64,000 bases of DNA from Synechococcus sp. MVIR-18-1 (lineage in GTDB: Bacteria > Cyanobacteriota > Cyanobacteriia > PCC-6307 > Cyanobiaceae): contig NZ_CP047942.1 of the NCBI RefSeq assembly GCF_014279835.1, positions 1,612,001-1,676,000 on the forward strand, given 5' to 3'. A program made the position numbers and the translations under genes. Position 1 is the stretch's first letter. Every line of letters begins with the position of its first letter. The notes under the pieces are model-generated. The model saw only the letters and a program-made list of their open reading frames with translations, was not told where the DNA came from and did not search any database. Of this stretch, positions 1 to 64,000 are shown one piece after another.

Positions 1-833
1 CCGACGCCATCCAGCGATCCAGAGCCGGGCTCAGCGACCCAAATCAACCCATCGCTAGTTTTTTATTTTTGGGACCCACCGGTGTGGGCAAAACAGAGTT
101 GTCAAAAGCCTTGGCAGCCCAATTGTTTGATAGCGAAGACGCCTTGGTGCGCATCGACATGTCGGAATACATGGAGAAACATACGGTGAGCCGATTAATC
201 GGTGCACCTCCCGGATATGTGGGATACGAGGCTGGAGGACAGCTCACAGAAGCGATACGGCGCAGACCATACGCGGTGATCTTGTTTGATGAAGTGGAAA
301 AAGCTCATCCAGACGTCTTCAATGTGATGCTCCAAATCCTCGATGATGGTCGCGTCACCGACGGCCAAGGCCGCACTGTTGATTTTACCAATGCTGTGTT
401 AATTCTCACCAGCAACATCGGCAGTCAATCCATCCTCGATTTAGGAGGTGATGACAACCAATATCAAGAGATGGAGAGTCGGGTCAATGAAGCTCTACGC
501 AGCCATTTCCGTCCAGAGTTCCTAAACCGAATCGACGACACCATCATTTTTCATAGTCTTCGTCGCGATGAATTGCGCCAAATCATTGGCCTTCAAGTAG
601 AACGATTAAGACAACGTCTCAGTGAACGCAAGCTCGATCTCAACATCAGCGAAGAAGCCACCGACTGGTTAGCCAATGCCGGTTATGACCCTGTTTATGG
701 CGCGAGGCCCCTCAAGCGAGCGATTCAGCGGGAACTGGAAACACCCATTGCGAAAGCGATCCTCGCAGGTCGCTACGAAGAAGGCAGCACAGCCCAAGTA
801 GACGTTGAAGAAGAACAACTCAGTATTAACTGA
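1..833 (+). CDS. clpB: ClpB disaggregase, C-terminal part (5' end outside window)
   Basis: This is the C-terminal half of the Hsp100 chaperone ClpB, which pulls apart protein aggregates together with DnaK. The reading frame is open from base 3, so the start lies left of the window. The second AAA+ domain is visible: Walker A GPTGVGKT near residue 24 of the fragment, Walker [11 protein letters not shown], sensor 1 ILTSNIG, and the C-terminal D2-small domain with the sensor 2 motif [10 protein letters not shown]. Cyanobacteria often carry two ClpB paralogues; the fragment alone does not tell me which this is. The next gene begins about 60 bp downstream on the same strand but is functionally unrelated. 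Confidence 0.93.
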
Positions 834-893
834 ACCTCTACTCAACTCACTGCTTGTGCGAGTGCATTCACAACCAGCTTAAAGTTCGCTTCA

Positions 894-2501
894 ATGGTGG
901 CAAAGAAGGTTGAAAGGATGGATTCAGAGGTCAATGGTGAAATCGCATCAACAGGACGCGTAGATCTCAGTGGTTTCTGGGGAACAAATCGGGCAGTTCT
1001 CACCATGGCTATTCTCTGTACACAACTAATCTTTCTCCTAACAGACACCATTGGCGTTCCTGACCATCTTTATTCCAGAGGCTACCTGGGAGGTACGCCA
1101 TACGAGAGCATTTGGTCGGATGCTCTTTTCCTAATTCCTGCGGCTTTAATCATGCCGCTCGTTGGAAACTTACAGCAAAAAGTTGGTCCCAAAGCCATCA
1201 CAGTTCTTGGCTTTGGATTGTTTGGAATTAGTCTGATAGCCGCATCCATATCAACAGAACAACACGTCTTTAATTTTTTCAGGATCTTGCAGGGCCTTGG
1301 AGGAGGTGTCTCGCTACCCATTGCTGGCGGCCACATGGGTGGGCGCATCGGGAAGGCCTACATCCCACTAGGAAAATCGCTTCTCGTCTTTTTCTTTGCC
1401 ATTGGGGCTACAGGCGGGATCGCCATCTCAGCATTCATCACTTGGAATATTGGGTGGAGATATATTTATGGATTATTCGGTCTATTAATATTAATTTCTT
1501 TAGGCGTCATCATCAAACTCATGCCGAGCACGCCTGGTGATACGAGAATTAAAATTGATTGGCTAACGTATAGCTTGCTAGCCGGAGGCTTTGGTCTTTT
1601 CAGCATGTCCCTAGTGTATGGCAATCAAAAAGAATGGTTTCAAAGCTCTATATATATCATCGCAGTATGGACTTCAGTTCTGTTAATAGGATTCTTTTTC
1701 TGGAGGCTAAGCAAAGGTCCACCTTTGATCAACCCAAGAATATTCAATGATATCAATTACTGCGTCAGCCTAATCAACCTTTCAGTGATCTTATTTTTTG
1801 TTTTCATGATTTTCGGCACAGTCCCACATTTCATGATGCAGGTAATGGGAAATACGATTGGAAGTTATTCAATCCCATTTACTTTTTTCTCATTAGGAAC
1901 TGTTACTGGCACTTTCCTTACCACTCCAATCATAAATCCTTTTTATATAGGCAGAAGCATAATGCAAAAGAAGATAATCTCTAGCCTTGGCATTCTTATC
2001 TTTGCAACTGCTGCACTTTGGATCAGTGGAACCAATTCGCACCAAGACAATCAGACCCTCACAAAGCAACTCTTTATGCTTGGATTTGGACTCGGTTTCA
2101 TCATTATGGAATTACAGCTTTGCTTTAAAACAATGCCTGCAGAACTAATGACTGGAGCAAGCGCCGTTTCTTTTTTCTGCACGAATATAACAAAAGCAAT
2201 TTCAGGGGGAATCAGCCAAGCATTAATCACAACATCAAGCCAAGGCAGTTGGGATCGATTCCGCTCTCAAATTTTTGAATCAAATAATGCTCTTGAAATC
2301 TTCCAAGCACCATTTCTGAATATAAATAGTGGGTTAACCACAGACACATGGTCACAAGCATCTCTTGAGATCATAAATGAAGCAATAAGCAAGCAGGTAG
2401 ACGTCGTAAGCATTATCAATTTATCGACTACTGCTGGATTGATCTTAATCCCTCTCAGCCTCCTTCCCTTCCTGCACAAAGAAGCCAGTGCAAAAACCTG
2501 A
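894..2501 (+). CDS. MFS multidrug efflux transporter, DHA2/EmrB-like
   Basis: This looks like an inner-membrane proton-driven drug exporter of the major facilitator superfamily. It has about 535 residues and many hydrophobic segments, consistent with the 14-helix DHA2 group. It is followed 51 bp later by an HlyD/EmrA-type membrane fusion protein, the usual EmrAB partner arrangement. The 5' end is uncertain: ATG at 894 gives the longest form, while ATG at 918 has a better-placed AGAAGG sequence about 8 nt upstream. The gene is visibly richer in A and T than clpB or hisIE, which may mean horizontal acquisition. Substrate unknown. Confidence 0.8.
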   Translation: MVAKKVERMDSEVNGEIASTGRVDLSGFWGTNRAVLTMAILCTQLIFLLTDTIGVPDHLYSRGYLGGTPYESIWSDALFLIPAALIMPLVGNLQQKVGPKAITVLGFGLFGISLIAASISTEQHVFNFFRILQGLGGGVSLPIAGGHMGGRIGKAYIPLGKSLLVFFFAIGATGGIAISAFITWNIGWRYIYGLFGLLILISLGVIIKLMPSTPGDTRIKIDWLTYSLLAGGFGLFSMSLVYGNQKEWFQSSIYIIAVWTSVLLIGFFFWRLSKGPPLINPRIFNDINYCVSLINLSVILFFVFMIFGTVPHFMMQVMGNTIGSYSIPFTFFSLGTVTGTFLTTPIINPFYIGRSIMQKKIISSLGILIFATAALWISGTNSHQDNQTLTKQLFMLGFGLGFIIMELQLCFKTMPAELMTGASAVSFFCTNITKAISGGISQALITTSSQGSWDRFRSQIFESNNALEIFQAPFLNINSGLTTDTWSQASLEIINEAISKQVDVVSIINLSTTAGLILIPLSLLPFLHKEASAKT

Positions 2502-2552
2502 GCTAGATGTATCATAAAACAACTAATAAATCTTATCCTACAAAATTTTGCA

Positions 2553-3611
2553 ATGACCAACCCCCAAAAAAAATCAAGCCAAGCTAATAACAATAAGAGG
2601 ACTATTCTGATTGCATCATGCTCAAGTGGAACCTTAGCGCTGGGAATCTCAGCATTTTTTGTCTATGGCCACTATTATCCAAATACCCCAGACGCATACG
2701 TTCACGCTTATACCATCACAGTCGCACCCTATGTCGCTGGTTATATAAAAAACATCCATATTCAACCTAATCAGTTTGTCAAAAAAGGAGAGCTTATATA
2801 TGAGATTGTTCCTGATTCCTTTCAGGTAATTGTTGATCAAAAAACAAGCAAACTTGAAGCCAGTAAGAAAAACTTAAAAAGCATGCATCAAGAGCTTCAA
2901 AAAGCAAAAGACGATCTCAAAAGTAAAAAGGCTTCTCGTTGGCTAGTTGGTTTAAACCAAAAACGCTATGCCTTCCTTTTGGAGAAAGATGTCGTTTCCC
3001 TTGAAAAAGAACAAGAGCTCCAAGCTTCCACCATTGAAGCAGATGCAGATGTCACTCGAGCCATAGCAGAGATACGAAGAATTTCGCAAAAGCTTCTCGA
3101 GCAGGAATCACTAATTGATGCAAATTCAAGCGAATTAGGAACTGCAAAGATTAACTTCAATTACGCAAAATATCATGCCCCTTTTGATGGTTTCATCAGC
3201 AACAAATTCACGATCAGAACAGGGCAGTATGTAAAACCTGGGCAAGCTCTCTTCCAAATCGTCGACAACAGTCAATGGTGGGTTGATGCGAACTACAAAG
3301 AATCACAAATTCATCGAATACGTCCTGGCATGAAAGCATCGATCAAGCTTGATATGTACCCAGGCAAGAAATTCGAAGGGACTGTTATTAATATTAGCTC
3401 AGGTAGTGGAGCCTATTACTCCCTTCTCCCACCTCAGAATGCCACTGGTAATTGGGTGAAAGTGCCACAACGTTTCCCTGTGCGCATCAAAATAAAGCAA
3501 TCATCAAATCATCCACTTCGAGCAGGATCTACGGCTCACAGCACGATCAATACGATGCAAGCTGTAAAAAGCAATAGTTCGATGCAGAAAGTTACTTCTC
3601 CGGATCAGTAG
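2553..3611 (+). CDS. HlyD/EmrA-family membrane fusion protein
   Basis: This is the periplasmic adaptor of a tripartite efflux pump, expected to connect the upstream MFS transporter to an outer-membrane channel. It has a short cytoplasmic N-terminus, one membrane segment at about residues 20-38 (LIASCSSGTLALGISAFF), a biotinyl-lipoyl half-motif (TVAPYVAGYIKNIHI), a long Lys/Glu-rich coiled coil at about 95-195, the second lipoyl half (YHAPFDGFIS), and a beta-barrel with YKESQIHRIRPGM. It overlaps the convergent gene on the other strand by 20 bp. No outer-membrane channel gene is nearby. Base composition is as AT-rich as its partner. Confidence 0.85.
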   Translation: MTNPQKKSSQANNNKRTILIASCSSGTLALGISAFFVYGHYYPNTPDAYVHAYTITVAPYVAGYIKNIHIQPNQFVKKGELIYEIVPDSFQVIVDQKTSKLEASKKNLKSMHQELQKAKDDLKSKKASRWLVGLNQKRYAFLLEKDVVSLEKEQELQASTIEADADVTRAIAEIRRISQKLLEQESLIDANSSELGTAKINFNYAKYHAPFDGFISNKFTIRTGQYVKPGQALFQIVDNSQWWVDANYKESQIHRIRPGMKASIKLDMYPGKKFEGTVINISSGSGAYYSLLPPQNATGNWVKVPQRFPVRIKIKQSSNHPLRAGSTAHSTINTMQAVKSNSSMQKVTSPDQ

Positions 3612-4077
3612 ACTCAAACCAGTGTGGGACTGAATAATATGTTGCTTCATTACTAATATTTTCTCTCGCTTCTACTTTCCAACAACAGGTTCGGCCAAGA
3701 TCACGTTCATTCAGGAGTTCATTGGCCCAGTTCCACAATAATTGTGCCGTATTTTCCATTCCCACATTTTTCATCACGCGAAGATCGATGGCTCCCTGCT
3801 CATGCAGAGAACGCCACTGTTCAAGCAAGGGATCATCATCATTGACCAAAAAAGTGTGATCAAACTGATCTCTCAACTGTTTCTCTAAGGGACGCAAACT
3901 TGAGAAATCCACCACAAAGCCACATGCATCAAGCTCCTTAGCGGCAAACCAAAAGGTGAAGCTTCGGCTGTAGCCATGGACGAAATGACAATGTCCTTCG
4001 TGTTGCCACTGCCTATGACAGCAGGGATACCCCTCGAAATGCTTGCTGCAGGTGAAGCCGGCGGGAGGCAGAAACAT
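3592..4077 (-). CDS. 6-pyruvoyl-tetrahydropterin synthase / QueD-like protein
   Basis: This is a T-fold enzyme of the PTPS/QueD family, 161 residues. Members convert 7,8-dihydroneopterin triphosphate to 6-pyruvoyl- or 6-carboxy-tetrahydropterin, for pterin cofactors or queuosine. Zinc-binding histidines are seen in GHCHFVHGYS near residues 28-37, a candidate catalytic Cys lies just before in PCCH, and VVDFSSL, FDHTFL and GMENTAQ match further conserved blocks. Sequence alone does not decide between tetrahydropterin synthase and QueD. No queuosine genes are adjacent. Its 3' end overlaps hlyD by 20 bp. Confidence 0.8.
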   Translation of the reverse strand: MFLPPAGFTCSKHFEGYPCCHRQWQHEGHCHFVHGYSRSFTFWFAAKELDACGFVVDFSSLRPLEKQLRDQFDHTFLVNDDDPLLEQWRSLHEQGAIDLRVMKNVGMENTAQLLWNWANELLNERDLGRTCCWKVEARENISNEATYYSVPHWFESTDPEK

Positions 4078-4129
4078 CAGCTCAAAAGAGGGAGCACACT
4101 GCGGGAGAATTGACCTTGTCTACATCTAA

Positions 4130-4813
4130 ATGCACCGAGGCCCGATGCCAGCCGCTGATATCGCCTTCATTGACGAACTCCGCTTCAATGAGAAGGGGCT
4201 CATCCCTGCGATCGCTCAAGACTGGCTTGATGGTGCCATCCTCATGCAGGCCTGGATGAATCGTGCGGCACTAGAACTCACACTGAGCACCGGTGAAGTG
4301 CACTACTGGAGTCGGTCTCGACAAGAGATGTGGCATAAGGGAGCAACCAGCGGTCACATTCAACGTCTCAAGGGCTTTCGCTACGACTGCGACGCTGATG
4401 TATTGCTTCTCACGATCGAACAAACCGGCGATGTGGCGTGTCACACAGGAGCACGCAGCTGTTTCTATGACGATGGTCCAGTTCCTAGCCAAGGAGGACA
4501 CGAGGCATTACCCCCACCGGCCGATGCTTGCACCGAATTGATGCGCGTGATTGAAGATCGCCGCAACTGCCCAGACGAAGGGAGTTACACCAACCGATTG
4601 CTTGAAGGGGGTGACAATCGAATTCTCAAAAAAATCGGTGAAGAAAGCGCAGAATTCGTAATGGCATGCAAAGACAACAACGCCAACGAAATCGCAGGTG
4701 AAGCTGCTGATTTAATTTTTCACCTCCAAGTGGCTCTAGCCCATCACAACGTCAGCTGGCGAGACGTCCAAGCTGTTCTCGCCAGTCGACGTGGAGCGCC
4801 CAGGCGTTCCTAA
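4130..4813 (+). CDS. hisI: Bifunctional phosphoribosyl-AMP cyclohydrolase / phosphoribosyl-ATP pyrophosphatase
   Basis: This protein carries steps 2 and 3 of histidine biosynthesis. The N-terminal HisI half (about residues 1-125) has the metal-binding signatures YWSRSRQEMWHKGATSG and YDCDADVLL and the cysteines of CHTGARSC. The C-terminal HisE half (about 135-225) has the MazG-type GEESAEFVMA and GEAADLIFH helices. The length of 227 is normal for the HisIE fusion. ATG at 4130 was taken; a second in-frame ATG follows at 4145. Its stop overlaps the convergent peptidase gene by 4 bp. hisG is elsewhere in this window at about 31 kb, so the pathway is dispersed. Confidence 0.95.
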   Translation: MHRGPMPAADIAFIDELRFNEKGLIPAIAQDWLDGAILMQAWMNRAALELTLSTGEVHYWSRSRQEMWHKGATSGHIQRLKGFRYDCDADVLLLTIEQTGDVACHTGARSCFYDDGPVPSQGGHEALPPPADACTELMRVIEDRRNCPDEGSYTNRLLEGGDNRILKKIGEESAEFVMACKDNNANEIAGEAADLIFHLQVALAHHNVSWRDVQAVLASRRGAPRRS

Positions 4814-5454
4814 GGCCTTGCAGGCGCAGGCAAAGGCAGTCCAAATCGAGTGGGCTGCCGTCGCATCCACTCCAGAGTGAGCTGATCACGGGGCGACAGC
4901 TTCAACACCGGGGACGCTCCTTGGACAGGTGCCATCGCATCATTCGGCGCCAAGCTATGGGCCCATAGTCCGAACGCATGTCCTAACTCATGAAGCGCTG
5001 TGGCCTGTTGAGATTCCGATCTCAACTCAGGTGACACCATCACGGTGACTTGGGGCTCAAGACGCCACACCCCCTGCCGTTGTACCTCCAACACCTGAAG
5101 GACGCTTCTGCCATTGCTCGCTCGCCATCCATCAGCCAGACGTCGCCGGGGCGGCCTGCGACGTTCCACTCGGACATGAGCCCGCTCAGGGTCGTCAACC
5201 CGGATGATCGGCAAAACAGCAGACCACTCATCAAGAGCACGATCTACAGCGCCGAACCATCGTCTTTCCCAGCGATTGGGCTCAGTGCTTTCAGCTGGCT
5301 GAACCCAGACGCACCAGCGCTGCAGCACAGGGAATCCAGATGAGCTAATCGCCAATCTGGAGCCGTACCCTGGCGCATTGGTCAGATCACTAGCTCGCAA
5401 CGAGTCGGTCCTGATCTGCTGAGCCTGGACTGGGGGACAGGGGTCAACTTGCAT
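4810..5454 (-). CDS. Matrixin-like (metzincin) zinc peptidase
   Basis: This is a putative metalloprotease of the M10/matrixin type. The zinc-binding consensus HELGHAFGLWAH (HExxHxxGxxxH) sits near residues 152-163 and is followed by a downstream Met in NDAMAP that could form the met-turn. The protein is 214 residues, rich in Arg and Trp. I see no obvious signal peptide from the ATG chosen, which is odd for a family that is usually exported. The start is 8 bp after the stop of the DUF2214 gene on the same strand, suggesting co-transcription. Substrate unknown. Confidence 0.7.
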   Translation of the reverse strand: MQVDPCPPVQAQQIRTDSLRASDLTNAPGYGSRLAISSSGFPVLQRWCVWVQPAESTEPNRWERRWFGAVDRALDEWSAVLPIIRVDDPERAHVRVERRRPPRRRLADGWRASNGRSVLQVLEVQRQGVWRLEPQVTVMVSPELRSESQQATALHELGHAFGLWAHSLAPNDAMAPVQGASPVLKLSPRDQLTLEWMRRQPTRFGLPLPAPARP

Positions 5455-5462
5455 GCTTCAAA

Positions 5463-5954
5463 TCACGATGCCGGTAGTCCGACACCACGCGCCATCAGTG
5501 TTGCCAACAAGGGCACAAGGGCAAAACCCGCCAACTCAATGTTGACAATCCAGCCCAGGCGAGTAGCGAGCGCTTCAGACACCTTTGGGAGTTCTCCCTT
5601 ACGCAAAGGAATTGCCCAGAGGATGTAAGTCACTGTTGGGTACAACGACAAGGCACCCACGGATAGGTACAGACCCACCTTCCACCAGAACAAAGGATTC
5701 GTCGTGTAAAACTCGCTGCCTTGCCCGAAGTACAAGACACGAAAAATGCCACTCACCAGCAGGGCCAAAGCGGCGATCCCGTAAATGATGTCAGTGATCA
5801 CCATGGCCGTAGCTGCCCGTCGATCGGGATCTGGACGCAACAAGCGACGCTCCACCACGAGAGCGGCAAAACAAAGCATGAAACTTAGATAGTGCACATA
5901 GGCCACACCAGCGCTTTTGGCGATTTCTGGAGTCAGCAAAGTGGCCAGCGGCAT
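5463..5954 (-). CDS. DUF2214-family membrane protein
   Basis: This is a 163-residue integral membrane protein with about four hydrophobic segments (for example VAYVHYLSFMLCFAALVVE, IIYGIAALALLVSGIFRVLYF and VGLYLSVGALSLYPTVTYIL). It matches my recollection of the DUF2214 family, common in cyanobacteria, with a conserved His in the first segment and PLRKGELP late in the protein. Function is unknown. It is the first gene of a two-gene leftward unit with the matrixin-like peptidase. The region between it and the sigma factor (5955-6179) should hold both divergent promoters. Confidence 0.65.
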   Translation of the reverse strand: MPLATLLTPEIAKSAGVAYVHYLSFMLCFAALVVERRLLRPDPDRRAATAMVITDIIYGIAALALLVSGIFRVLYFGQGSEFYTTNPLFWWKVGLYLSVGALSLYPTVTYILWAIPLRKGELPKVSEALATRLGWIVNIELAGFALVPLLATLMARGVGLPAS

Positions 5955-6179
5955 AACAAATGATTCAGTGGGGCTGACCGTAGCTGCTGGCTTGCCAGCG
6001 CGCTGGCGTAAGGACCACCTGCAGGCCTCTGGCTAACGCGCAACAAAAAGAAATCATGGAGCAATAATGAATAACGATAAAAACATGAATTAAGGTATAA
6101 ATATAAATTCCGCAGTCTTTATTACGCAATCTGGATAGAAAGACTTTCGCCCTAAGTTCAAGAAAACCAGGAGTCACAG

Positions 6180-7106
6180 ATGGTGAGTTCTCTGAGTGCT
6201 TTTCTCGGCGAAATCGGTCGGCATCAACTGTTGACGCCTGAACAGGAATTAACCCTGGGCCGCAAGGTGCAGGCTATGGCAGCTCTGACTGAGCGCTGCA
6301 CAATCGCAGGTGGCGAAGGAGATGCGTGCGTTTACAACGACGAAGAGAAGCGCACAATCAAACGGGGAGAAAAGGCAAAAAATCAAATGATTACGGCCAA
6401 TTTAAGGTTGGTTGTCAATCTTGCGAAGCGTTACCAAGGCAAGGGACTTGATCTTCTTGACCTCATCCAAGAGGGCACGCTCGGACTGACCAGAGCTGTA
6501 GAAAAATACGATCCCACCCGAGGCCATCGTTTTTCTACCTATGCCTATTGGTGGATTCGCCAAGGCTTGAATCGCGCCCTTTCTACGCAAAGTAGAACGA
6601 TTCGCATCCCTGTCAATGTCAATGAAAAACTGACGAAATTACGTGCTGCGAAAGCGCGTCTCATGCAAAGCAATGGGCTTGCCCCATCCGCGGAGCAATT
6701 GGCCGAAAGCATGAAGTTGCCGATCAGCGAGGTTGAGGACTTGTTGGGCTGTGAACTCCGCAGTGTCACGGTGAGCCTTCAGGGTGTTGTGAAGTCGAAA
6801 TCCGATCCATCCGAATTGGTGGATGTGCTGCCAAGCGATGAAATCCCACCGATGGAGCGGGCTGAAATCGCTGAGCGCACAGACTCCGCCTGGAAACTGC
6901 TCGACAATTCGAACCTGACCCCAAAGGAGAGAACCATCGTCATGCTGCGGTTTGGCCTTGATGGAAGCCACGAGTGGCGCACCCTTGCCGAAGTTGCCCG
7001 ACAGATGAATTGCAGCAGAGAATATTGCCGCCAGGTGGTTCAAAGAGCATTACGCAAACTGCGTAAAACCAGCATCCAACAGGGCTTGGTGGAACCCGCC
7101 TACTAA
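6180..7106 (+). CDS. Group 2 (non-essential) sigma-70 factor
   Basis: This is a primary-like RNA polymerase sigma factor that would redirect transcription under stress or circadian/light change. Region 1.2 is SAFLGEIGRHQLLTPEQEL, region 2 contains NLRLVVNLAKRYQGKGLDLLDLIQEG and the -10-binding RFSTYAYWWIRQ, and region 4 ends with the helix-turn-helix REYCRQVVQRALRKLRK. At 308 residues it lacks the long region 1.1 of the housekeeping factor. An AGGAG ribosome-binding site lies about 7 nt before ATG 6180. The 225-bp upstream region is AT-rich, with TATAAAT-like candidates near 6100. Confidence 0.93.
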   Translation: MVSSLSAFLGEIGRHQLLTPEQELTLGRKVQAMAALTERCTIAGGEGDACVYNDEEKRTIKRGEKAKNQMITANLRLVVNLAKRYQGKGLDLLDLIQEGTLGLTRAVEKYDPTRGHRFSTYAYWWIRQGLNRALSTQSRTIRIPVNVNEKLTKLRAAKARLMQSNGLAPSAEQLAESMKLPISEVEDLLGCELRSVTVSLQGVVKSKSDPSELVDVLPSDEIPPMERAEIAERTDSAWKLLDNSNLTPKERTIVMLRFGLDGSHEWRTLAEVARQMNCSREYCRQVVQRALRKLRKTSIQQGLVEPAY

Positions 7107-7164
7107 AAATCCAGCGATTTAAGTGATAGTGGAGGCACCTTGACTGCTCAATGCTGCATCGTTC

Positions 7165-7539
7165 ATGTCTGATGCCTCTTCTTGCACCGATTCCGTTTTT
7201 GAAGCTGATGTGATCGACAGCTCCGTCATTGATGAAGGAGTCTTTCAGCGGTTACTCAGGCGTGCTGGAAGAACGATTGCGGCTCCAGCCCTTGAAGCCC
7301 TTGAGATGGTGATCGATCAGGCCACTCCTCCTCAAGCCAGACTCACCATGCTGGCAGCGCTCACCTACCTGCTCATACCGACCGATCTCATTCCCGACTT
7401 TCTTCCTGTCGCGGGGTTCAGCGATGACCTTGTTGCGTTGACAGCTGTGATCGGTTTATGCAGCAAACACATCACACCAGACATCCGTCTACGGGCACAA
7501 CGCAGACTGGATCGATGGTTCCCCCTCGGACGCTCATGA
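7165..7539 (+). CDS. YkvA/DUF1232-family small membrane protein
   Basis: This 124-residue protein carries a DUF1232 (YkvA-like) core: LTMLAALTYLLIPTDLIPDFLPVAGFSDDL, of which the PTDLIPDFLP loop and following hydrophobic segment are characteristic. Function is unknown in this family. It ends with an Arg-rich tail. Its stop overlaps the next start in an ATGA arrangement (ATG at 7536), so the two are probably translationally coupled. The gene follows the sigma factor by about 58 bp and could belong to the same transcript. Confidence 0.75.
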   Translation: MSDASSCTDSVFEADVIDSSVIDEGVFQRLLRRAGRTIAAPALEALEMVIDQATPPQARLTMLAALTYLLIPTDLIPDFLPVAGFSDDLVALTAVIGLCSKHITPDIRLRAQRRLDRWFPLGRS

Positions 7540-7865
7540 ATCCCTGGTCTCCAGACGTTGAGGAAGAGCTTGCTCTCGTTCTGAAGGATTGGCTGAAACA
7601 ACAGGGTCGAACCCAAGCCGATCTTCGCCGTAGCCTTCGAGCAACCTCAACTCGCATGCCCGCTCTGATGGAAGTGCTTGAAAGAGAGCATCGGCTCGGA
7701 GGGCTACCCCGTCTCGCTGCGAAGCTTTGCAGCATCGAAGCCGATTGGATCAATAACGCTCCAGCGCATGCCAACGCCTCCGCAGGAGATTTAACAACAG
7801 ACACCGATCCATTTGGCCAACTCGATCTCCTTCTGCGCGAAATCCGCGACGATCGCGGCAACTGA
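7536..7865 (+). CDS. Conserved hypothetical protein, HTH-like
   Basis: This is a 109-residue protein starting at ATG 7536, chosen because it overlaps the previous stop by 4 bp (ATGA). It is mostly helical and charged. The segment GRTQADLRRSLRATSTRMPALMEVLE near residues 24-50 resembles a Cro/XRE-like helix-turn-helix, but I do not recognise a named family. Transcriptional or protein-protein roles are both possible. It sits between the YkvA-like gene and a small secreted protein. Confidence 0.6.
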   Translation: MNPWSPDVEEELALVLKDWLKQQGRTQADLRRSLRATSTRMPALMEVLEREHRLGGLPRLAAKLCSIEADWINNAPAHANASAGDLTTDTDPFGQLDLLLREIRDDRGN

Positions 7866-8163
7866 ACGCAATCACAGGCAAAGTGGTTTTAGATGCCTTC
7901 CTGCCTTGCGTTTATCCGCTTCCCTCGTCTTCAGCGTTGGACTTATGGCTGGTGCTGGTCTCTGTGTTGGTGCGCCCCAGATCGCGCAGGCTCAAACAGA
8001 AACATGGCTGCTTGGTCCCAACAGCCGTTCAGGGCCAGGCAGCACTGTGGTGCCAACTGATTGCGTAACGGGAGACGACGGTTCGATCACCTGTAATACC
8101 AAGATCGAAAACCCAGCAGGTACGACCCCTGCCAAGCCTTACTACAACCCATTCACCAACTGA
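7813..8163 (+). CDS. Small secreted hypothetical protein
   Basis: The clear signal is an export peptide: a hydrophobic stretch (LRLSASLVFSVGLMAGAGLC) followed by a likely signal peptidase I site after AQA, leaving a mature part of about 55 residues with two cysteines (DCVTGDDGSITCNTK). The start is uncertain. ATG 7813 overlaps the previous gene by 53 bp and puts a long tail before the signal; TTG 7906 or ATG 7945 are alternatives. Function is unknown; similar short secreted proteins of no known role are common in marine Synechococcus. Confidence 0.55.
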   Translation: MANSISFCAKSATIAATERNHRQSGFRCLPALRLSASLVFSVGLMAGAGLCVGAPQIAQAQTETWLLGPNSRSGPGSTVVPTDCVTGDDGSITCNTKIENPAGTTPAKPYYNPFTN

Positions 8164-8169
8164 TCAGCC

Positions 8170-8742
8170 GTGCCTCAGGCCCGTCGCAAGCGTCGATCCT
8201 TCCTGCTGCTCGTTGACTCCGCAGAGCAACAAGTCGCCAAGCTGCTCACAGTCATCACAGCTGTGGTGATTGTGGCGGCCCTGATCCAACTCACCATTCG
8301 CGTCAGCCTTGCGCTGATTTACACCGATCGCAATTCCTACTGGCTCGGCGATGGACTGATCAAAATTCTTGGAGATCTCCTAACCGTCCTGATTGCCCTT
8401 GAAGTTCTTCAGAACGTCACCAGCTACCTCAGGAAACATATCATCCAGATTGAACTCGTTCTGGTCACAGCTTTAACGGCTGTTGCCCGAAAAGTGATTG
8501 TTTTACCTTCAGGGTCTGAGAACAAACCACAACTGCTCATTGGGCTTGGTGTCGCTTCGATTGCCCTTGCCGGCTCCTACTGGCTCGTCAAACGCTCAAC
8601 CCCTCTTGATTCAGCGACAAGACAGGAGGACTGGAGTTCACAGGCCAATACAGAGCAAGCCATAACGTTCCAGGGTGCGGATCTGTCCTCACGAGACGGT
8701 GGCGACGATGGGCTGGAATCAAGAGCTGATCACCCACACTGA
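8170..8742 (+). CDS. PsiE-like membrane protein
   Basis: This is a 190-residue protein with a start at GTG 8170, six bases after the previous stop. Four hydrophobic segments (starting LLTVITAVVIVAALIQLTI) and the motif VLIALEVLQNVTSYL with IQIELVLVTALTAVARKVI match the phosphate-starvation-inducible PsiE fold. The last 50 residues are hydrophilic and the final 155 bp overlap, antisense, the 3' end of the cupin gene. No Pho box was identified. Role unknown. Confidence 0.65.
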   Translation: MPQARRKRRSFLLLVDSAEQQVAKLLTVITAVVIVAALIQLTIRVSLALIYTDRNSYWLGDGLIKILGDLLTVLIALEVLQNVTSYLRKHIIQIELVLVTALTAVARKVIVLPSGSENKPQLLIGLGVASIALAGSYWLVKRSTPLDSATRQEDWSSQANTEQAITFQGADLSSRDGGDDGLESRADHPH

Positions 8743-9160
8743 GATCAAAACATTCCTCGGGATCCTTGAATTGCAATCTGGCGCTGCCACGCATCAGGGT
8801 CAGCCACTCGTTTTCAGCCTGGTCGTACCAGAACCCTTCAGGGCTGGAAGCCGCGCATGACTCGATCCGCATCAAGCGCCAATCAGGACCTTGGCAAAGC
8901 ATCCGCTCGTGCTCCTCGCCATCATCTAAATCCTGACCATGAAACAGGTTGTTAAACGGCCTATCAATCGTTTCCCCCTCTCCATCACCCCATCGTCGAG
9001 CGATCTCGAACCCCCAGGAACGGGCAAGTTGCACAACTGAGTTGTGATCGTCACAAGCGGCGAGCTGCTCACGTCGCTCAGGATGCTCGTGAAGGGACTG
9101 AACCAAGCCATTCAGATGATTCACCTTTTGCAGGAATCGCTGAAGATCCTTTTCGGCCAA
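8588..9160 (-). CDS. Nif11-like domain fused to a cupin domain
   Basis: This 190-residue protein has two parts. Residues 1-60 look like a Nif11/nitrile-hydratase-leader domain (KDLQRFLQKV near the start, then ERREQLAACDDHNSVVQLAR and SWGFEI), the same helical module used as leader peptide in prochlorosin precursors. Residues 100-175 form a cupin barrel with ENEWLTLMRGSARL and VGDQLLIPAHRRHRL, whose Glu and His residues could bind a metal. The linkage of a leader-type domain to a cupin is unusual. There is no Gly-Gly cleavage site and no lanthipeptide synthetase nearby. The 3' end overlaps the PsiE-like gene by 155 bp. Confidence 0.7.
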   Translation of the reverse strand: MAEKDLQRFLQKVNHLNGLVQSLHEHPERREQLAACDDHNSVVQLARSWGFEIARRWGDGEGETIDRPFNNLFHGQDLDDGEEHERMLCQGPDWRLMRIESCAASSPEGFWYDQAENEWLTLMRGSARLQFKDPEECFDLSVGDQLLIPAHRRHRLVRTDPHPGTLWLALYWPVNSSPPVLSLNQEGLSV

Positions 9161-9256
9161 GGGGAATGTCCATCAATTCTCTAATCCTGCCAACAATCGA
9201 GACAAGCATCAGCACGTCGCCGAACAAGGAAGCAAACTATTGCTCTACCACCCTCT

Positions 9257-9589
9257 GTGAGCATGATTCGACTCCTCTCATCAATCCTGCTTGCCGTAAT
9301 GCTCTTGTGGCCTTCAACTGCACTTGCCGTTGAGTCGGGAGCCTCGTTGTTTCAAAACAATTGCGCGAGTTGCCACCCCAATGGCGAAAACATTATTCGT
9401 CGAGGACGCACTCTCAAGATCAAAGCGCTATCAAAGCGTGGACTCGATAGCAGTGAGGCCATCGCGCAAGTCGCCCGAGAAGGAATCGGACAAATGAGTG
9501 GTTACGCCGAAACCCTTGGTGAGGGTGGTGATGTGATTGTGGGTGAATGGGTTTGGCAACAAGCTCAAAAGGCCTGGACCCAGGGATAA
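9257..9589 (+). CDS. Cytochrome c6-like c-type cytochrome
   Basis: This is a small soluble monohaem cytochrome for the thylakoid lumen or periplasm. A signal peptide (LLSSILLAVMLLWPSTALA) is followed by the haem-binding NNCASCHPNG and a probable axial Met in GQMSGYAE. Length 108-110 fits the cytochrome c6 family, but the Met region differs from the usual MPAF of plastocyanin-replacing c6, so a c6-like paralogue is possible. GTG 9257 and ATG 9263 are both plausible starts. The 3' end overlaps the YciI-like gene by 25 bp. Confidence 0.82.
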   Translation: MSMIRLLSSILLAVMLLWPSTALAVESGASLFQNNCASCHPNGENIIRRGRTLKIKALSKRGLDSSEAIAQVAREGIGQMSGYAETLGEGGDVIVGEWVWQQAQKAWTQG

Positions 9590-9834
9590 ACATCAAGCTG
9601 TGTCCAGATCCCTTCACGCCAGTACACGTCTTGCTCAAGTAGGGCACAAACGCTTGCTTTGCTGTCTGATTCAAAAATCGCAAACACGTGCGTACTGCCT
9701 TCTGTAGGGCCCAGCGTGATTAATGTTCCCTGTTCTTTGAGCGCACGCAGTCCAGCAAGATGCTCATCTCGAAAAGGCTCACGCTTTTGAAGTGCGCCAT
9801 AGCAATATGTTCCCCAAAGAACAAAACGTGCCAC
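9565..9834 (-). CDS. YciI-like (YCII) domain protein
   Basis: This is a small dimeric ferredoxin-fold protein of the YCII family, about 89 residues. GTG 9834 was chosen as start because the family typically begins at this point (xARFVLWGTYCYGALQKR), although the frame is open to 9891. Conserved blocks are PFRDEHLAGLRALKEQGTL, ITLGPTEG and the C-terminal LEQDVYWREGIW. The His in REPFRDEHLAGL is the usual putative active-site residue. No reaction is established for this branch. Confidence 0.75.
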   Translation of the reverse strand: MARFVLWGTYCYGALQKREPFRDEHLAGLRALKEQGTLITLGPTEGSTHVFAIFESDSKASVCALLEQDVYWREGIWTQLDVYPWVQAF

Positions 9835-9986
9835 TAGTCCATCCCCCTTTAAGTATTTTGTTGACAATAGAATGGCATCTTCTGGTTGCACAAACGACTT
9901 GTATTCATTGAATCGTTATTAACGATCTGCCTAAGGAACCTTCGATTCGATGCCTTTGCAACAACGGCATCGATCAGCTAGCCAGA

Positions 9987-10793
9987 TCATCCAGCGGCAT
10001 CCCTAAGTTGCCGACAAAACTCTCCAGCTTCAAGAGCAGCGTTTCCGGGCGAAGCAGCGGCAATTCGTTTAACCAAAGCACTACCAACAATTGCACCATC
10101 AGCCCCCCACTGTTTCACTTGCAAAACTTGGTCAGGTCCAGAAATCCCAAACCCAACAGCCACCGGACGGCTGTTACACGCCTTCAAATCGCTAACCAAC
10201 GTCGCTACGCGATCCTGGAGCTTGACGCGCTCACCGGTCACACCGGTCACACTCACCAAATAAGTGAAACCACGACTGGATTCAGCAATCCTCTGCATCC
10301 GATTTTGCGGTGTTGTTGGTGCAACGAGTAAGACCAAATCCAATCCAAACGATGCAGCTAAAGGAGACAATCTCTCTGCTTCCTCTAAAGGAAGATCAGG
10401 CACCACTAAGCCTGCCGCACCAGCAGCAGCAGCTTCCGCAAAGAAGCGCTCCGGTCCACGATTAAGAAGAGGGTTCGTGTAAGTGAACAGAATCACGGGC
10501 ATGCTGAGCTGATCTTTCAAGCCAGCCAACATTTCGATCACTTTCGCTGGCGTGGTCTTTTGCGCCAAGGCCCGAAAGGCAGCAGCCTGAATCACAGGCC
10601 CATCCGCTAATGGATCCGTATAGGGGATGCCAAGCTCCACAATGTCAGCGCCATTGGCTTGAAGGCTCAGGAGAACTTCAGCCGTCGCGCTCAAATCAGG
10701 ATCCCCTGCCATCAGAAACGGCATCAATGCCATCCGTTGTTCCTGAGCCGTTCGGGAAAAAACAGCTTCAATCCTGGAAAGTTGTTCCGTCAC
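9987..10793 (-). CDS. trpA: Tryptophan synthase alpha subunit
   Basis: TrpA cleaves indole-3-glycerol phosphate to indole and glyceraldehyde-3-phosphate and passes indole to TrpB. The 268-residue TIM barrel shows [11 protein letters not shown], the catalytic Glu and Asp in [28 protein letters not shown], and the phosphate-binding [10 protein letters not shown] and GAIVGSALV. It lies 28 bp downstream of the DUF3007 gene and after ndhL on the same strand, an order I recall as frequent in cyanobacteria. trpB is not in this window. Confidence 0.96.
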
Positions 10794-10821
10794 AGAAAGC
10801 AGAGGGTCTGATTAACGGAGC

Positions 10822-11226
10822 CTACGGTTCTGTGGTCTGTTCCGATTCAGACTCATCCAAATTGAGAGATGCGAGCAGGGCTTGCTGCTCATCTGGACTC
10901 AAAGCATCAAAACGAGCCTGAAGCTGATCGGTTGTGAGTTGGTCGTACTCCTTTCGATAGCGGCGACGCTGCTGCATGTACGTCATCTGCCCCGTCACCA
11001 CCCTGAAGAGGTAAGAACCTGTCCAGACCACGACAATCACCACCAACACGGCCTCAGCAGCGATTCCTGCTGAAAACCCCTCAAACCCTGCGGCCTTAAA
11101 TAGCCAAAATCCAACACCCCCAGCGAGTAAGAGACCTAAACCAAGCTTGAGAACACCGGCACGCGTCAAAGACTTAAACCTCCCCTTGACCGCTGAGGCG
11201 GAGATTGAGGAATGGTGCGAACACAA
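10822..11226 (-). CDS. DUF3007-family membrane protein
   Basis: This 134-residue (or shorter) protein has two hydrophobic segments ([18 protein letters not shown] and [19 protein letters not shown]) followed by a charged tail [13 protein letters not shown] and an acidic C-terminus. It matches the cyanobacterial DUF3007 family that is commonly linked to ndhL. The ATG at 11226 would overlap ndhL by 53 bp; a TTG at 11169, just after the ndhL stop, is a plausible alternative start. Function unknown; the ndhL-DUF3007-trpA order is a conserved linkage as I recall it. Confidence 0.7.
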
Positions 11227-11425
11227 TCATTCCTGGAAAGAAGAAAAACACCAGCCCATACACAGAGAAGCGCTCAATCTTCCCCATGACATGCCAGCGC
11301 CGATTCATCCAAAAGAAGAGTGCAAGTGGCATCACGACTAGGTAGAGGCCACCCAAAGCCGCATAGCCACCGATCACAAGCAGCGTGTCTGACGAGACCG
11401 AAGACAGGAGATTATCGATGGACAC
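11174..11425 (-). CDS. ndhL: NDH-1 subunit L
   Basis: NdhL is a small membrane subunit of the cyanobacterial/plastid NDH-1 complex, needed for respiration, cyclic electron flow and CO2 uptake. The 83-residue product has two or three membrane helices ([20 protein letters not shown] and [19 protein letters not shown]) with [17 protein letters not shown] between them, which is typical of the family. It is the first gene of the leftward ndhL-DUF3007-trpA unit. The window also holds ndhF4, ndhD4 and a CRR6-like assembly factor for the same complex. Confidence 0.88.
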
Positions 11426-11482
11426 AGAAGACGACCTGATTGGGGTGAATCTAAGATGTCGGAGCGAGCCTGCATGGCACGC

Positions 11483-11568
11483 GGGGGCGTGGCGGAATCG
11501 GTAGACGCACGCGACTTAAAATCGTTTGGGCAGAAATGTCTGTGGGGGTTCAAGTCCCCCCGCCCCCA
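11483..11568 (+). tRNA. trnL: tRNA-Leu (anticodon TAA), intronless
   Basis: The sequence folds as a class II tRNA. The acceptor arm is GGGGGCG paired with CGCCCCC, followed by discriminator A at 11568. A D-arm GGCGGAATCGGTAGACGC follows. The anticodon loop is CTTAAAA, giving anticodon TAA. A long variable arm lies around 11527-11541, and the T-arm is GGGGGTTCAAGTCCCCC. The 3' CCA is not encoded. The total of 86 nt leaves no room for the group I intron found in this gene in many cyanobacteria and plastids. Confidence 0.96.
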
Positions 11569-11621
11569 TCAGTCAAGACATGGTCGTAACAGATCACACA
11601 TCTAGTTTTAAGAGCTGAAGA

Positions 11622-11638
11622 CAGAGGGAGCCCCTCTG
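11622..11638. terminator. Hairpin between trnL and pyrC
   Basis: A perfect 7-bp stem CAGAGGG/CCCTCTG with a 3-nt loop lies between the tRNA and the 3' end of the leftward pyrC gene. It has no strong T-run on either side, so it is a candidate rather than a textbook terminator. Read leftward it is followed by a moderately T-rich stretch. Confidence 0.4.
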
Positions 11639-11677
11639 GACCCATTCCGTCAAAGCGTCGAACCTGTTGCAGATCCC

Positions 11678-12757
11678 TTAAGCCCGACCCATCAAGTCAA
11701 CAGACCAAGCCAGAGACTCACCGGCATGAAAGAAGACAGGCGCCTCTTCAGAGTCGAATGCTTCGAAACCACCTTGAGGAAGAGTGAGCTGCTGGGGCAC
11801 AATCTGCGGCTGACGCACCAATGCAATGGTGTCGTTGTTTAAGGGCAAGCCGTAAAAGCGCGGACCGAATTCACTCGCAAAAGCCTCTAAACGATCCAGT
11901 GCACCCTCCTGTTCAAACACAGCGGCATAGCTCTCCATGGCATGCATAGCGTTGAAAATCCCGGCACAACCGCAGGCTGACTCCTTACCCGATCGGGGAT
12001 GGGGAGCTGAATCCGTCCCTAGAAAAAAGCAAGGAAGGCCGCTCGTCGCCGCCTTTACCAGGGCGCGACGATGACATTCTCTCTTGACGACTGGAAGACA
12101 ATAAAAATCACTTTTCAAACCACCCACAAACATCGCATTGCGATTGAGATGGAGGTGATGGGGCGTGATTGTGGCTGCCAAACGCTGGTCTCCATTGGCG
12201 ACGTAATCCACGGCCTGCTCTGTAGTGATGTGCTCTAAAACAATCCGCAATCCAGGGTGACGCTCACGCAAAGGGATGAGATGCCGTTCGATAAAAACTG
12301 CCTCCCGATCAAACACATCCACATCTGGATCGGTGACCTCTCCATGAATGAGCAAGGGCATATCGATCGCCTCCATCCTTTCCAGCAAAGGCGCAATCAA
12401 CGCCAGATCGCTTACCCCAGCTGCTGAATTGGTCGTGGCATTGGCTGGGTAAAGCTTCGCTGCTGCAAACACCCCCTCAACAAAACCTCGTTCCAACTCG
12501 TTGGGGTCAAGATCATCCGTTAGGTACGCAGTCATCAATGGCGTAAACATCACGCCGTGGTTCAGCGCATCCACAATCCTCTGGCGGTAGCCACGCGCAG
12601 CTTCCACAGTTGTGATGGGTGGTCGCAAGTTCGGCATCACCACCGCCCTTCCAAAGACCCTGGCCGTTGCAAACAGCACCGCTTCCAACATGGGGCCATC
12701 TCGGAGATGGACATGCCAGTCATCCGGACGACGCATGACCAGACGATCTGAGGCCAT
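11678..12757 (-). CDS. pyrC: Dihydroorotase, class II
   Basis: PyrC closes N-carbamoyl-aspartate to dihydroorotate in pyrimidine synthesis. The 359-residue amidohydrolase begins with RRPDDWHVHLRDG, containing the HxH metal ligands. Further sites are the carboxylated-lysine region FAAAKLYPANATTNS, the metal-binding histidines in LLIHGE and VLEHITT, and the catalytic Asp in FFLGTDSAPH. Length and motifs fit the E. coli type (class II). It starts directly at the stop codon of bicA on the same strand, so the two are likely co-transcribed even though they serve different pathways. Confidence 0.95.
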   Translation of the reverse strand: MASDRLVMRRPDDWHVHLRDGPMLEAVLFATARVFGRAVVMPNLRPPITTVEAARGYRQRIVDALNHGVMFTPLMTAYLTDDLDPNELERGFVEGVFAAAKLYPANATTNSAAGVSDLALIAPLLERMEAIDMPLLIHGEVTDPDVDVFDREAVFIERHLIPLRERHPGLRIVLEHITTEQAVDYVANGDQRLAATITPHHLHLNRNAMFVGGLKSDFYCLPVVKRECHRRALVKAATSGLPCFFLGTDSAPHPRSGKESACGCAGIFNAMHAMESYAAVFEQEGALDRLEAFASEFGPRFYGLPLNNDTIALVRQPQIVPQQLTLPQGGFEAFDSEEAPVFFHAGESLAWSVDLMGRA

Positions 12758-14434
12758 CTAAGAGGAGAGCTCCTGTAACTGAGGCAATTGATTGACGGCA
12801 TGCAACAACACCTCATAGCGATTTGCGCTGACATGGTGTTCTGGGAGGAGATCCAGAAGCTTGAGTTTTTCTAAGCGCTTGCGCGTCGCCCCAGGGAGTA
12901 CAACCACATACACCAAACGGCCCACTTCAATGGCTTCTTTGATTGCATTTTCAAGTGCTAGGGATGCTGTGACACCCAGGTGAGAAACTTCACTCAGATC
13001 AAACAACACAGCCTCACATTCTTCAATCGCGTTGTGCTCTCGATTGATCGTTTTGGCAACACCAAAAATCATTGGACCGGTGAGCTGGAAGAGCAGTAAT
13101 CGACCGGAAGCCCGATCAAGAAGTTCCTGCTCATAAGGTGGAAGAATCACATCATCATCAGTGGTGCTAATCGTCTTAACGCCCTTGGACTGAAGAGCAG
13201 TCATCCGCTCAATCGTTAGAACATTGGCAACAAACACACCAATAAAAACTGCCCAAATCAGATCAACAAGTACCGTGAGGCCAATCACTCCGTAAGTAAT
13301 ACAAGCCGCCTTCATCGACAAATGGTGCGCTCGCCTCAAAAAGCTCCAATCGATAATGTCAAAACCAACCTTCAGGGCAATACCTGCAAGCACCGCCAGG
13401 GGAATGCGCGAAGCCAAGGGTGCTGCTACCAAAATAACAAGCATCAAAATGATGGCTCTCACAATTCCCGAAAGAGCAGAACGACCGCCTGCCTGAATAT
13501 TGACAACCGTTCCCATCGTGGCGCCAGCACCTGGCAAGCCGCCAAAAAGACCAGACACCAAATTTCCCAAACCCTGACCAATTAATTCTTTATTGGAATC
13601 ATGTTCTGTCCTAGTCAGACTATCTGCCACAACAGAAGTAAGCAGAGCATCTATGCAACCGAGCATTCCTAATACAGCTCCATTCACCACCATTAATCGA
13701 AGCAAATCTGGAGTAATTGCCGAAAAAGTAGGAGGCTGAAAACTAGGAAAATCAGCTGAAAACTCAGGGATTCGACTTAAACCCACATTCGAAAACACTG
13801 TGAGCGAAAGAATTGTTCCCACAACAAGAGCGAGAAGCTGGGGAGGACAAAAACGCTTCCAATTTTCAGGGGTAAACCAAAGGATTAGCAGAGTAATCAG
13901 CGCTAATAAAAACTCAAGTGGTTGTGCACCAGAAATCAATTGAGGCAGGCTGGTCAGCGTCCCAATCACACCACCGGTTGGACTGCTCTGACCTAAAAAT
14001 GGGGCCAACTGAAGAATGACCAGAATCACACCAATGCCAGACATAAAGCCTGAAATCACGGTGTAAGGCATCATCGTGATGTATCTGCCTAATCGACACA
14101 ACCCAAAGAGGATTTGGAAAAGGCCTGCGAGCATCACCACCATGAAAGCCAGAGCTAACGCTGTGGCTCGGTCTGGGATTTGGCTGGTGAAATTGAGAAT
14201 CACGGCAGTAAACACCACCGTCATCGGACCAGTGGGCTCAGAGATCAGCGTGGATGTCCCGCCAAACAGTGCCGCCACCAGGCCAATAATCACGGCACCC
14301 CAGAGGCCCGCAGCCGCACCAGCGCCAGAAGCAACTCCAAAAGCCAATGCCATCGGAAGGGCAACCACAGCTGCCGTCAGCCCACCAAAGGCATCACCTC
14401 GGAGGTTGCGGGTGCTGATGTAATTCAGGAGCAC
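12758..14434 (-). CDS. bicA: BicA-type Na+-dependent bicarbonate transporter (SulP family)
   Basis: This 558-residue SulP transporter is very close to what I remember of cyanobacterial BicA, a low-affinity, high-flux HCO3- uptake system of the plasma membrane. The N-terminus reads NLRGDAFGGLTAAVVALPMA, followed by GTSTLISEPTGPMTVVFTA, the signature MLGCIDALLTSVVADSLTR and IGQGLGNLVSGLFGGLPGAG. A cytoplasmic STAS domain occupies roughly residues 430-550 (LFQLTGPMIFGVAK, LFDLSEVSHLGVTASLALEN). SulP proteins also include sulfate carriers; the match to BicA motifs and the carboxysome genes in the window favour bicarbonate. It is divergent from the cation antiporter gene, with 98 bp between. Confidence 0.85.
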   Translation of the reverse strand: MLLNYISTRNLRGDAFGGLTAAVVALPMALAFGVASGAGAAAGLWGAVIIGLVAALFGGTSTLISEPTGPMTVVFTAVILNFTSQIPDRATALALAFMVVMLAGLFQILFGLCRLGRYITMMPYTVISGFMSGIGVILVILQLAPFLGQSSPTGGVIGTLTSLPQLISGAQPLEFLLALITLLILWFTPENWKRFCPPQLLALVVGTILSLTVFSNVGLSRIPEFSADFPSFQPPTFSAITPDLLRLMVVNGAVLGMLGCIDALLTSVVADSLTRTEHDSNKELIGQGLGNLVSGLFGGLPGAGATMGTVVNIQAGGRSALSGIVRAIILMLVILVAAPLASRIPLAVLAGIALKVGFDIIDWSFLRRAHHLSMKAACITYGVIGLTVLVDLIWAVFIGVFVANVLTIERMTALQSKGVKTISTTDDDVILPPYEQELLDRASGRLLLFQLTGPMIFGVAKTINREHNAIEECEAVLFDLSEVSHLGVTASLALENAIKEAIEVGRLVYVVVLPGATRKRLEKLKLLDLLPEHHVSANRYEVLLHAVNQLPQLQELSS

Positions 14435-14532
14435 CAGGGTCTCTCCTTAGAAGTTGGATAATGCTAAGTCTATTCCCCTTTGCAGCCGTCGAGGCCAGCA
14501 GGGAAGATAGTTTCTGATAAAGCAAGGAGTCG

Positions 14533-15630
14533 ATGCCTGACTTTCTGATCTCTACCCTCGAGCTCTTGGTGGGAATCGGACTGCTCTTCGGAGGGGGAGA
14601 ATTATTCGTACAAGGTGCGGTGATTCTTGCCGTCATCCTCGGCGTCCCTCAGCTGGTCATTGGCCTGACAGTGGTTTCGCTTGGAACGAGCGCGCCAGAA
14701 TTTTTCGTCAGCATCAGTTCAGTGATGCAAGGGGCTGATGCGCTCGCCGTCAGCAACGTGGTGGGAAGCAACATTTTCAATGTGTTGGTCGTGCTCGGCT
14801 GCAGCGCCCTAGTTCTTCCTCTGAGAGTCGAAAGCCGCTTGGTGAGAAGGGATGTCCCCCTTCTGCTCGCCGTGTCGGCTGCTGCTTGGGGGATGGCATC
14901 TGCAGGACGTGTGACCTGGCAATCAGGCGTTGCTCTGTTGCTGGCCCTTGTCATTAACACCGTCTGGGAGATCCGAACCGCACGGGAGGAACCAGAGGAG
15001 ATGGAGCCTGCCGAACCAGAGATTGACCTAGAGACAGCTAAAGAGGGTTGGATCAAGGCCATGGTGCGCCTTGTCGTTGGCATTGTTGTTCTCGGATTTG
15101 GCGCCAATCTGCTTGTGAATGGAGCCAGTGGAGTTGCCGAGATCCTCAAGGTTCCTCAACCCATCATCGGTCTCACCATTGTTTCTGCAGGCACTTCCAT
15201 GCCTGAACTGATCACTTCAGTGGTCGCAGCATTGAAAGGAAGAACGGATCTCGCAATCGGAAACGTTGTTGGCAGCTGTCTTCTCAATCTTCTTCTTGTC
15301 CTTGCTGGAGGAGCATTGGCTGCTGGATCAGACGGCTTAAGTGTGAGCCAGGATTTAATTCATGACGACATGCCAGTGATGATTCTGACAAGCCTGGCTT
15401 GCCTACCAATCTTCTGGACCAAAGGACGAATCAGCAGACTTGAAGGGGGCTTACTGGTTGGCCTTTACGTCCTGTACATCACTGACAACGTTCTTCCCCG
15501 CACAGGGCTGTCGTCATGGTCAGACGAATTTCGCCTCATCATGCTTTGCGTTGTACTGCCTGCTGTTGTCGTGCTCATCACGGTGCAGGCAGCTCGCTAT
15601 TGGAGACAGCTCAAACGAAAGGGCGCATAA
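14533..15630 (+). CDS. Ca2+/Na+ (or Ca2+/H+) antiporter, CaCA family
   Basis: This is a 365-residue membrane exchanger with the two inverted alpha repeats of the CaCA superfamily: VSLGTSAPEFFVSISSV with VVGSNIFNVLVV, and VSAGTSMPELITSVVAA with VVGSCLLNLLLV. An acidic loop (EEPEEMEPAEPEIDLE) joins the halves. It resembles the YrbG type. It probably exports calcium or exchanges sodium. A link to the Na+ gradient used by the divergent bicA gene is possible but is inference. Confidence 0.88.
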   Translation: MPDFLISTLELLVGIGLLFGGGELFVQGAVILAVILGVPQLVIGLTVVSLGTSAPEFFVSISSVMQGADALAVSNVVGSNIFNVLVVLGCSALVLPLRVESRLVRRDVPLLLAVSAAAWGMASAGRVTWQSGVALLLALVINTVWEIRTAREEPEEMEPAEPEIDLETAKEGWIKAMVRLVVGIVVLGFGANLLVNGASGVAEILKVPQPIIGLTIVSAGTSMPELITSVVAALKGRTDLAIGNVVGSCLLNLLLVLAGGALAAGSDGLSVSQDLIHDDMPVMILTSLACLPIFWTKGRISRLEGGLLVGLYVLYITDNVLPRTGLSSWSDEFRLIMLCVVLPAVVVLITVQAARYWRQLKRKGA

Positions 15631-15716
15631 CGTTCAACAAGGGCTTCTGCTTCTCTTCCGTTATGGAGGGATGACTGCGGAGCAAAAGCTATCCATGCTT
15701 AAAGAGCACGATCGGC

Positions 15717-16226
15717 ATGCCGATGATTGGGCTGCTGCTCCCCCCGCTCAACGACAAGAATCTCCCCTGGCTGGATGTCATCCATCCAATCGTGGTTCAT
15801 TTCGTGATTGCCATGGCGCTGATCACGGTGGTCTTTGACCTGATTGGAGTGCTCACACGGCGGCGCAACCTGTTTGAGGTGAGCTTCTGGAACTTGTTGG
15901 TGGCGACCGTGGCCATCTTTGTGGCCATCATCTTTGGGCAGATTGAAGCGGGCTTAGCCACTCCTTATGGAGCTTCAAGAGACATTTTGAATTACCACAG
16001 CACGCTTGGCTGGTCGCTCGCCGCGATTCTCAGCCTCCTGACGGGGTGGCGATACGTCGCAAGACAAAAAGACCCCACCGTGCTGCCGCGAGGATTTCTG
16101 ATTATTGACGCCGTACTTGCAGTGCTGGTGTTCTGCCAGGTTTACCTAGGCGACAAACTCGTTTGGGTGTACGGCCTCCATACGGTCCCGGTGGTGGAAG
16201 CAGTCCGTAGTGGAGCACTGTCATGA
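15717..16226 (+). CDS. DUF2231 membrane protein upstream of terminal oxidase
   Basis: This is a 169-residue, four-helix membrane protein with IHPIVVHFVIAMALITVVFD near the N-terminus, the signature of DUF2231, whose conserved histidines may bind haem. Its stop overlaps the next start (ATGA at 16223). The pair of DUF2231 genes directly precedes ctaC, with overlapping junctions throughout, so they are probably accessory membrane subunits or assembly factors of the oxidase; that role is inference. Confidence 0.75.
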   Translation: MPMIGLLLPPLNDKNLPWLDVIHPIVVHFVIAMALITVVFDLIGVLTRRRNLFEVSFWNLLVATVAIFVAIIFGQIEAGLATPYGASRDILNYHSTLGWSLAAILSLLTGWRYVARQKDPTVLPRGFLIIDAVLAVLVFCQVYLGDKLVWVYGLHTVPVVEAVRSGALS

Positions 16227-16843
16227 ATGTAATCAGCACGATTCTCTCGCCGGTAAATGAAATTGCCGACCAACTTGGGGCGAATAATCTCCCTTACTCA
16301 ATCCCGATCCATCCCAATTTGGTGCACTTCACCATTGGCCTATTTGCCATCGGGATTGCCTTTGATTTTGCCGGAGCCTTTTACCCCCTAGAGAAACGAG
16401 TTTTTCGTTTCCTGGCACTACCCGCAACACGAAGCGGTTTTCACGATGTTGGCTGGTACAACGTTCTCGCTTGCAGCGTGATCACCTTTTTCACTGTTGC
16501 AGCTGGCTTTTACGAAATGCTCTTGGCCGTTCCATTGCCAGGAATTCGCAGCATCATCGGCCAAAATGCAATCGACACCATGTTGTGGCACGCGATCGGA
16601 GGGGTCGCACTGCTGCTCATCATTGTGGTGATGACCATCTGGCGGGGATTTCAAAGATTTTTATGGCGTAAAGATTACGGTCGCCAGGTGAGCTGGCTCT
16701 ATCTGGGATGCGGAGCCGTAGTGCTCCTGGCCATGGGCGTGCATGGAAGCCTTGGCGCCTGGCTTGCGAGTGAATTTGGTGTTCACATCACAGCCGATCA
16801 GCTGCTTGCTTCAGGGACGGACCTAAGACAAGTATTGCCATGA
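16223..16843 (+). CDS. Second DUF2231 membrane protein of the oxidase operon
   Basis: This is a 206-residue paralogue of the preceding gene with the same opening motif IPIHPNLVHFTIGLFAIGIAFDF and further membrane segments (including WHAIGGVALLLIIVVMTIW). Histidines in HPNLVHF and WHAIGG are placed as in haem-binding four-helix proteins, although no binding is proven. It overlaps the upstream gene by 4 bp and ctaC by 4 bp, which argues for stoichiometric expression with the oxidase. Confidence 0.75.
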   Translation: MNVISTILSPVNEIADQLGANNLPYSIPIHPNLVHFTIGLFAIGIAFDFAGAFYPLEKRVFRFLALPATRSGFHDVGWYNVLACSVITFFTVAAGFYEMLLAVPLPGIRSIIGQNAIDTMLWHAIGGVALLLIIVVMTIWRGFQRFLWRKDYGRQVSWLYLGCGAVVLLAMGVHGSLGAWLASEFGVHITADQLLASGTDLRQVLP

Positions 16844-17787
16844 CATCCACAACCCCTAAACCCAAGAAAGGTCTATCGCTCAGGTTGATACTTATCTTGC
16901 TGAGTCTTGTGGGACTGAATCTGCTTGTCAGTCTTCAAATTGCACAATGGTCATTTTCGTGGCTACCTGTGGCTGCCTCTACGGCAGCTCCCTATGTTGA
17001 TGGGCTCTTCTCCCTAGAAGTAGGGATGGGTGCGTTTCTATTCAACGGTTGCGTCGGCTTCATCTTGTGGTCGGTCATTGCGAATCGTGCGGAGAAATAT
17101 GATGAGAGCGATGGACTTCCTATCGAAGGAAACACCAAGCTCGAAATTATCTGGACTGTCATTCCATTCATCATCGTGATGGCTCTAGCCATCTACTCCA
17201 TTGATGTGAATGGAAAACTCGACACGCTGGGGCCTAAGAATAAATACGACATGGCTGTCAATCAGTCAGCAAAAACGGTTGCCAGTCTCGATGGACTGAG
17301 CGAGGTAGGTCCGATCGAAGTAATTTCAAGGCAATGGAATTGGGAATTCGTCTATCCAAATGGTGTACGAAGTTCGGAATTGCATTTACCAATCAATCAA
17401 CGCGCAAATTTCTTACTCACATCAAAAGATGTAATCCACAGTTTCTACATCCCAGCATTCCGGCTCAAGCAAGACATCATTCCGGGAAGCGTCATTTCTT
17501 ACAGCATCACCCCAACGAGAGAAGGCCGCTATCGCCTTCGTGATGCCCACTTCAGCGGTGCTTACTTCTCTGATAATCAAACCCATGTCATCGTCCAATC
17601 CAAAGACGATTACTCAAATTGGCTTCAATCCACAAATGAGAAGCCACTGGTTCCTGGATTGAGTCCGGGAACAGTTCAATACCAAAAAAGGCTCTCCAAA
17701 GGAAACAAAGGTTGGGCAACAGTTCCACCTGCACCACCTCCGATGGTCAACGATCCCGGCAACCCTGACGATCCCCACGAAGCCTGA
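16840..17787 (+). CDS. ctaC: Terminal oxidase subunit II lacking the CuA site (ARTO type)
   Basis: This is haem-copper oxidase subunit II, 315 residues, with membrane segments near residues 12-32, 60-78 and 105-122 and a C-terminal cupredoxin domain. The first ligand region is present (DVIHSFYIPAFRLKQD). The usual CuA block, of the form C-A-E-L-C-G-A-Y-H, reads DAHFSGAYF here: both cysteines, the glutamate and the second histidine are gone. Loss of CuA is known for quinol oxidases and for the cyanobacterial alternative respiratory terminal oxidase (ARTO). The protein therefore probably accepts electrons from plastoquinol rather than a cytochrome c; this is inference from the ligands. Confidence 0.87.
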   Translation: MTSTTPKPKKGLSLRLILILLSLVGLNLLVSLQIAQWSFSWLPVAASTAAPYVDGLFSLEVGMGAFLFNGCVGFILWSVIANRAEKYDESDGLPIEGNTKLEIIWTVIPFIIVMALAIYSIDVNGKLDTLGPKNKYDMAVNQSAKTVASLDGLSEVGPIEVISRQWNWEFVYPNGVRSSELHLPINQRANFLLTSKDVIHSFYIPAFRLKQDIIPGSVISYSITPTREGRYRLRDAHFSGAYFSDNQTHVIVQSKDDYSNWLQSTNEKPLVPGLSPGTVQYQKRLSKGNKGWATVPPAPPPMVNDPGNPDDPHEA

Positions 17788-17792
17788 CACTA

Positions 17793-19481
17793 ATGACTAG
17801 TACAAAATACGATCCACGCATCCTTAAAACACAACATCCGGTTCCTGGAGCGCCGGACAACTGGAAGAGATTTTTCACATTCAACACCGATGCCAAAGTG
17901 ATCGGCATCCAGTACATGTGCCTAGCTCTGATCTTCCTTCTCATCGGTGGATTATTAGCCATGGTGATGCGCGGAGAATTGATTACACCTCCCGCCGATT
18001 TAGTGGACCCCTCTGTTTACAACGGGCTCTACACCATGCATGGAACAATCATGCTGTTTCTCTTTCTGTTTCCCGTCCTGAATGGATTCAACAATTTGTT
18101 GATTCCAACCATGATCGGCGCACCCGACATGGCCTTCCCAAAACTAAATGCAGCAGCATTTTGGTTGGTGCCAGTGTTTGCCATCGTTCTTTTGGCCAGC
18201 TTTTTTGTACCCGGTGGCCCTGCGTCCTCAGGATGGTGGTCCTATCCGCCTGTGAGCATCCAGAATCCCTTAGGCAATTTCATTAACGGTCAATTTCTAT
18301 GGATCCTCGCCGTCGCTTTATCCGGTGTTTCATCGATCATGGGAGCGATTAATTTCGTTACCACAATCATTCGCATGCGAGCTCCTGGGATGGGCTATTT
18401 CCGGATGCCCGTTTTCATCTGGACTGCATGGGCTGCTCAAACGCTGCAACTGATTGGACTCCCCGCATTAACAGGTGGAGCCATCATGCTTCTATTTGAT
18501 CTCAGCTTTGGAACGAGCTTCTTCCGTCCAGAAGGAGGCGGTGATCCCGTTCTCTATCAACACTTTTTCTGGTTCTATTCCCATCCAGCAGTTTATGTGA
18601 TGGTGCTTCCCGTTTTCGGTATTTTTTCGGAAGTGATTACGGTTTATTCGCGCAAACCCCTCTTCGGCTACAAATTTGTTGCCCTTGCTTCATTTATCAT
18701 CACTTTCTTGGGGCTCATTGTTTGGGTTCACCATATGTTCTATTCCGGAACACCACAGTGGATGCGAAACCTTTTCATGGTGACCACCATGTTGATTGCT
18801 GTTCCCACTGGGGTTAAAGTCTTTGCTTGGTTGGGAACTCTATGGGGAGGAAAAATACGGCTCAGTACACCCATGCTATTCGTGCTTGGCGGACTTATAA
18901 ATTTCATCTTTGGAGGGATTACTGGGGTCATGCTTGGCACCGCACCCATTGACATCCACGTAGGCAATACTTATTTCGTTGTCGCTCATTTCCACTACAT
19001 CATTTTCAATACCATTGGCTTTGGTATTTTCGCAGGAATTTACCACTGGTTTCCTAAATTTACGGGACGCATGTATTACGAAGGACTGGGCAAAGTTCAC
19101 TTTGTATTGACATTTATTGGCGCCACACTGAATTGGTTGCCTTTGCATTGGGCAGGATTACTGGGCATGCCAAGACGAGTGGCTTCCTATGACCCGGAAT
19201 TTGCCATCTGGAACGTGATTGCAAGCATTGGGGCATTCATGCTGGGCGTGGCCTCCATTCCCTTCATTCTCAACATTGTGAGCTCCTGGGCCAGAGGACC
19301 GAAAGCACCTGCCAATCCCTGGAATGCTATTGGCTTGGAGTGGTTGTTACCTTCCCCGCCTCCAGCCGAAAACTTCGAAGACGATGTCCCAACCGTTATC
19401 AGCGAGCCCTACGGCTATGGCTTGGGCAAACCCTTAGTCGAAGACCAAGCCTTCTACGTCCATCGCTCCATGGAGGCCTGA
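17793..19481 (+). CDS. ctaD: Terminal oxidase subunit I
   Basis: This is the catalytic 12-helix subunit of a haem-copper oxidase, 562 residues, reducing O2 to water and pumping protons. Visible sites are the low-spin haem His in TMHGTIMLFLF, the CuB and crosslink region FYSHPAVYVMVLP, VWVHHMFYSG, the K-channel region, and the two haem ligands in VVAHFHYIIF. The YSHPAVY form, with Tyr-Ser instead of the D-channel Glu, marks an A2-type oxidase. It sits five bases after ctaC and five bases before ctaE. Confidence 0.95.
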   Translation: MTSTKYDPRILKTQHPVPGAPDNWKRFFTFNTDAKVIGIQYMCLALIFLLIGGLLAMVMRGELITPPADLVDPSVYNGLYTMHGTIMLFLFLFPVLNGFNNLLIPTMIGAPDMAFPKLNAAAFWLVPVFAIVLLASFFVPGGPASSGWWSYPPVSIQNPLGNFINGQFLWILAVALSGVSSIMGAINFVTTIIRMRAPGMGYFRMPVFIWTAWAAQTLQLIGLPALTGGAIMLLFDLSFGTSFFRPEGGGDPVLYQHFFWFYSHPAVYVMVLPVFGIFSEVITVYSRKPLFGYKFVALASFIITFLGLIVWVHHMFYSGTPQWMRNLFMVTTMLIAVPTGVKVFAWLGTLWGGKIRLSTPMLFVLGGLINFIFGGITGVMLGTAPIDIHVGNTYFVVAHFHYIIFNTIGFGIFAGIYHWFPKFTGRMYYEGLGKVHFVLTFIGATLNWLPLHWAGLLGMPRRVASYDPEFAIWNVIASIGAFMLGVASIPFILNIVSSWARGPKAPANPWNAIGLEWLLPSPPPAENFEDDVPTVISEPYGYGLGKPLVEDQAFYVHRSMEA

Positions 19482-19485
19482 AGCA

Positions 19486-20091
19486 ATGACCACAACCAAT
19501 CCCGACTTACCGCTCAATCACCAACCCGGTCACATCAAGCACGATGGGCACAACCTCACAGGTTTTATCATTTTCCTGTGTTCAGAAAGTATTATTTTTC
19601 TAGCCTTTTTTATTGGCTTTGCGCTTTTAAAAACCACCGCTCCAGAGTGGCTTCCTGAAGGTGTTGAGGGGCTAGAAACACGCATGCCTTTGATCAACAC
19701 AATCGTGCTGGTCAGTTCAAGCTTTGTAGCCTATTTTGCAGAGCGCTATTTGCATCAGAAAAACCTTTGGGGCTTTCGAGCCTTATGGCTCCTCACGATG
19801 GCCATGGGAGCATACTTTGTTTATGGACAATATGTGGAATGGTCCGAACTTCAATTCGGCCTTAGCAGTGGAGTCTTTGGTGGTACATTTTTTCTTTTAA
19901 CAGGATTTCACGGCCTGCATGTCATAACAGGCATTCTGTTAATGGGATTGATGCTGATTCGATCTTTCAGGCCAAATAATTATGAGAAGGGGGATATGGG
20001 CGTCACATCAGTAAGTCTTTTCTGGCATTTTGTTGATGTTATTTGGATCATTCTTTACCTTTTAATTTACGTCTGGCAACGCACGACCTGA
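19486..20091 (+). CDS. ctaE: Terminal oxidase subunit III
   Basis: This 201-residue protein has five membrane helices and typical subunit III sequences: GFIIFLCSESIIFLAFFIGF near the N-terminus, FLLTGFHGLHVITG in the middle and LFWHFVDVIWIILYLLIYVW at the end. It completes the ctaCDE unit. A GMC oxidoreductase follows 44 bp downstream on the same strand. Confidence 0.94.
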   Translation: MTTTNPDLPLNHQPGHIKHDGHNLTGFIIFLCSESIIFLAFFIGFALLKTTAPEWLPEGVEGLETRMPLINTIVLVSSSFVAYFAERYLHQKNLWGFRALWLLTMAMGAYFVYGQYVEWSELQFGLSSGVFGGTFFLLTGFHGLHVITGILLMGLMLIRSFRPNNYEKGDMGVTSVSLFWHFVDVIWIILYLLIYVWQRTT

Positions 20092-20135
20092 TCCATCCGA
20101 GTTTTCAGATCTGATCTGCCCTCAATCTTTCCATC

Positions 20136-21653
20136 ATGATCATCGACGACAGCCATTACGACGTGATCATCATCGGCAGTGGTGCCGGTGGTGGAACCCT
20201 TGCCGGTGCCCTGAGCCGAAAGGGTCACTCGGTGCTGATGCTTGAGCGAGGAGAGGCCATGGCTCTCGAAGATCAAAATGTGGCCGATGTGGATCTATTC
20301 CGGAAAGATCGTTATCACCCAAAAAATGAGCGCTGGTTTGGGCCTGACGGTGATCCATTCGCACCACAAACCACCTACTCCCTCGGCGGCAACACAAAAA
20401 TCTGGGGTGCAGTGCTGGAGCGCATGCGCGAACAGGATTTTGATGAAGTCCCGCTGCAAGAAGGGGTTTCACCGTCCTGGCCCATCAACTACAACCAGCT
20501 CTCTCCTTATTACTCAGCAGCTGAAAAGTTGTACCGAGTGCATGGTCGCTCAGGAATCGACCCCACTGAACCAACCCGCTCTTCCCCTTTTGAGCATGAG
20601 CCAAAACCACTGGTTCCTTTTCTTGAGCCCCTACGAGAAGCGCTCAAACGCCAGGGATGTCAGCCCTATGACCTTCCGCTGAGCTGGTCCAACAGCCAGG
20701 AAGATCCAAGTGGAGATTCTCAGCTGTATGGCATCGACAATGCCGATCCTTCCAAACTGGAAATCCGAACGCAAGCCGCAGTGAAGCGTTTGCACTTAAA
20801 TCCTCTCGGCAGCTGCGTAAAGGGGGTGGAAGTTGACGTAGCCGGTGAAGCCTGGCTGTTCAAGGCGGATCTCATCGTGCTGGCCGCAGGAGCCATCAAC
20901 TCTCCGGCCATCCTGCTGCGATCGCATTCCAGCCATCACCCCCGAGGCCTCAGTAATGGGTCCGACCAGGTCGGTCGCAACCTGATGAATCTGCAACTCA
21001 CCTCCATCCTGCAGCTCGCAACCGAACGCAACGACGGACGCTATGCCCGATCGCTTGGAATCAATGACTATTACTGGGGAGACAAAAACGTCTCGTTCCC
21101 GCTGGGCCACATTCAAGCCGCAGGAGGTGTCTTGCAGGACGCCCTATTTGCAGAGTCACCGCCAGTGCTGTCCCTTGTTACCAAAATGATTCCTGATTTT
21201 GGACTGGAGCGACTGGCGTCCCGATCGGTGGCTTGGTGGGCCATGTCTGAAGTCTTGCCCGACACCCACAACAAGGTGTGGCTAAACAACGATCAGCTCC
21301 GCATCAACTACATCCATAACAATCGCGAAGCTCATGATCGACTGGTCTATCGCTGGATTGACACCCTCAAAGCGATCGAAGCCGACCCACTCACTCGGGT
21401 GGTGAGTACCGCACCGACCCACCCAAGGGGCGAAGCACCTTTAAGCGTTGTGGGCTATGCATGCGGCACCTGTTGCATGGGCACCGATCCAGCGGCCTCT
21501 GTGGTCGACCCATCAGGGAAGTGCCATGAACTCGACAATCTTTATATCGCCGACTCAAGTGTGTTTCCTAGCTGTCCCAGCGTGGGGCCGGGTCTGACCA
21601 CCATCGCCTTAGCCCTGCGATTAGCTGACACTCTCAGCCAGCGCATGACCTGA
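20136..21653 (+). CDS. GMC-family FAD oxidoreductase
   Basis: This 505-residue flavoprotein belongs to the glucose-methanol-choline family. It has the FAD-binding DVIIIGSGAGGGTLAGALSR near residues 9-28, the GMC signature around YSLGGNTKIWGAV, and a C-terminal FAD/active-site block (CGTCCMGTDPAASVVDP, PSCPSVGPGLTTIALALRLA). The usual catalytic His pair is not plainly visible to me. There is no signal peptide. Substrate unknown; sugar or alcohol dehydrogenases of this family often donate electrons to quinones. Its position directly behind an ARTO-type oxidase makes a functional link conceivable. Confidence 0.82.
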   Translation: MIIDDSHYDVIIIGSGAGGGTLAGALSRKGHSVLMLERGEAMALEDQNVADVDLFRKDRYHPKNERWFGPDGDPFAPQTTYSLGGNTKIWGAVLERMREQDFDEVPLQEGVSPSWPINYNQLSPYYSAAEKLYRVHGRSGIDPTEPTRSSPFEHEPKPLVPFLEPLREALKRQGCQPYDLPLSWSNSQEDPSGDSQLYGIDNADPSKLEIRTQAAVKRLHLNPLGSCVKGVEVDVAGEAWLFKADLIVLAAGAINSPAILLRSHSSHHPRGLSNGSDQVGRNLMNLQLTSILQLATERNDGRYARSLGINDYYWGDKNVSFPLGHIQAAGGVLQDALFAESPPVLSLVTKMIPDFGLERLASRSVAWWAMSEVLPDTHNKVWLNNDQLRINYIHNNREAHDRLVYRWIDTLKAIEADPLTRVVSTAPTHPRGEAPLSVVGYACGTCCMGTDPAASVVDPSGKCHELDNLYIADSSVFPSCPSVGPGLTTIALALRLADTLSQRMT

Positions 21654-21674
21654 CCCAACAAAAGGCTGAACGGA

Positions 21675-23036
21675 TCAAGCCATCGTCACAAACTCCTCTG
21701 AAACCGTCGGGTGCAAGGCCATCGTGCGATCGAAATCGGCCTTGGTCGCCCCCATTCCCACGGCGATAGCAGCCATCTGGATAATTTCTGCCGCATGCTC
21801 ACCAACCATGTGACATCCGAGCACCTTCCCGCTGTTCAATTCCAAGACCAACTTCAACAAGCAACGGGGACCGTGTTGAGGCAACGCCTGAGCCATGGAG
21901 CGAAAACGCGCGCGATGAACCACAACCTGATCCGCACCGAGCTGGGCAATCGCTGCCTCCTCTGATAAGCCCACTGTGGCTAGCTCCGGCTGACTGAACA
22001 CAGCACTTGCAACCAAGTTGTGATTGACCTGCCGAGGAGTGCTTCCAAACACACTGTCTGCAAAAGCACGCCCCTCATCCACCGCGACAGGGGTCAAGCA
22101 AATGCGATCCGTCACATCTCCAACCGCAAAAACATGGGGAAGGTTGGTGACTTGATCGGCATCAACTGGGATTCGATGCCCCTCGACCACCACGCCAGCG
22201 GCATCGAGACCCAGGCCTGAAAGGAATGGTTGACGCCCCGTCGCCAACAGGACCCCACCACACGGCAGACGATCACCGCTCTTGGTCACGACAGTCAAAT
22301 CATTTGATTGACCCTCAATCGCAGCAAGGCCTTGTCCAAAGCGCAGGTCGATGCCCTTGGACTGCATACCCTCCTGCACAACTCCTGACAGTTCGCTGTC
22401 AAACCCTCGCAAAAGCTGTTCGCCACGCACCAATTGGGTCACCGCAACACCAAGGCCTCGCAGGATGCCAGCAAATTCACATGCAATGAACCCAGCTCCC
22501 ACCACTACAACCCGGTCTGGGAAACGCTGCTGCAAAAACATGTCATCGCTGATCCAAGCAAGCTCAGCCCCTGGAATGTTCGGCCGAAAAGGTCGCCCAC
22601 CCACTGCAATCATCACCCGCTTGGCCTGCAGCACCTGATCGATCTCACCCTCGCGCGCCTTAGACACACCAATGCGATGCGGGTCAAGAAAACGGCCCCA
22701 ACCTGTGATCAACTCCACTCCAGCTTTGGCCAAAAAATCGATATGAAGTGCATTGAGGCGATCCACCTCTTGACGCACATTGCGCAAAAGCACAGACGTA
22801 TCAAACGTTGCCCCCGCAACACTCACGCCATAACTCGACGCACCCTCGAGTTGTTCGGAGAGAAGAGAGCCGTACACCAGCAGCTTTTTCGGCACGCAAC
22901 CACGAATGACACAGGTACCGCCAACGCGATCTCCCTCCACAATCGCCACCTTGGCTCCATAACGGGCAGCACGTTTGGCAGCAGCTAAGCCTCCAGACCC
23001 AGCACCGAGAACCACAAGATCAAAGATTTGTTCCAT
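21675..23036 (-). CDS. gor: Glutathione-disulfide reductase
   Basis: This is an NADPH-dependent FAD disulfide reductase. From the ATG at 23036 the protein starts with FDLVVLGAGSGGLAAAKRAA, then has the redox-active pair in GGTCVIRGCVPKKLL. The NADPH domain is VVVVGAGFIACEFAGIL, the FAD-binding HVFAVGDVTD follows, and the C-terminal His-Glu pair is in ALHPTVSEEFVTM. This form (CVIRGC and LHPTxSEE) separates glutathione reductase from dihydrolipoamide and mercuric reductases. The frame extends 69 bp further upstream, but the extension is not family-like. Confidence 0.92.
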   Translation of the reverse strand: MEQIFDLVVLGAGSGGLAAAKRAARYGAKVAIVEGDRVGGTCVIRGCVPKKLLVYGSLLSEQLEGASSYGVSVAGATFDTSVLLRNVRQEVDRLNALHIDFLAKAGVELITGWGRFLDPHRIGVSKAREGEIDQVLQAKRVMIAVGGRPFRPNIPGAELAWISDDMFLQQRFPDRVVVVGAGFIACEFAGILRGLGVAVTQLVRGEQLLRGFDSELSGVVQEGMQSKGIDLRFGQGLAAIEGQSNDLTVVTKSGDRLPCGGVLLATGRQPFLSGLGLDAAGVVVEGHRIPVDADQVTNLPHVFAVGDVTDRICLTPVAVDEGRAFADSVFGSTPRQVNHNLVASAVFSQPELATVGLSEEAAIAQLGADQVVVHRARFRSMAQALPQHGPRCLLKLVLELNSGKVLGCHMVGEHAAEIIQMAAIAVGMGATKADFDRTMALHPTVSEEFVTMA

Positions 23037-23155
23037 GGGGTTCACTGTTTTCTCACATTTTGCCCGCTGCCTTCGATGCACGAGTACACCAACAATCAGA
23101 GCCAAGTCAGCTCAGGAGTGATCAGCGAGTCAATTCACAACTCAACCTCGGCATA

Positions 23156-23839
23156 GTGGATGGATGCAGCGTTGAGGCCTGCCCTCTGCATCTTCCTGAT
23201 TACGCCCCAATACCTGATCACAACAAAGGTCTCAAGCTTTTTGAGGTGGCCGTTGCTGACCTTCAGCCCACACAGATGTGTGTGGGGATGGCTGAGGTAT
23301 GGAACCGGCAACGTGATTTCCGTGAGGAAAGTCCCGAAGAACGTCGCCGGTATCTCAATCGCAAGCCAGTGCCATTGGTACGCAATCAGCTTGGACACCT
23401 TTGGATGGTGGATCGACATCACCGCCTCCGAGCCTTGCTCGAAATGGTTCCAACGATTACGACTTACGGCTACGTGATCGACGACCTAACCACTAGCACC
23501 AGGGAGGAGGCTCTCCAGGCTCTACACAACAAGGGTTGGCTCTATCTTCAAGACGGCAGAGGCAATGGCCCGTGGCCAGCGAAAGACCTGCCCGCCACAT
23601 TGCTTGGCCTTCAGGATGATCCTTACCGCAGCCTTGTTTGGAAACTGAAGCAGGAGGGAGTGATCAAGCCACAGCCCTTGATTCCTTATCACGAGTTTCG
23701 TTGGGGCCTCTGGTTGCGAACGAGGCCCATGCCTCCTTTTAGCTCAAAACATTTGGATCCAGCCCTACCTGCAGCGCGCAGGCTCGCTCGCTCATCAGCG
23801 GCATCCCACTTGGCAGGCTGGAAAGGCAGTGATGCCTGA
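23156..23839 (+). CDS. ParB-like nuclease-domain protein (ParBc_2 type)
   Basis: This is a roughly 227-residue protein with the putative ParB-like fold: LFEVAVADLQPTQMCVG, RRRYLNRKPVPLVRNQLG and the characteristic WMVDRHHRLRAL. The family is of unknown function and unrelated to partitioning in most genomes. GTG 23156 gives a start just before the conserved region, while the frame is open to 23060. The C-terminal third contains RWGLWLRTRPMPPFS. It is convergent with dnaA, ending 6 bp from its stop. Confidence 0.65.
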   Translation: MDGCSVEACPLHLPDYAPIPDHNKGLKLFEVAVADLQPTQMCVGMAEVWNRQRDFREESPEERRRYLNRKPVPLVRNQLGHLWMVDRHHRLRALLEMVPTITTYGYVIDDLTTSTREEALQALHNKGWLYLQDGRGNGPWPAKDLPATLLGLQDDPYRSLVWKLKQEGVIKPQPLIPYHEFRWGLWLRTRPMPPFSSKHLDPALPAARRLARSSAASHLAGWKGSDA

Positions 23840-23845
23840 TGATTC

Positions 23846-25243
23846 CTAGCGACGACGGCGAGAGTCGATTTGCAAAAGATCCTTCACCCTTTGCACCTGA
23901 CTCGCTAGGTGCGGATCAGTAGCAAGCTTCTTTTCCACTTGTTCAATGGCATAAATCACGGTGGTGTGATCCTTACCTCCGAAGGTGTCGCCGATTCTCG
24001 GCAAGCTCAAATCTGTGCCTTGCCGCATCAAGAACATCCCCACCTGACGAGCCTGACTCACCGCTCGCCGTCGGCTGCTGCTGCGCATATCTTCTGCCGT
24101 GACGTCGAACACCTCAGACACCTTTTCAATCACTTGCTGCGGTGTGACATCAACACCTTGGCCACTGGGATCAAGCATCGGCGCGACCGATTCAACGGTC
24201 ATCGGAATTCCTGTGATCGAAGAAAACGCAACAGCCCGAGTGAGCGCTCCCTCAAGTTCACGAATATTGGAGGTAAAGCGGCCAGAGATGTATTGAATTA
24301 AGTCGCGAGGAAGAGCAACGCGTTCTTGCTCAGCTTTTTTCTGAAGAATCGCCATTCGTGTTTCCAGATCAGGGGCCTGGATATCCGCGATTAATCCCAT
24401 CGAGAAGCGAGAAATTAATCGCTCCTGCAGCCGAGGAATTTGGCTAGGAGGCCGATCACTCGCAATCACAATCTGTCGCCCTGCATCGTGCAAAGCATTG
24501 AACGTATGGAAGAACTCTTCTTGGGTGTATTCCTTGCCTTCGATGAATTGAATGTCATCAACCAAGATGAGATCCGCGGCCCGATAACGGTCTCGGAAAG
24601 CCTGCATACCGTCCTTACGAATCGCAGTAATCAGATCATTCGTAAACGTTTCCGTCGACACATAAAACACGCGCGCTTCAGGATCAATCTCTAGGCGGTA
24701 ATGACCAATCGCCTGCATTAGATGGGTCTTGCCTAGGCCCACACCTCCACAGATGAATAGCGGATTGAATTCACGGCCTGGGGCCTCGGCTACTGCCAAA
24801 GCAGCCGCATGCGCCATCCGACTGTTGGGGCCAACGACAAAACGATTGAACACATAGCGCATGTTCAAGCCGGGGAGCCGACGGGGAGCGGTGCTCGGCG
24901 GGGCAGCGACTCCAGCCGTCGTTGGTGCCAAAGCCTGCTGGCTGGAAGGCGACACCCGAGCCTCGAGAGTCGACCCAGGCGCCCCATCTTCATCGTCTTG
25001 AGCAAGCACGATCACCTCGATCGGATGCCCCGTGATCTCCTGCGCCACTTCAGCAATGGTGCTGACGTAGTTCTTACGCAGCCAATTGCTAGCAAAACGA
25101 TTGGGAGCCTGCAGGGTCAGCCTCCGATCTTGGAAGGAGTTACAGCGCGCAGGACGAATCCACGTTTCAAAGGTGGGCTTGCTGAGGTTGCTCTGAAGAG
25201 CGTGCTGCACCTTGTTCCAGAGCTCACTGCCCGTCAGCACCAC
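23846..25243 (-). CDS. dnaA: Chromosomal replication initiator DnaA
   Basis: This is the ATP-dependent origin-binding initiator, 465 residues. Domain I is at the N-terminus ([13 protein letters not shown]), there is a short variable linker, an AAA+ domain ([33 protein letters not shown]), and a C-terminal domain IV with the DnaA signature [15 protein letters not shown]. The flanks do not show a cluster of DnaA boxes, so this is not obviously the origin. The gene is divergent from the HtrA protease with 86 bp between. Confidence 0.97.
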
Positions 25244-25329
25244 ATTCCACCTTCTGCGAATGACGAATCTACGCGCCTTATGCCGAGTGGCCCGTCTTTA
25301 ATGAAACCAGTTTCAACACGTTTCTGTTC

Positions 25330-26499
25330 ATGGCAGCTGCCGCCTCCCGCGCCCTGGCACGATCCCTGCCCTGGATCGGGATCGGAATCGGAATCGGAAT
25401 CGTCAGCTTGACGATGGGAGGGTGTGGATCATCCATGCGTCAACGGCTTGGCTTAGAGCCAGAAGCGAAGGCACCCGCAACCCTTCCCGAAGTGAGTGAT
25501 GGGCCTCGTTCGGCCCCTCTACAACCCGGTCGCAACGTGATCGTCCAAGCCGTTGAACGGGTTGGTCCGTCGGTCGTACGCATCGACACCGTGAAACGGG
25601 TATCCAATCCACTAGGCAACCTGTTTGGAGGTGGGCCAACCACCCAAAAACAAGCCGGTCAAGGTTCAGGATTCATCACACGCTCTGACGGCCTGATTTT
25701 CACGAATGCGCACGTGGTGGAAGGCGCGGACAAAGTGGCCGTCACCTTGCCTGACGGTCGCAGCTTCAGTGGACGCGTTCTTGGCGGCGACCCCTTAACG
25801 GATGTGGCGGTGGTGAGAGTCGTAGCTGAAAAGCTACCTGTCGCACCCCTTGGGAACTCAAACGACCTAAAACCCGGTGAATGGGCCATCGCGATCGGCA
25901 ATCCGCTTGGGCTCAACAACACGGTCACAGCGGGCATCATCAGTGCTGTGGATCGGACCAATGCCGTAGGAGAAGGCCAGCGTGTCCCCTACATCCAAAC
26001 CGACGCTGCAGTAAACCCAGGAAACAGCGGTGGTCCCCTCATTAACGCCGCTGGGCAAGTGATCGGCATCAACACAGCGATTCGCCAAGCACCTGGCGCA
26101 GGACTGAGTTTTGCCATCCCGATCAACTTGGCCAAGCGCATTGCCCAACAAATCATCAGCACTGGTCAGGCCTCCCACCCCTATATCGGTGTACGACTGC
26201 AGAGCCTGACCCCCCAATTGGCCAAAGAAATCAACGCCACGAGCAACCTTTGCACCGTGCCCGAGCTCAACGGCGTGCTCGTGATTGAAGTGGTGGAGGG
26301 CAGCCCCGCAGCCAAGGCTGGTATTGAGCCTTGTGATTTAATCCGCAACGTGAATGGCTCCGCCGTCAACGACCCCTCTGAAGTGCAGCTGGCCGTTGAC
26401 CGAGGACAGGTGGGTCAGGTCATGCCGCTGATTGTGGAACGAGCTGGGGAACAGCAAACCCTGGATGTCACACCTGAGGAGCTACCACGCCAAAGATGA
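25330..26499 (+). CDS. HtrA/DegQ-type serine protease with PDZ domain
   Basis: This is a periplasmic/lumenal trypsin-like protease of the Deg family, 389 residues. The N-terminus has a hydrophobic stretch repeating GIGIGIGI and a Gly-Gly-Cys (TMGGCGSS) that could be a lipobox. The catalytic triad is visible: His in IFTNAHVVEG, Asp in PLTDVAVVRV and Ser in PGNSGGPLIN. One PDZ domain follows (GVLVIEVVEGSPAAKAG, PCDLIRNVNG). Cyanobacteria have HtrA, HhoA and HhoB; I cannot assign which. The last base overlaps the start of the following glycosyltransferase. Confidence 0.92.
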   Translation: MAAAASRALARSLPWIGIGIGIGIVSLTMGGCGSSMRQRLGLEPEAKAPATLPEVSDGPRSAPLQPGRNVIVQAVERVGPSVVRIDTVKRVSNPLGNLFGGGPTTQKQAGQGSGFITRSDGLIFTNAHVVEGADKVAVTLPDGRSFSGRVLGGDPLTDVAVVRVVAEKLPVAPLGNSNDLKPGEWAIAIGNPLGLNNTVTAGIISAVDRTNAVGEGQRVPYIQTDAAVNPGNSGGPLINAAGQVIGINTAIRQAPGAGLSFAIPINLAKRIAQQIISTGQASHPYIGVRLQSLTPQLAKEINATSNLCTVPELNGVLVIEVVEGSPAAKAGIEPCDLIRNVNGSAVNDPSEVQLAVDRGQVGQVMPLIVERAGEQQTLDVTPEELPRQR

Positions 26500-27134
26500 T
26501 TCAATCACCCATCCCAACACTCGTTGTGATGGCTCGCTGGCCAGCTAGCGGTCGCTGCAAGCGTCGCCTGGCCGTCGACATCGGAAGCGAGCAGGCGGCC
26601 ATCATTCAGCAACGCCTCACCGCCCATACCTTCGCTGTTTCTGAAGCACTCAACGAGCAGGGTGACGTGGATGTGCAGGTGGCAATGAGCGGCGTGAGTC
26701 TGCGATCAGCCCAACGCTGTCTGCCCTCCTTACCGCCCTGCACCCTCGTGGATCAGGGACGGGGATCGCTTGGGGCTCGCATGCTCCGTCAGATTCATCG
26801 CGCGCGCTTCAGGCAGCAGAACAAGCCTGTGATCGTGATCGGAACCGATCTTGCAGATCTTTGTCAAAACGATCTGCGCCATGCGATCCAAAAGCTCCAA
26901 AACCAACCCTTGGTGCTGGGCCCCTCCGCAGACGGTGGGTATTGGTTGCTGGGGCTGGGCGCTGCATTAACGCAGCAACAGCTCGATGCACTCTTTGCGG
27001 CCGTGCCATGGGGAAGCAACAAGGTGTTGGACATCACTTGCGCTCGCGCTCGGGGGCTGGGTCTCACACCCCATCTACTCAGCATGAAAAACGACATTGA
27101 TTGTCTTGCTGATCTTCATTCATGGCAGCGATGA
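26496..27134 (+). CDS. TIGR04282-type glycosyltransferase (DUF2064)
   Basis: This 212-residue protein has the DUF2064 layout: MARWPASGRCKRRLAVDIG near the N-terminus resembling a nucleotidyl/glycosyl transferase loop, VIVIGTDLADLC in the middle and LVLGPSADGGYWLLGL. Proteins of this type, paired with the next gene's family, are named in databases for arsenosugar biosynthesis. The 5' end overlaps the protease stop by 4 bp and the 3' end overlaps the next start by 13 bp, so the two transferases form a translationally coupled pair. Confidence 0.8.
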   Translation: MIQSPIPTLVVMARWPASGRCKRRLAVDIGSEQAAIIQQRLTAHTFAVSEALNEQGDVDVQVAMSGVSLRSAQRCLPSLPPCTLVDQGRGSLGARMLRQIHRARFRQQNKPVIVIGTDLADLCQNDLRHAIQKLQNQPLVLGPSADGGYWLLGLGAALTQQQLDALFAAVPWGSNKVLDITCARARGLGLTPHLLSMKNDIDCLADLHSWQR

Positions 27135-27886
27135 GCGCTGACCCACTCATGCTCAGCGTGGTGATTCCCTGCCTTAATGAGGCGGAGCGTCTTCCACTTC
27201 TCCTCGCTGACCTGCAGCGCTGGCCTCTTCCGATCGAGATCACGGTGGTGGATGGTGGCAGCAACGATCACAGCCATCGCATCAGCGCTCTCGCTGGTGG
27301 ACGCTTCATCACGGAGCATCCACCTGGTCGAGGCAAGCAACTGGCTGCAGGTGCCCAGCACTCCATCCAGCAAAACCAAGGCAAATGGCTCCTTTTTCTC
27401 CATGCTGATAGCCGTCTGCCAAGACACTGGGGCAGCAGCGTGCTGCGTCGGATTCAGCATCCCGATGCACAACGATTCGCATGGTTTTTTGACTTACACA
27501 TTCACCCCAGCACTCCAGCCCGACGCCTGCTGGAAGGGGTGATCGCTCTTCGTAGTCGCTGGTGCCAACAACCCTACGGAGATCAGGGCCTCCTGCTCCA
27601 TAGGTCTCTGTATGAACGCAGTGGTGGATACGCAGCCTTGCCGTTAATGGAGGATCTTGAGTTCGTACAGCGACTTAGCCAACTCACACGCTTACGTCCC
27701 CTTGGCCTGGCGATCACCACCGATGGCCGGCGCTGGCAGCGGGGAGGCGTGCTGCGCCGCAGCCTTGAAAATGCCTGGTTGCGGCATCGCTGGCGACGTG
27801 GGGAATCTCCAGCACGCTTGGCAGCTGAGTACTACGGAAAGCCCTTTTCAACAATTCAATTGGAATACCAAAAACCACAACGGTGA
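27122..27886 (+). CDS. TIGR04283-type family 2 glycosyltransferase
   Basis: This is a 254-residue GT-A glycosyltransferase: LSVVIPCLNEAERLPLLLAD at the N-terminus, ITVVDGGSNDHS, the DXD-like LLFLHADSRLP, and PYGDQGLLLHRSLYE with PLMEDLEFVQRL. With the preceding gene it makes the TIGR04282/TIGR04283 pair linked to arsenosugar biosynthesis. No arsenic methyltransferase or radical-SAM gene of that pathway is in the window, so the substrate remains unproven. Its 3' end overlaps the GNAT gene by 31 bp. Confidence 0.82.
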   Translation: MAAMSADPLMLSVVIPCLNEAERLPLLLADLQRWPLPIEITVVDGGSNDHSHRISALAGGRFITEHPPGRGKQLAAGAQHSIQQNQGKWLLFLHADSRLPRHWGSSVLRRIQHPDAQRFAWFFDLHIHPSTPARRLLEGVIALRSRWCQQPYGDQGLLLHRSLYERSGGYAALPLMEDLEFVQRLSQLTRLRPLGLAITTDGRRWQRGGVLRRSLENAWLRHRWRRGESPARLAAEYYGKPFSTIQLEYQKPQR

Positions 27887-28359
27887 CCATTGGGCTCTAG
27901 GTCCCAACCAAGACGGTCATAAAAGGGCAGCACCCCTGGATCGGCGAACAGCGTGGCGCGCTCCGTTCCCATCTCTGTTAGTGCATCGAGGATGTAATCC
28001 ATCAACTGACGACCAAGCCCAGCACCTTGATACAAGGGGTGAACGGCCACATCCCAAACCGTGGCTTCAAGAACACCATCTCCAGTGCAGCGTGCGAAAC
28101 CCACAAGGCGTGGAATGCGTGGGTCATGGCGCCATAACCCCACCCTGAGCAAGCTGTTATCGAGGGCCTTGCGAACGCGGCGAACTGGCCTGCGACTCCA
28201 CCCCACCGCCTCTAAGAGCTGTTCCAGCTCAACTAAATCCATTGGACGAGACTGGCTGAATACCAGGCTTAGCTTGGTATTGGCCGTTTCACAGATCCGA
28301 GCCTCTTTCCCGTAGGAATGCACCAAAATCTCTTGGGTGAGAGAGGGAGTACTAGTCAC
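27856..28359 (-). CDS. GNAT-family N-acetyltransferase
   Basis: This is a GCN5-related acetyltransferase of about 167 residues. The acetyl-CoA binding motif A is VWDVAVHPLYQGAGLGRQL, followed by RATLFADPGVLPFYDRLGW. This resembles the plastid/cyanobacterial GNAT type. GTG 28359 was chosen because residues before it do not look conserved and a longer frame would run over the hydrolase start; the frame is open to 28428. Substrate unknown. Confidence 0.75.
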   Translation of the reverse strand: MTSTPSLTQEILVHSYGKEARICETANTKLSLVFSQSRPMDLVELEQLLEAVGWSRRPVRRVRKALDNSLLRVGLWRHDPRIPRLVGFARCTGDGVLEATVWDVAVHPLYQGAGLGRQLMDYILDALTEMGTERATLFADPGVLPFYDRLGWDLEPNGHRCGFWYSN

Positions 28360-28395
28360 CCTGTCCTGCGACGATGCCTTAATCCTGACGCACCG

Positions 28396-29142
28396 ATGAC
28401 CTCTGATCTGCTGCTGATCGCCGTACACGGTTGGATGCTCAGCCGCAAGGTTTGGGCACCGTTTGAAGAAAGCTGGACACGCTTAGGCACCTCTATCCCT
28501 TTGTGGTGTCCTGATTTACCAGGATTTGGACTGGAGTCTCGCCCTCCTCAGCTTCGACCAACCTTGGCGTCCTACGGCCAATGGCTTGCGGAGCAGATTC
28601 GAGCTCAAGCCAAGGGCCACCACGTGGTGTTGATGGGTCACTCACTGGGAGGAAGCATTGCCCTGCATGCAGAAACCTATCTACGTCGACAGTGGGATCA
28701 GCCTCTCTCGGGTCTTGTGATGTTGGCGGCAGGAGGTGGGATCTACCAACCCAGACCGTTTCGACGCCTCAGGTTTGGAGGGCAATTGATTCTGAAACTC
28801 CGTCCCACCTCACTTCCAGGGCCCATCGGCCAGTTGGGGCCATTTCAAGCGGAGCAACGCGCGGCACTGGGTCTGCTGGTGAACAGCACCACACGAGGAG
28901 CTGTCAAACAGATTCCAAACCTGGTTGCAGATTTGGAGGCTAAGAACCTGTGGATTAGCGGTGAGCAGGACCGCGTGATGGAACCCGGCTATGTGCAACA
29001 TCTTGCCGAATACAGCGACAAGCACTGCCTAAAAGAACTCAAACAGTGCGGACATCTGGCCATGCAGAGCCATCCCGACCTACTGGCTCAAACGATCCAT
29101 CACTGGCTCATCGATCAAAGCCTGGCGAGTCCTCGCTCCTGA
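28396..29142 (+). CDS. Alpha/beta hydrolase, BioH-like
   Basis: This is a 248-residue alpha/beta hydrolase. From ATG 28396 it starts with LLLIAVHGWMLSRKVW, followed by CPDLPGFG, the nucleophile elbow MGHSLGGSIALH, a lid region, the acid residue region LWISGEQDRVMEPG, and the catalytic His in CGHLAMQSHP. In many cyanobacteria a BioH-like esterase takes part in biotin synthesis, but no bio genes flank it. The 3' end overlaps the ABC transporter gene by 28 bp. Confidence 0.78.
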   Translation: MTSDLLLIAVHGWMLSRKVWAPFEESWTRLGTSIPLWCPDLPGFGLESRPPQLRPTLASYGQWLAEQIRAQAKGHHVVLMGHSLGGSIALHAETYLRRQWDQPLSGLVMLAAGGGIYQPRPFRRLRFGGQLILKLRPTSLPGPIGQLGPFQAEQRAALGLLVNSTTRGAVKQIPNLVADLEAKNLWISGEQDRVMEPGYVQHLAEYSDKHCLKELKQCGHLAMQSHPDLLAQTIHHWLIDQSLASPRS

Positions 29143-30965
29143 AGATCGGCAAGTTCGGCGTACAAACCACCACTGGCACGCAACTGAAGGTGGGTGCCCT
29201 GCTCGATCAGGCTCCCTCGACGAAGCACCAAAATCCTGTCAGCCGCCTCAACGGTGGCAAGCCGGTGGGCAATCACCACTGCCGTGCGCCTGTTGAGGAG
29301 ACGATCTAGGTCCCGCTGCAGGGTGGCTTCCGTAGAAGGGTCCATAAACGCAGTCGCTTCATCCATCACCAGGACCGTTGGGTTGCGAATCGCCACCCTG
29401 GCTACGGCTAGCAGCTGTCTTTCCCCAGAGCTGAGATTCCCTCCCCGCTCTCTCAATGCGGTATCCAAACCTTCAGGCAATCGACCGAGCAGGGGATCAA
29501 GCCCTAAATCACGGCAAACCTCCTGCAGTTTCTGGTCATCGAGGGGCCGATCCAACCGCAAATTGTCGGCCACCGTTCCACTAAAGAGAAAAGTGTCTTG
29601 AAGCACCACACCCAGCTGACGACGCAGCTCTTGCAAAGGCAAGCTGCGGATGTCCTGGCCATCCAGAAGGATTCGTCCACGCTGGGGCTCATACAACCGG
29701 CAGAGGAGCCGAATCACCGTAGTCTTGCCAGATCCGGTGGGTCCAACAAGAGCAACATGCTCACCAGGTGCAATCCGGAAACTGAGATCGCGCAGGATCG
29801 GCTCATCTTTTCGGTAAGCAAAGTCCACGTCTTCAAAAATCACTTCACCACGAGCTTGTGAAGATGAAGCGTTCTGGAGGAGCGTGGGATCAACCGTTGA
29901 TCCACCTGTCGAACCAAAGCTTGAACCGCTGGCAGCACCATGGTCAACAATCTCGAGAGGCTCCTCCAGGAGCTCGCCAATCCGTTCCACAGCAGTGAGT
30001 CCTCCTTGGATCTGGGTAAACCGCTCAGCCATTTGGCGAAGGGGGTCAAACAGGCGCTGTGAGTAGAGGATGAAGGTTGTGAGCGTGCCAAGGCCCATCG
30101 CTCCTGATGTGACCATCCATCCGCCAAGCGCAAGAACGAGGGCAACGGCACCTAACGACACCCACTCCAAAAAGGCAGAGATGCTGCTGTCAAAAAAAAT
30201 CGTGCCATTCACTGCACTTCGATACGCCAAACCGGTTCTCTGAAACCGATCTCCGTTGACGGCTTCACGGCGAAACATCTGCACAACCTCAAGACCTTGG
30301 AGGTTCTCCTGAAAATCAGCGTTAAGTTGAGAAAGCTCCTCTCTCACACGATAGTTGGCCTTTCGATAGCGCCTCTGAAGCCAAACAATCACGAAGGTGA
30401 CAGGCAGTTGGGTCACGAGCAACAACAAACCCAAACGCCACTCGATCAGCAGCATCGAAACCGCAATCACCAGCAAGCTGACGAGATCTCCGAGCACACC
30501 AACGGCACCGCTTCCAAACACCTCGGCTAATGCATCCACATCGCTGGTGAGGCGAGTCAGCAGCTTGCCCACGGGCATGCGGTCATGAAACCGCAGAGAC
30601 AAACTCATCGCATGGGCAAACAAATCCTTGCGGATGCGAGCGGTGAGCCGCTGGCCGACGGCTTGAATATTGAACGACTGAACTCCCTGAAGAGCCAAGC
30701 GAACCAGAACCGATCCCAACAACATCAGGATGATCAGTCGGATCGCAACCGTGCTGTCGAGACCCTGAAAAAGAGGAATCACCGACTCGTTGGCGGCCCC
30801 TCCAACACGGCGCAAAACGGCAATCGCCTGCCCAACCAACAGCGGCTGAATCGCGCCGGCAACAGCCACTGGAATGAGCAGCACCAACGTGAGCGTGAGT
30901 CGTCGTCGATCTCGACCTAAGTAACGACCAAGCCGCTTAACCCGCTGAAAATCGGAACCAGCCAT
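29115..30965 (-). CDS. ABC exporter, fused membrane and ATPase domains
   Basis: This is a 616-residue half-transporter of the MsbA/multidrug type that would act as a homodimer in the inner membrane. Six membrane helices lie in the first 320 residues. The nucleotide-binding domain has Walker A LVGPTGSGKTTVIRLLC, signature LSSGERQLLAVARVA, Walker B VLVMDEATAFMD and the H-loop VVIAHRLATV. Substrate cannot be inferred. Its start codon overlaps the hisG stop, so they are probably co-transcribed. Confidence 0.92.
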   Translation of the reverse strand: MAGSDFQRVKRLGRYLGRDRRRLTLTLVLLIPVAVAGAIQPLLVGQAIAVLRRVGGAANESVIPLFQGLDSTVAIRLIILMLLGSVLVRLALQGVQSFNIQAVGQRLTARIRKDLFAHAMSLSLRFHDRMPVGKLLTRLTSDVDALAEVFGSGAVGVLGDLVSLLVIAVSMLLIEWRLGLLLLVTQLPVTFVIVWLQRRYRKANYRVREELSQLNADFQENLQGLEVVQMFRREAVNGDRFQRTGLAYRSAVNGTIFFDSSISAFLEWVSLGAVALVLALGGWMVTSGAMGLGTLTTFILYSQRLFDPLRQMAERFTQIQGGLTAVERIGELLEEPLEIVDHGAASGSSFGSTGGSTVDPTLLQNASSSQARGEVIFEDVDFAYRKDEPILRDLSFRIAPGEHVALVGPTGSGKTTVIRLLCRLYEPQRGRILLDGQDIRSLPLQELRRQLGVVLQDTFLFSGTVADNLRLDRPLDDQKLQEVCRDLGLDPLLGRLPEGLDTALRERGGNLSSGERQLLAVARVAIRNPTVLVMDEATAFMDPSTEATLQRDLDRLLNRRTAVVIAHRLATVEAADRILVLRRGSLIEQGTHLQLRASGGLYAELADLQERGLARL

Positions 30966-31618
30966 CAGCTGGTCACCTTGGACACTGGTGTTGTAGATCG
31001 CATCGCCTCAACGATCTGGCGCAGATCGCCTTGATCAAGGCGCAATGACAGGGGGTGGCCCACCAAACGAGCCGTCGTAAGGAAAAGATCTTCGATTGCA
31101 ACTAACCCGTTATCGCGGAGCGTCCTGCCCGTAGCCACCAAATCAACAATCGCTTCAGCGATCCCGGTAATCGGACCTAGCTCCACCGAACCCGTGAGGT
31201 GGACAAGTTCCACAGGCAAATCGATGGCATCGAAGTAGTCGCGTGCACAGCGGGTGAATTTGCTTGCCACTCGGCAATGGGGAGGAAGATCCGTCGCCCG
31301 CTGATATCCACTGCTGGCCTTCACAGCCACTGCCATACGGCACCCTCCAAAGCCCAGGTCAACCAATTGCGCGACAGGCATCTGGTGCTCCCGCAAAACG
31401 TCGTACCCAACCACTCCAAGTTGAGCTTGCCCATAGGCCACGTAGACAGGAACATCTCCGTTCCTCACAAGCAAAGCTCTGGCTCGACCACATGCAGATG
31501 GAACCATCAGTTGCCTGTTATCGGGGTCGAGAACTGCAGAAAAGTCGAGCCCGGCCGCCGCAAATCGGGCCACTGAATCTTTCAGAAGTGCTCCCTTGGC
31601 TAGGGCAACAGTGATCAT
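30965..31618 (-). CDS. hisG: ATP phosphoribosyltransferase, short form
   Basis: This is the first enzyme of histidine synthesis, joining ATP and PRPP. The 217-residue length shows the short form (HisGS), which lacks the C-terminal regulatory domain and needs the HisZ subunit. Motifs are [14 protein letters not shown] at the start, [18 protein letters not shown] and the PRPP-binding [18 protein letters not shown]. It is 29 bp from the divergent metallo-beta-lactamase gene. hisIE lies in the same window but far away. Confidence 0.95.
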
Positions 31619-31647
31619 GGAATCAAGCGTTGAGCAGAACTTTAACG

Positions 31648-32412
31648 ATGGCGATGGCCTCCACGATTGATGGCATCCACCCAGTAGCCGTCCTCAGCGA
31701 CAACATCGTCTGGGTTTGGGTGCATGGCAATCAGGCCATCGTCATCGATCCTGCCGTCTCTGAACCCATCATCGACTGGCTCGACACGCGTGGGCTGCAG
31801 CTCGTCGCAGTGCTTCAGACCCATCACCACTCCGACCATATCGGCGGCACCCCTGGACTTCTTCAACGCTGGTCATCAGCTGAAGTCGTGGCCGCTGCGG
31901 ACGACCTAGAGCGCATCCCATTTCAAACGCTGTCCGTCCACGACGGTGACGCCATTGAGCTCCTGGGCAGGCCCGTAAGGGTTATGGATGTGCATGCCCA
32001 TACCCGAGCTCACATTGCTTACTGGTTGCCAGAGGGAGCGTCCTCAACCTCTCAGACCAGTGCGTTGTTCTGCGGCGACACCATGTTCAGCGGCGGATGT
32101 GGACGGCTCTTTGAGGGAACCCCTGCAGACATGCACCGCGCTCTGCAAAGGCTGGGGTCCCTGCCCCCAGACACCTTGGTCTGCTGCGCTCACGAATACA
32201 CCGAGGGAAATCTTCGCTGGGCCGCGCAACAGGTGCCTAACGATGCCCTCATCACAAACCGACTGCAGGAGGTTCAGGCGAAACGTCGGTCAGGTTCCCT
32301 AACCCTTCCCAGCAGCATTGCCGAGGAGTGGCGCTCCAATTTGTTCTTACGGGCGACCAGCGCCGAACAATTGGGACGTCTGCGTCAACACAAAGACAAT
32401 TGGAGAGGTTGA
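31648..32412 (+). CDS. gloB: Glyoxalase II-like metallo-beta-lactamase hydrolase
   Basis: This is a hydroxyacylglutathione hydrolase, releasing D-lactate from S-lactoylglutathione. The binuclear metal motif [10 protein letters not shown] is near residue 61, with further ligands in [31 protein letters not shown] and [14 protein letters not shown]. The C-terminal HAGH domain ends [23 protein letters not shown] 31648 was chosen over an upstream TTG at 31630. It fits with glutathione reductase at about 22 kb but is not linked to it. Confidence 0.9.
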
Positions 32413-32417
32413 TCACA

Positions 32418-33494
32418 TCAATTCAAAACTTGAAGTGATAGGCACTGAGGATGGAGCAGAACCTCACTGTTTTGTTGCAAAGAAAGCTTGCAGCGCAATC
32501 CCCTCTGATGGTCTTCAGCAAGAGGCCTGATGAGCCGCAACTGCTGATCTCCAATCTGAATGCGATACAGCCAGGAGCGACCCAAAAACTCCCGCCCCAT
32601 CACATAGGCATCTCCTGCAGGATCAGGAGCCAAATCGATCAATGCCGGATCAACTAAAACGGTGGCGTCATCAGGAAGCGCCATAGACCGCTGCCCTTCT
32701 GGAATCTCCAGATCACCAAGCAAACAACGGCACAACGACGTGGATCCGTCCCTCCAAACCGGAAGCACATTGCGTTGAAGCACAAACCGGCCCACAAAGG
32801 GTGTTGCCGGGACTTCCACGAGCTCACGGGGAGTAGCGCATTGATGAAGTTGACCGTCACGAAGAATGGCAACCCGCCCGCAGATAGCAAGGGCCTCCTC
32901 CGGGTCGTGGGTCACCAACAAACCGCTGGCCCCGCACGCACTGAGCACTCCGGGTAGCTCACTGCGCAAGCGCAAACGCACTTCAACATCAAGGTTGGAG
33001 AAGGGTTCGTCCAGCAACAAAACAGAGGGCGCAGGCGCGAGAGCCCTTGCGAGAGCCAAACGCTGACGTTGCCCCCCCGATAATTCATGCGGGTAGCGTC
33101 CTTTGAGATCGGTCAGCCCCAAAAGTTCGAGCAACCATGAGGCACGGCTGGTGTCCTGTCCACGACGAAGGCCAAAGCATGTGTTCTCCCAAGCGTTGAG
33201 ATGGGGAAAGAGGGCGTAGTCCTGAAAGACCATGCCCACGCCACGGCGCTCTGGAGCGAGGCGCAAGCGCGACGACGCGACGTCATTCCCATGCAGTCGA
33301 ACCACGCCCTTGCTGGGATGTTCAAAACCAGCGATCAAACGCAAAAGCGTGGTTTTTCCGCAGCCTGATGGCCCCAGCAAACCCACAAGCTCACCCGTCT
33401 TCAACTGAAGATTGATGTCTTTCAAAATCCAAGCTTCATCTGCACCGCCGTAGCGGTGCCAGAGACCCTCAAGCTCAACCGGCCACGACTCCAT
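32418..33494 (-). CDS. ABC transporter ATP-binding protein, FutC/FbpC-like
   Basis: This is an importer ATPase of about 358 residues. The Walker A is LLGPSGCGKTTLLRL, Q-loop VFQDYALFPHLN, signature ELSGGQRQRLALARAL, Walker B VLLLDEPFSNLD and H-loop LLVTHDPEEAL. After residue 230 there is a TOBE-type regulatory domain. The domain order and ERRGVGMVFQ resemble ferric-iron ATPases (FutC). No permease or binding protein is adjacent. ATG 33494 was chosen; a longer frame to 33569 would run into the divergent ridA gene. Confidence 0.82.
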   Translation of the reverse strand: MESWPVELEGLWHRYGGADEAWILKDINLQLKTGELVGLLGPSGCGKTTLLRLIAGFEHPSKGVVRLHGNDVASSRLRLAPERRGVGMVFQDYALFPHLNAWENTCFGLRRGQDTSRASWLLELLGLTDLKGRYPHELSGGQRQRLALARALAPAPSVLLLDEPFSNLDVEVRLRLRSELPGVLSACGASGLLVTHDPEEALAICGRVAILRDGQLHQCATPRELVEVPATPFVGRFVLQRNVLPVWRDGSTSLCRCLLGDLEIPEGQRSMALPDDATVLVDPALIDLAPDPAGDAYVMGREFLGRSWLYRIQIGDQQLRLIRPLAEDHQRGLRCKLSLQQNSEVLLHPQCLSLQVLN

Positions 33495-33537
33495 CAACAC
33501 GGAACGCGAAAATGAGATTTCATTCTGAGCCGTAACC

Positions 33538-33936
33538 ATGTCATCCACCCCACTTAAGGCTGTCATCACCCAAGAGGCACCAGCTCCAGTGGGGCCTTAC
33601 AACCAGGCTGTGATCGCCGGTGGTTGGCTGTATTGCTCCGGACAAATTCCGCTTGATCCTGCAACTGGAGCGATGGTGGGAGACGGAAATGTGGAGGCTG
33701 AGACCCGCCAAGTGCTGAGAAACTTAAAAGCTGTACTTCAAGAGGCCGGCACCGACCCCTCAAAAGTCGTTCGCACCACAGTATTTCTGGTGGATCTTGG
33801 TGATTTTCAAGCCGTCAATGCCATTTATGCCGAGGTATTTGGTGATGGAGTTAGCCCTGCCAGAGCTTGCGTGCAGGTTGCAGCATTGCCAAAAGGCTCA
33901 AAAGTAGAAATTGATTGCATTGCCTGGTTGAACTGA
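33538..33936 (+). CDS. ridA: RidA-family enamine/imine deaminase
   Basis: RidA hydrolyses reactive 2-aminoacrylate-type enamines made by PLP enzymes. The 132-residue product carries the family block PVGPYNQAVIAGGWLYCSGQ near the N-terminus and the C-terminal signature ARACVQVAALPKGSKVEID, including the substrate-binding Arg. The start is 43 bp from the divergent ABC gene, so the promoters overlap. Confidence 0.93.
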   Translation: MSSTPLKAVITQEAPAPVGPYNQAVIAGGWLYCSGQIPLDPATGAMVGDGNVEAETRQVLRNLKAVLQEAGTDPSKVVRTTVFLVDLGDFQAVNAIYAEVFGDGVSPARACVQVAALPKGSKVEIDCIAWLN

Positions 33937-33991
33937 GCATGGAATGGGCTCTCCACAAGAGGGGGGGCCCACGGTTTCTTAGGTTGAGACG

Positions 33992-34231
33992 ATGCTGAGA
34001 GACCCCATGGCCCAAGCCAAGCTGACCATTGGCGAACTCGAAGCGGGCTACCCCCTGTACTGCAAAGCCCTCCGGAGACTTCTCAAAGAGGGGCGAAGCA
34101 TTAAGGACATTGAACGAACCGTGTGCTGGGGGCACCTGGAAACACTGAATCGCTGCCTTCCAGGTCGCTACAAAGCACCGTCCTATTTGTTGGCATTGAT
34201 TCGGCGGGATCTGGATCAACCCAAGCACTGA
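33992..34231 (+). CDS. Small conserved hypothetical protein
   Basis: This is a 79-residue (ATG 33992) or 74-residue (ATG 34007) protein, basic and probably helical: LTIGELEAGYPLYCKALRRL, then EGRSIKDIERTVCWGHLETL and a C-terminal YKAPSYLLALIRRDL. I recognise no family. It lies 4 bp from the stop of the convergent cbbX gene. Similar small proteins may occur in marine picocyanobacteria, but I cannot confirm this. Confidence 0.55.
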   Translation: MLRDPMAQAKLTIGELEAGYPLYCKALRRLLKEGRSIKDIERTVCWGHLETLNRCLPGRYKAPSYLLALIRRDLDQPKH

Positions 34232-34235
34232 CGGC

Positions 34236-35162
34236 TCAAGGAGAACCCGAAATCTTTGTCAAGGGCTGAGAAGGATCGCGACCCTCAATTTCACCCTGGA
34301 ACACGCGACTTGCAAAAACATCTTCTGCTTCGATGGTGGTCAGATCATCACGACTAAGAGATTGATCGAGGCGAGAAAATAACCGATTCGCTTGACGAAG
34401 CCTCAGACGATCAAGGGCATTCCGAATGGAACGAGCATTCGCAAAGTGTGGCAACTGACATCTCCTCTTGATGTAAAGGCTGAAGGCATCATGCGCTGAT
34501 TCGCTGAAGTGGTAATCCTGCTGAGTGAGCAACAACAGGGCAATCGCCATGAGCTCATCTTCGCTGTAATCAGGAAAGTCGATGTGATGAGCCACTCGCG
34601 AGGAAAGCCCCGAATTGGATTGGTAAAAACTGGCCATACGATCCTTATAACCAGCAAAAATCACCACAAAGTCTGATCGCTGATTCTCCATATCTTGCAA
34701 GAGTATTTCAATCGCTTCGGCCCCATAGTCACGTTCGTTATCAGACTTATAGAGATAATAGGCTTCATCAATGAATAGAACACCACCCAGAGAACGCTTG
34801 ATCATCTCACGCGTTTTAGGAGCAGTATGACCAACATATTGACCCACGAGATCATCTCGAGTCACGGTGACAACATGTCCCTTTCGCAAATAGCCAAGCC
34901 GATAAAGAATTTGCGAAATTCGTTTAGCGACCGTGGTCTTCCCCGTCCCTGGTCTTCCAGTAAACGACATATGTAGTCCGGGAGCAGTGCTTTGCAAATC
35001 CAACTGTTGACGGGCACGATCCACCAAAAGCAAAGCCGCGATTTCACGAATGCGCGTCTTCACTGGCAGCAAACCAATGAGCTCCTGGTCAAGCTGGTCA
35101 AGAACCTCCGCAACGCCTGACTCGGCATAAGCAGCCGCCAGATCAACAGAAGAGGGCATCAA
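34236..35162 (-). CDS. cbbX: CbbX Rubisco activase (AAA+)
   Basis: CbbX is a red-type Rubisco activase that removes inhibitory sugar phosphates from Rubisco; alpha-cyanobacteria carry a homologue near the carboxysome genes. The 308-residue protein has Walker [18 protein letters not shown] near residue 70, the pore-loop region [14 protein letters not shown], Walker [13 protein letters not shown], sensor [11 protein letters not shown] and an arginine-finger region FARNARSIR-like ([11 protein letters not shown]). It begins inside the 3' end of acRAF, overlapping by 20 bp. Function for form IA Rubisco in cyanobacteria is inferred from the family. Confidence 0.93.
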
Positions 35163-35394
35163 TCTCTAAAGCGAAGCTACGATCATCATCGCTGAGCTGA
35201 CTATCATCGCCCTCAGCCTCTGGGCGCAGAGTGATGTTCACATAGGTTCGGCCAAAACTAATATCAGGAAATCTCTGTTTCGCTTCGCTGAAATCGCCGA
35301 GACGATCAAGAAAATCACGTGTGTCACTGTAGCTTTCAAACTCAAATCGGCGCTCGAGGCAAACTGGCCTTTTGCGCTCATGCCATTGGTCCAT
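35143..35394 (-). CDS. Alpha-carboxysome Rubisco assembly factor (PCD-like)
   Basis: This 83-residue protein has the pterin-4a-carbinolamine-dehydratase-like fold known as acRAF, which helps Rubisco folding in alpha-carboxysome organisms. Seen motifs are [34 protein letters not shown] and [12 protein letters not shown]. The catalytic dehydratase motif (E-H-H-P) is absent: [11 protein letters not shown] stands in its place, as expected for a chaperone-like paralogue. It overlaps cbbX by 20 bp, and both face left. Upstream lies an AT-rich region that should carry its promoter. Confidence 0.87.
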
Positions 35395-35774
35395 AAGACA
35401 ATCCCTTCATCACCTACAAACCTAGTAGAGAGCGGTCCGATAACCTAACAAATAAATCTTAAAGTTCAACCGACACTCAAAGAGAAAACCAAACGGCTCA
35501 TCGAACAGAAAAACTGCATAACACAGAAAACAAGAGGAAGACAGGATAAAAATAAACAATCAATCAGAGTTCAAGCACAGTGGCCAGAAAAAAGACAAAC
35601 ACACGGCGCAAGAGAGATGACTATGAAAATCACACCTCACTGCAAAAAAGCAGAATAATCCAACAGCTTGCAAACTTAAAATAGATACACAGCAACGACA
35701 ATTATGATACAGAATATAAGACACAAGCAAACAGAATTGATGTTGTCAAACCATAAGGTTGTAAAAAATTGGAA
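35395..35774. other. AT-rich divergent intergenic region
   Basis: This 380-bp stretch separates leftward acRAF from a rightward small gene. It is strikingly A-rich on the plus strand, with few T and many short AAA and ACA runs. I find no open frame beyond about 13 codons, no tRNA and no convincing hairpin. It should hold two divergent promoters. Long purine-biased strands like this can also hide a small RNA, for which I have no direct evidence. Confidence 0.5.
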
Positions 35775-36065
35775 ATGGAAAACTTAGAAGCATTTCGACA
35801 AGCACTCGAGAATCGTCATCGAAAAAACGATGCAAGTCAAGCAATCAATTTAGTAGCCATCAACCTTACAAAGGCAAAATCAGAGTTAAGCCATGCAACC
35901 ACATCTCTTGCTGAGCTGATGGATATTGCAGATGAGCAAAACTGTAAATCATGCCTTGTATTTCTTGCGGAACTCAGAGCAACAGCAATTTCTGCCTACA
36001 ACACGATTAATTCAGCAGAAAAAGAACTACAAAACAGAGGCGGCTGTCAGAGCAGCGGAACCTAA
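35775..36065 (+). CDS. Hypothetical protein, helical
   Basis: This 96-residue, mainly helical protein begins at ATG 35775 (a TTG at 35769 would add two residues). The sequence is rich in Ala, Glu, Asn and Leu, with one motif EQNCKSCLVFLAEL giving a CxxC pair (CKSC), and ends with GGCQSS. I recognise no family. The CxxC could be redox-active or metal-binding, which would suit the redox genes that follow, but that is speculation. GC content is lower than in the flanking carbon-fixation genes. Confidence 0.5.
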   Translation: MENLEAFRQALENRHRKNDASQAINLVAINLTKAKSELSHATTSLAELMDIADEQNCKSCLVFLAELRATAISAYNTINSAEKELQNRGGCQSSGT

Positions 36066-36092
36066 GCAAAACCAAGGAAAGGAAACAAATCC

Positions 36093-36281
36093 ATGAAAGA
36101 AAAACACATCAGTCTTCTTGAATCATTCATTGAGACCATTGAGTCAAGCAGAATCAATCGGGAGCGCTGGCTTAAAAAGGTTGGACAGAACGGGCTTGAA
36201 CAAACGCTCGGAGAATACAATGAGTCCATACAAATTAATCCAATAGAAGTATCGTATGATCACAAAACAAGAATGCAATGA
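36093..36281 (+). CDS. Small hypothetical protein
   Basis: This 62-residue product starts at ATG 36093, preceded by an AGGAAAGG stretch about 9 nt upstream that can serve as ribosome-binding site. It is polar and helical (HISLLESFIETIESSRINRE), with no membrane segment or cysteine. It follows the previous gene by 27 bp on the same strand and may be co-transcribed. No family recognised. Confidence 0.45.
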   Translation: MKEKHISLLESFIETIESSRINRERWLKKVGQNGLEQTLGEYNESIQINPIEVSYDHKTRMQ

Positions 36282-36376
36282 ACCTGTAAAATCATAAGAA
36301 TAAACAGCAAACAACATTCAATCGCACAAATCGGGAAGACAAAAACATTGAGAATAGATGCGTCAACGATAACGTC

Positions 36377-36886
36377 ATGGCTTACACCATTTTTTTTGCA
36401 ACCTCCACAGGAAAGACTGAGGATGTTGCCGACAAACTCAAAGAGCTATTACCAGGTACAGAAAGCAAAGATGTAGACAGCATCGGATCTGCAGCAGAAC
36501 TGGCTGAAGCAGAGGCACTCATTTGCTGTGTTCCTACATGGAATACAGGGGCAGATGAAGGTCGCTCTGGTACTGCCTGGGATACTTATGCCGAAGAAAT
36601 ACCAAGCATGGATTTCAGCGGAAAATCAGTAGCAATTTTAGGCCTTGGAGATTCATCTTCCTATTCAGATTACTTCTGTGATGCAATGGAAGAGTTATAT
36701 ACTGCCTTCCTACAAGCCGGTGCAAAACTAATTGGAAAAGTACCAACAGACAGCTATACATTTGCAGAATCAAAAAGTGTGATTGACGGAAAATTTTGCG
36801 GCTTAGCAATTGACGAAGATAATGAGTCTGATTTAACAGATCAACGCCTAAGTGACTGGGTCAAACAAATAAATTTAGAAGCATAA
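36377..36886 (+). CDS. isiB: Flavodoxin
   Basis: This is a long-chain flavodoxin, 169 residues, an FMN electron carrier that can replace ferredoxin at photosystem I under iron limitation. The FMN phosphate-binding loop is TIFFATSTGKTEDVADKL near the N-terminus. The two FMN-stacking loops are CVPTWNTGADEGRSGTAWD and GLGDSSSYSDYFCDAM. Induction by iron stress is typical for the family; I did not identify a Fur box. A strong hairpin follows 10 bp after the stop. Neighbours include a TrxR-like flavoprotein and a ferredoxin. Confidence 0.94.
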   Translation: MAYTIFFATSTGKTEDVADKLKELLPGTESKDVDSIGSAAELAEAEALICCVPTWNTGADEGRSGTAWDTYAEEIPSMDFSGKSVAILGLGDSSSYSDYFCDAMEELYTAFLQAGAKLIGKVPTDSYTFAESKSVIDGKFCGLAIDEDNESDLTDQRLSDWVKQINLEA

Positions 36887-36896
36887 AAGCCAAAAC

Positions 36897-36923
36897 AAAA
36901 GGCGCCCACAATGAGCGCCTTTT
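36897..36923. terminator. Bidirectional rho-independent terminator
   Basis: A perfect 9-bp stem AAAAGGCGC/GCGCCTTTT with a 9-nt loop lies between the convergent flavodoxin and TrxR-like genes. The T-tract on the rightward strand and the complementary A-tract make it a terminator for both directions. Confidence 0.85.
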
Positions 36924-36928
36924 GTCTG

Positions 36929-37888
36929 TCATTTGTGGACCCAATCAACACGAAACTCAGTTCTAGAGTTTAGATATTTATCAATTGACATTGCAGCTAT
37001 ACAACCATCTGAGCACGCAACAACAGCCTGCTTAAAAGGGGTATTACGAATGTCACCTATAGCCCAAACACCTGGAACAGAAGTCATCATATTGTCATCC
37101 ACATCAACTCCACCATCGGCACGAAGTGGAATAAGTCCATGAAGGAAATCGGTGATCGGAAGCGTACCTGTAGAGTATAAAAAAGCTCCGGTAACATCCA
37201 AAGTAAAAGTTACCTTGTCTTTCATGGATTGAACTTTTGCAAAATTCAATCCAGCATCATTCCCGTGAATAGATAATAACTTAGTGCGTTCCCATTGCTT
37301 GACATTGGGAAGATCAGTGAGTAATTCAACCCGATTCGTAGATCGACTTGGTTTACCACTGGTAACCCAATGAACAGTGTTGGCGAATTTAGTAAGAACA
37401 AGTGCCTCATCAACGGCTTCTTGATTTGAACCATAAACCAAGACATCCTCATTGCGATAAAAAGCGGCATCACAGGTTGCACAGTAACTAACACCGCGAC
37501 CTAAAAACTCTTTTTCACCGGGAAGAGTCGATGTCCGACCCATCGCGCCAGTCGCTAAAACGATCGTACGAGAACGGAAGACACCTTCCGGTGTATAAAC
37601 AAGTTTATGCTCTCCAGACAAATCCAGACTAAAAACCTGAGCTCGTATATAGTTTGTTCCATAAGAAGTAGCTTGATCTCTCATCATATCAAGCAGATCA
37701 GACCCAGAAATCTCATTAGAGACACCCGGATAATTAGCAATTTTATGGGTAATAGCTAAAGCCCCTACAGATTTATTTTTGTCTAAGATATAGGTCTTCA
37801 AGGATGACCTTGATGTGTAAAGAGCACAAGAACAACCAGCCGGACCACCACCAATAATCAAAACATCGGTATCAATAAACTCTGTCAT
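36929..37888 (-). CDS. Thioredoxin-reductase-like flavoprotein with degenerate NADPH site
   Basis: This 319-residue protein is built like bacterial thioredoxin reductase. FAD binding is TDVLIIGGGPAGCSCALYTS at the N-terminus, the redox pair is CATC in VSYCATCDAAFY, and the C-terminal FAD motif is VWAIGDIRNTPFKQ. The NADPH domain is changed. The expected GGGDSA reads YGSNQEAVDEAL, and the expected HRRxxxR reads VTSGKPSR. Such loss is described for cyanobacterial flavin disulfide oxidoreductases that do not use NADPH (DDOR type, with a second flavin, and ferredoxin-linked forms). Flavodoxin and ferredoxin genes lie on either side. The electron donor is inference. Confidence 0.82.
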   Translation of the reverse strand: MTEFIDTDVLIIGGGPAGCSCALYTSRSSLKTYILDKNKSVGALAITHKIANYPGVSNEISGSDLLDMMRDQATSYGTNYIRAQVFSLDLSGEHKLVYTPEGVFRSRTIVLATGAMGRTSTLPGEKEFLGRGVSYCATCDAAFYRNEDVLVYGSNQEAVDEALVLTKFANTVHWVTSGKPSRSTNRVELLTDLPNVKQWERTKLLSIHGNDAGLNFAKVQSMKDKVTFTLDVTGAFLYSTGTLPITDFLHGLIPLRADGGVDVDDNMMTSVPGVWAIGDIRNTPFKQAVVACSDGCIAAMSIDKYLNSRTEFRVDWVHK

Positions 37889-38646
37889 GTTGAAATCTTT
37901 CTCGAAAGTGAACTATGAAATTGACTAGGGAAAACAGGTGAAAAAGAAGTTGGAATCATCTCAAGAAAAGAGTTGATCAAGCTTCCATACAGCCTGGGCT
38001 GAGTAAAGTGAGAAAAATGATGTCCCCCTGGCAATGAATAGAAGCGATCACCATTCTTCAAATGAGGCTGCCAACGCAAAGAAGAATTCTGATCCACTAC
38101 AAAATCATCAGAACCATTAATGACCGACATGGGTATGTCAATCGAAGAAAGGTTAGGAAGAAGAGAATGAGAAGCAATTGAACCAGGTATGAAATCAGAA
38201 TCAAGACATTTTTCAAAAAAACCAGAAAGAGCTAAATTAGTTTGATTGAATTGTTTATCGAACAAAAGTGGCACAATATGGGACAAAATAGAAGATCTTG
38301 AGCAGGGTAATTTTCGTCTCATTTCCAAGTAATGACTCGACCATTGATTAGTAGAGATTGGGTCTACAGAAATCAAGGTGAGAGACCCAAATAATGTTGG
38401 GAATTGACGCGCAAATAACGAAGCAATAGTGCCACTAAGCCCATGTGCTACAACATGAGGGGGTGAATCTAATTCATCAACAGTTTCCCTAAGAAAATCA
38501 AAAATTGTTGACAATGAACAGATCTCATCAAGATCATGCTGAAAAGACCAACGGCGTACATGCCTTGACTGACTTAAAATGCAAGCAAGCTTCTTATTAA
38601 AGCAAAAAACAGAAGGCTGCAAATCAATCCAAAAAATTGATGACAT
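37885..38646 (-). CDS. Alpha/beta-hydrolase-like protein
   Basis: This 253-residue protein has an alpha/beta-hydrolase fold. HVVAHGLSGTIASLFARQF carries the nucleophile elbow with Gly-Leu-Ser-Gly and Thr in place of the last Gly. VINGSDDFVVD holds the candidate acid, and LPGGHHFSHFTQPRLYG the catalytic His. The gene overlaps the start of the TrxR-like gene by 4 bp (ATGA), so the two are translationally coupled and may act together. Substrate unknown. Low GC, like the rest of this island. Confidence 0.65.
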   Translation of the reverse strand: MSSIFWIDLQPSVFCFNKKLACILSQSRHVRRWSFQHDLDEICSLSTIFDFLRETVDELDSPPHVVAHGLSGTIASLFARQFPTLFGSLTLISVDPISTNQWSSHYLEMRRKLPCSRSSILSHIVPLLFDKQFNQTNLALSGFFEKCLDSDFIPGSIASHSLLPNLSSIDIPMSVINGSDDFVVDQNSSLRWQPHLKNGDRFYSLPGGHHFSHFTQPRLYGSLINSFLEMIPTSFSPVFPSQFHSSLSRKIST

Positions 38647-38717
38647 GCGTTAATGATGCTTTTACAATAATGCCGTAATAGCGGCTATGACTCGAGTGAA
38701 GAGGCACCGAAATAAGG

Positions 38718-38936
38718 TTAATATGTTACAAAGGAATCAGGCGAATGATCACCATTCATCACAGGAATAACTTGAATGACTCCTTGCCTTACCTTTAATT
38801 CTAATGTAGAAATTAATCGATATTCAGCATTGTCCGCTGTTTTCTTTAAAAAAGAAAGCGCATTCAATGCAGAGAGAGGAATCACCATAGAAGTGACTGC
38901 TTCAAGATAGATTGCAACAATAGATGAAATTTTCAT
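38718..38936 (-). CDS. Small hypothetical protein
   Basis: This 72-residue product starts at ATG 38936. Its first half is hydrophobic (SIVAIYLEAVTSMVIPLSAL), followed by FLKKTADNAEYRLISTLELK and a short beta-rich tail ending DHSPDSFVTY. I recognise no family. It sits between the hydrolase and ferredoxin genes, all on the minus strand, within an AT-rich region. It could be a small membrane-associated protein. Evidence is limited to length, strand and context. Confidence 0.45.
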   Translation of the reverse strand: MKISSIVAIYLEAVTSMVIPLSALNALSFLKKTADNAEYRLISTLELKVRQGVIQVIPVMNGDHSPDSFVTY

Positions 38937-39016
38937 GGAATAGAAGCAGGAGAGGGGGCGTAATTAGAAGCCAATGAAATAGTGAGTCAATTAGAAGTGA
39001 TCGCAGAAAGAAGGCA

Positions 39017-39313
39017 TCACCAAAGTTCTTCTTCACAATCAGTCTTGACGATCAAATCAGAAGTGGCATATGATACACATAAGAGTGCATATTTATCTTT
39101 AATTTGTTCCTCGTCTAGAAAACTTTGATCACTCTGATCTAATGTTCCTTGAATCAACCGGCCTACGCATGAACTACATGCGCCAGCGCGACATGAGTAC
39201 GACATATCAATACCCGCTTGCTCTGCAGCATCCAGAATATATTCATCATCAGGACATTGAAATGACACCTCTCCTTGAGGAGTCATTAGCTGAACATTAA
39301 AAAATGTCATCAC
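39017..39313 (-). CDS. Plant-type 2Fe-2S ferredoxin
   Basis: This is a 98-residue [2Fe-2S] ferredoxin. The cluster ligands are seen in [16 protein letters not shown] (three Cys) and YALLCVSYA (fourth Cys). The N-terminal sequence is [20 protein letters not shown]. It is more divergent than the main PetF (PetF usually has CRAGACSTCAGK and an acidic N-terminus), so it is likely a specialised paralogue. It could feed the nearby TrxR-like flavoprotein, but that is inference. Confidence 0.92.
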
Positions 39314-39494
39314 AAGAATAGTCCAACAATTACTTTATTACATTCATCAATGAATTCGAAACAACGATTGGCCCATAATGTATCATAAAGCACTTCTAGC
39401 TCAACAACGGTAACAGTCAGTCCGACAATTAGACGCCCTATTCCTCCTTAAAAGGTGCTCAAAGAGATTAATCTGATAGAACGGAGAAGATCAT

Positions 39495-39526
39495 CCTATC
39501 AATCAGAAATGGATCTGATTGATAGC
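39495..39526. promoter_or_regulatory. 12-bp perfect inverted repeat upstream of small HTH gene
   Basis: The arms CTATCAATCAGA (39496-39507) and TCTGATTGATAG (39514-39525) are perfect complements with a 6-nt spacer. The element ends 24 nt before the ATG of the HTH gene and just upstream of its GAGGAG ribosome-binding site. Its placement suits an operator, possibly autoregulatory, or an mRNA leader hairpin. Confidence 0.6.
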
Positions 39527-39549
39527 CTTGAGGAGTAAATTAAATCACT

Positions 39550-39762
39550 ATGAAAGAAGAAAGATTCTCTCGTTTTCTTGGTTCAGCCAGCGGATGGAGA
39601 TCCAAGCGCCTAAGGCTTGCAATCGCCCTAAGGAAGCAAGGATGGTCATATCAGCAAATAGGAGATCACCTAAGTACAACCCCACGCTCGATAGGAAGAG
39701 ATATCAAGTGCTTTGTTATTAAATCAAAAGAGAAGCTGGCCCTACAAATCCAAGCCACGTGA
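39550..39762 (+). CDS. Small helix-turn-helix protein
   Basis: This 70-residue basic protein contains a helix-turn-helix: RLAIALRKQGWSYQQIGDHL followed by the recognition-like helix TTPRSIGRDIKCFVI. It is preceded by a GAGGAG ribosome-binding site and by the 12-bp inverted repeat. Nothing in it suggests a ligand domain. A role as a small DNA-binding regulator, perhaps of its own promoter or of the neighbouring redox genes, is plausible but unproven. Confidence 0.6.
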   Translation: MKEERFSRFLGSASGWRSKRLRLAIALRKQGWSYQQIGDHLSTTPRSIGRDIKCFVIKSKEKLALQIQAT

Positions 39763-39829
39763 AAGCCTTAAAGTCAAAGCAATTCCCAACAAAAATACAA
39801 AGTCTTGTCATCCATCAGAGACGGGAGGA

Positions 39830-39985
39830 TTAGATACTTTTTTTCTGGACTTTTTTATTCATATCAGAATAAAGCTTATTCAATTGAGCATGATCCTCTG
39901 ATGTTGTGCGATTGATCCAATCTTCAAGGATCTGAGCAGACTCATCAAATCTAGATAAAAATGCAGCATCATCATAAATTCTCAT
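39830..39985 (-). CDS. Small ORF, 51 residues
   Basis: A short open frame on the minus strand from ATG 39985 to TAA 39830 encodes an acidic-then-basic, helical peptide (FLSRFDESAQILEDWINR, then LNKLYSDMNKKVQKK). Codon use looks coding and the frame is free of other overlapping genes, but I see no clear ribosome-binding site. It could be genuine, given the 400-bp spacing between the HTH gene and chpX. No homologue recognised. Confidence 0.4.
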   Translation of the reverse strand: MRIYDDAAFLSRFDESAQILEDWINRTTSEDHAQLNKLYSDMNKKVQKKSI

Positions 39986-40161
39986 CAAATGGCAATCAGC
40001 TATTTAGCAATCATCAACCACTTAAAAGCGAACATACATGCAAATGTTCCACAATGACTGCATTCTTTGATACGGAGAGTACAACGAAATGTAAGATTTA
40101 AAAATCAGCATCCCATGCTTTTAGGGTATTCACAGCAGATGATCTCTTTACATAATATTGA

Positions 40162-41304
40162 TTAGAGAAGAGCTCCTCGCTGACATCCCATCAACCGCTC
40201 AGACCATGATTCAGCGTAAGCACGATTGGCTTGTTGCTGATCAGCATCTGTCGTATCAAGGGGATGAGGCATGGTGCCTGAGATCGCACCATTCGTGACA
40301 CAAAACATCGATTTTTGAAAACTGATGCAGATCTGAACATGAACATCATGCATGCCCCTGCCATGCGACATGTACCAATCACTGAGCTCCTCAGGAAGAT
40401 TTCGGTACATGTCTTGCATGCACAAACTTGGAGGAATCCCCGCTCCCATGCTCGGGATGGGATCTGCGTACAAGGCTCCGTACTTGAAATCGCCGATGTC
40501 AGCTGAAATCTGTCGCGCCTGAGCGTTGTAGGACACAGTCCCAAGGAAGGGCATACCCCTAAAAAAGACAGCCTCCACGTAAGGCACCGCCACATCAACC
40601 AAAAATGTCAGTCCTGCCTCTGGTGGTAGAACCCAAACCTCTTCATTCCCCACCGTGACTTTGTAAGTCATCGGATCTCCAGCGGCAGCAACTAAACCAT
40701 CTCTGATGTGATGAACAGCATCATTAACAGACACAATTTCACCATTGCGATATTTACGAGACAGGTCAAGGAAGAGGTCACTCATCACCCGCCAAAACAG
40801 ACCAAGGGCATAAATGGTGGCCATCGATCGAATGGCCTCAGGCGCAAAGCCTGGATAAAGCCGATGCACCAATGCCAACAATGGATCCCTGCGACTTCGC
40901 AAAGCAATGATTTTCTGACAGGTCTCCAGAAAAGGCTCGGAATCGAAATAAGCATCCATTCCGCCAGTACCGTGCCAAAACATTGCTTTCTGGCAATACT
41001 CGGCATACTCAAAGTTGATGCGATCACCGCGAAGGTGCTGCCATAAGCGTTCAACACTGAAACCCTCGTGAAAGAATCGCATCACTGGAAATGGATTCAA
41101 AAGCTGAGTTTCGCCCTGATTCACAAGGTTGCGGCTGTAGGCATCAAGAACGATCCCGTAGCTATCGAGAACATTAACAATCTGGAGAAGATGATCAGGC
41201 GTATCAGCCAATAAAGGTTGGTCAGAAAGCAAGCGACGAATCAGCTCTTCACGATCAGGGAGGGTGGGAATTGTTGGGACATCAGTGATCTTGGAAGCAG
41301 TCAT
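40162..41304 (-). CDS. chpX: CO2 hydration protein ChpX (CupB)
   Basis: ChpX/CupB is the NDH-1(4)-specific subunit that converts CO2 to bicarbonate at the cytoplasmic side of the thylakoid NDH complex, driven by electron flow. The 380-residue protein contains characteristic blocks: NPFPVMRFFHEGFSVERLWQ, CQKAMFWHGTGGMDAYFDS, MSHGRGMHDVHVQIC and NGAISGTMPHP. His and Cys residues in these blocks may bind zinc. It overlaps ndhD4 by 4 bp and is the last gene of the leftward carboxysome/NDH unit, so both CO2 capture and fixation are encoded together. Confidence 0.9.
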   Translation of the reverse strand: MTASKITDVPTIPTLPDREELIRRLLSDQPLLADTPDHLLQIVNVLDSYGIVLDAYSRNLVNQGETQLLNPFPVMRFFHEGFSVERLWQHLRGDRINFEYAEYCQKAMFWHGTGGMDAYFDSEPFLETCQKIIALRSRRDPLLALVHRLYPGFAPEAIRSMATIYALGLFWRVMSDLFLDLSRKYRNGEIVSVNDAVHHIRDGLVAAAGDPMTYKVTVGNEEVWVLPPEAGLTFLVDVAVPYVEAVFFRGMPFLGTVSYNAQARQISADIGDFKYGALYADPIPSMGAGIPPSLCMQDMYRNLPEELSDWYMSHGRGMHDVHVQICISFQKSMFCVTNGAISGTMPHPLDTTDADQQQANRAYAESWSERLMGCQRGALL

Positions 41305-42809
41305 GAAAGTCCTCCTGTGATGGGTAAGAGCGCTAATTCGCTGAGACCTGTTGTTGCCGCCTGACTCATTCCAACCAAAAGATCTGGAGCAAGACCCAGG
41401 AGCAGCACGATGAAGGACAGTGCAATCGCCGGAAGCTGCTCATGGAGCGGCACAACGGAAAGAATGGTGGGATTAGAGACTCGGCCTGCAGCAATAGCCA
41501 AGCGTCCAAAGAAGGCTCGATTCACAAGCAACAAGAAATACACAGCTGTCAAACCTGACCCCACCATGCAAAGCAAAGTGGCGATTGGAAAGGGCTGAAG
41601 ACTTCCTCTGAAAACAAGGAATTCAGATATAAAACCTGCCATGCCTGGGATTCCAGCACTTGCCATCACACCCACAATCATCAGGGTTCCAGTGAGGGGT
41701 AAGCCACGCTGAGGATTAAGGAGTCCCCGAAGAACATTCAGATCTCTTGTGCCTGTTCGTTCATAAACAACACCTACAGCGAGAAAAAGGATCGCTGAAA
41801 TCAAACCGTGGCTCACCATTTGGAAGAGCGCACCGATCAAACCCAATGGCGTTGCAGCGGCAGCAGCAAGCAAGACGTATCCCATATGTCCCACAGAGCT
41901 GTAAGCCACCATGCGCTTCATATCCGATTGAGCAATTGCAGCTAAGGAGCCATACAGCACAGAAATCGCTGCCCAGAGAGCCAACCAGGGGGCTGCAACC
42001 TCCCAAGCCTCAGGGAAGAGACCCAGACAAAACCGCAACAACCCATAGGTCCCGAGCTTGAGGAGAACTCCTGCCAAAAGAACCGACACTGGAGTTGACG
42101 CTTCAGTGTGAGCATCAGGAAGCCAGGTGTGAAATGGAAAGAGAGGGATCTTGATCCCAAACCCGATCAACAGTGCCCCCATCAGCAACAATTGTGAGGT
42201 GAGACCCATCTCTCCCGACAAGATCGGTCGGATTCCAAAATCAACGCTTCCAGTGACGAGTGCAATCCCAAGGAATGCTCCCAAAATCAAGATCCCAGAA
42301 ACTGCAGTAACAATCAGAAACTTCGTGGACGCATAGGCTCGATTGGCACCACCCCAGATCGCGATCAAGAGCCAAAGCGGGATGAGTTCAAGCTCATAAA
42401 ACAAGAAAAAGAGCAAAAGATTTTGAGCTAAAAAGGCTCCATTGACAGCGCCACTGATGATTAATAAAAGCGCAAAATAAATTCTTGGACGATTCTCAAT
42501 CTTTCTCGATGCCACAGCTGCCACAAGACAGAGCACTGCATTCATCAAAACTAAAGGTAGGGAAATTCCATCGATCGCCAGGGAATAGTCGAGCCCAACA
42601 CTGGGAAGCCACGGCAATTGCTCCTGAAGCTGCAAGCCAGGGTTGCTCGGATCAAACCAGAACAGCACCGCAAAACTGGCAAGGCATTGAACGGAAAGGA
42701 TGACCAGGGTCAGACGTCTTAGTTGAGCTGGCGTTGATCCTTGAGGCCATAGGGACAGCAACAGAGCCCCGAGGAAAGGAATAACAAGTAGCAGGGTAAG
42801 AATCATCAT
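41301..42809 (-). CDS. ndhD4: NDH-1 subunit NdhD4
   Basis: This is a proton-pumping antiporter-like subunit (502 residues, about 14 helices) of the CO2-uptake form of NDH-1. Conserved features are LLLFFLFYELELIPLWLLI (with the key Glu), IKIPLFPFHTWLPDAHTEA with the broken-helix HxxxxD region, and KRMVAYSSVGHMGYVL. It is placed between ndhF4 and chpX, with only 4 bp to ndhF4. The D4 assignment rests on this context rather than on sequence alone. Confidence 0.9.
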   Translation of the reverse strand: MMILTLLLVIPFLGALLLSLWPQGSTPAQLRRLTLVILSVQCLASFAVLFWFDPSNPGLQLQEQLPWLPSVGLDYSLAIDGISLPLVLMNAVLCLVAAVASRKIENRPRIYFALLLIISGAVNGAFLAQNLLLFFLFYELELIPLWLLIAIWGGANRAYASTKFLIVTAVSGILILGAFLGIALVTGSVDFGIRPILSGEMGLTSQLLLMGALLIGFGIKIPLFPFHTWLPDAHTEASTPVSVLLAGVLLKLGTYGLLRFCLGLFPEAWEVAAPWLALWAAISVLYGSLAAIAQSDMKRMVAYSSVGHMGYVLLAAAAATPLGLIGALFQMVSHGLISAILFLAVGVVYERTGTRDLNVLRGLLNPQRGLPLTGTLMIVGVMASAGIPGMAGFISEFLVFRGSLQPFPIATLLCMVGSGLTAVYFLLLVNRAFFGRLAIAAGRVSNPTILSVVPLHEQLPAIALSFIVLLLGLAPDLLVGMSQAATTGLSELALLPITGGLS

Positions 42810-42813
42810 TAAT

Positions 42814-44658
42814 TCAGTTCAGCCACCAGCTCAGTGATGACAAAAGCAACACGATCGCCGCGATGACCGTTAAAAGATAGCTTTGGCTTCGACCACTAAT
42901 GCTCAACTTCAAGCCTTCAGCACTCTGAAGTGAGAATCGAGCAAGTCCATGGAGAACTCCATCAACAACATTTCGATCGAAGCTATAAGCAAGCTTTGAG
43001 AATAAGGCCACTACATTAACGATCGTCAAGCGATAGAACCTCTCTGTATAAAAATCATTTTCAAGAAGGTCCTGGATCCAACGCAGCACGGGATTGAGAG
43101 ATCGAGACCAGGCTTTGTTGAGGGGGATGAAAGCTCCTACCAACAAGCCAATCAAACCACTCCCCACCACAACACCAGCAGCCCACAGAGGGAACGCAAG
43201 CAAACCATCCAGAGACTCCAGGCGAATCAACAACAGCGGAGTTAAGACAACGATGACGGCAAGAGACACCATCGGGAAGGCCATCTGCCAGTTCACCTCT
43301 GCCGCTCGACGCGTCTTTGTTAGGGAGCGGCCAAGAAAAACCTGTCGGTAAATCCTGGTGAGATTGAGGGCGGTTAGCGCATTGGTGAGAAGGAAAACTG
43401 GTACAAAAATCACTGAGCGAGCTCCCACTAACTCAACGGCTTGCGCCAGGCAAAGGAATCCCCCAAGGGGGAGAAGACCCACAAGCCCCGCACTTCCCAC
43501 CAAATAAGAACCAGTTGTGGCAGGCATTCTCCCGCCAAGGCCACCAAGCTCAGTGATGTCCTGGCAATTCGTGGAAGCAATCACGCCACCCACACTCATC
43601 GAAAGCAGTGCCTTCGAGACAGCATGGGCAAACAGGAGCAGCAGGGCCAGTACGGGCACCTGCAAAGAAATCGCGATGAAAACAAGCCCGAGATAAGCAG
43701 TTGTGGAATACGACAGCGTGCGTTTGATATCCACCTGAGCAATCGAGACCAGAGACCCCCCAATCGCACTAATCGTTCCAATCACCTGGAGAACAACGAG
43801 TGTGACGGGCGCGTTCTGCAGCAGAGGCATCACCTTCAGCAAAACAAGAGCACCGCAGGTCACAACCACAGAGTTCCGAAGAATCGAGGCTGGGTTAGGA
43901 CCTTCCATGGCTTCATCAAGCCAGAGATGCATTGGGAATTGGGCGCACTTACCCGTTGGGCCAGCAATCAGGCCTAGCCCGAGCAATGTTGCCGCAAGTG
44001 GACTGATTGTGTCTGCAGCAGACCAGGCATAGAGGTCGTCAAAGCTGGTGACACCCGACCACGTTGCTAGGGCAACCATCCCCATCAAGAGCATCACATC
44101 ACCAACGCGCTTGGTGAGGAATGCATCCCTTGCTGCAGTCACCACGAGGGGTTGGGCGTACCAGAACCCCACCAAGAGGTAGGTCGAGAGCGTGAGCATT
44201 TCCAGCAGGAAATAGCTCTGGAACAAGGAGTCGCTCAAAACAACCCCGGACATCGCCCCCTCGAAGAAGCCCAGCAATGCAAAGAACCTGGCTAACGCCC
44301 ACTCCTTATCGAGATAGCCAAGGGAATACAACTGAGAGAAGAAACTCAAACCAGTGATCAGCTCAAGAGCAGACACATTGGTGAGAGAGAGGCTGAAGCT
44401 GATCTCAAGATTGAGATCAGCCACGTTGAGCCATGGAAACGTCAGAAGGGTGGGTCCACCTGCCATAACGTCGCGCAGCACAAGGCTTCCATGGATGAAA
44501 GCAAGCAATGTGAGCAGGATGTTGAGGTAGGCCGCAGGGCGATGGGAATCACGACGAAAGACCCCCAAAGCCCAAGGCAGTGAAACCAACATCCCGGCGA
44601 ACCCATAGAGCGGGATCAACCAGGCGGTTTGCAGAGGCAGCGTTGCAGCTGAAATCAA
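42814..44658 (-). CDS. ndhF4: NDH-1 subunit NdhF4
   Basis: This is an antiporter-like membrane subunit of 614 residues with 15-16 helices, homologous to NuoL. It contains FFEGAMSGVVLSDSLFQSYF, AGPTGKCAQFPMHLWLDEAM (a proton-translocation motif), SIAQVDIKRTLSYSTTAYLG and a C-terminal amphipathic segment. With NdhD4 and ChpX it makes the constitutive low-affinity NDH-1(4) CO2-uptake module in cyanobacteria. The gene follows csoS1E after an 80-bp gap. Confidence 0.9.
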   Translation of the reverse strand: MISAATLPLQTAWLIPLYGFAGMLVSLPWALGVFRRDSHRPAAYLNILLTLLAFIHGSLVLRDVMAGGPTLLTFPWLNVADLNLEISFSLSLTNVSALELITGLSFFSQLYSLGYLDKEWALARFFALLGFFEGAMSGVVLSDSLFQSYFLLEMLTLSTYLLVGFWYAQPLVVTAARDAFLTKRVGDVMLLMGMVALATWSGVTSFDDLYAWSAADTISPLAATLLGLGLIAGPTGKCAQFPMHLWLDEAMEGPNPASILRNSVVVTCGALVLLKVMPLLQNAPVTLVVLQVIGTISAIGGSLVSIAQVDIKRTLSYSTTAYLGLVFIAISLQVPVLALLLLFAHAVSKALLSMSVGGVIASTNCQDITELGGLGGRMPATTGSYLVGSAGLVGLLPLGGFLCLAQAVELVGARSVIFVPVFLLTNALTALNLTRIYRQVFLGRSLTKTRRAAEVNWQMAFPMVSLAVIVVLTPLLLIRLESLDGLLAFPLWAAGVVVGSGLIGLLVGAFIPLNKAWSRSLNPVLRWIQDLLENDFYTERFYRLTIVNVVALFSKLAYSFDRNVVDGVLHGLARFSLQSAEGLKLSISGRSQSYLLTVIAAIVLLLSSLSWWLN

Positions 44659-44738
44659 GAGAAACGGGGCGGTTGCGCCGTTGAAGAGGAATGTTGGGCC
44701 GGGAATCTAAACGGAGTTGAACAGAGGTGACGTATTGC

Positions 44739-45278
44739 TCACATCCGCCGCGTCACGTTCGTACATGAGAGAGCTGGTTCCACTTCATCGTGAGGACGAG
44801 CAATGATGTGTGCCGCAACAAGGCCGTCTCCAACCCGTTCACAGGCATCAGCACCTGCGCGCACGGCAGCATTCACCGCTCCGGTCTCTCCACGCACCAT
44901 CACCGTGACGTATCCACCGCCGACGTATTCACGACTGATCAGCTGCACCTCTGCAGCTTTCGTCATTGCATCAGCTGCCTCAATGGCAGGCACCATGCCT
45001 CTGGTCTCAATCATGCCAAGGGCGATACCAAACGGACGTCTCGGAGAAGGGCTCGCAGAAGCCTGAAGGGAGGACCCTTTTCCACTGCCTCCACTTGGTG
45101 GTGTCCGTCGGGAGGTGCTGCGAGCAGGGGAGCTCGCTACAGGAGCAGAAGCGCTCTCGACAGGCTTCACATCAACGGTGGCTTTCGCAGCGGCTGAAGT
45201 GGGGGTAGCGGCTTTATTCGTTGGGGTTGATGCGGCGGAGTCGGCGCTGGAACGACGACGGGGTGAAGGGGTGGCCAT
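44739..45278 (-). CDS. csoS1E: CsoS1E, shell hexamer protein with long N-terminal extension
   Basis: This is a 179-residue bacterial microcompartment (BMC-H) shell protein. The BMC domain (about residues 83-172) is nearly identical to CsoS1A: I count six substitutions in 87 aligned residues. Many codons differ silently between the two genes. Before it lies an unordered 80-residue N-terminal extension rich in Ser, Ala, Thr, Pro and Arg (SPRRRSSADSAASTPTNKAA), which is the hallmark of CsoS1E. It is likely a minor hexamer with an interaction tail. It is placed 46 bp after csoS4B. Confidence 0.85.
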   Translation of the reverse strand: MATPSPRRRSSADSAASTPTNKAATPTSAAAKATVDVKPVESASAPVASSPARSTSRRTPPSGGSGKGSSLQASASPSPRRPFGIALGMIETRGMVPAIEAADAMTKAAEVQLISREYVGGGYVTVMVRGETGAVNAAVRAGADACERVGDGLVAAHIIARPHDEVEPALSCTNVTRRM

Positions 45279-45324
45279 TGGACGGATTGGGTTGAGGTGG
45301 GACGGAGAGCAGAACGTGAATTAG

Positions 45325-45576
45325 TTATCCATCTGGCATCCAGTGGTCGATGATTCCACCGATGGTGAGATCTGTGAGCACCGTGTTGTCAGGACAGGCA
45401 TGTCGTGCGGCAGAACCACTAGCGGTAAAAACCCAATTGCCTTCTCGAGCGCCAACAGGATCGACAGCAACGAGTTGTTTGCCCTTGTTGTTTTTCAGAA
45501 TTCGCAGGTGCATATGGTCCAAACCTCCGACGCGGAAGGTACAGACAAGAGTCCCCATCACCTGCATGATTTCCAC
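45325..45576 (-). CDS. csoS4B: CsoS4B, pentameric shell vertex protein
   Basis: This is a BMV-type pentamer subunit of 83 residues that closes carboxysome vertices. From the chosen GTG 45576 it reads EIMQVMGTLVCTFRVGG, then the pore-loop VAVDPVGAREGNWVFTASG and TIGGIIDHW at the C-terminus. The GTG overlaps the csoS4A stop by one base (TAGTG), which decides the start; the frame is open to 45630 but that would overlap csoS4A by 55 bp. The two CsoS4 proteins share VGIIDHW-like ends. Confidence 0.9.
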   Translation of the reverse strand: MEIMQVMGTLVCTFRVGGLDHMHLRILKNNKGKQLVAVDPVGAREGNWVFTASGSAARHACPDNTVLTDLTIGGIIDHWMPDG

Positions 45577-45860
45577 TAGCTCTTCGCCCCCTTCAATGGA
45601 GACGATGGCTTCGGTGGATCGGGATCCCAATGGTCAATGATCCCAACAATGGTGAGATCGCTTGGATACGACTTACTTCCTGCAGCTTCCCTAGCGGCAG
45701 AGCTACTGACACAAATCACCCAATCGCCTGGCTTCGCGCCAACAGCATCAACGGCAACCTTTTGGGTGCTGCCGTCTAGAACAACCTGAAGGTGCTTGTG
45801 TTCGAAATCAGGAATGCGATTGGTAGAAACCAGTGGCTTAATAACCTTGACGATAAGCAT
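45576..45860 (-). CDS. csoS4A: CsoS4A, pentameric shell vertex protein
   Basis: This is the second BMV-type vertex protein, 94 residues. It begins MLIVKVIKPLVSTNRIPDFE and has the pentamer signatures KVAVDAVGAKPGDWVICVSS, SSAAREAAG and TIVGIIDHW, plus a Pro/Ser tail. It starts 2 bp after the csoSCA stop. CsoS4A and CsoS4B are both minor components sealing the vertices of the shell. Confidence 0.93.
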   Translation of the reverse strand: MLIVKVIKPLVSTNRIPDFEHKHLQVVLDGSTQKVAVDAVGAKPGDWVICVSSSAAREAAGSKSYPSDLTIVGIIDHWDPDPPKPSSPLKGAKS

Positions 45861-45862
45861 GA

Positions 45863-47653
45863 TCAGTGAGCCTCCTGAACATCTGGATCGAGTGTGGACC
45901 CTACAACTTCTGCTGGAGAAGTTTGACTTCGATCTCGGATGGTTAAACAGGTATGAATTAAACCATCACCAACGAGATCTGGGTATCGATTCGCAATAGC
46001 CGAATCCACTCTCTGACAATCTGAAATCGCTCGTTCACGCGCACCCGGTACTGAACTGGAGTAATCAAAACGGATTACAACGGGGATAGGTAGATCATGC
46101 AAAACATTTAAACCTTTGAAAATTTTCACGCCAACGTCCAAATCTGGAGCCCCTTCTTCGACGGTATCTAGGTGGGCAAAATAAGTGAGATTTCGTAAAT
46201 GAACTTCTTTAAAACCGATTCCTACACCAATAAAACGTTCCGCATGGCCAGCATCTGGATAGGGACCACCATGAAGCTCAGATACATAATCAATTTGAGA
46301 AATATTATTGGCCAATAAGCGAGACAATAAAGACACCATTCCCGAGTCCATCGCCCCGGGAGCACCAGATTCAACAGCTTCAGCGATTTGAATCAAGGCT
46401 TGATCGGGAGACATCGTTGACGTTGCCTCATACAGATCTTGAGCTGACACCCAACGATCCAACTGAGTTGAACTATCGCTTGCGGGTGGATGAACCCTGA
46501 TTGCATCGGTATCGGTATCGAGTCCAATCAATAACAAATCAACGGAAGCACCACAACAAAAGCTATTTTCAACAGCTTGTCGGAAATCAAGCAGTCGCTG
46601 ATATCCAGCGGAGGCAGCCAATTTGTCATCACTTCCATGGGCAGCACAGCCCTGATGGCTTGGATCCAAGGAGCTGAAGTGATAGGTCACAACCTTGAGA
46701 TAACGGGTGTCTTGGCTGACAGCGTTAGGGATGGACTCGCGATAACGCCGATGTTCTGTTTTGACCCATCGGTTGACGGTATTTTCAACATCAAACATGG
46801 CTCCGGCATGGCTCCGGCGACGCACTGAACTGAACGGAATCCGTAAGGCGTAAGCAATGGAATGAGCCAGCCGACCATCCGCACAAGGTGTCACATCGAG
46901 GAGATGGAAACCGCAATCAAGAAGGAAGCGCTCAAACGTCTTTGCCGCTTCACTCCCTGAAGAGGCCGCGAGAGGATCGTTCTGAAAAAAGCAATCACTA
47001 AAAACACGGTGCGACTCAAAAACGCACCATGCATAAAGCGCTCTCATATCTAATGGACGTACCCAAGCACGCTCAAGAATGTGCTTGGGCAGGTCAAAAC
47101 CAAGTTCACGACAGGCTAGTAGCTGTGCCTGATCGATAAAATCAGCGTGATGTTGAAGCGCTGAAATCTTTTGGAGAACAGGAACAATTCTTTCGAAGCG
47201 CCCTTTAACTTCCAGCTCGTAAGCCCGTAAATGGTCATTAGCAACCGAATCGGTTAAAGGATGCAGGCGTTTGGAGCCTGGACGGTTGGATGTTGGACGG
47301 TTGGATATTGGACGGCTAGACCTTGAGCGATTCGAACTGCTCGACATTGCAATTGACGTCTTTTGATCGCGACGCACCCAGCCGGGCTGTTGCGGCACCG
47401 AACGCCTGCTGTCTTGGCTTGTCCTGACGCGACCGGCACCTAGCGTGCCTTGAGCCAAAACAGCTGCCTTGCCCGATGTTGTCAGCGCTCTCCGTCTTTC
47501 AAGGGAGGCAGCACGGGCTGAAAGCGAATTGGAATCAGCTTGCTTGGGCTCAGAGGAAACAGAAGACTCAGCTCTCTCTTGTTGCAGCTGACGTCGTGTA
47601 GGTGCGGAGGGAGACAGAGGTCGCCCTCCGCGGGAGGGCACAGAGCGGACCAT
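45863..47653 (-). CDS. csoSCA: CsoSCA, carboxysomal epsilon-class carbonic anhydrase
   Basis: This enzyme turns bicarbonate into CO2 inside the carboxysome. The 596-residue protein has a disordered N-terminal third. The catalytic domain has the zinc and active-site residues in TPCADGRLAH (Cys, Asp, Arg) and in YHFSSLDPSHQGCAAHG, where the His and the Cys 11 residues later match the zinc ligands of the Halothiobacillus enzyme. Residues 44-84 are strikingly like the first N-repeat of CsoS2 (LERRRALTTSGKAAV). In Halothiobacillus, the CsoSCA N-terminus binds Rubisco. A 15-bp tandem repeat encoding Asn-Arg-Pro units is also seen. Confidence 0.95.
   Translation of the reverse strand: MVRSVPSRGGRPLSPSAPTRRQLQQERAESSVSSEPKQADSNSLSARAASLERRRALTTSGKAAVLAQGTLGAGRVRTSQDSRRSVPQQPGWVRRDQKTSIAMSSSSNRSRSSRPISNRPTSNRPGSKRLHPLTDSVANDHLRAYELEVKGRFERIVPVLQKISALQHHADFIDQAQLLACRELGFDLPKHILERAWVRPLDMRALYAWCVFESHRVFSDCFFQNDPLAASSGSEAAKTFERFLLDCGFHLLDVTPCADGRLAHSIAYALRIPFSSVRRRSHAGAMFDVENTVNRWVKTEHRRYRESIPNAVSQDTRYLKVVTYHFSSLDPSHQGCAAHGSDDKLAASAGYQRLLDFRQAVENSFCCGASVDLLLIGLDTDTDAIRVHPPASDSSTQLDRWVSAQDLYEATSTMSPDQALIQIAEAVESGAPGAMDSGMVSLLSRLLANNISQIDYVSELHGGPYPDAGHAERFIGVGIGFKEVHLRNLTYFAHLDTVEEGAPDLDVGVKIFKGLNVLHDLPIPVVIRFDYSSSVPGARERAISDCQRVDSAIANRYPDLVGDGLIHTCLTIRDRSQTSPAEVVGSTLDPDVQEAH
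47280..47324. repeat. 15-bp tandem repeat inside csoSCA
   Basis: Three consecutive 15-bp units, each beginning GGACGG (two are GGACGGTTGGATRTT, the third diverged), encode repeats of the type Asn-Arg-Pro-x-Ser in the disordered N-terminal region of CsoSCA. In-frame unit-length changes could vary linker length. Confidence 0.8.
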
Positions 47654-47660
47654 CAGGCGA

Positions 47661-50048
47661 TCAGCCCCGCGCTCCGCCGGAGACGGTAATCAGTGAACCC
47701 TTTGAGGTACTGCCACTGGAACCCGTCACACGACTTTCAGGCCATTCAGACTGCTCGTTGCGCTTTCGTTCGAACGGAGGCATAGCTTCCCTCCCACCGG
47801 AGCGGCTTGGATTACGACGACGCGCGGAGACGCCTTCCGTACCCGTCACATGCTCGCCCCGATCCCAGTCGTCACCTGTAACTTTGGTGGAAGAGCCTTC
47901 TCCGGTGACCCGGGAGGCTGGTTCCTGCACAGCGACTTCAACCTCAGGGGTGGTGGGTTGAAATTGACGCTGGCCTTTGCTTTGGCTGTGACGCTCCTGA
48001 AATTCGCGATTATCGAATCGGAATTGTTCCGTGCCGGTGATTTTGCCACCGGCCAAATCAAAAGGGCCTGTTATGCGGCTGCTGTCTTCGTAAGCCGTGC
48101 CGGTAACACCTTTGCTGATCTCACGCTGTTGCTGCGCAGCCCGGGCAGGAGAAACCACGCTGAATCGAGTCCAGCTCGACCCTTCTGGCGATTGACCATG
48201 CGTCTCTGTTCCTAGAGGTGCCTCAGCACCACAAGCAGATGAGAGCTGATCAGCACCGATATAAGGCGTACCTGTTACGGCTTCACAAGCGCCGCGTTCG
48301 CCGCCTGTCATCACCCCTCCAATGCCTGGTTGCAGGCCTGTCATTGGGGAGGAAGGTGTCCCGGGGCGGACAGGAGTCCGTTCGCGGATCGCCTGAACCG
48401 CTGAGTTTCCGCAGTAATTGCCGGCTTGCTCGAGACCTGCGTAGGGAGTCCCCGTCACGGCTTTGCACGTACCGGGTTCGTCTCCTGTTACACGCTCCGA
48501 CCGTCCAGTTTGGGTTCCACTCACTACAAGGTTGCGGTTGGTGACGCTGAAACCAACTTTGGGAGCTTCTGCTTCTTGCTTGGAACCACAGAAAGTAGAG
48601 AACTGTTCAGAACTCAGGTACTGATTGCCAGTGACGCGGTGGCAAGAACCAAATTCATCACCAGTTACCGCCGATGACCGGCCAACAAGAGTGCCAGTAA
48701 CACCTGTACCAGAAAGAGTTTCGGATAAACCAACCTTGGTGGCTGGGCGTCCTTCGGGCAAAGGATCAGACCCGAGATATTGATCACCCGTCAGGCTGCG
48801 GTTTGCACCGGCCTCGTTACCAGTGACATTGGAGGACTGGCCAACCATGACACCACTAATGGGTCTGCCCTGTTGGCTTTTGCTGTGACCAACTTTCCGA
48901 GGTGATGGGGTCGTGCCACCGCAATAGGCAGCGCTTTGATTCGCCGAGATGTATTCAGTACCTGTCACGCTTTTGCAGGTGCCGGGCTCATCCCCAGTCA
49001 CTTTCTCCGAGCGGCCAACTTCATTACCTGTGACCCGATTGCCATGGGTGGTGGCAGACACACGAACCTTGGCAGGGGTCGTTGGTGTTGGAGCGCTCTG
49101 ACAGAAGGTCTGGAACACCTCAGCACCGAGATATTCAGTGCCAGTAATCGAACGACATGTGCTGGCTTCGTTGCCCGTCGTCTTGACAGAACGATTCGCC
49201 TGAGTACCGGTCACGGTCTGACCTCCAGTGGTCTCTGACTCACCGACCTTCCAGTGAGCATCAGCGGAGGCGGCTTGCTTGGATCCGTTGCGATTCGGGC
49301 CTGTTGGACGTGTGACTCCGGCGCTTTGCTTGCTACGAGCTCCGGACTTCGCACGCAGCTCACGCACTTGCTGAGCCAGCTCCCGGCTGGTGAGATCAGG
49401 ATTCGCCTGACGGGCTACCGCAGCAGCGCTTGTGGGTTGTTTACCGGCTGTCTTCCCATGTTTAGACATCGCTTCACGACGGGCTAACACGAGAGCGCGG
49501 CTGGGATTATCGATGGCACGTCGCTTTGGAGCCTTGCTGCGGCGGGAGGAACTCTTGGTTGAGAGGTCAACAGATACGGCCTGACGACTCAAACGAGTTG
49601 GTGTTTCAGCTGCAGCACTACCTCCACAACCACAATCTTTCTGGCTGACTGAGGGGGCTGTTGTGGATGTTGTTGTCGCTGTTTTGCGAGCGACCTCAGC
49701 TCGATTTCTATCTTTAGTGGTATCTGCTGATTTCCCACGACGTGAAAGGGCTTCTCTGCGAGCCACCACGAGCTCACGACTTGGGTGACTGACAGGTTTC
49801 ACCCGAGAACGATGGGAACTGGAAGAAGCGGTCAGTGATTGATGTTTTGGTCGCTGAGTAGCGACGGGGGTTGCGGCTTGAGAACGAGCTGCCGGAATTG
49901 GATCTGCGTTGGTGCGCGTCTTACGGGCATCGTCGGCCGACCGAACGCGATTCGCACCTGCTGAAACAGCAACGGATGCCTTTTTGCCAGCAGTCGTGAG
50001 GGCCTTACGGCGCTCGAGTGCTAGTTCGCGACTAGAAAGTCTTGCCAT
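47661..50048 (-). CDS. csoS2: CsoS2, carboxysome scaffold protein
   Basis: This is the disordered scaffold that links Rubisco to the shell. At 795 residues it has the three known parts. There are four N-repeats with the Rubisco-binding pattern (SSRELALERRKALTTAGKK at 5-23, then PSRELVVARREALS, PSRALVLARREAMS and TSRELAQQVRELRA). Six middle repeats follow with VTGTxVGRSxxVTG and paired cysteines. The C-terminal shell-anchoring part has VTGTAYEDSSRITGPF and a terminal SLITVSGGARG. The third middle repeat lacks its cysteines. The gene lies 7 bp before csoSCA. Confidence 0.96.
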   Translation of the reverse strand: MARLSSRELALERRKALTTAGKKASVAVSAGANRVRSADDARKTRTNADPIPAARSQAATPVATQRPKHQSLTASSSSHRSRVKPVSHPSRELVVARREALSRRGKSADTTKDRNRAEVARKTATTTSTTAPSVSQKDCGCGGSAAAETPTRLSRQAVSVDLSTKSSSRRSKAPKRRAIDNPSRALVLARREAMSKHGKTAGKQPTSAAAVARQANPDLTSRELAQQVRELRAKSGARSKQSAGVTRPTGPNRNGSKQAASADAHWKVGESETTGGQTVTGTQANRSVKTTGNEASTCRSITGTEYLGAEVFQTFCQSAPTPTTPAKVRVSATTHGNRVTGNEVGRSEKVTGDEPGTCKSVTGTEYISANQSAAYCGGTTPSPRKVGHSKSQQGRPISGVMVGQSSNVTGNEAGANRSLTGDQYLGSDPLPEGRPATKVGLSETLSGTGVTGTLVGRSSAVTGDEFGSCHRVTGNQYLSSEQFSTFCGSKQEAEAPKVGFSVTNRNLVVSGTQTGRSERVTGDEPGTCKAVTGTPYAGLEQAGNYCGNSAVQAIRERTPVRPGTPSSPMTGLQPGIGGVMTGGERGACEAVTGTPYIGADQLSSACGAEAPLGTETHGQSPEGSSWTRFSVVSPARAAQQQREISKGVTGTAYEDSSRITGPFDLAGGKITGTEQFRFDNREFQERHSQSKGQRQFQPTTPEVEVAVQEPASRVTGEGSSTKVTGDDWDRGEHVTGTEGVSARRRNPSRSGGREAMPPFERKRNEQSEWPESRVTGSSGSTSKGSLITVSGGARG

Positions 50049-50147
50049 GTCCGCCCGAGAATGTCGTCGTGAGTTGAAGGGAGCAAGTCCCTACAGGAAA
50101 AGTTGAGCCCTGATCAAGCCAGGGCTCGAAATCGTGAAGCCGAAAGA

Positions 50148-50489
50148 TCAGCGTCCTTCGAAAACCACGAAGCAGGAACCTTGGCCCTGGGTGTAGGCGT
50201 CGTAGCCAACGATGCGAACGTGATGGTCGGGGTATGCACGATGGCAAGCCTCGAGTTCACTCACAACAACGTTGAGATCCTTCTCACCGAAGAACGGGAG
50301 CTTCCAATAGGACCAGTAAGTGGCCATGGAATTGGAAGGATGGACGTGCTCAACGAGCGGGCTCCAACCTTGGGCAATGATGTAAGCGATCTGGTCATAG
50401 ATCTCGTCCTGGGTCATCGGCGGAAGGAAGCCGAATGTCTCCAGGGTGGCGACTGTTTGGTAGTCACCCACGGTGCTCTGAAAAGGCAT
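50148..50489 (-). CDS. cbbS: Rubisco small subunit (form IA)
   Basis: This is the small subunit of ribulose-bisphosphate carboxylase/oxygenase, 113 residues. It begins FQSTVGDYQTVATLETFGFL and shows WSYWKLPFF, CHRAYPDHHVRIVGYD and FVVFEG. The ATG at 50489 was chosen because marine homologues begin with MPFQS; an in-frame GTG at 50498 adds three residues. Form IA is indicated by the carboxysome context and by the partner CbbL. The 93 bp between cbbL and cbbS hold two hairpins. Confidence 0.95.
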   Translation of the reverse strand: MPFQSTVGDYQTVATLETFGFLPPMTQDEIYDQIAYIIAQGWSPLVEHVHPSNSMATYWSYWKLPFFGEKDLNVVVSELEACHRAYPDHHVRIVGYDAYTQGQGSCFVVFEGR

Positions 50490-50516
50490 GGGGATCACGC
50501 TTTAGAAAAATGTTTT

Positions 50517-50584
50517 GGCCGGATCAAATATTTCCGGCCGGAGTCATATCGAGGTTCGGTTAAGGGGTGAACAAGTCACCCCTT
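50517..50584 (-). promoter_or_regulatory. Two hairpins in the cbbL-cbbS spacer
   Basis: Read leftward, the first hairpin follows the cbbL stop by 7 nt: AAGGGGTGA/TCACCCCTT (50576-50584 with 50562-50570), 9 bp with a 5-nt loop. The second, GGCCGGA/TCCGGCC (50533-50539 with 50517-50523), has 7 bp and a 9-nt loop and is followed by AAAACATTTTTC. They may stabilise the cbbL 3' end or act as a weak attenuator that sets the L:S ratio. Confidence 0.6.
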
Positions 50585-50591
50585 GCACCGA

Positions 50592-52004
50592 TCACTGAAC
50601 GTCGTGCTTGTCGACGGTGTCGAACTCAAACTTGATCTCCTTCCAGGTCTCGAGAGCGATGGCCAGCTCAGGGCTGTGCTTACCGGCTTCCATAAGGATG
50701 TCGCGGCTTTCTTTCTCGATCTCACGACCCGCGTTGCGTGCCTTGACGCAGGCCTCGAGGGCCACACGGTTGGCAGCAGCACCAGCTGCGGAGCCCCAGG
50801 GGTGACCGTGGGTACCACCACCAAACTGAAGGACGGAGTCGTCTCCGAAGATGGCAACCAGTGCTGGCATGTGCCAAACGTGGATACCGCCGGAAGCAAC
50901 GGCGAACACACCAGGCATGGAACCCCAGTCCTGATCGAAGAAGTTGCCGCGGCTGCGATCTTCAGGAACGAAGGATTCGCGGAGTTGGTCGATATAGCCG
51001 AGGGTGGTCTGACGATCACCTTCCAACTTGCCGACCACGGTGCCGGTGTGGAGTTGGTCACCACCTGACAAGCGCAAACACTTAGCGAGAACGCGGAAGT
51101 GAATGCCGTGCTTGGGGTGACGGTCAATCACAGCGTGCATGGCACGGTGAATGTGCAGCAACATGCCGTTGGCGCGGCACCACTTCGACAAACCAGTGTT
51201 GGCTGTAAAGCCACCAGTGATGAAGTCGTGCATGATGATCGGCTGATTGAGTTCTTTAGCGAACTCAGCGCGCTCATACATCTCTTCGGGAGTGTTAGCA
51301 GTCACGTTGAGGTAGTGACCCTTGCGCTCGCCCGTTTCCTGTTCAGCAATCTTGATGGCTTCCGCAACGAATTCGAAGCGGTTCTGCCAGCGCTGGAAAG
51401 GCTGAGAGTTGATGTTCTCGTCGTCTTTGGTGAAGTCCAGACCGCCGCGAAGGCACTCATAGACAACACGGCCGTAGTTCTTACCGCTCAAGCCAAGCTT
51501 TGGCTTGATGGTGCAACCCAGAAGAGGGCGGCCGTACTTGTTCATCCGGTCACGCTCAACGGCAATACCGTTTGGCGGGCCTGCGCAGCACTTGATGAAG
51601 GCAATCGGGAAGCGAATGTCTTCCAGACGCAGGTGGCGCAGAGCTTTGAATCCGAACACGTTGCCGACCAGAGAGGTCAGAACGTTGGTGATTGAACCCT
51701 CTTCGAACAAGTCGAGGGGGTAAGCGATGAAGGCATAGAAGGCTTCCTTGTCACCAGGAACGTCTTCGATGCGATAGCAACGCCCTTTGTAGAAGTCGAG
51801 ATCGGTGAGGAGCTCGGACCACACAGTGGACCAGGTACCAGTTGAAGATTCAGCGGCAACAGCAGCTGCAACTTCTTCTTTGGGGACACCTTCTTGGCCG
51901 GTGCACTTAAAGCAGGCCAGCAGGTCGGTGTCTAGGGGAACGTAATCGGGAGTCCAGTAAGTGTCCCTGTACTCCTTGACGCCAGCGTCGTACTTCTTGC
52001 TCAT
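50592..52004 (-). CDS. cbbL: Rubisco large subunit (form IA)
   Basis: This is the catalytic 470-residue large subunit. It shows the carbamylated-lysine motif [11 protein letters not shown], the first catalytic Lys in [14 protein letters not shown], loop 6 as GKLEGDRQ, and [20 protein letters not shown]. The overall sequence and its carboxysome operon are of form IA, typical of alpha-cyanobacteria, not form IB. It starts 68 bp after csoS1A. Confidence 0.98.
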
Positions 52005-52072
52005 GGATTAATTCCGTTAAGTCGGTAAGAGAAATGAGAGGCGCAACCCCATCAAGGGGTTAGCGGCTGATC

Positions 52073-52384
52073 TCAGTCCTTCTGTCCGAGGAAGTTGCCG
52101 TTGCCGAGTGCTGGCTCAACTTCGCGGTGAGGGCGAGCAATGATGTGCGCCGCCACGAGGCCGTCGCCAACACGTTCGCAAGCGTCTGCACCTGCACGCA
52201 CAGCTGCGTTCACAGCACCTGTTTCGCCACGCACCAAAACTGTGACGTAGCCACCGCCGACGAATTCACGACCAATCAGGCGCACTTCAGCAGCCTTGGT
52301 CATTGCATCAGCTGCTTCGATCGCTGGGACCAGGCCGCGTGTCTCGATCATGCCGAGAGCGATACCCATGGTTTCGTTAGCCAT
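52073..52384 (-). CDS. csoS1A: CsoS1A, major shell hexamer protein
   Basis: This is the major BMC-H hexamer forming the carboxysome facets, 103 residues. The BMC fold signatures are GIALGMIETRGLVPAIEAAD, GGGYVTVLVRGETGAVNAAV and GDGLVAAHIIARPH. It is the first gene of the leftward operon, so its upstream 318 bp should hold the main carboxysome promoter. Only this one standard CsoS1 is seen in the window, plus the tailed CsoS1E and the tandem CsoS1D. Confidence 0.96.
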   Translation of the reverse strand: MANETMGIALGMIETRGLVPAIEAADAMTKAAEVRLIGREFVGGGYVTVLVRGETGAVNAAVRAGADACERVGDGLVAAHIIARPHREVEPALGNGNFLGQKD

Positions 52385-52394
52385 TGCCTACCGA

Positions 52395-52414
52395 GTAAGG
52401 GGGGTGGAATGTTC
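52395..52414. repeat. Direct repeat copy 1 near csoS1A start
   Basis: This is GTAAG followed by GGGGG and TGGAATGTTC; it matches copy 2 at 18 of 20 positions. It lies 11 bp from the csoS1A start codon. It could be a regulator-binding site, or a part of the leader that blocks translation when bound. Confidence 0.55.
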
Positions 52415-52624
52415 GGGGATGACATTGGTCTGCCAGAGGCCAACTCGTCAAGCGGTTTGGGGGCTTTGCAAGATCATTGTCCATGCTGAACCTCATAAGC
52501 AATACTGATCAGCCTTGCCTGGACTGATCTGAAGCCCTGTGCGGGTTCGAGTGAGCACACCAACACAAGCGGTAGGCAAGGGCCCTAAGACCCCATAACT
52601 TTCCCCACGAAGCAAAGCTTTCGC

Positions 52625-52644
52625 GTAAGCGGAGTGGAATGTTC
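52625..52644. repeat. Direct repeat copy 2 upstream of rdgB
   Basis: This is GTAAGCGGAGTGGAATGTTC, 230 bp to the right of copy 1 and in the same orientation, 59 bp before the rdgB start. The two copies share an exact GTGGAATGTTC core. Confidence 0.55.
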
Positions 52645-52702
52645 AACCCCTGCTGAGCTTCATTTTCGAATCTGATCGATATTTTTACCCTTACCCCACA
52701 CA

Positions 52703-53305
52703 ATGGGACTCACTCGATCCCCTTCAGTGCTCAACCTGACGATTGCCAGTGGCAATCCACACAAAGTTGCTGAAATAGAGGAGATGCTCGGGCCTCTCCC
52801 TCTCAATGTGCTGAGACAGCCTGCCGAGCTGGACGTTGAAGAGACAGGTACCACCTATCTCGAAAATGCTCTCCTCAAGGCTTCTGCGGCCGCACAGCTA
52901 ACGGGAAACTGGGCTCTTGCTGATGATTCTGGATTGGAGGTTGATGCGCTTAATGGGGCGCCTGGCCTCTACACAGCACGACTCGCGCCCACGGATAACG
53001 AGAAAATATCCAAGTTGCTTCGATCGATGGCTGAGCAGCCTTATCGCAGTGCTCGATTTCGCAGCTCCATGGTTCTTTGTTCCCCTGACGGGGCGTCGAT
53101 TGAAAGCTCTGAAGGAGTGTGCTGGGGAGAACTCCTCCAACGCCCTGCCTATTCAGGTGGTGGATTGGAGTCACTGTTCTGGCTGCGCGAAACACGATGC
53201 AGCTACGGCGAAATGACGGCAGCCCAACTCAGTCGACTGGGAAGCCGCGGAAAAGCAGCAAGAGACATGGCTCCTCGCCTACGTCAGCAGCTAGGGATTC
53301 GTTGA
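52703..53305 (+). CDS. rdgB: dITP/XTP pyrophosphatase (HAM1/RdgB)
   Basis: This enzyme removes non-canonical purine nucleotides (dITP, XTP) from the pool. The 200-residue protein has the substrate-binding LTIASGNPHKVAEIEEML near the N-terminus, the metal region WALADDSGLEVDAL, APTDNEKISKLL and a C-terminal SSRGKAARDM-like block (GSRGKAARDMA). It is divergent from the carboxysome operon; in other alpha-cyanobacteria a HAM1-family gene also sits beside it, as I recall. The link may be chromosomal history rather than function. Confidence 0.9.
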   Translation: MGLTRSPSVLNLTIASGNPHKVAEIEEMLGPLPLNVLRQPAELDVEETGTTYLENALLKASAAAQLTGNWALADDSGLEVDALNGAPGLYTARLAPTDNEKISKLLRSMAEQPYRSARFRSSMVLCSPDGASIESSEGVCWGELLQRPAYSGGGLESLFWLRETRCSYGEMTAAQLSRLGSRGKAARDMAPRLRQQLGIR

Positions 53306-53314
53306 CCCCCACCT

Positions 53315-53333
53315 TGATCCTTTGTAAGGATCA
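53315..53333. terminator. Hairpin between convergent rdgB and csoS1D
   Basis: A perfect 8-bp stem TGATCCTT/AAGGATCA with a 3-nt loop (TGT) lies between the stops of rdgB and csoS1D. No long T-run follows, so it is a candidate for both directions. Confidence 0.5.
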
Positions 53334-53346
53334 GCGGGCTAACCCA

Positions 53347-54132
53347 TCAACGTGACGAACAATTTCGATTGATCGATTCAATCGCGCGCATGGCGGCTGC
53401 CGCAGCCTCTTCCACATCACCTTCTCTCCCCGCAAGCGTAAGGCGACCAAACGCTCCAACCGCTTTGACATCCACCAGGGTGATGTTCGAAGACTTCTCA
53501 GCCTCATTCGCAGCAATCAGAACATATCCAGCAGGCTCTGTCTCGAGAATGAACATGCTCATTCCGGCTTCGATCATCGAGCCCCTGCGGTTCAGACGAT
53601 TAATGAGGACGGCATGATCAGGGGTGATGGCACGAATCACTTCGGTCCAACTGACATCGGCGGGGGTTCGTCGGTCGATGGAACTACCAATCGCCTCTAG
53701 AACCACATCACCGGAATGAATCACGGTGCTTTGGTCTCGGTGATAAAGAGCCATGGAGCCAAAAGCACGCTCCACCACCATCTGCCCAAGACGAACATTG
53801 CTGGCCTTGAGAGCAATATCAGTAACGCGATGCACCGCCATCCCTGGTGAAACTTCCATCCATAAACAGGCATCGCCTGGGATCGGTAAAAAGCCCTGAC
53901 TCACCGTCCCCATATAGGCAGCGAGTTGGGGTTGAAGAGAATCTAGAAAGACATATGTGCGCAGTTCAATGGACTGCACGTGGCTGTTTTGTCTCAACAA
54001 CCGTGGGGATTCGCTGTCGGTCGTGACGACACAACTTGCTCCACTCGCCGAGGTGTGTACCTCAGTTCCGGTGACGAGAGCGCTTCCGCCTACTCGCCGC
54101 TCCCGGGCATCGAAGCTGGCGAAGCGATTCAT
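53347..54132 (-). CDS. csoS1D: CsoS1D, tandem-BMC trimeric shell protein
   Basis: This shell protein of 261 residues forms trimers (pseudohexamers) that stack into a gated pore for larger metabolites such as RuBP. After a variable N-terminal 50 residues, two tandem BMC domains follow (first with [19 protein letters not shown], second with [20 protein letters not shown] and [20 protein letters not shown]). It is separate from the main operon, convergent with rdgB, and starts 96 bp from the divergent hypothetical gene. Confidence 0.88.
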
Positions 54133-54228
54133 TGCGGCGATGTTACCGGAAGGTTGCTCACAAAATTCGTCTCGCGACTTGCATCAGCCAACGGAACCGA
54201 TACCGTCCGCGCAAATCGGGAGTGCAGC

Positions 54229-54633
54229 ATGGCAGCCAATCAAACCCATAGCCCAGAAACAACCTCCTTGAGTTCTGAGCTCAGCGCCGAGCAAGCGCTG
54301 GGAATGATCGGAATGGGCTTAATGCAAAAGCTCAATCAGGAAGGCCCAGGTCGTTGGATTTGGAGCGATGCTGAAGATGGTGGTGCTGCCAATCTTGTTG
54401 AGCTGCGCCAGAGACTCGAACTGACATCTCTTGCGATTAAGACAGGGGCTCCACTGAGTACGGCGGAAGTGACCCAATTGCTTGGCATCCGCCCTGGTTC
54501 GGAACAAGTTGAAAGGGGAGGCCTACGGGCGAGCCGATTGAGCAGAAACGTGTGGCGTCTCACCCAGATCGGCATGGATTCATCTCAGTCAACAGGTGGA
54601 TTCGGCGACGATCGTTTCCGTCGTCGCCTTTGA
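54229..54633 (+). CDS. Conserved hypothetical protein next to csoS1D
   Basis: This 134-residue protein starts at ATG 54229. The N-terminus is polar, and the middle has GMIGMGLMQKLNQEGPGRWI followed by LVELRQRLELTSLAIKTGAP. The stretch LSTAEVTQLLGIRPGSEQVERGG resembles a winged-helix or HTH domain, and the tail is SSQSTGGFGDDRFRRRL. I recognise no family. Its position next to csoS1D and divergent to it makes a link with carboxysome function or regulation possible, but there is no direct evidence. Confidence 0.55.
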   Translation: MAANQTHSPETTSLSSELSAEQALGMIGMGLMQKLNQEGPGRWIWSDAEDGGAANLVELRQRLELTSLAIKTGAPLSTAEVTQLLGIRPGSEQVERGGLRASRLSRNVWRLTQIGMDSSQSTGGFGDDRFRRRL

Positions 54634-54655
54634 ACAGCTCCGTTGATTGCAAGGA

Positions 54656-55113
54656 TTAGGAATCAGCCTTTTCGGGGCCGTCATCCTTTGACGTATCCCG
54701 AGAACGGTCATCACTTGAATCCGTTAGCTCTTCAACTTCAAGACAAGCGGTGGTTTCGGCAAGTTGCTCGTGAGCAGCAATCACAGGCGCAGCTTTTGCT
54801 TTCAGTTGCTTAGCTGCTTCCTCGAGGGTCATGGTTTTGTTCTGTCTGATCTGACCAACAAACGTTTCGTAAATCGCAACCTGATCGCGATATTCCTTGA
54901 GTTGAGCGGTTTGGAGTTCAGTTTCAGCCTGATCAAGCGTGGCGAGAGCTTTTTTTAGCGACGCACCAGCAACCTCAGCGATTGCTTTGCAAACGAGATC
55001 GGAGTCTGAGACCACCTCGGCTTGATCTACGACTGCTTTTTTTCCACCGACTGACAGGCCGCCAGTGCCAAACCCAGAGCCAAAACAGCAGGCAAAGCTC
55101 GCAAAGACAACAT
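54656..55113 (-). CDS. Lipoprotein gene split by a -1 shift at A AAA AAG
   Basis: From ATG 55113 the frame reads MLSLRALPAVLALGLALAAC, a lipoprotein signal peptide with lipobox LAAC, and stops (TAG) after 28 residues. The rest (AEVVSDSDLVCKAIAEVAGA onward, with a long coiled coil DQAETELQTAQLKEYRDQV and an acidic tail) lies one base out of frame, where the only usable start is a GTG at 55015. The break is at a run of seven A. A -1 shift at the heptamer A AAA AAG joins both parts into one 152-residue lipoprotein. It could be programmed frameshifting, polymerase slippage, a sequence error or a pseudogene. Confidence 0.6.
55036..55042 (-). other. dnaX-type slippery heptamer A AAA AAG
   Basis: On the minus strand the heptamer A AAA AAG is in the zero frame of the signal-peptide ORF (codons GAA AAA AAG). 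It obeys the X XXY YYZ rule, and a -1 shift continues as GCA GTC GTA into the downstream frame. It is followed nine bases later by the zero-frame stop. Confidence 0.6.
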
Positions 55114-55247
55114 CAGGATATTGGCGTCATTTTCATCGAAATTTAGTCTTCTCCAGCAAATCGGGTCCAACTGGAAATCAACACCGATCCCGAAGAATTT
55201 TGTTAAGTCTGAGCACTACGTGATTCTGGCGTCATCGTGATGGATAG

Positions 55248-56552
<1,305 letters not shown>

Positions 56553-56556
56553 AGCC

Positions 56557-58125
56557 ATGCAACTCACCCTCTGGACATACGAAGGACCACCTCACGTCGG
56601 TGCCATGCGCATTGCGGCATCAATGGAAGGTGTCCATTACGTGCTGCACGCGCCCCAGGGCGACACCTATGCCGATCTTCTGTTCACGATGATCGAGCGG
56701 CGAGATCAACGGCCTCCCGTCACCTACACCACCTTTCAAGCCAGAGATCTCGGCGGTGACACCGCGGAACTGGTCAAGCGCCACGTCAGAGAGGCCGTGG
56801 ATCGCTTCCAACCCGATGCCCTTCTCGTTGGAGAAAGCTGCACCGCAGAATTAATCCAGGACCAAGCCGGCGCCTTGGCCAACAGCATGGGATTGAGCAT
56901 GCCGGTCGTGAACCTGGAGCTGCCGGCCTACAGCAAAAAAGAGAATTGGGGTGCAGCAGAAACCTTCTATCAACTGATTCGGACTCTGCTGAAAGATCAG
57001 GCTCCTGCTGAACTCACCCATGACCCCAAGGCATGGCAGCAGCAGGGACGTCGTCCCCGCGTGAATCTGCTGGGTCCTTCGCTGCTCGGCTTTCGCTGTC
57101 GAGACGATGTCCTCGAGATTCAACGGCTGCTGAGCATGCATGGCATCGACGTGGGAGTGGTCGCTCCGTTGGGAGCCACGGTGGCAGATGTACTTCGCCT
57201 TCCAGAAGCCGACCTCAATGTCTGCCTCTACCCAGAGGTCGGGGAATCCAGCTGCGCTTGGCTTGAGCGCAGTTTTGGAATCCCGTTCACCAGCACCGTG
57301 CCGATTGGGATCGGCGCAACTCAAGACTTCCTTGTTGAAGTTCACAATTTGCTGGGGATGACACCACCATCCCCCCAGGCGGGGATTCGTCAGTCCAGAC
57401 TGCCCTGGTACTCGGAATCCGTCGACTCCACCTACCTCACAGGGAAAAGGGTGTTCATTTTTGGAGATGGAACCCATGCCTTGGCAGCAGCACGGATCTG
57501 CAAAGACGAGCTTGGCTTTGAAGTGGTTGGCCTCGGCACCTACAGCAGAGAAATGGCTCGACCCGTGCGAGCGGCAGCAAAAGCGATGGGTCTTGAGGCC
57601 CTAATCAGTGATGACTACCTCGCTGTTGAGGCAGCGATGGCCGCAGCTGCACCAGAACTGGTGCTTGGCACCCAAATGGAACGGCACAGCGCCAAACGAC
57701 TGGGCCTCCCCTGTGCAGTGATCAGTACACCGATGCATGTTCAAGACGTGCCTGCCCGCAACAGTCCTCAAATGGGCTGGGAAGGAGCAAACGTGATCTT
57801 CGACAGCTGGGTGCACCCGCTGATGATGGGTTTAGAGGAACATCTCATCGGCATGTTCCGGCACGATTTTGAGTTCGTGGATGGGCATCAAAGCCACCTC
57901 GGCCATTCGGGAGGCTCTGGAGCTGTTGCAGAAACGGAGGCGGCGGTCAGCACTCTCAAGGACGAGCTTGTCTGGACTGCGGACGGAGAAGCCGAGCTGA
58001 AAAAGATTCCCTTCTTCGTTCGGGGAAAAGTACGCCGAAACACCGAAACATTTGCCAAATCCAATGGGCGAAACCAAATCGACAGCGAAACGCTTTATGA
58101 CGCGAAAGCCCACTTCAGCGCCTAA
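56557..58125 (+). CDS. chlB: Light-independent protochlorophyllide reductase subunit B
   Basis: ChlB is the second catalytic subunit of DPOR, 522 residues. It has an N-terminal nitrogenase-like domain ([33 protein letters not shown] with the cluster cysteine) and a C-terminal helical domain ending [20 protein letters not shown], typical of ChlB. The Asp ligand that replaces a fourth cysteine in this family is expected near the N-terminus. It is 4 bp after chlN. The enzyme is oxygen-sensitive and acts in the dark. Confidence 0.96.
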
Positions 58126-58307
58126 CCACCAAACAAAGCATTCCTGGCTTTAATTTCTTACCCACAACAAGGCATGATCGGCTGAGTCTTTTTACTCAAT
58201 GATCCAGCTATTTTCATGCCAATTCACTCAATCCTCGTCAGTATTTCAACACCATCAGTCCTGATGTTTCGATCACGAATTGAAAGCTGACTGTTCAACC
58301 TTGCTGA

Positions 58308-60200
<1,893 letters not shown>

Positions 60201-60264
60201 TTATCTGATTCCAGTTTGACCTTTCAAGCGTTGCTGCGAAGACATCGCATAAAACCAAAAGTTC

Positions 60265-60651
60265 TCAGCGCCAAATAATGCGAAGACGGTTTGGAGCAAT
60301 CCATTGATCCTGTTCATCCATCAGGCGATCTCTTCCACCGAGAGTGAACAAACGATCAAAACGTTGCTGTAAGCCACGAAGCTTGTTGGTCTCCACAGCC
60401 ACAACAGCAGCAAGCTCTCCATGGCGGTCTAAGCGCTCCTGGTAAGCCATCGAAAGCCTGACAAGACTGACGCCACCAAGACTAATCAGACCGATTTTCA
60501 CAGCCAATGCAAGGCCGCTGCACAGCATGTCTCTGCGATCACCCTGATTTTGAATCAGGGCAGCACGGGTCACAGCATCAACCGGTTCCTTAGCGGAGCG
60601 ATCAGATGACCTGGGTCGTTGTCGTGTTGGCGATGGAGCTGCCTTAGCCAT
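60265..60651 (-). CDS. Hypothetical membrane-anchored protein
   Basis: From ATG 60651 the product has about 128 residues. A basic N-terminus (SPTRQRPRSSDRSAK) is followed by one hydrophobic segment (LCSGLALAVKIGLISLGGVSL), then a helical region ending WIAPNRLRIIW. The frame is also open to TTG 60699. I recognise no family, but such a layout suits a single-pass membrane protein. It lies between por and psaM on the same strand. Confidence 0.55.
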   Translation of the reverse strand: MAKAAPSPTRQRPRSSDRSAKEPVDAVTRAALIQNQGDRRDMLCSGLALAVKIGLISLGGVSLVRLSMAYQERLDRHGELAAVVAVETNKLRGLQQRFDRLFTLGGRDRLMDEQDQWIAPNRLRIIWR

Positions 60652-60713
60652 GTCCGCTTTTAACGCAGCGGACAAAGACTGCAAGAGGCCGTCGCTCAAT
60701 CACGACGTCAGTT

Positions 60714-60818
60714 TCACGCCCGATACAAGCTCACACAAAGGCGCACAGCCAACACTCCGGCATGGGCAGCCACCACCAAAGCGATGAAAATTTCAGTTTG
60801 AGTAATAGAACTGACCAT
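60714..60818 (-). CDS. psaM: Photosystem I subunit XII (PsaM)
   Basis: This is a 34-residue single-helix subunit of photosystem I. The sequence starts MVSSITQTEIFIALVVAAHA and ends VLAVRLCVSLYRA, matching PsaM: a short polar N-terminus, the TEIFIAL segment and a hydrophobic helix. It is too short to appear in ORF searches with a 60-codon cut-off. It stabilises PSI trimers in other cyanobacteria. Confidence 0.87.
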   Translation of the reverse strand: MVSSITQTEIFIALVVAAHAGVLAVRLCVSLYRA

Positions 60819-60897
60819 GACGGATTCATAACGCCCCACCATTCTTTCTCCTCAACCCCTCTCCAAGCCATCATTCGCAAAGGCCTGTCACACCCCC

Positions 60898-61389
60898 ATG
60901 GATGTCCAAAGTCAAATGCAACCCGTTGTTATCGATGCCGTTGCCATTCAGACGCTTGATCTCAAGGCGCTGAACCCATGGATGGCGCGCTCGATCACAG
61001 ACCTTCTCAGCGATGGAGCCGGGTTAGAGCTCCAGTACAACTGGCCACGGGATGCCAATGACCCCAGAGAGCTCAGTGAATGTCCGGAGCCCCGTCTTTG
61101 GGCCCTAAGGGCAGATGCTGTTCACCCCTGGCTCCCTCTCGTATTGGAACGATCTGGCGGAAGCCTGATCCAACACGTGGCGATGGTGGTTCCCCACGAC
61201 TTCAGTCCGAGTGAAGGGATTCGCTTCGACCCTCAGGCTCTGGAGATCTGGATCACCCACCGGTTCATGCTGCTCGATCACCTGGGACAACACCTTCCTC
61301 AATCTCAGCGGGGGAACTTGCTTCAAATGGCCGCCACCATTGGCTATGAGGTGGATGCAGCGTTCTGGACTCTCCTTGATCAACGCTGA
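60898..61389 (+). CDS. CRR6-like NDH-1 assembly factor (DUF1817)
   Basis: This 163-residue protein matches the chlororespiratory reduction 6 family. The blocks YNWPRDANDPRELSECPEPR, LWALRADAVHPWLPLVLE, MVVPHDFSPSEGIRFDPQAL and EIWITHRFMLLDHL are as I remember them. In plastids and cyanobacteria CRR6 helps assemble the NDH-1 hydrophilic arm. ATG 60898 and ATG 60916 are both possible. NDH-1 genes elsewhere in this window (ndhL, ndhF4, ndhD4, chpX) are thematically connected but not linked. Confidence 0.78.
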   Translation: MDVQSQMQPVVIDAVAIQTLDLKALNPWMARSITDLLSDGAGLELQYNWPRDANDPRELSECPEPRLWALRADAVHPWLPLVLERSGGSLIQHVAMVVPHDFSPSEGIRFDPQALEIWITHRFMLLDHLGQHLPQSQRGNLLQMAATIGYEVDAAFWTLLDQR

Positions 61390-61449
61390 TGGAGATCACA
61401 CCGTGGATGGTGATCTGGTTGCCTCACCGTTGCCCATCAATCAACGAAT

Positions 61450-62217
61450 TCAACCGATGAGCGCAAGCTGAAAGGCTCTCCGAGCACTATCAAAGGCCAA
61501 CAGGATGGCCAACCCACGCAGCATCCAGGCCAGCCGATCAGCCCTCACGTCATCCAAACGCGATGCGCTCCACTGCGCCCCCACTGCAGCCACTCCACCC
61601 AGAATCAGGCCCAGCGTGGGTTGCCCTCTCCCTTCAGAAAGAAACTGAAGAGACGCCGCTGCGGTGGAACAGGCCACTGCCACCGTGCTGAATCGGATCG
61701 CGAGTCGAATCGGGACGGCCAACCCCCGCACCATCACGGGCACCATCACGAGGCCGCCGCCTAAGCCCAACATTCCACCGGCAAATCCTGCCAAGCCACC
61801 CACGGCGGTCAGTCCTGGCAACGAAAACGTCTGATCCGTATCTGACCCCGAATCATTGGAGCGTGACTGAATCGTGCAAGCCAAAAACAGATAGAGAAGC
61901 GCTTGAAGCGCTAACAAATGCCAGCCAGCAACCAAGCGCCCCAAACGACTGAAGATCAACGCCGTCACAAAAGCGGCGATACCAATGGCCAATCCAGCCT
62001 GAGCAGGCACAGTTCGAGCGCGAAGGTGCGCTGCCGTGCCGCTGAGCGCCGTTGGCACAATGGCAAAGGTGCTGGTCGCCAGAGCCTGATGCGGGGTTAA
62101 CCCCATCCAGAGCAACAAAGGGGCAAAAATCAAACCACCTCCAATCCCCAGCAGTCCGGCCAATCCCCCGGCAAGCAGTCCCAGAGGCACTACCAGCAGC
62201 CAATCCAAAATCTCCAT
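61450..62217 (-). CDS. TauE/SafE-family membrane permease
   Basis: This is an integral membrane exporter/importer of anions such as sulfite or organosulfonates, about 255 residues. The N-terminal repeat has LLAGGLAGLLGIGGGLIFAP and TSTFAIVPTALSGTAAHL; the second repeat has GLAGFAGGMLGLGGGLVMVP. ATG 62217 was chosen; ATG 62226 would share a CATG with the lplA start. Function in cyanobacteria is unproven. Confidence 0.85.
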   Translation of the reverse strand: MEILDWLLVVPLGLLAGGLAGLLGIGGGLIFAPLLLWMGLTPHQALATSTFAIVPTALSGTAAHLRARTVPAQAGLAIGIAAFVTALIFSRLGRLVAGWHLLALQALLYLFLACTIQSRSNDSGSDTDQTFSLPGLTAVGGLAGFAGGMLGLGGGLVMVPVMVRGLAVPIRLAIRFSTVAVACSTAAASLQFLSEGRGQPTLGLILGGVAAVGAQWSASRLDDVRADRLAWMLRGLAILLAFDSARRAFQLALIG

Positions 62218-62224
62218 TCCGGCC

Positions 62225-63061
62225 ATGTCGATACCTGCATCCTGCCGGTCTGAGTTCGGAACCCACGGCCGACTGATCCCAGCTGTCGCCGGCCAAGGTC
62301 CAGACCATATGGCCTTTGACGCCCTGTTGCTGGAACAGTGCCAAACCACAAACAACCCTGGCCCCGTGCTCCGCTTTTATCTCTGGGAAGGGTCCTGGTT
62401 GTCACTCGGGCGCCACCAGACACCACGGTCGAATCAATGGCTCGATCTGGTAAGCAATGGACGCTTGAAAATGGTCCGACGCCCTAGCGGTGGTGGGGCT
62501 GTTTTGCATGGCGGCGGCCTGACCTACGCCCTGATCTGGCCGCATCCACCCCGACAGCGGCGCGAAGCGTATCGCAGGGTGAACGCCTGGATCTCCTCTG
62601 GATTAGCGCGACTCGGCCTTGAGCTTCATCCAGGGGATGATCCAGCCCTCGCTGGAAGCCAAAATTGCTTCGCCAGCGCCACCACGGCAGATCTCGTGGA
62701 TCCTTTGGGGCATAAACGCATTGGCAGTGCCCAGTTTTGGCAAAGGGGCCACCTCCTGCAGCACGGTGAAATCCCCTTGGCGCCGTCCCAACAGCTTTGG
62801 GAAGACGTCTTTGGAGCAGCTCCACCTTGCTGGCAGCCCACAGCACCGTCTGCTGCCCGTGTTGAAGCAGCTCTTACCGAGGCGATTGCGGAGCTCTGGC
62901 CAGAACTCAGCTGGTGCGTGACGCCAATAAGCGGCAGGGAACAGCAGCTCGTAACGGAACGGGCTGCTGATTATGAGGTCAACGATTCAGCGGTCTCATC
63001 CAACAATCCCGAGGCACGCATCGATGTCACCGCCTGGAGAAGCGGCAAGCCGAAGGGATAG
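62225..63061 (+). CDS. Lipoate/biotin protein ligase A-like (LplA)
   Basis: This is a 278-residue lipoate-protein ligase-type protein (BPL/LplA/LipB superfamily). It has GPDHMAFDALLLEQCQ near the N-terminus, LRFYLWEGSWLSLGRHQ, the RRPSGGGAVLHGGGLTYAL loop that binds the lipoyl-adenylate, and GSAQFWQRGHLLQHGEIPL. In cyanobacteria these proteins may load lipoate on 2-oxo acid dehydrogenases. The start at ATG 62225 is only 7 bp from the divergent TauE gene. The 3' end overlaps the M50 gene by 91 bp. Confidence 0.78.
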   Translation: MSIPASCRSEFGTHGRLIPAVAGQGPDHMAFDALLLEQCQTTNNPGPVLRFYLWEGSWLSLGRHQTPRSNQWLDLVSNGRLKMVRRPSGGGAVLHGGGLTYALIWPHPPRQRREAYRRVNAWISSGLARLGLELHPGDDPALAGSQNCFASATTADLVDPLGHKRIGSAQFWQRGHLLQHGEIPLAPSQQLWEDVFGAAPPCWQPTAPSAARVEAALTEAIAELWPELSWCVTPISGREQQLVTERAADYEVNDSAVSSNNPEARIDVTAWRSGKPKG

Positions 63062-64000
63062 TCGTTTCGACGCCTAGAGGCTTCGAGAAGGGGAGCCGGC
63101 AATTTGAGGGACAACCCCTTCAAAACCGCTTCGCCCACATCACTGCGATCGAGAGTTCCGGAGGGCAGACCAGCAGCACCAGTCACAAGCAATCGTCCAT
63201 GCTCACTTTGCTCGAGTGCGAGAACGGCTTTCCAGAGTGGATCTGACTCTTGAAGAGAGGGAAGTTCAGCCAGCGGTCGCATGTGCTCCCCCACGGTCTG
63301 TCGATCCCAGTACTGAACGGAGAGGTCTTTGAGTGGCTGATCAGTGACGTATCCGAGCCAGCGCCCAGACCGGCAAACAAGCACCCAGTCGGGCAGGAGA
63401 TCCGTCTCAGACTCAGCTCCTCTCAGACGCATTTGGCTCAGGCTGCGCAAGCTCTGATCGGCTTCCAACACCCGAAAACGCTTGGAGGACGCAGGGCCAA
63501 CCGTCAGGCGCATCAAAAGTTGCTGCAACGCCAAGGTCTGGGTTTGTGAACGAGAGGCTCCCATTCCGAACCAGCCCAGCATCACAAGCCAAAGAGCCGT
63601 GAACCCACCACCACGAAGGAAGAGATAGACGCCCAGCATGATCGCGGTCAGCGAGAGAAGCCGCCCAGTGGCCGTTGCCACCTGAATCCCGCGGCGTTGG
63701 CTACCAGTGAATTGCCAAACCAAGGCTTTGAGAATCAAGCCTCCATCGAGGGGCAGTCCGGGCAGAAGGTTGAATAAAGCCAGAACCAAATTGAGATAGC
63801 CAAGTCTTTCAACAAGATTGCCCAGCAAGGGATTCGCATGACCCGCAGCATGCTGACTTGCCAGAAGAAAGCCAGCCAGCAGAAAGCTGACAGCTGGTCC
63901 TGCCGCGGCCACCCGAAACGATCCCATCGGCGTGGAGCATTCCCTCTCCACGCGAGCCACACCACCGAGCAGAAAAAGAGTGATGCTGACAACCTTGACG
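62971..64000 (-). CDS. M50-family site-2 protease with CBS domains (5' end outside window)
   Basis: This is an intramembrane zinc metalloprotease of the S2P type. The frame stays open to the right edge, so the HExxH motif lies outside. Visible are GPAVSFLLAGFLLASQ, the C-terminal active-site motif NLLPGLPLDGGLIL (Asp ligand), and then two CBS domains (from residues VLEADQSLRSLSQMRL and VGEHMRPLAELPSLQ). CBS modules usually sense adenylates. The 3' end overlaps lplA by 91 bp. The target is unknown; in cyanobacteria such proteases release membrane-bound regulators. Confidence 0.88.
   Translation of the reverse strand, partial: VKVVSITLFLLGGVARVERECSTPMGSFRVAAAGPAVSFLLAGFLLASQHAAGHANPLLGNLVERLGYLNLVLALFNLLPGLPLDGGLILKALVWQFTGSQRRGIQVATATGRLLSLTAIMLGVYLFLRGGGFTALWLVMLGWFGMGASRSQTQTLALQQLLMRLTVGPASSKRFRVLEADQSLRSLSQMRLRGAESETDLLPDWVLVCRSGRWLGYVTDQPLKDLSVQYWDRQTVGEHMRPLAELPSLQESDPLWKAVLALEQSEHGRLLVTGAAGLPSGTLDRSDVGEAVLKGLSLKLPAPLLEASRRRNDYPFGLPLLQAVTSMRASGLLDETAESLTS

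What the first reader, a model, noticed from the sequence alone, without database searches (positions are those of the whole stretch)
54656..55113. Lipoprotein gene interrupted exactly at a canonical A AAA AAG slippery heptamer
The signal peptide with lipobox LAAC and the coiled-coil body are in different frames, and the shift falls at a zero-frame heptamer identical to the E. coli dnaX site. A -1 shift joins them perfectly, while normal decoding gives a 28-residue lipopeptide. Programmed frameshifting, polymerase slippage on A7, a one-base sequencing error or a recent pseudogene would all explain it. I saw no strong downstream stem-loop by eye.
Basis: partly seen in the sequence, partly recalled or inferred. 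Interest (0 to 1): 0.66.

Follow-up and report, generated by a model that had tools for sequence, protein, structure and literature searches.

The report
Frameshifted, decaying cyanobacterial lipoprotein gene
A small lipoprotein gene of a marine cyanobacterium is one base short at a run of A's; its two nearest relatives have damaged the same gene in other ways, so this looks like an ordinary gene being lost rather than a deliberate frameshift switch.

Summary
On the minus strand, ATG at 55113 opens a lipoprotein signal peptide (LAAC) and stops after 28 codons. The body lies in the -1 frame, and the junction is a zero-frame A AAA AAG.

Programmed frameshifting is not supported. Of 31 genus genomes, 26 have a match: 22 unbroken, 4 broken. 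Two of the 22 carry this heptamer at this site in an unbroken frame. Intact G001 reads GAA AAA AAG GCA; the window reads GAA AAA AAG CAG, one base short. The window also lacks 63 nt (21 codons), exactly the distance between two short repeats in G007.

The window's genome groups with G027 and G012; all three copies are damaged, by different lesions, while the four species in the neighbouring groups are intact. Selection is relaxed in the trio (omega 0.66 against 0.23, p 1e-4). For the window's branch alone the test is inconclusive, and without G012 the pooled omega (0.51) is still below 1. Downstream RNA is not clearly special. A 400-kb comparison with G012 makes a sequencing error unlikely but cannot exclude it. 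Best reading: a recent indel in a gene being lost.

The parts
55027..55113 (-). Zero-frame ORF: lipoprotein signal peptide with lipobox LAAC, 28 residues, TAG begins 6 nt after the heptamer
   Evidence: matches residues 1-27 of the joined query and of intact relatives
55036..55042 (-). A AAA AAG heptamer in the zero frame, last six A's and the G of an A7G tract; site of the one-base shortfall
   Evidence: alignment with relatives
54656..55048 (-). Body of the lipoprotein, -1 frame relative to the signal peptide, open for 130 codons to its stop
54972..54982 (-). Junction of a 63-nt (21-codon, in-frame) deletion; one copy of the GCTGAGGT repeat left
   Evidence: in G007 two copies of GCTGAGGTCG lie exactly 63 nt apart
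54949..54956 (-). Second A7G tract in the same gene (CTA AAA AAA GCT), frame not disturbed
55266..56552 (+). Divergent neighbour with a nitrogenase component 1 type oxidoreductase domain; called chlN here (name recalled); syntenic anchor and source of the tree
   Evidence: (PF00148)

Best explanation
This is a gene for a small cyanobacterial lipoprotein that was recently broken by the loss of one base at an A7G tract, a spot prone to replication slippage. It lies in a clade in which the gene is being lost. Normal decoding yields a 28-residue prolipopeptide (9 residues from the lipobox cysteine on), and the body is not made in meaningful amounts. The heptamer is the ordinary Glu-Lys-Lys coding at that place. 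Shown: the break, the base and the 63 nt missing relative to relatives, the unbroken frame in 22 genus genomes, and the damaged copies in both sister species. Inferred: that slippage caused the loss, that the gene no longer works, and that the base is truly absent from the living strain.
For: Of 31 genus genomes 26 have a match: 22 unbroken and 4 broken (G000, G027, G012, G010). Intact G001, nearest by the anchor sequence (91.0%), reads GAA AAA AAG GCA GTC; the window reads GAA AAA AAG CAG TCG. G000, G027 and G012 form one clade (96/99; 100/100). G027 has one extra base at the same tract and ATG changed to ATC; G012 lacks the 5' end and more. Omega 0.655 in this trio against 0.229 elsewhere, p 1.1e-4; the same under the other topology, 0.654 against 0.231, p 1.3e-4. 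Losses elsewhere: G010 is broken while its sister G029 is intact; G013, G024 and G026 have both flanking genes and no match between them at E 0.01.
Against: The window's body has no further stop or frame break over 130 codons. On its own branch omega is 0.43, different neither from the one-ratio model (p 0.54) nor from 1 (p 0.16) (0.42-0.46). Without G012, G000 and G027 together give omega 0.51, above the rest (p 0.015) but also below 1 (p 0.021), so these branches saw constraint for part of their length or still do. G027 is a metagenome-assembled genome, so its one-base gain could be an assembly error, and a TTG one codon upstream could replace its ATG.
Confidence: 0.78

Rival explanations
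1. Sequencing or assembly error: the strain has one more base in the tract, and the gene (with its 63-nt deletion) is intact and translated normally.
For: One-base losses at homopolymers are a common error type (general knowledge), and PMC3711429 expects unclustered frameshifts validated by BLASTp to be errors rather than genuine indels (passages). The window's body is otherwise open, and omega on its branch is 0.43.
Against: In 400 kb of the same genome 335 ORFs of sister G012 matched (of 705 offered, which came from 800 kb of G012, half of it mostly not collinear), and 3 frame breaks were called in the window's genome; none was a base lost from a run longer than three. Both sister species have damaged this gene too, so a real lesion needs no special pleading.
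Confidence: 0.11
2. Recoding rescue ('pseudo-pseudogene'): some ribosomes slip -1 at A AAA AAG, so a little full-length lipoprotein is still made beside the 28-residue peptide.
For: The heptamer is the dnaX-type slippery site and the frame direction is right. The body has no second disabling break, and G000 with G027 keep omega below 1. The 112-nt downstream RNA is the most stable, relative to shuffles, of the seven genomes folded (z -2.61, 1.3% of shuffles), and its outer stem begins about 8 nt after the heptamer. Rescue of a frameshift mutation at an A tract is documented for chloroplast atpB (PMC8254509, abstract and passages).
Against: Not conserved: 22 of 22 intact genus homologues have no break, and 2 of them carry the heptamer in an unbroken frame. 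No near hairpin (50 nt z 0.03; 80 nt z -0.36); intact G007 reaches -2.45 at 112 nt; 28 genome-stretch combinations were tried. I see no Shine-Dalgarno-like element at a dnaX-like distance (by eye). One sister lost most of the gene and the other is shifted the other way. In the chloroplast case the mutant tract was 11 A, an AAG in the tract abolished correction, and deletions were poorly corrected.
Confidence: 0.08
3. The body is translated on its own from an internal start (GTG at 55015) as a cytoplasmic protein.
For: An ORF of 119 codons from GTG exists.
Against: All 22 intact genus homologues carry a lipobox-type motif at the front, so a body without it would be misplaced. No promoter or ribosome site was looked for.
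Confidence: 0.03

Closest known systems
Frameshifted pseudogenes and recent indel mutations (singleton or pseudogene classes of PMC3711429)
   Same: One-base indel at a homopolymer; break not conserved; relatives unbroken or damaged differently
   Different: The body has no second disabling lesion, so it is young or only lately released
E. coli dnaX programmed -1 frameshift (PMC3711429, passages)
   Same: Identical zero-frame heptamer A AAA AAG
   Different: In dnaX the shift gives the shorter product and both products are used, with a Shine-Dalgarno-like element and a hairpin; here the shift would be needed for the long product, and the site is not conserved
Transcriptional slippage 'pseudo pseudogenes' (PMC1088944, passages)
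   Same: A broken ORF whose junction is an A tract
   Different: Those have runs of nine A or T, though the critical length varies among genomes; here A7
Chloroplast atpB frame correction in Oenothera and tobacco (PMC8254509, abstract and passages)
   Same: Indel in an A tract of a coding gene
   Different: There an insertion gives 11 A and full-length protein was detected; an AAG in the tract abolished correction, and deletions were poorly corrected

Membership tests
Programmed frameshift genes (criteria of PMC3711429, Table 1) | Cluster of five or more homologous genes with the frame transition | tested here: not met
   Of 26 genus genomes with a match 22 are unbroken; G000 alone has this break, and G027 another break at the tract
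Programmed frameshift genes (criteria of PMC3711429, Table 1) | Conserved frameshift site | tested here: not met
   Heptamer at the site in 2 of 22 intact genus homologues (G001, G020), where the frame is unbroken
dnaX-type -1 frameshift signal | Zero-frame A AAA AAG at the junction | tested here: met
dnaX-type -1 frameshift signal | Downstream stem at short spacing | tested here: inconclusive
   50 nt z 0.03 and 80 nt z -0.36 show none; the 112-nt fold (z -2.16 and -2.61) has an outer long-range stem about 8 nt after the heptamer, but intact G007 reaches -2.45
dnaX-type -1 frameshift signal | Upstream Shine-Dalgarno-like element | tested here: inconclusive
   Read by eye only; GGTGG abuts the tract instead of lying further upstream
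Transcriptional slippage genes (PMC1088944) | Run of about nine A or T | tested here: not met
   Run is A7
Pseudogene | Disabling lesion absent in relatives | tested here: met
Pseudogene | Relaxed selection | tested here: inconclusive
   Relaxed in the clade of three (p 1.1e-4); G000 alone undecided; G000 with G027 raised but still below 1
Pseudogene | No functional product | not testable with these tools
   Needs proteomics or a reporter

The most novel reading that the evidence does not exclude
After losing one base, the gene still makes some full-length lipoprotein by -1 slippage at A AAA AAG, helped by the downstream fold, so a slippery site that already existed as ordinary Lys-Lys coding has become the only route to the protein: a natural snapshot of how a recoded gene could begin. 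The body without a second lesion and the omega still below 1 fit this, but they fit a recent mutation equally well.
Probability: 0.07. Interest if true: 0.4.

Novelty: new member of a known kind. Interest (0 to 1): 0.14.

Why it matters
It matters little beyond annotation: the locus should be marked as a frameshifted, probably decaying gene. It is a clean example of how a canonical slippery heptamer at a frame break can mislead. The motif is ordinary coding in two intact relatives, the tract looks like a mutation hot spot (two sister genomes have opposite indels there, one of them a MAG), and comparison with relatives is what separates mutation from recoding.

Tried and rejected
Programmed frameshifting was tested by conservation of break and heptamer and by folding, and rejected as the main reading. 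Transcriptional slippage was set aside on tract length (A7 against about nine; PMC1088944, abstract and passages).

Function: Pfam gave only matches below the curated cut-off for the body (best DDRGK, E 0.0029); NCBIfam, given intact G001, likewise (best E 0.0088); the solved-structure search gave one match, CpcN, E 0.0013, residues 44-109, with no single stretch passing, which I take as helical resemblance. No structure prediction was run, and the coiled-coil nature of the body was not tested.

Whether G000 and G012 share the 63-nt deletion by descent is open: the tree joins G012 with G027 (88/93, 85/89), but holding G000 with G012 is not rejected (p-AU 0.11).

Literature, by search listing and abstract starts: 'programmed frameshifting' with 'Synechococcus' gave 3 papers, none titled on this gene; a search on slippage, pseudogenes, homopolymers and cyanobacteria gave 68, 20 listed. 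I make no claim that the locus is undescribed.

Limits of the error control: of the 17 G012 ORFs whose match in G000 held a stop, 12 lie on a same-strand G000 ORF that covers at least 85% of the match, with the stop near an end (differing start or stop choices), and 5 do not, 3 of these opposite a longer ORF. The 24 flagged in the other direction were not inspected. Gene sets are mechanical ORFs, not annotation.

Limits of the selection test: own codon-model script, 8 of the 26 genomes with a match (the seven of the close group and G016), 161 codons, fixed topology; the tree places the neighbour groups otherwise than the topology used, so both were run. The start codon was left out. In G000 23 of 162 codons were blank, the lesion codon among them; in G012 97 of 162.

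Full report
What is there. The gene lies on the minus strand between a short plus-strand ORF ending at 54633, without a Pfam match, and a divergent gene with a nitrogenase-component-1-type domain starting at 55266 (chlN in my naming; PF00148). From ATG at 55113 the zero frame encodes MLSLRALPAVLALGLALAACQSVEKKQS and stops. From the A7G tract on, the -1 frame runs open to 54656. The heptamer A AAA AAG at 55042-55036 is in the zero frame.

Relatives. The joined protein was searched in the 31 genomes of the genus: 26 have a match. Reading the loci in three frames and counting again, 22 have one unbroken frame from a signal peptide with lipobox-type motif through the body. Four are broken: the window's genome G000, G027, G012 and G010. 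Five have no match. G013 and G024, complete genomes, have both flanking genes with only about 235-250 bases between them; G026 has about 170. G014 and G015 are incomplete genomes in which the anchor gene was not found either. In the wider family 69 of 300 genomes drawn have a match; among the loci read outside the genus, G100 and G147 also look broken.

The lesion. Intact relatives of the close group read GAA AAA AAG GCA (G001), GAG CAA AAA GCA (G007) and GAG AAA AAG GCA (G006, G022); the window reads GAA AAA AAG CAG. One base is missing: a G from A7GG, or an A from an ancestral A8G; the data do not decide. The window also lacks 63 nt further down. In G007 two copies of GCTGAGGTCG lie exactly 63 nt apart and bracket the missing block, and the window keeps one copy of GCTGAGGT. 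This is the signature of a deletion between short direct repeats (mechanism inferred).

The clade. A tree from the anchor gene and the sequence after it puts G000, G027 and G012 together (96/99); with part of the other flank added, support is 100/100. All three have damaged copies, each differently. G000 has the one-base loss and the 63-nt deletion. G027 has one extra base at the same tract, which would need the opposite shift, and ATG changed to ATC, though a TTG stands one codon upstream. G012 has no 5' end and several further deletions. G001, G007, G006 and G022, in the neighbouring groups, are intact. G027 appears to be the MAG Synechococcus sp. SP2, since contig length and sequence agree with JAVBIX010000053.1.

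Selection. A codon model with branch classes (own script) gives omega 0.655 for the trio's branches and 0.229 for the rest (p 1.1e-4 against one ratio; p 0.07 against 1), and nearly the same under the alternative topology. Run singly, G012 is 1.34, G027 0.59 and G000 0.43; G000 differs neither from one ratio (p 0.54) nor from 1 (p 0.16). Without G012, G000 and G027 together give 0.51, above the rest (p 0.015) and below 1 (p 0.021). So selection is relaxed in the clade, driven most by G012, but the window's own copy shows a mixture that fits a recent break and does not prove loss of function.

Recoding. A published scheme for prokaryotic frame transitions asks, for a programmed frameshift, for a cluster of at least five genes and a conserved site (PMC3711429, Table 1, passages). 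Neither holds. Two of 22 intact genus homologues, G001 and G020, carry A AAA AAG at the same place in an unbroken frame, so there it is plain Lys-Lys coding. No near hairpin stands out. The 112-nt stretch is mildly stable (z -2.16; -2.61), the lowest z of the seven genomes folded at that length, but intact G007 gives -2.45 and G001 -1.8, and four stretches were tried in each genome. The tract is shorter than the nine A or T linked with transcriptional slippage in many genomes (PMC1088944, abstract and passages). Rescue of a frameshift at an A tract is on record in chloroplasts (PMC8254509, abstract and passages), but with 11 A, and an AAG in the tract abolished it. Some -1 product cannot be excluded.

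Sequencing error. Over 400 kb of the window's genome, of which 359 kb aligns to the 800 kb of G012 taken, 335 of 705 G012 ORFs matched and 3 frame breaks were called in G000; in the other direction 338 of 376 matched and 3 were called. The three in G000 involve a 2-base difference outside a homopolymer, a 108-codon ORF with several indels, and a one-base difference at AA that could lie in either genome. None is a base lost from a run longer than three. Of 17 stop-bearing matches, 12 look like differing start or stop choices. An error is unlikely but not excluded.

Organism. Genome lengths 2,451,974 (window), 2,273,940 (G012) and 2,876,904 (G022) agree with Synechococcus sp. MVIR-18-1 (2.45 Mb), PROS-9-1 (2.27) and ROS8604 (2.88) in the table of PMC10669429 (passages). 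The GC of 400 kb of the window's genome, 53.8%, is near the 53.4% listed for MVIR-18-1. The identification is an inference.

Verdict. A real observation with, most likely, an ordinary cause: a recent one-base loss at a mutation-prone tract, in a gene that this clade is losing.

Noticed in passing
genus-wide locus between the 217-codon ORF and the chlN-like gene (L054, L055, L067, L052): The lipoprotein gene has been lost or broken in several lineages of the genus (the G000/G027/G012 clade, G010, G013/G024, G026), so it is dispensable there; what it does is unknown.
   Followed up: partly
window 54949-54956 (minus strand): A second A7G tract lies in the same gene with an intact frame (CTA AAA AAA GCT).
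   Followed up: no
window 53980-54633 (plus) and 53347-54132 (minus): The plus-strand 217-codon ORF overlaps the well-conserved minus-strand 261-codon ORF by about 150 nt at its start, so its true start may be further in. In G010 and G023 its match falls in two frames.
   Followed up: no
G000 stretch 1560001-1960000 against G012: A 2-base difference outside a homopolymer gives a frame break in a 541-codon ORF of G012; which strand and ORF are real was not examined.
   Followed up: no
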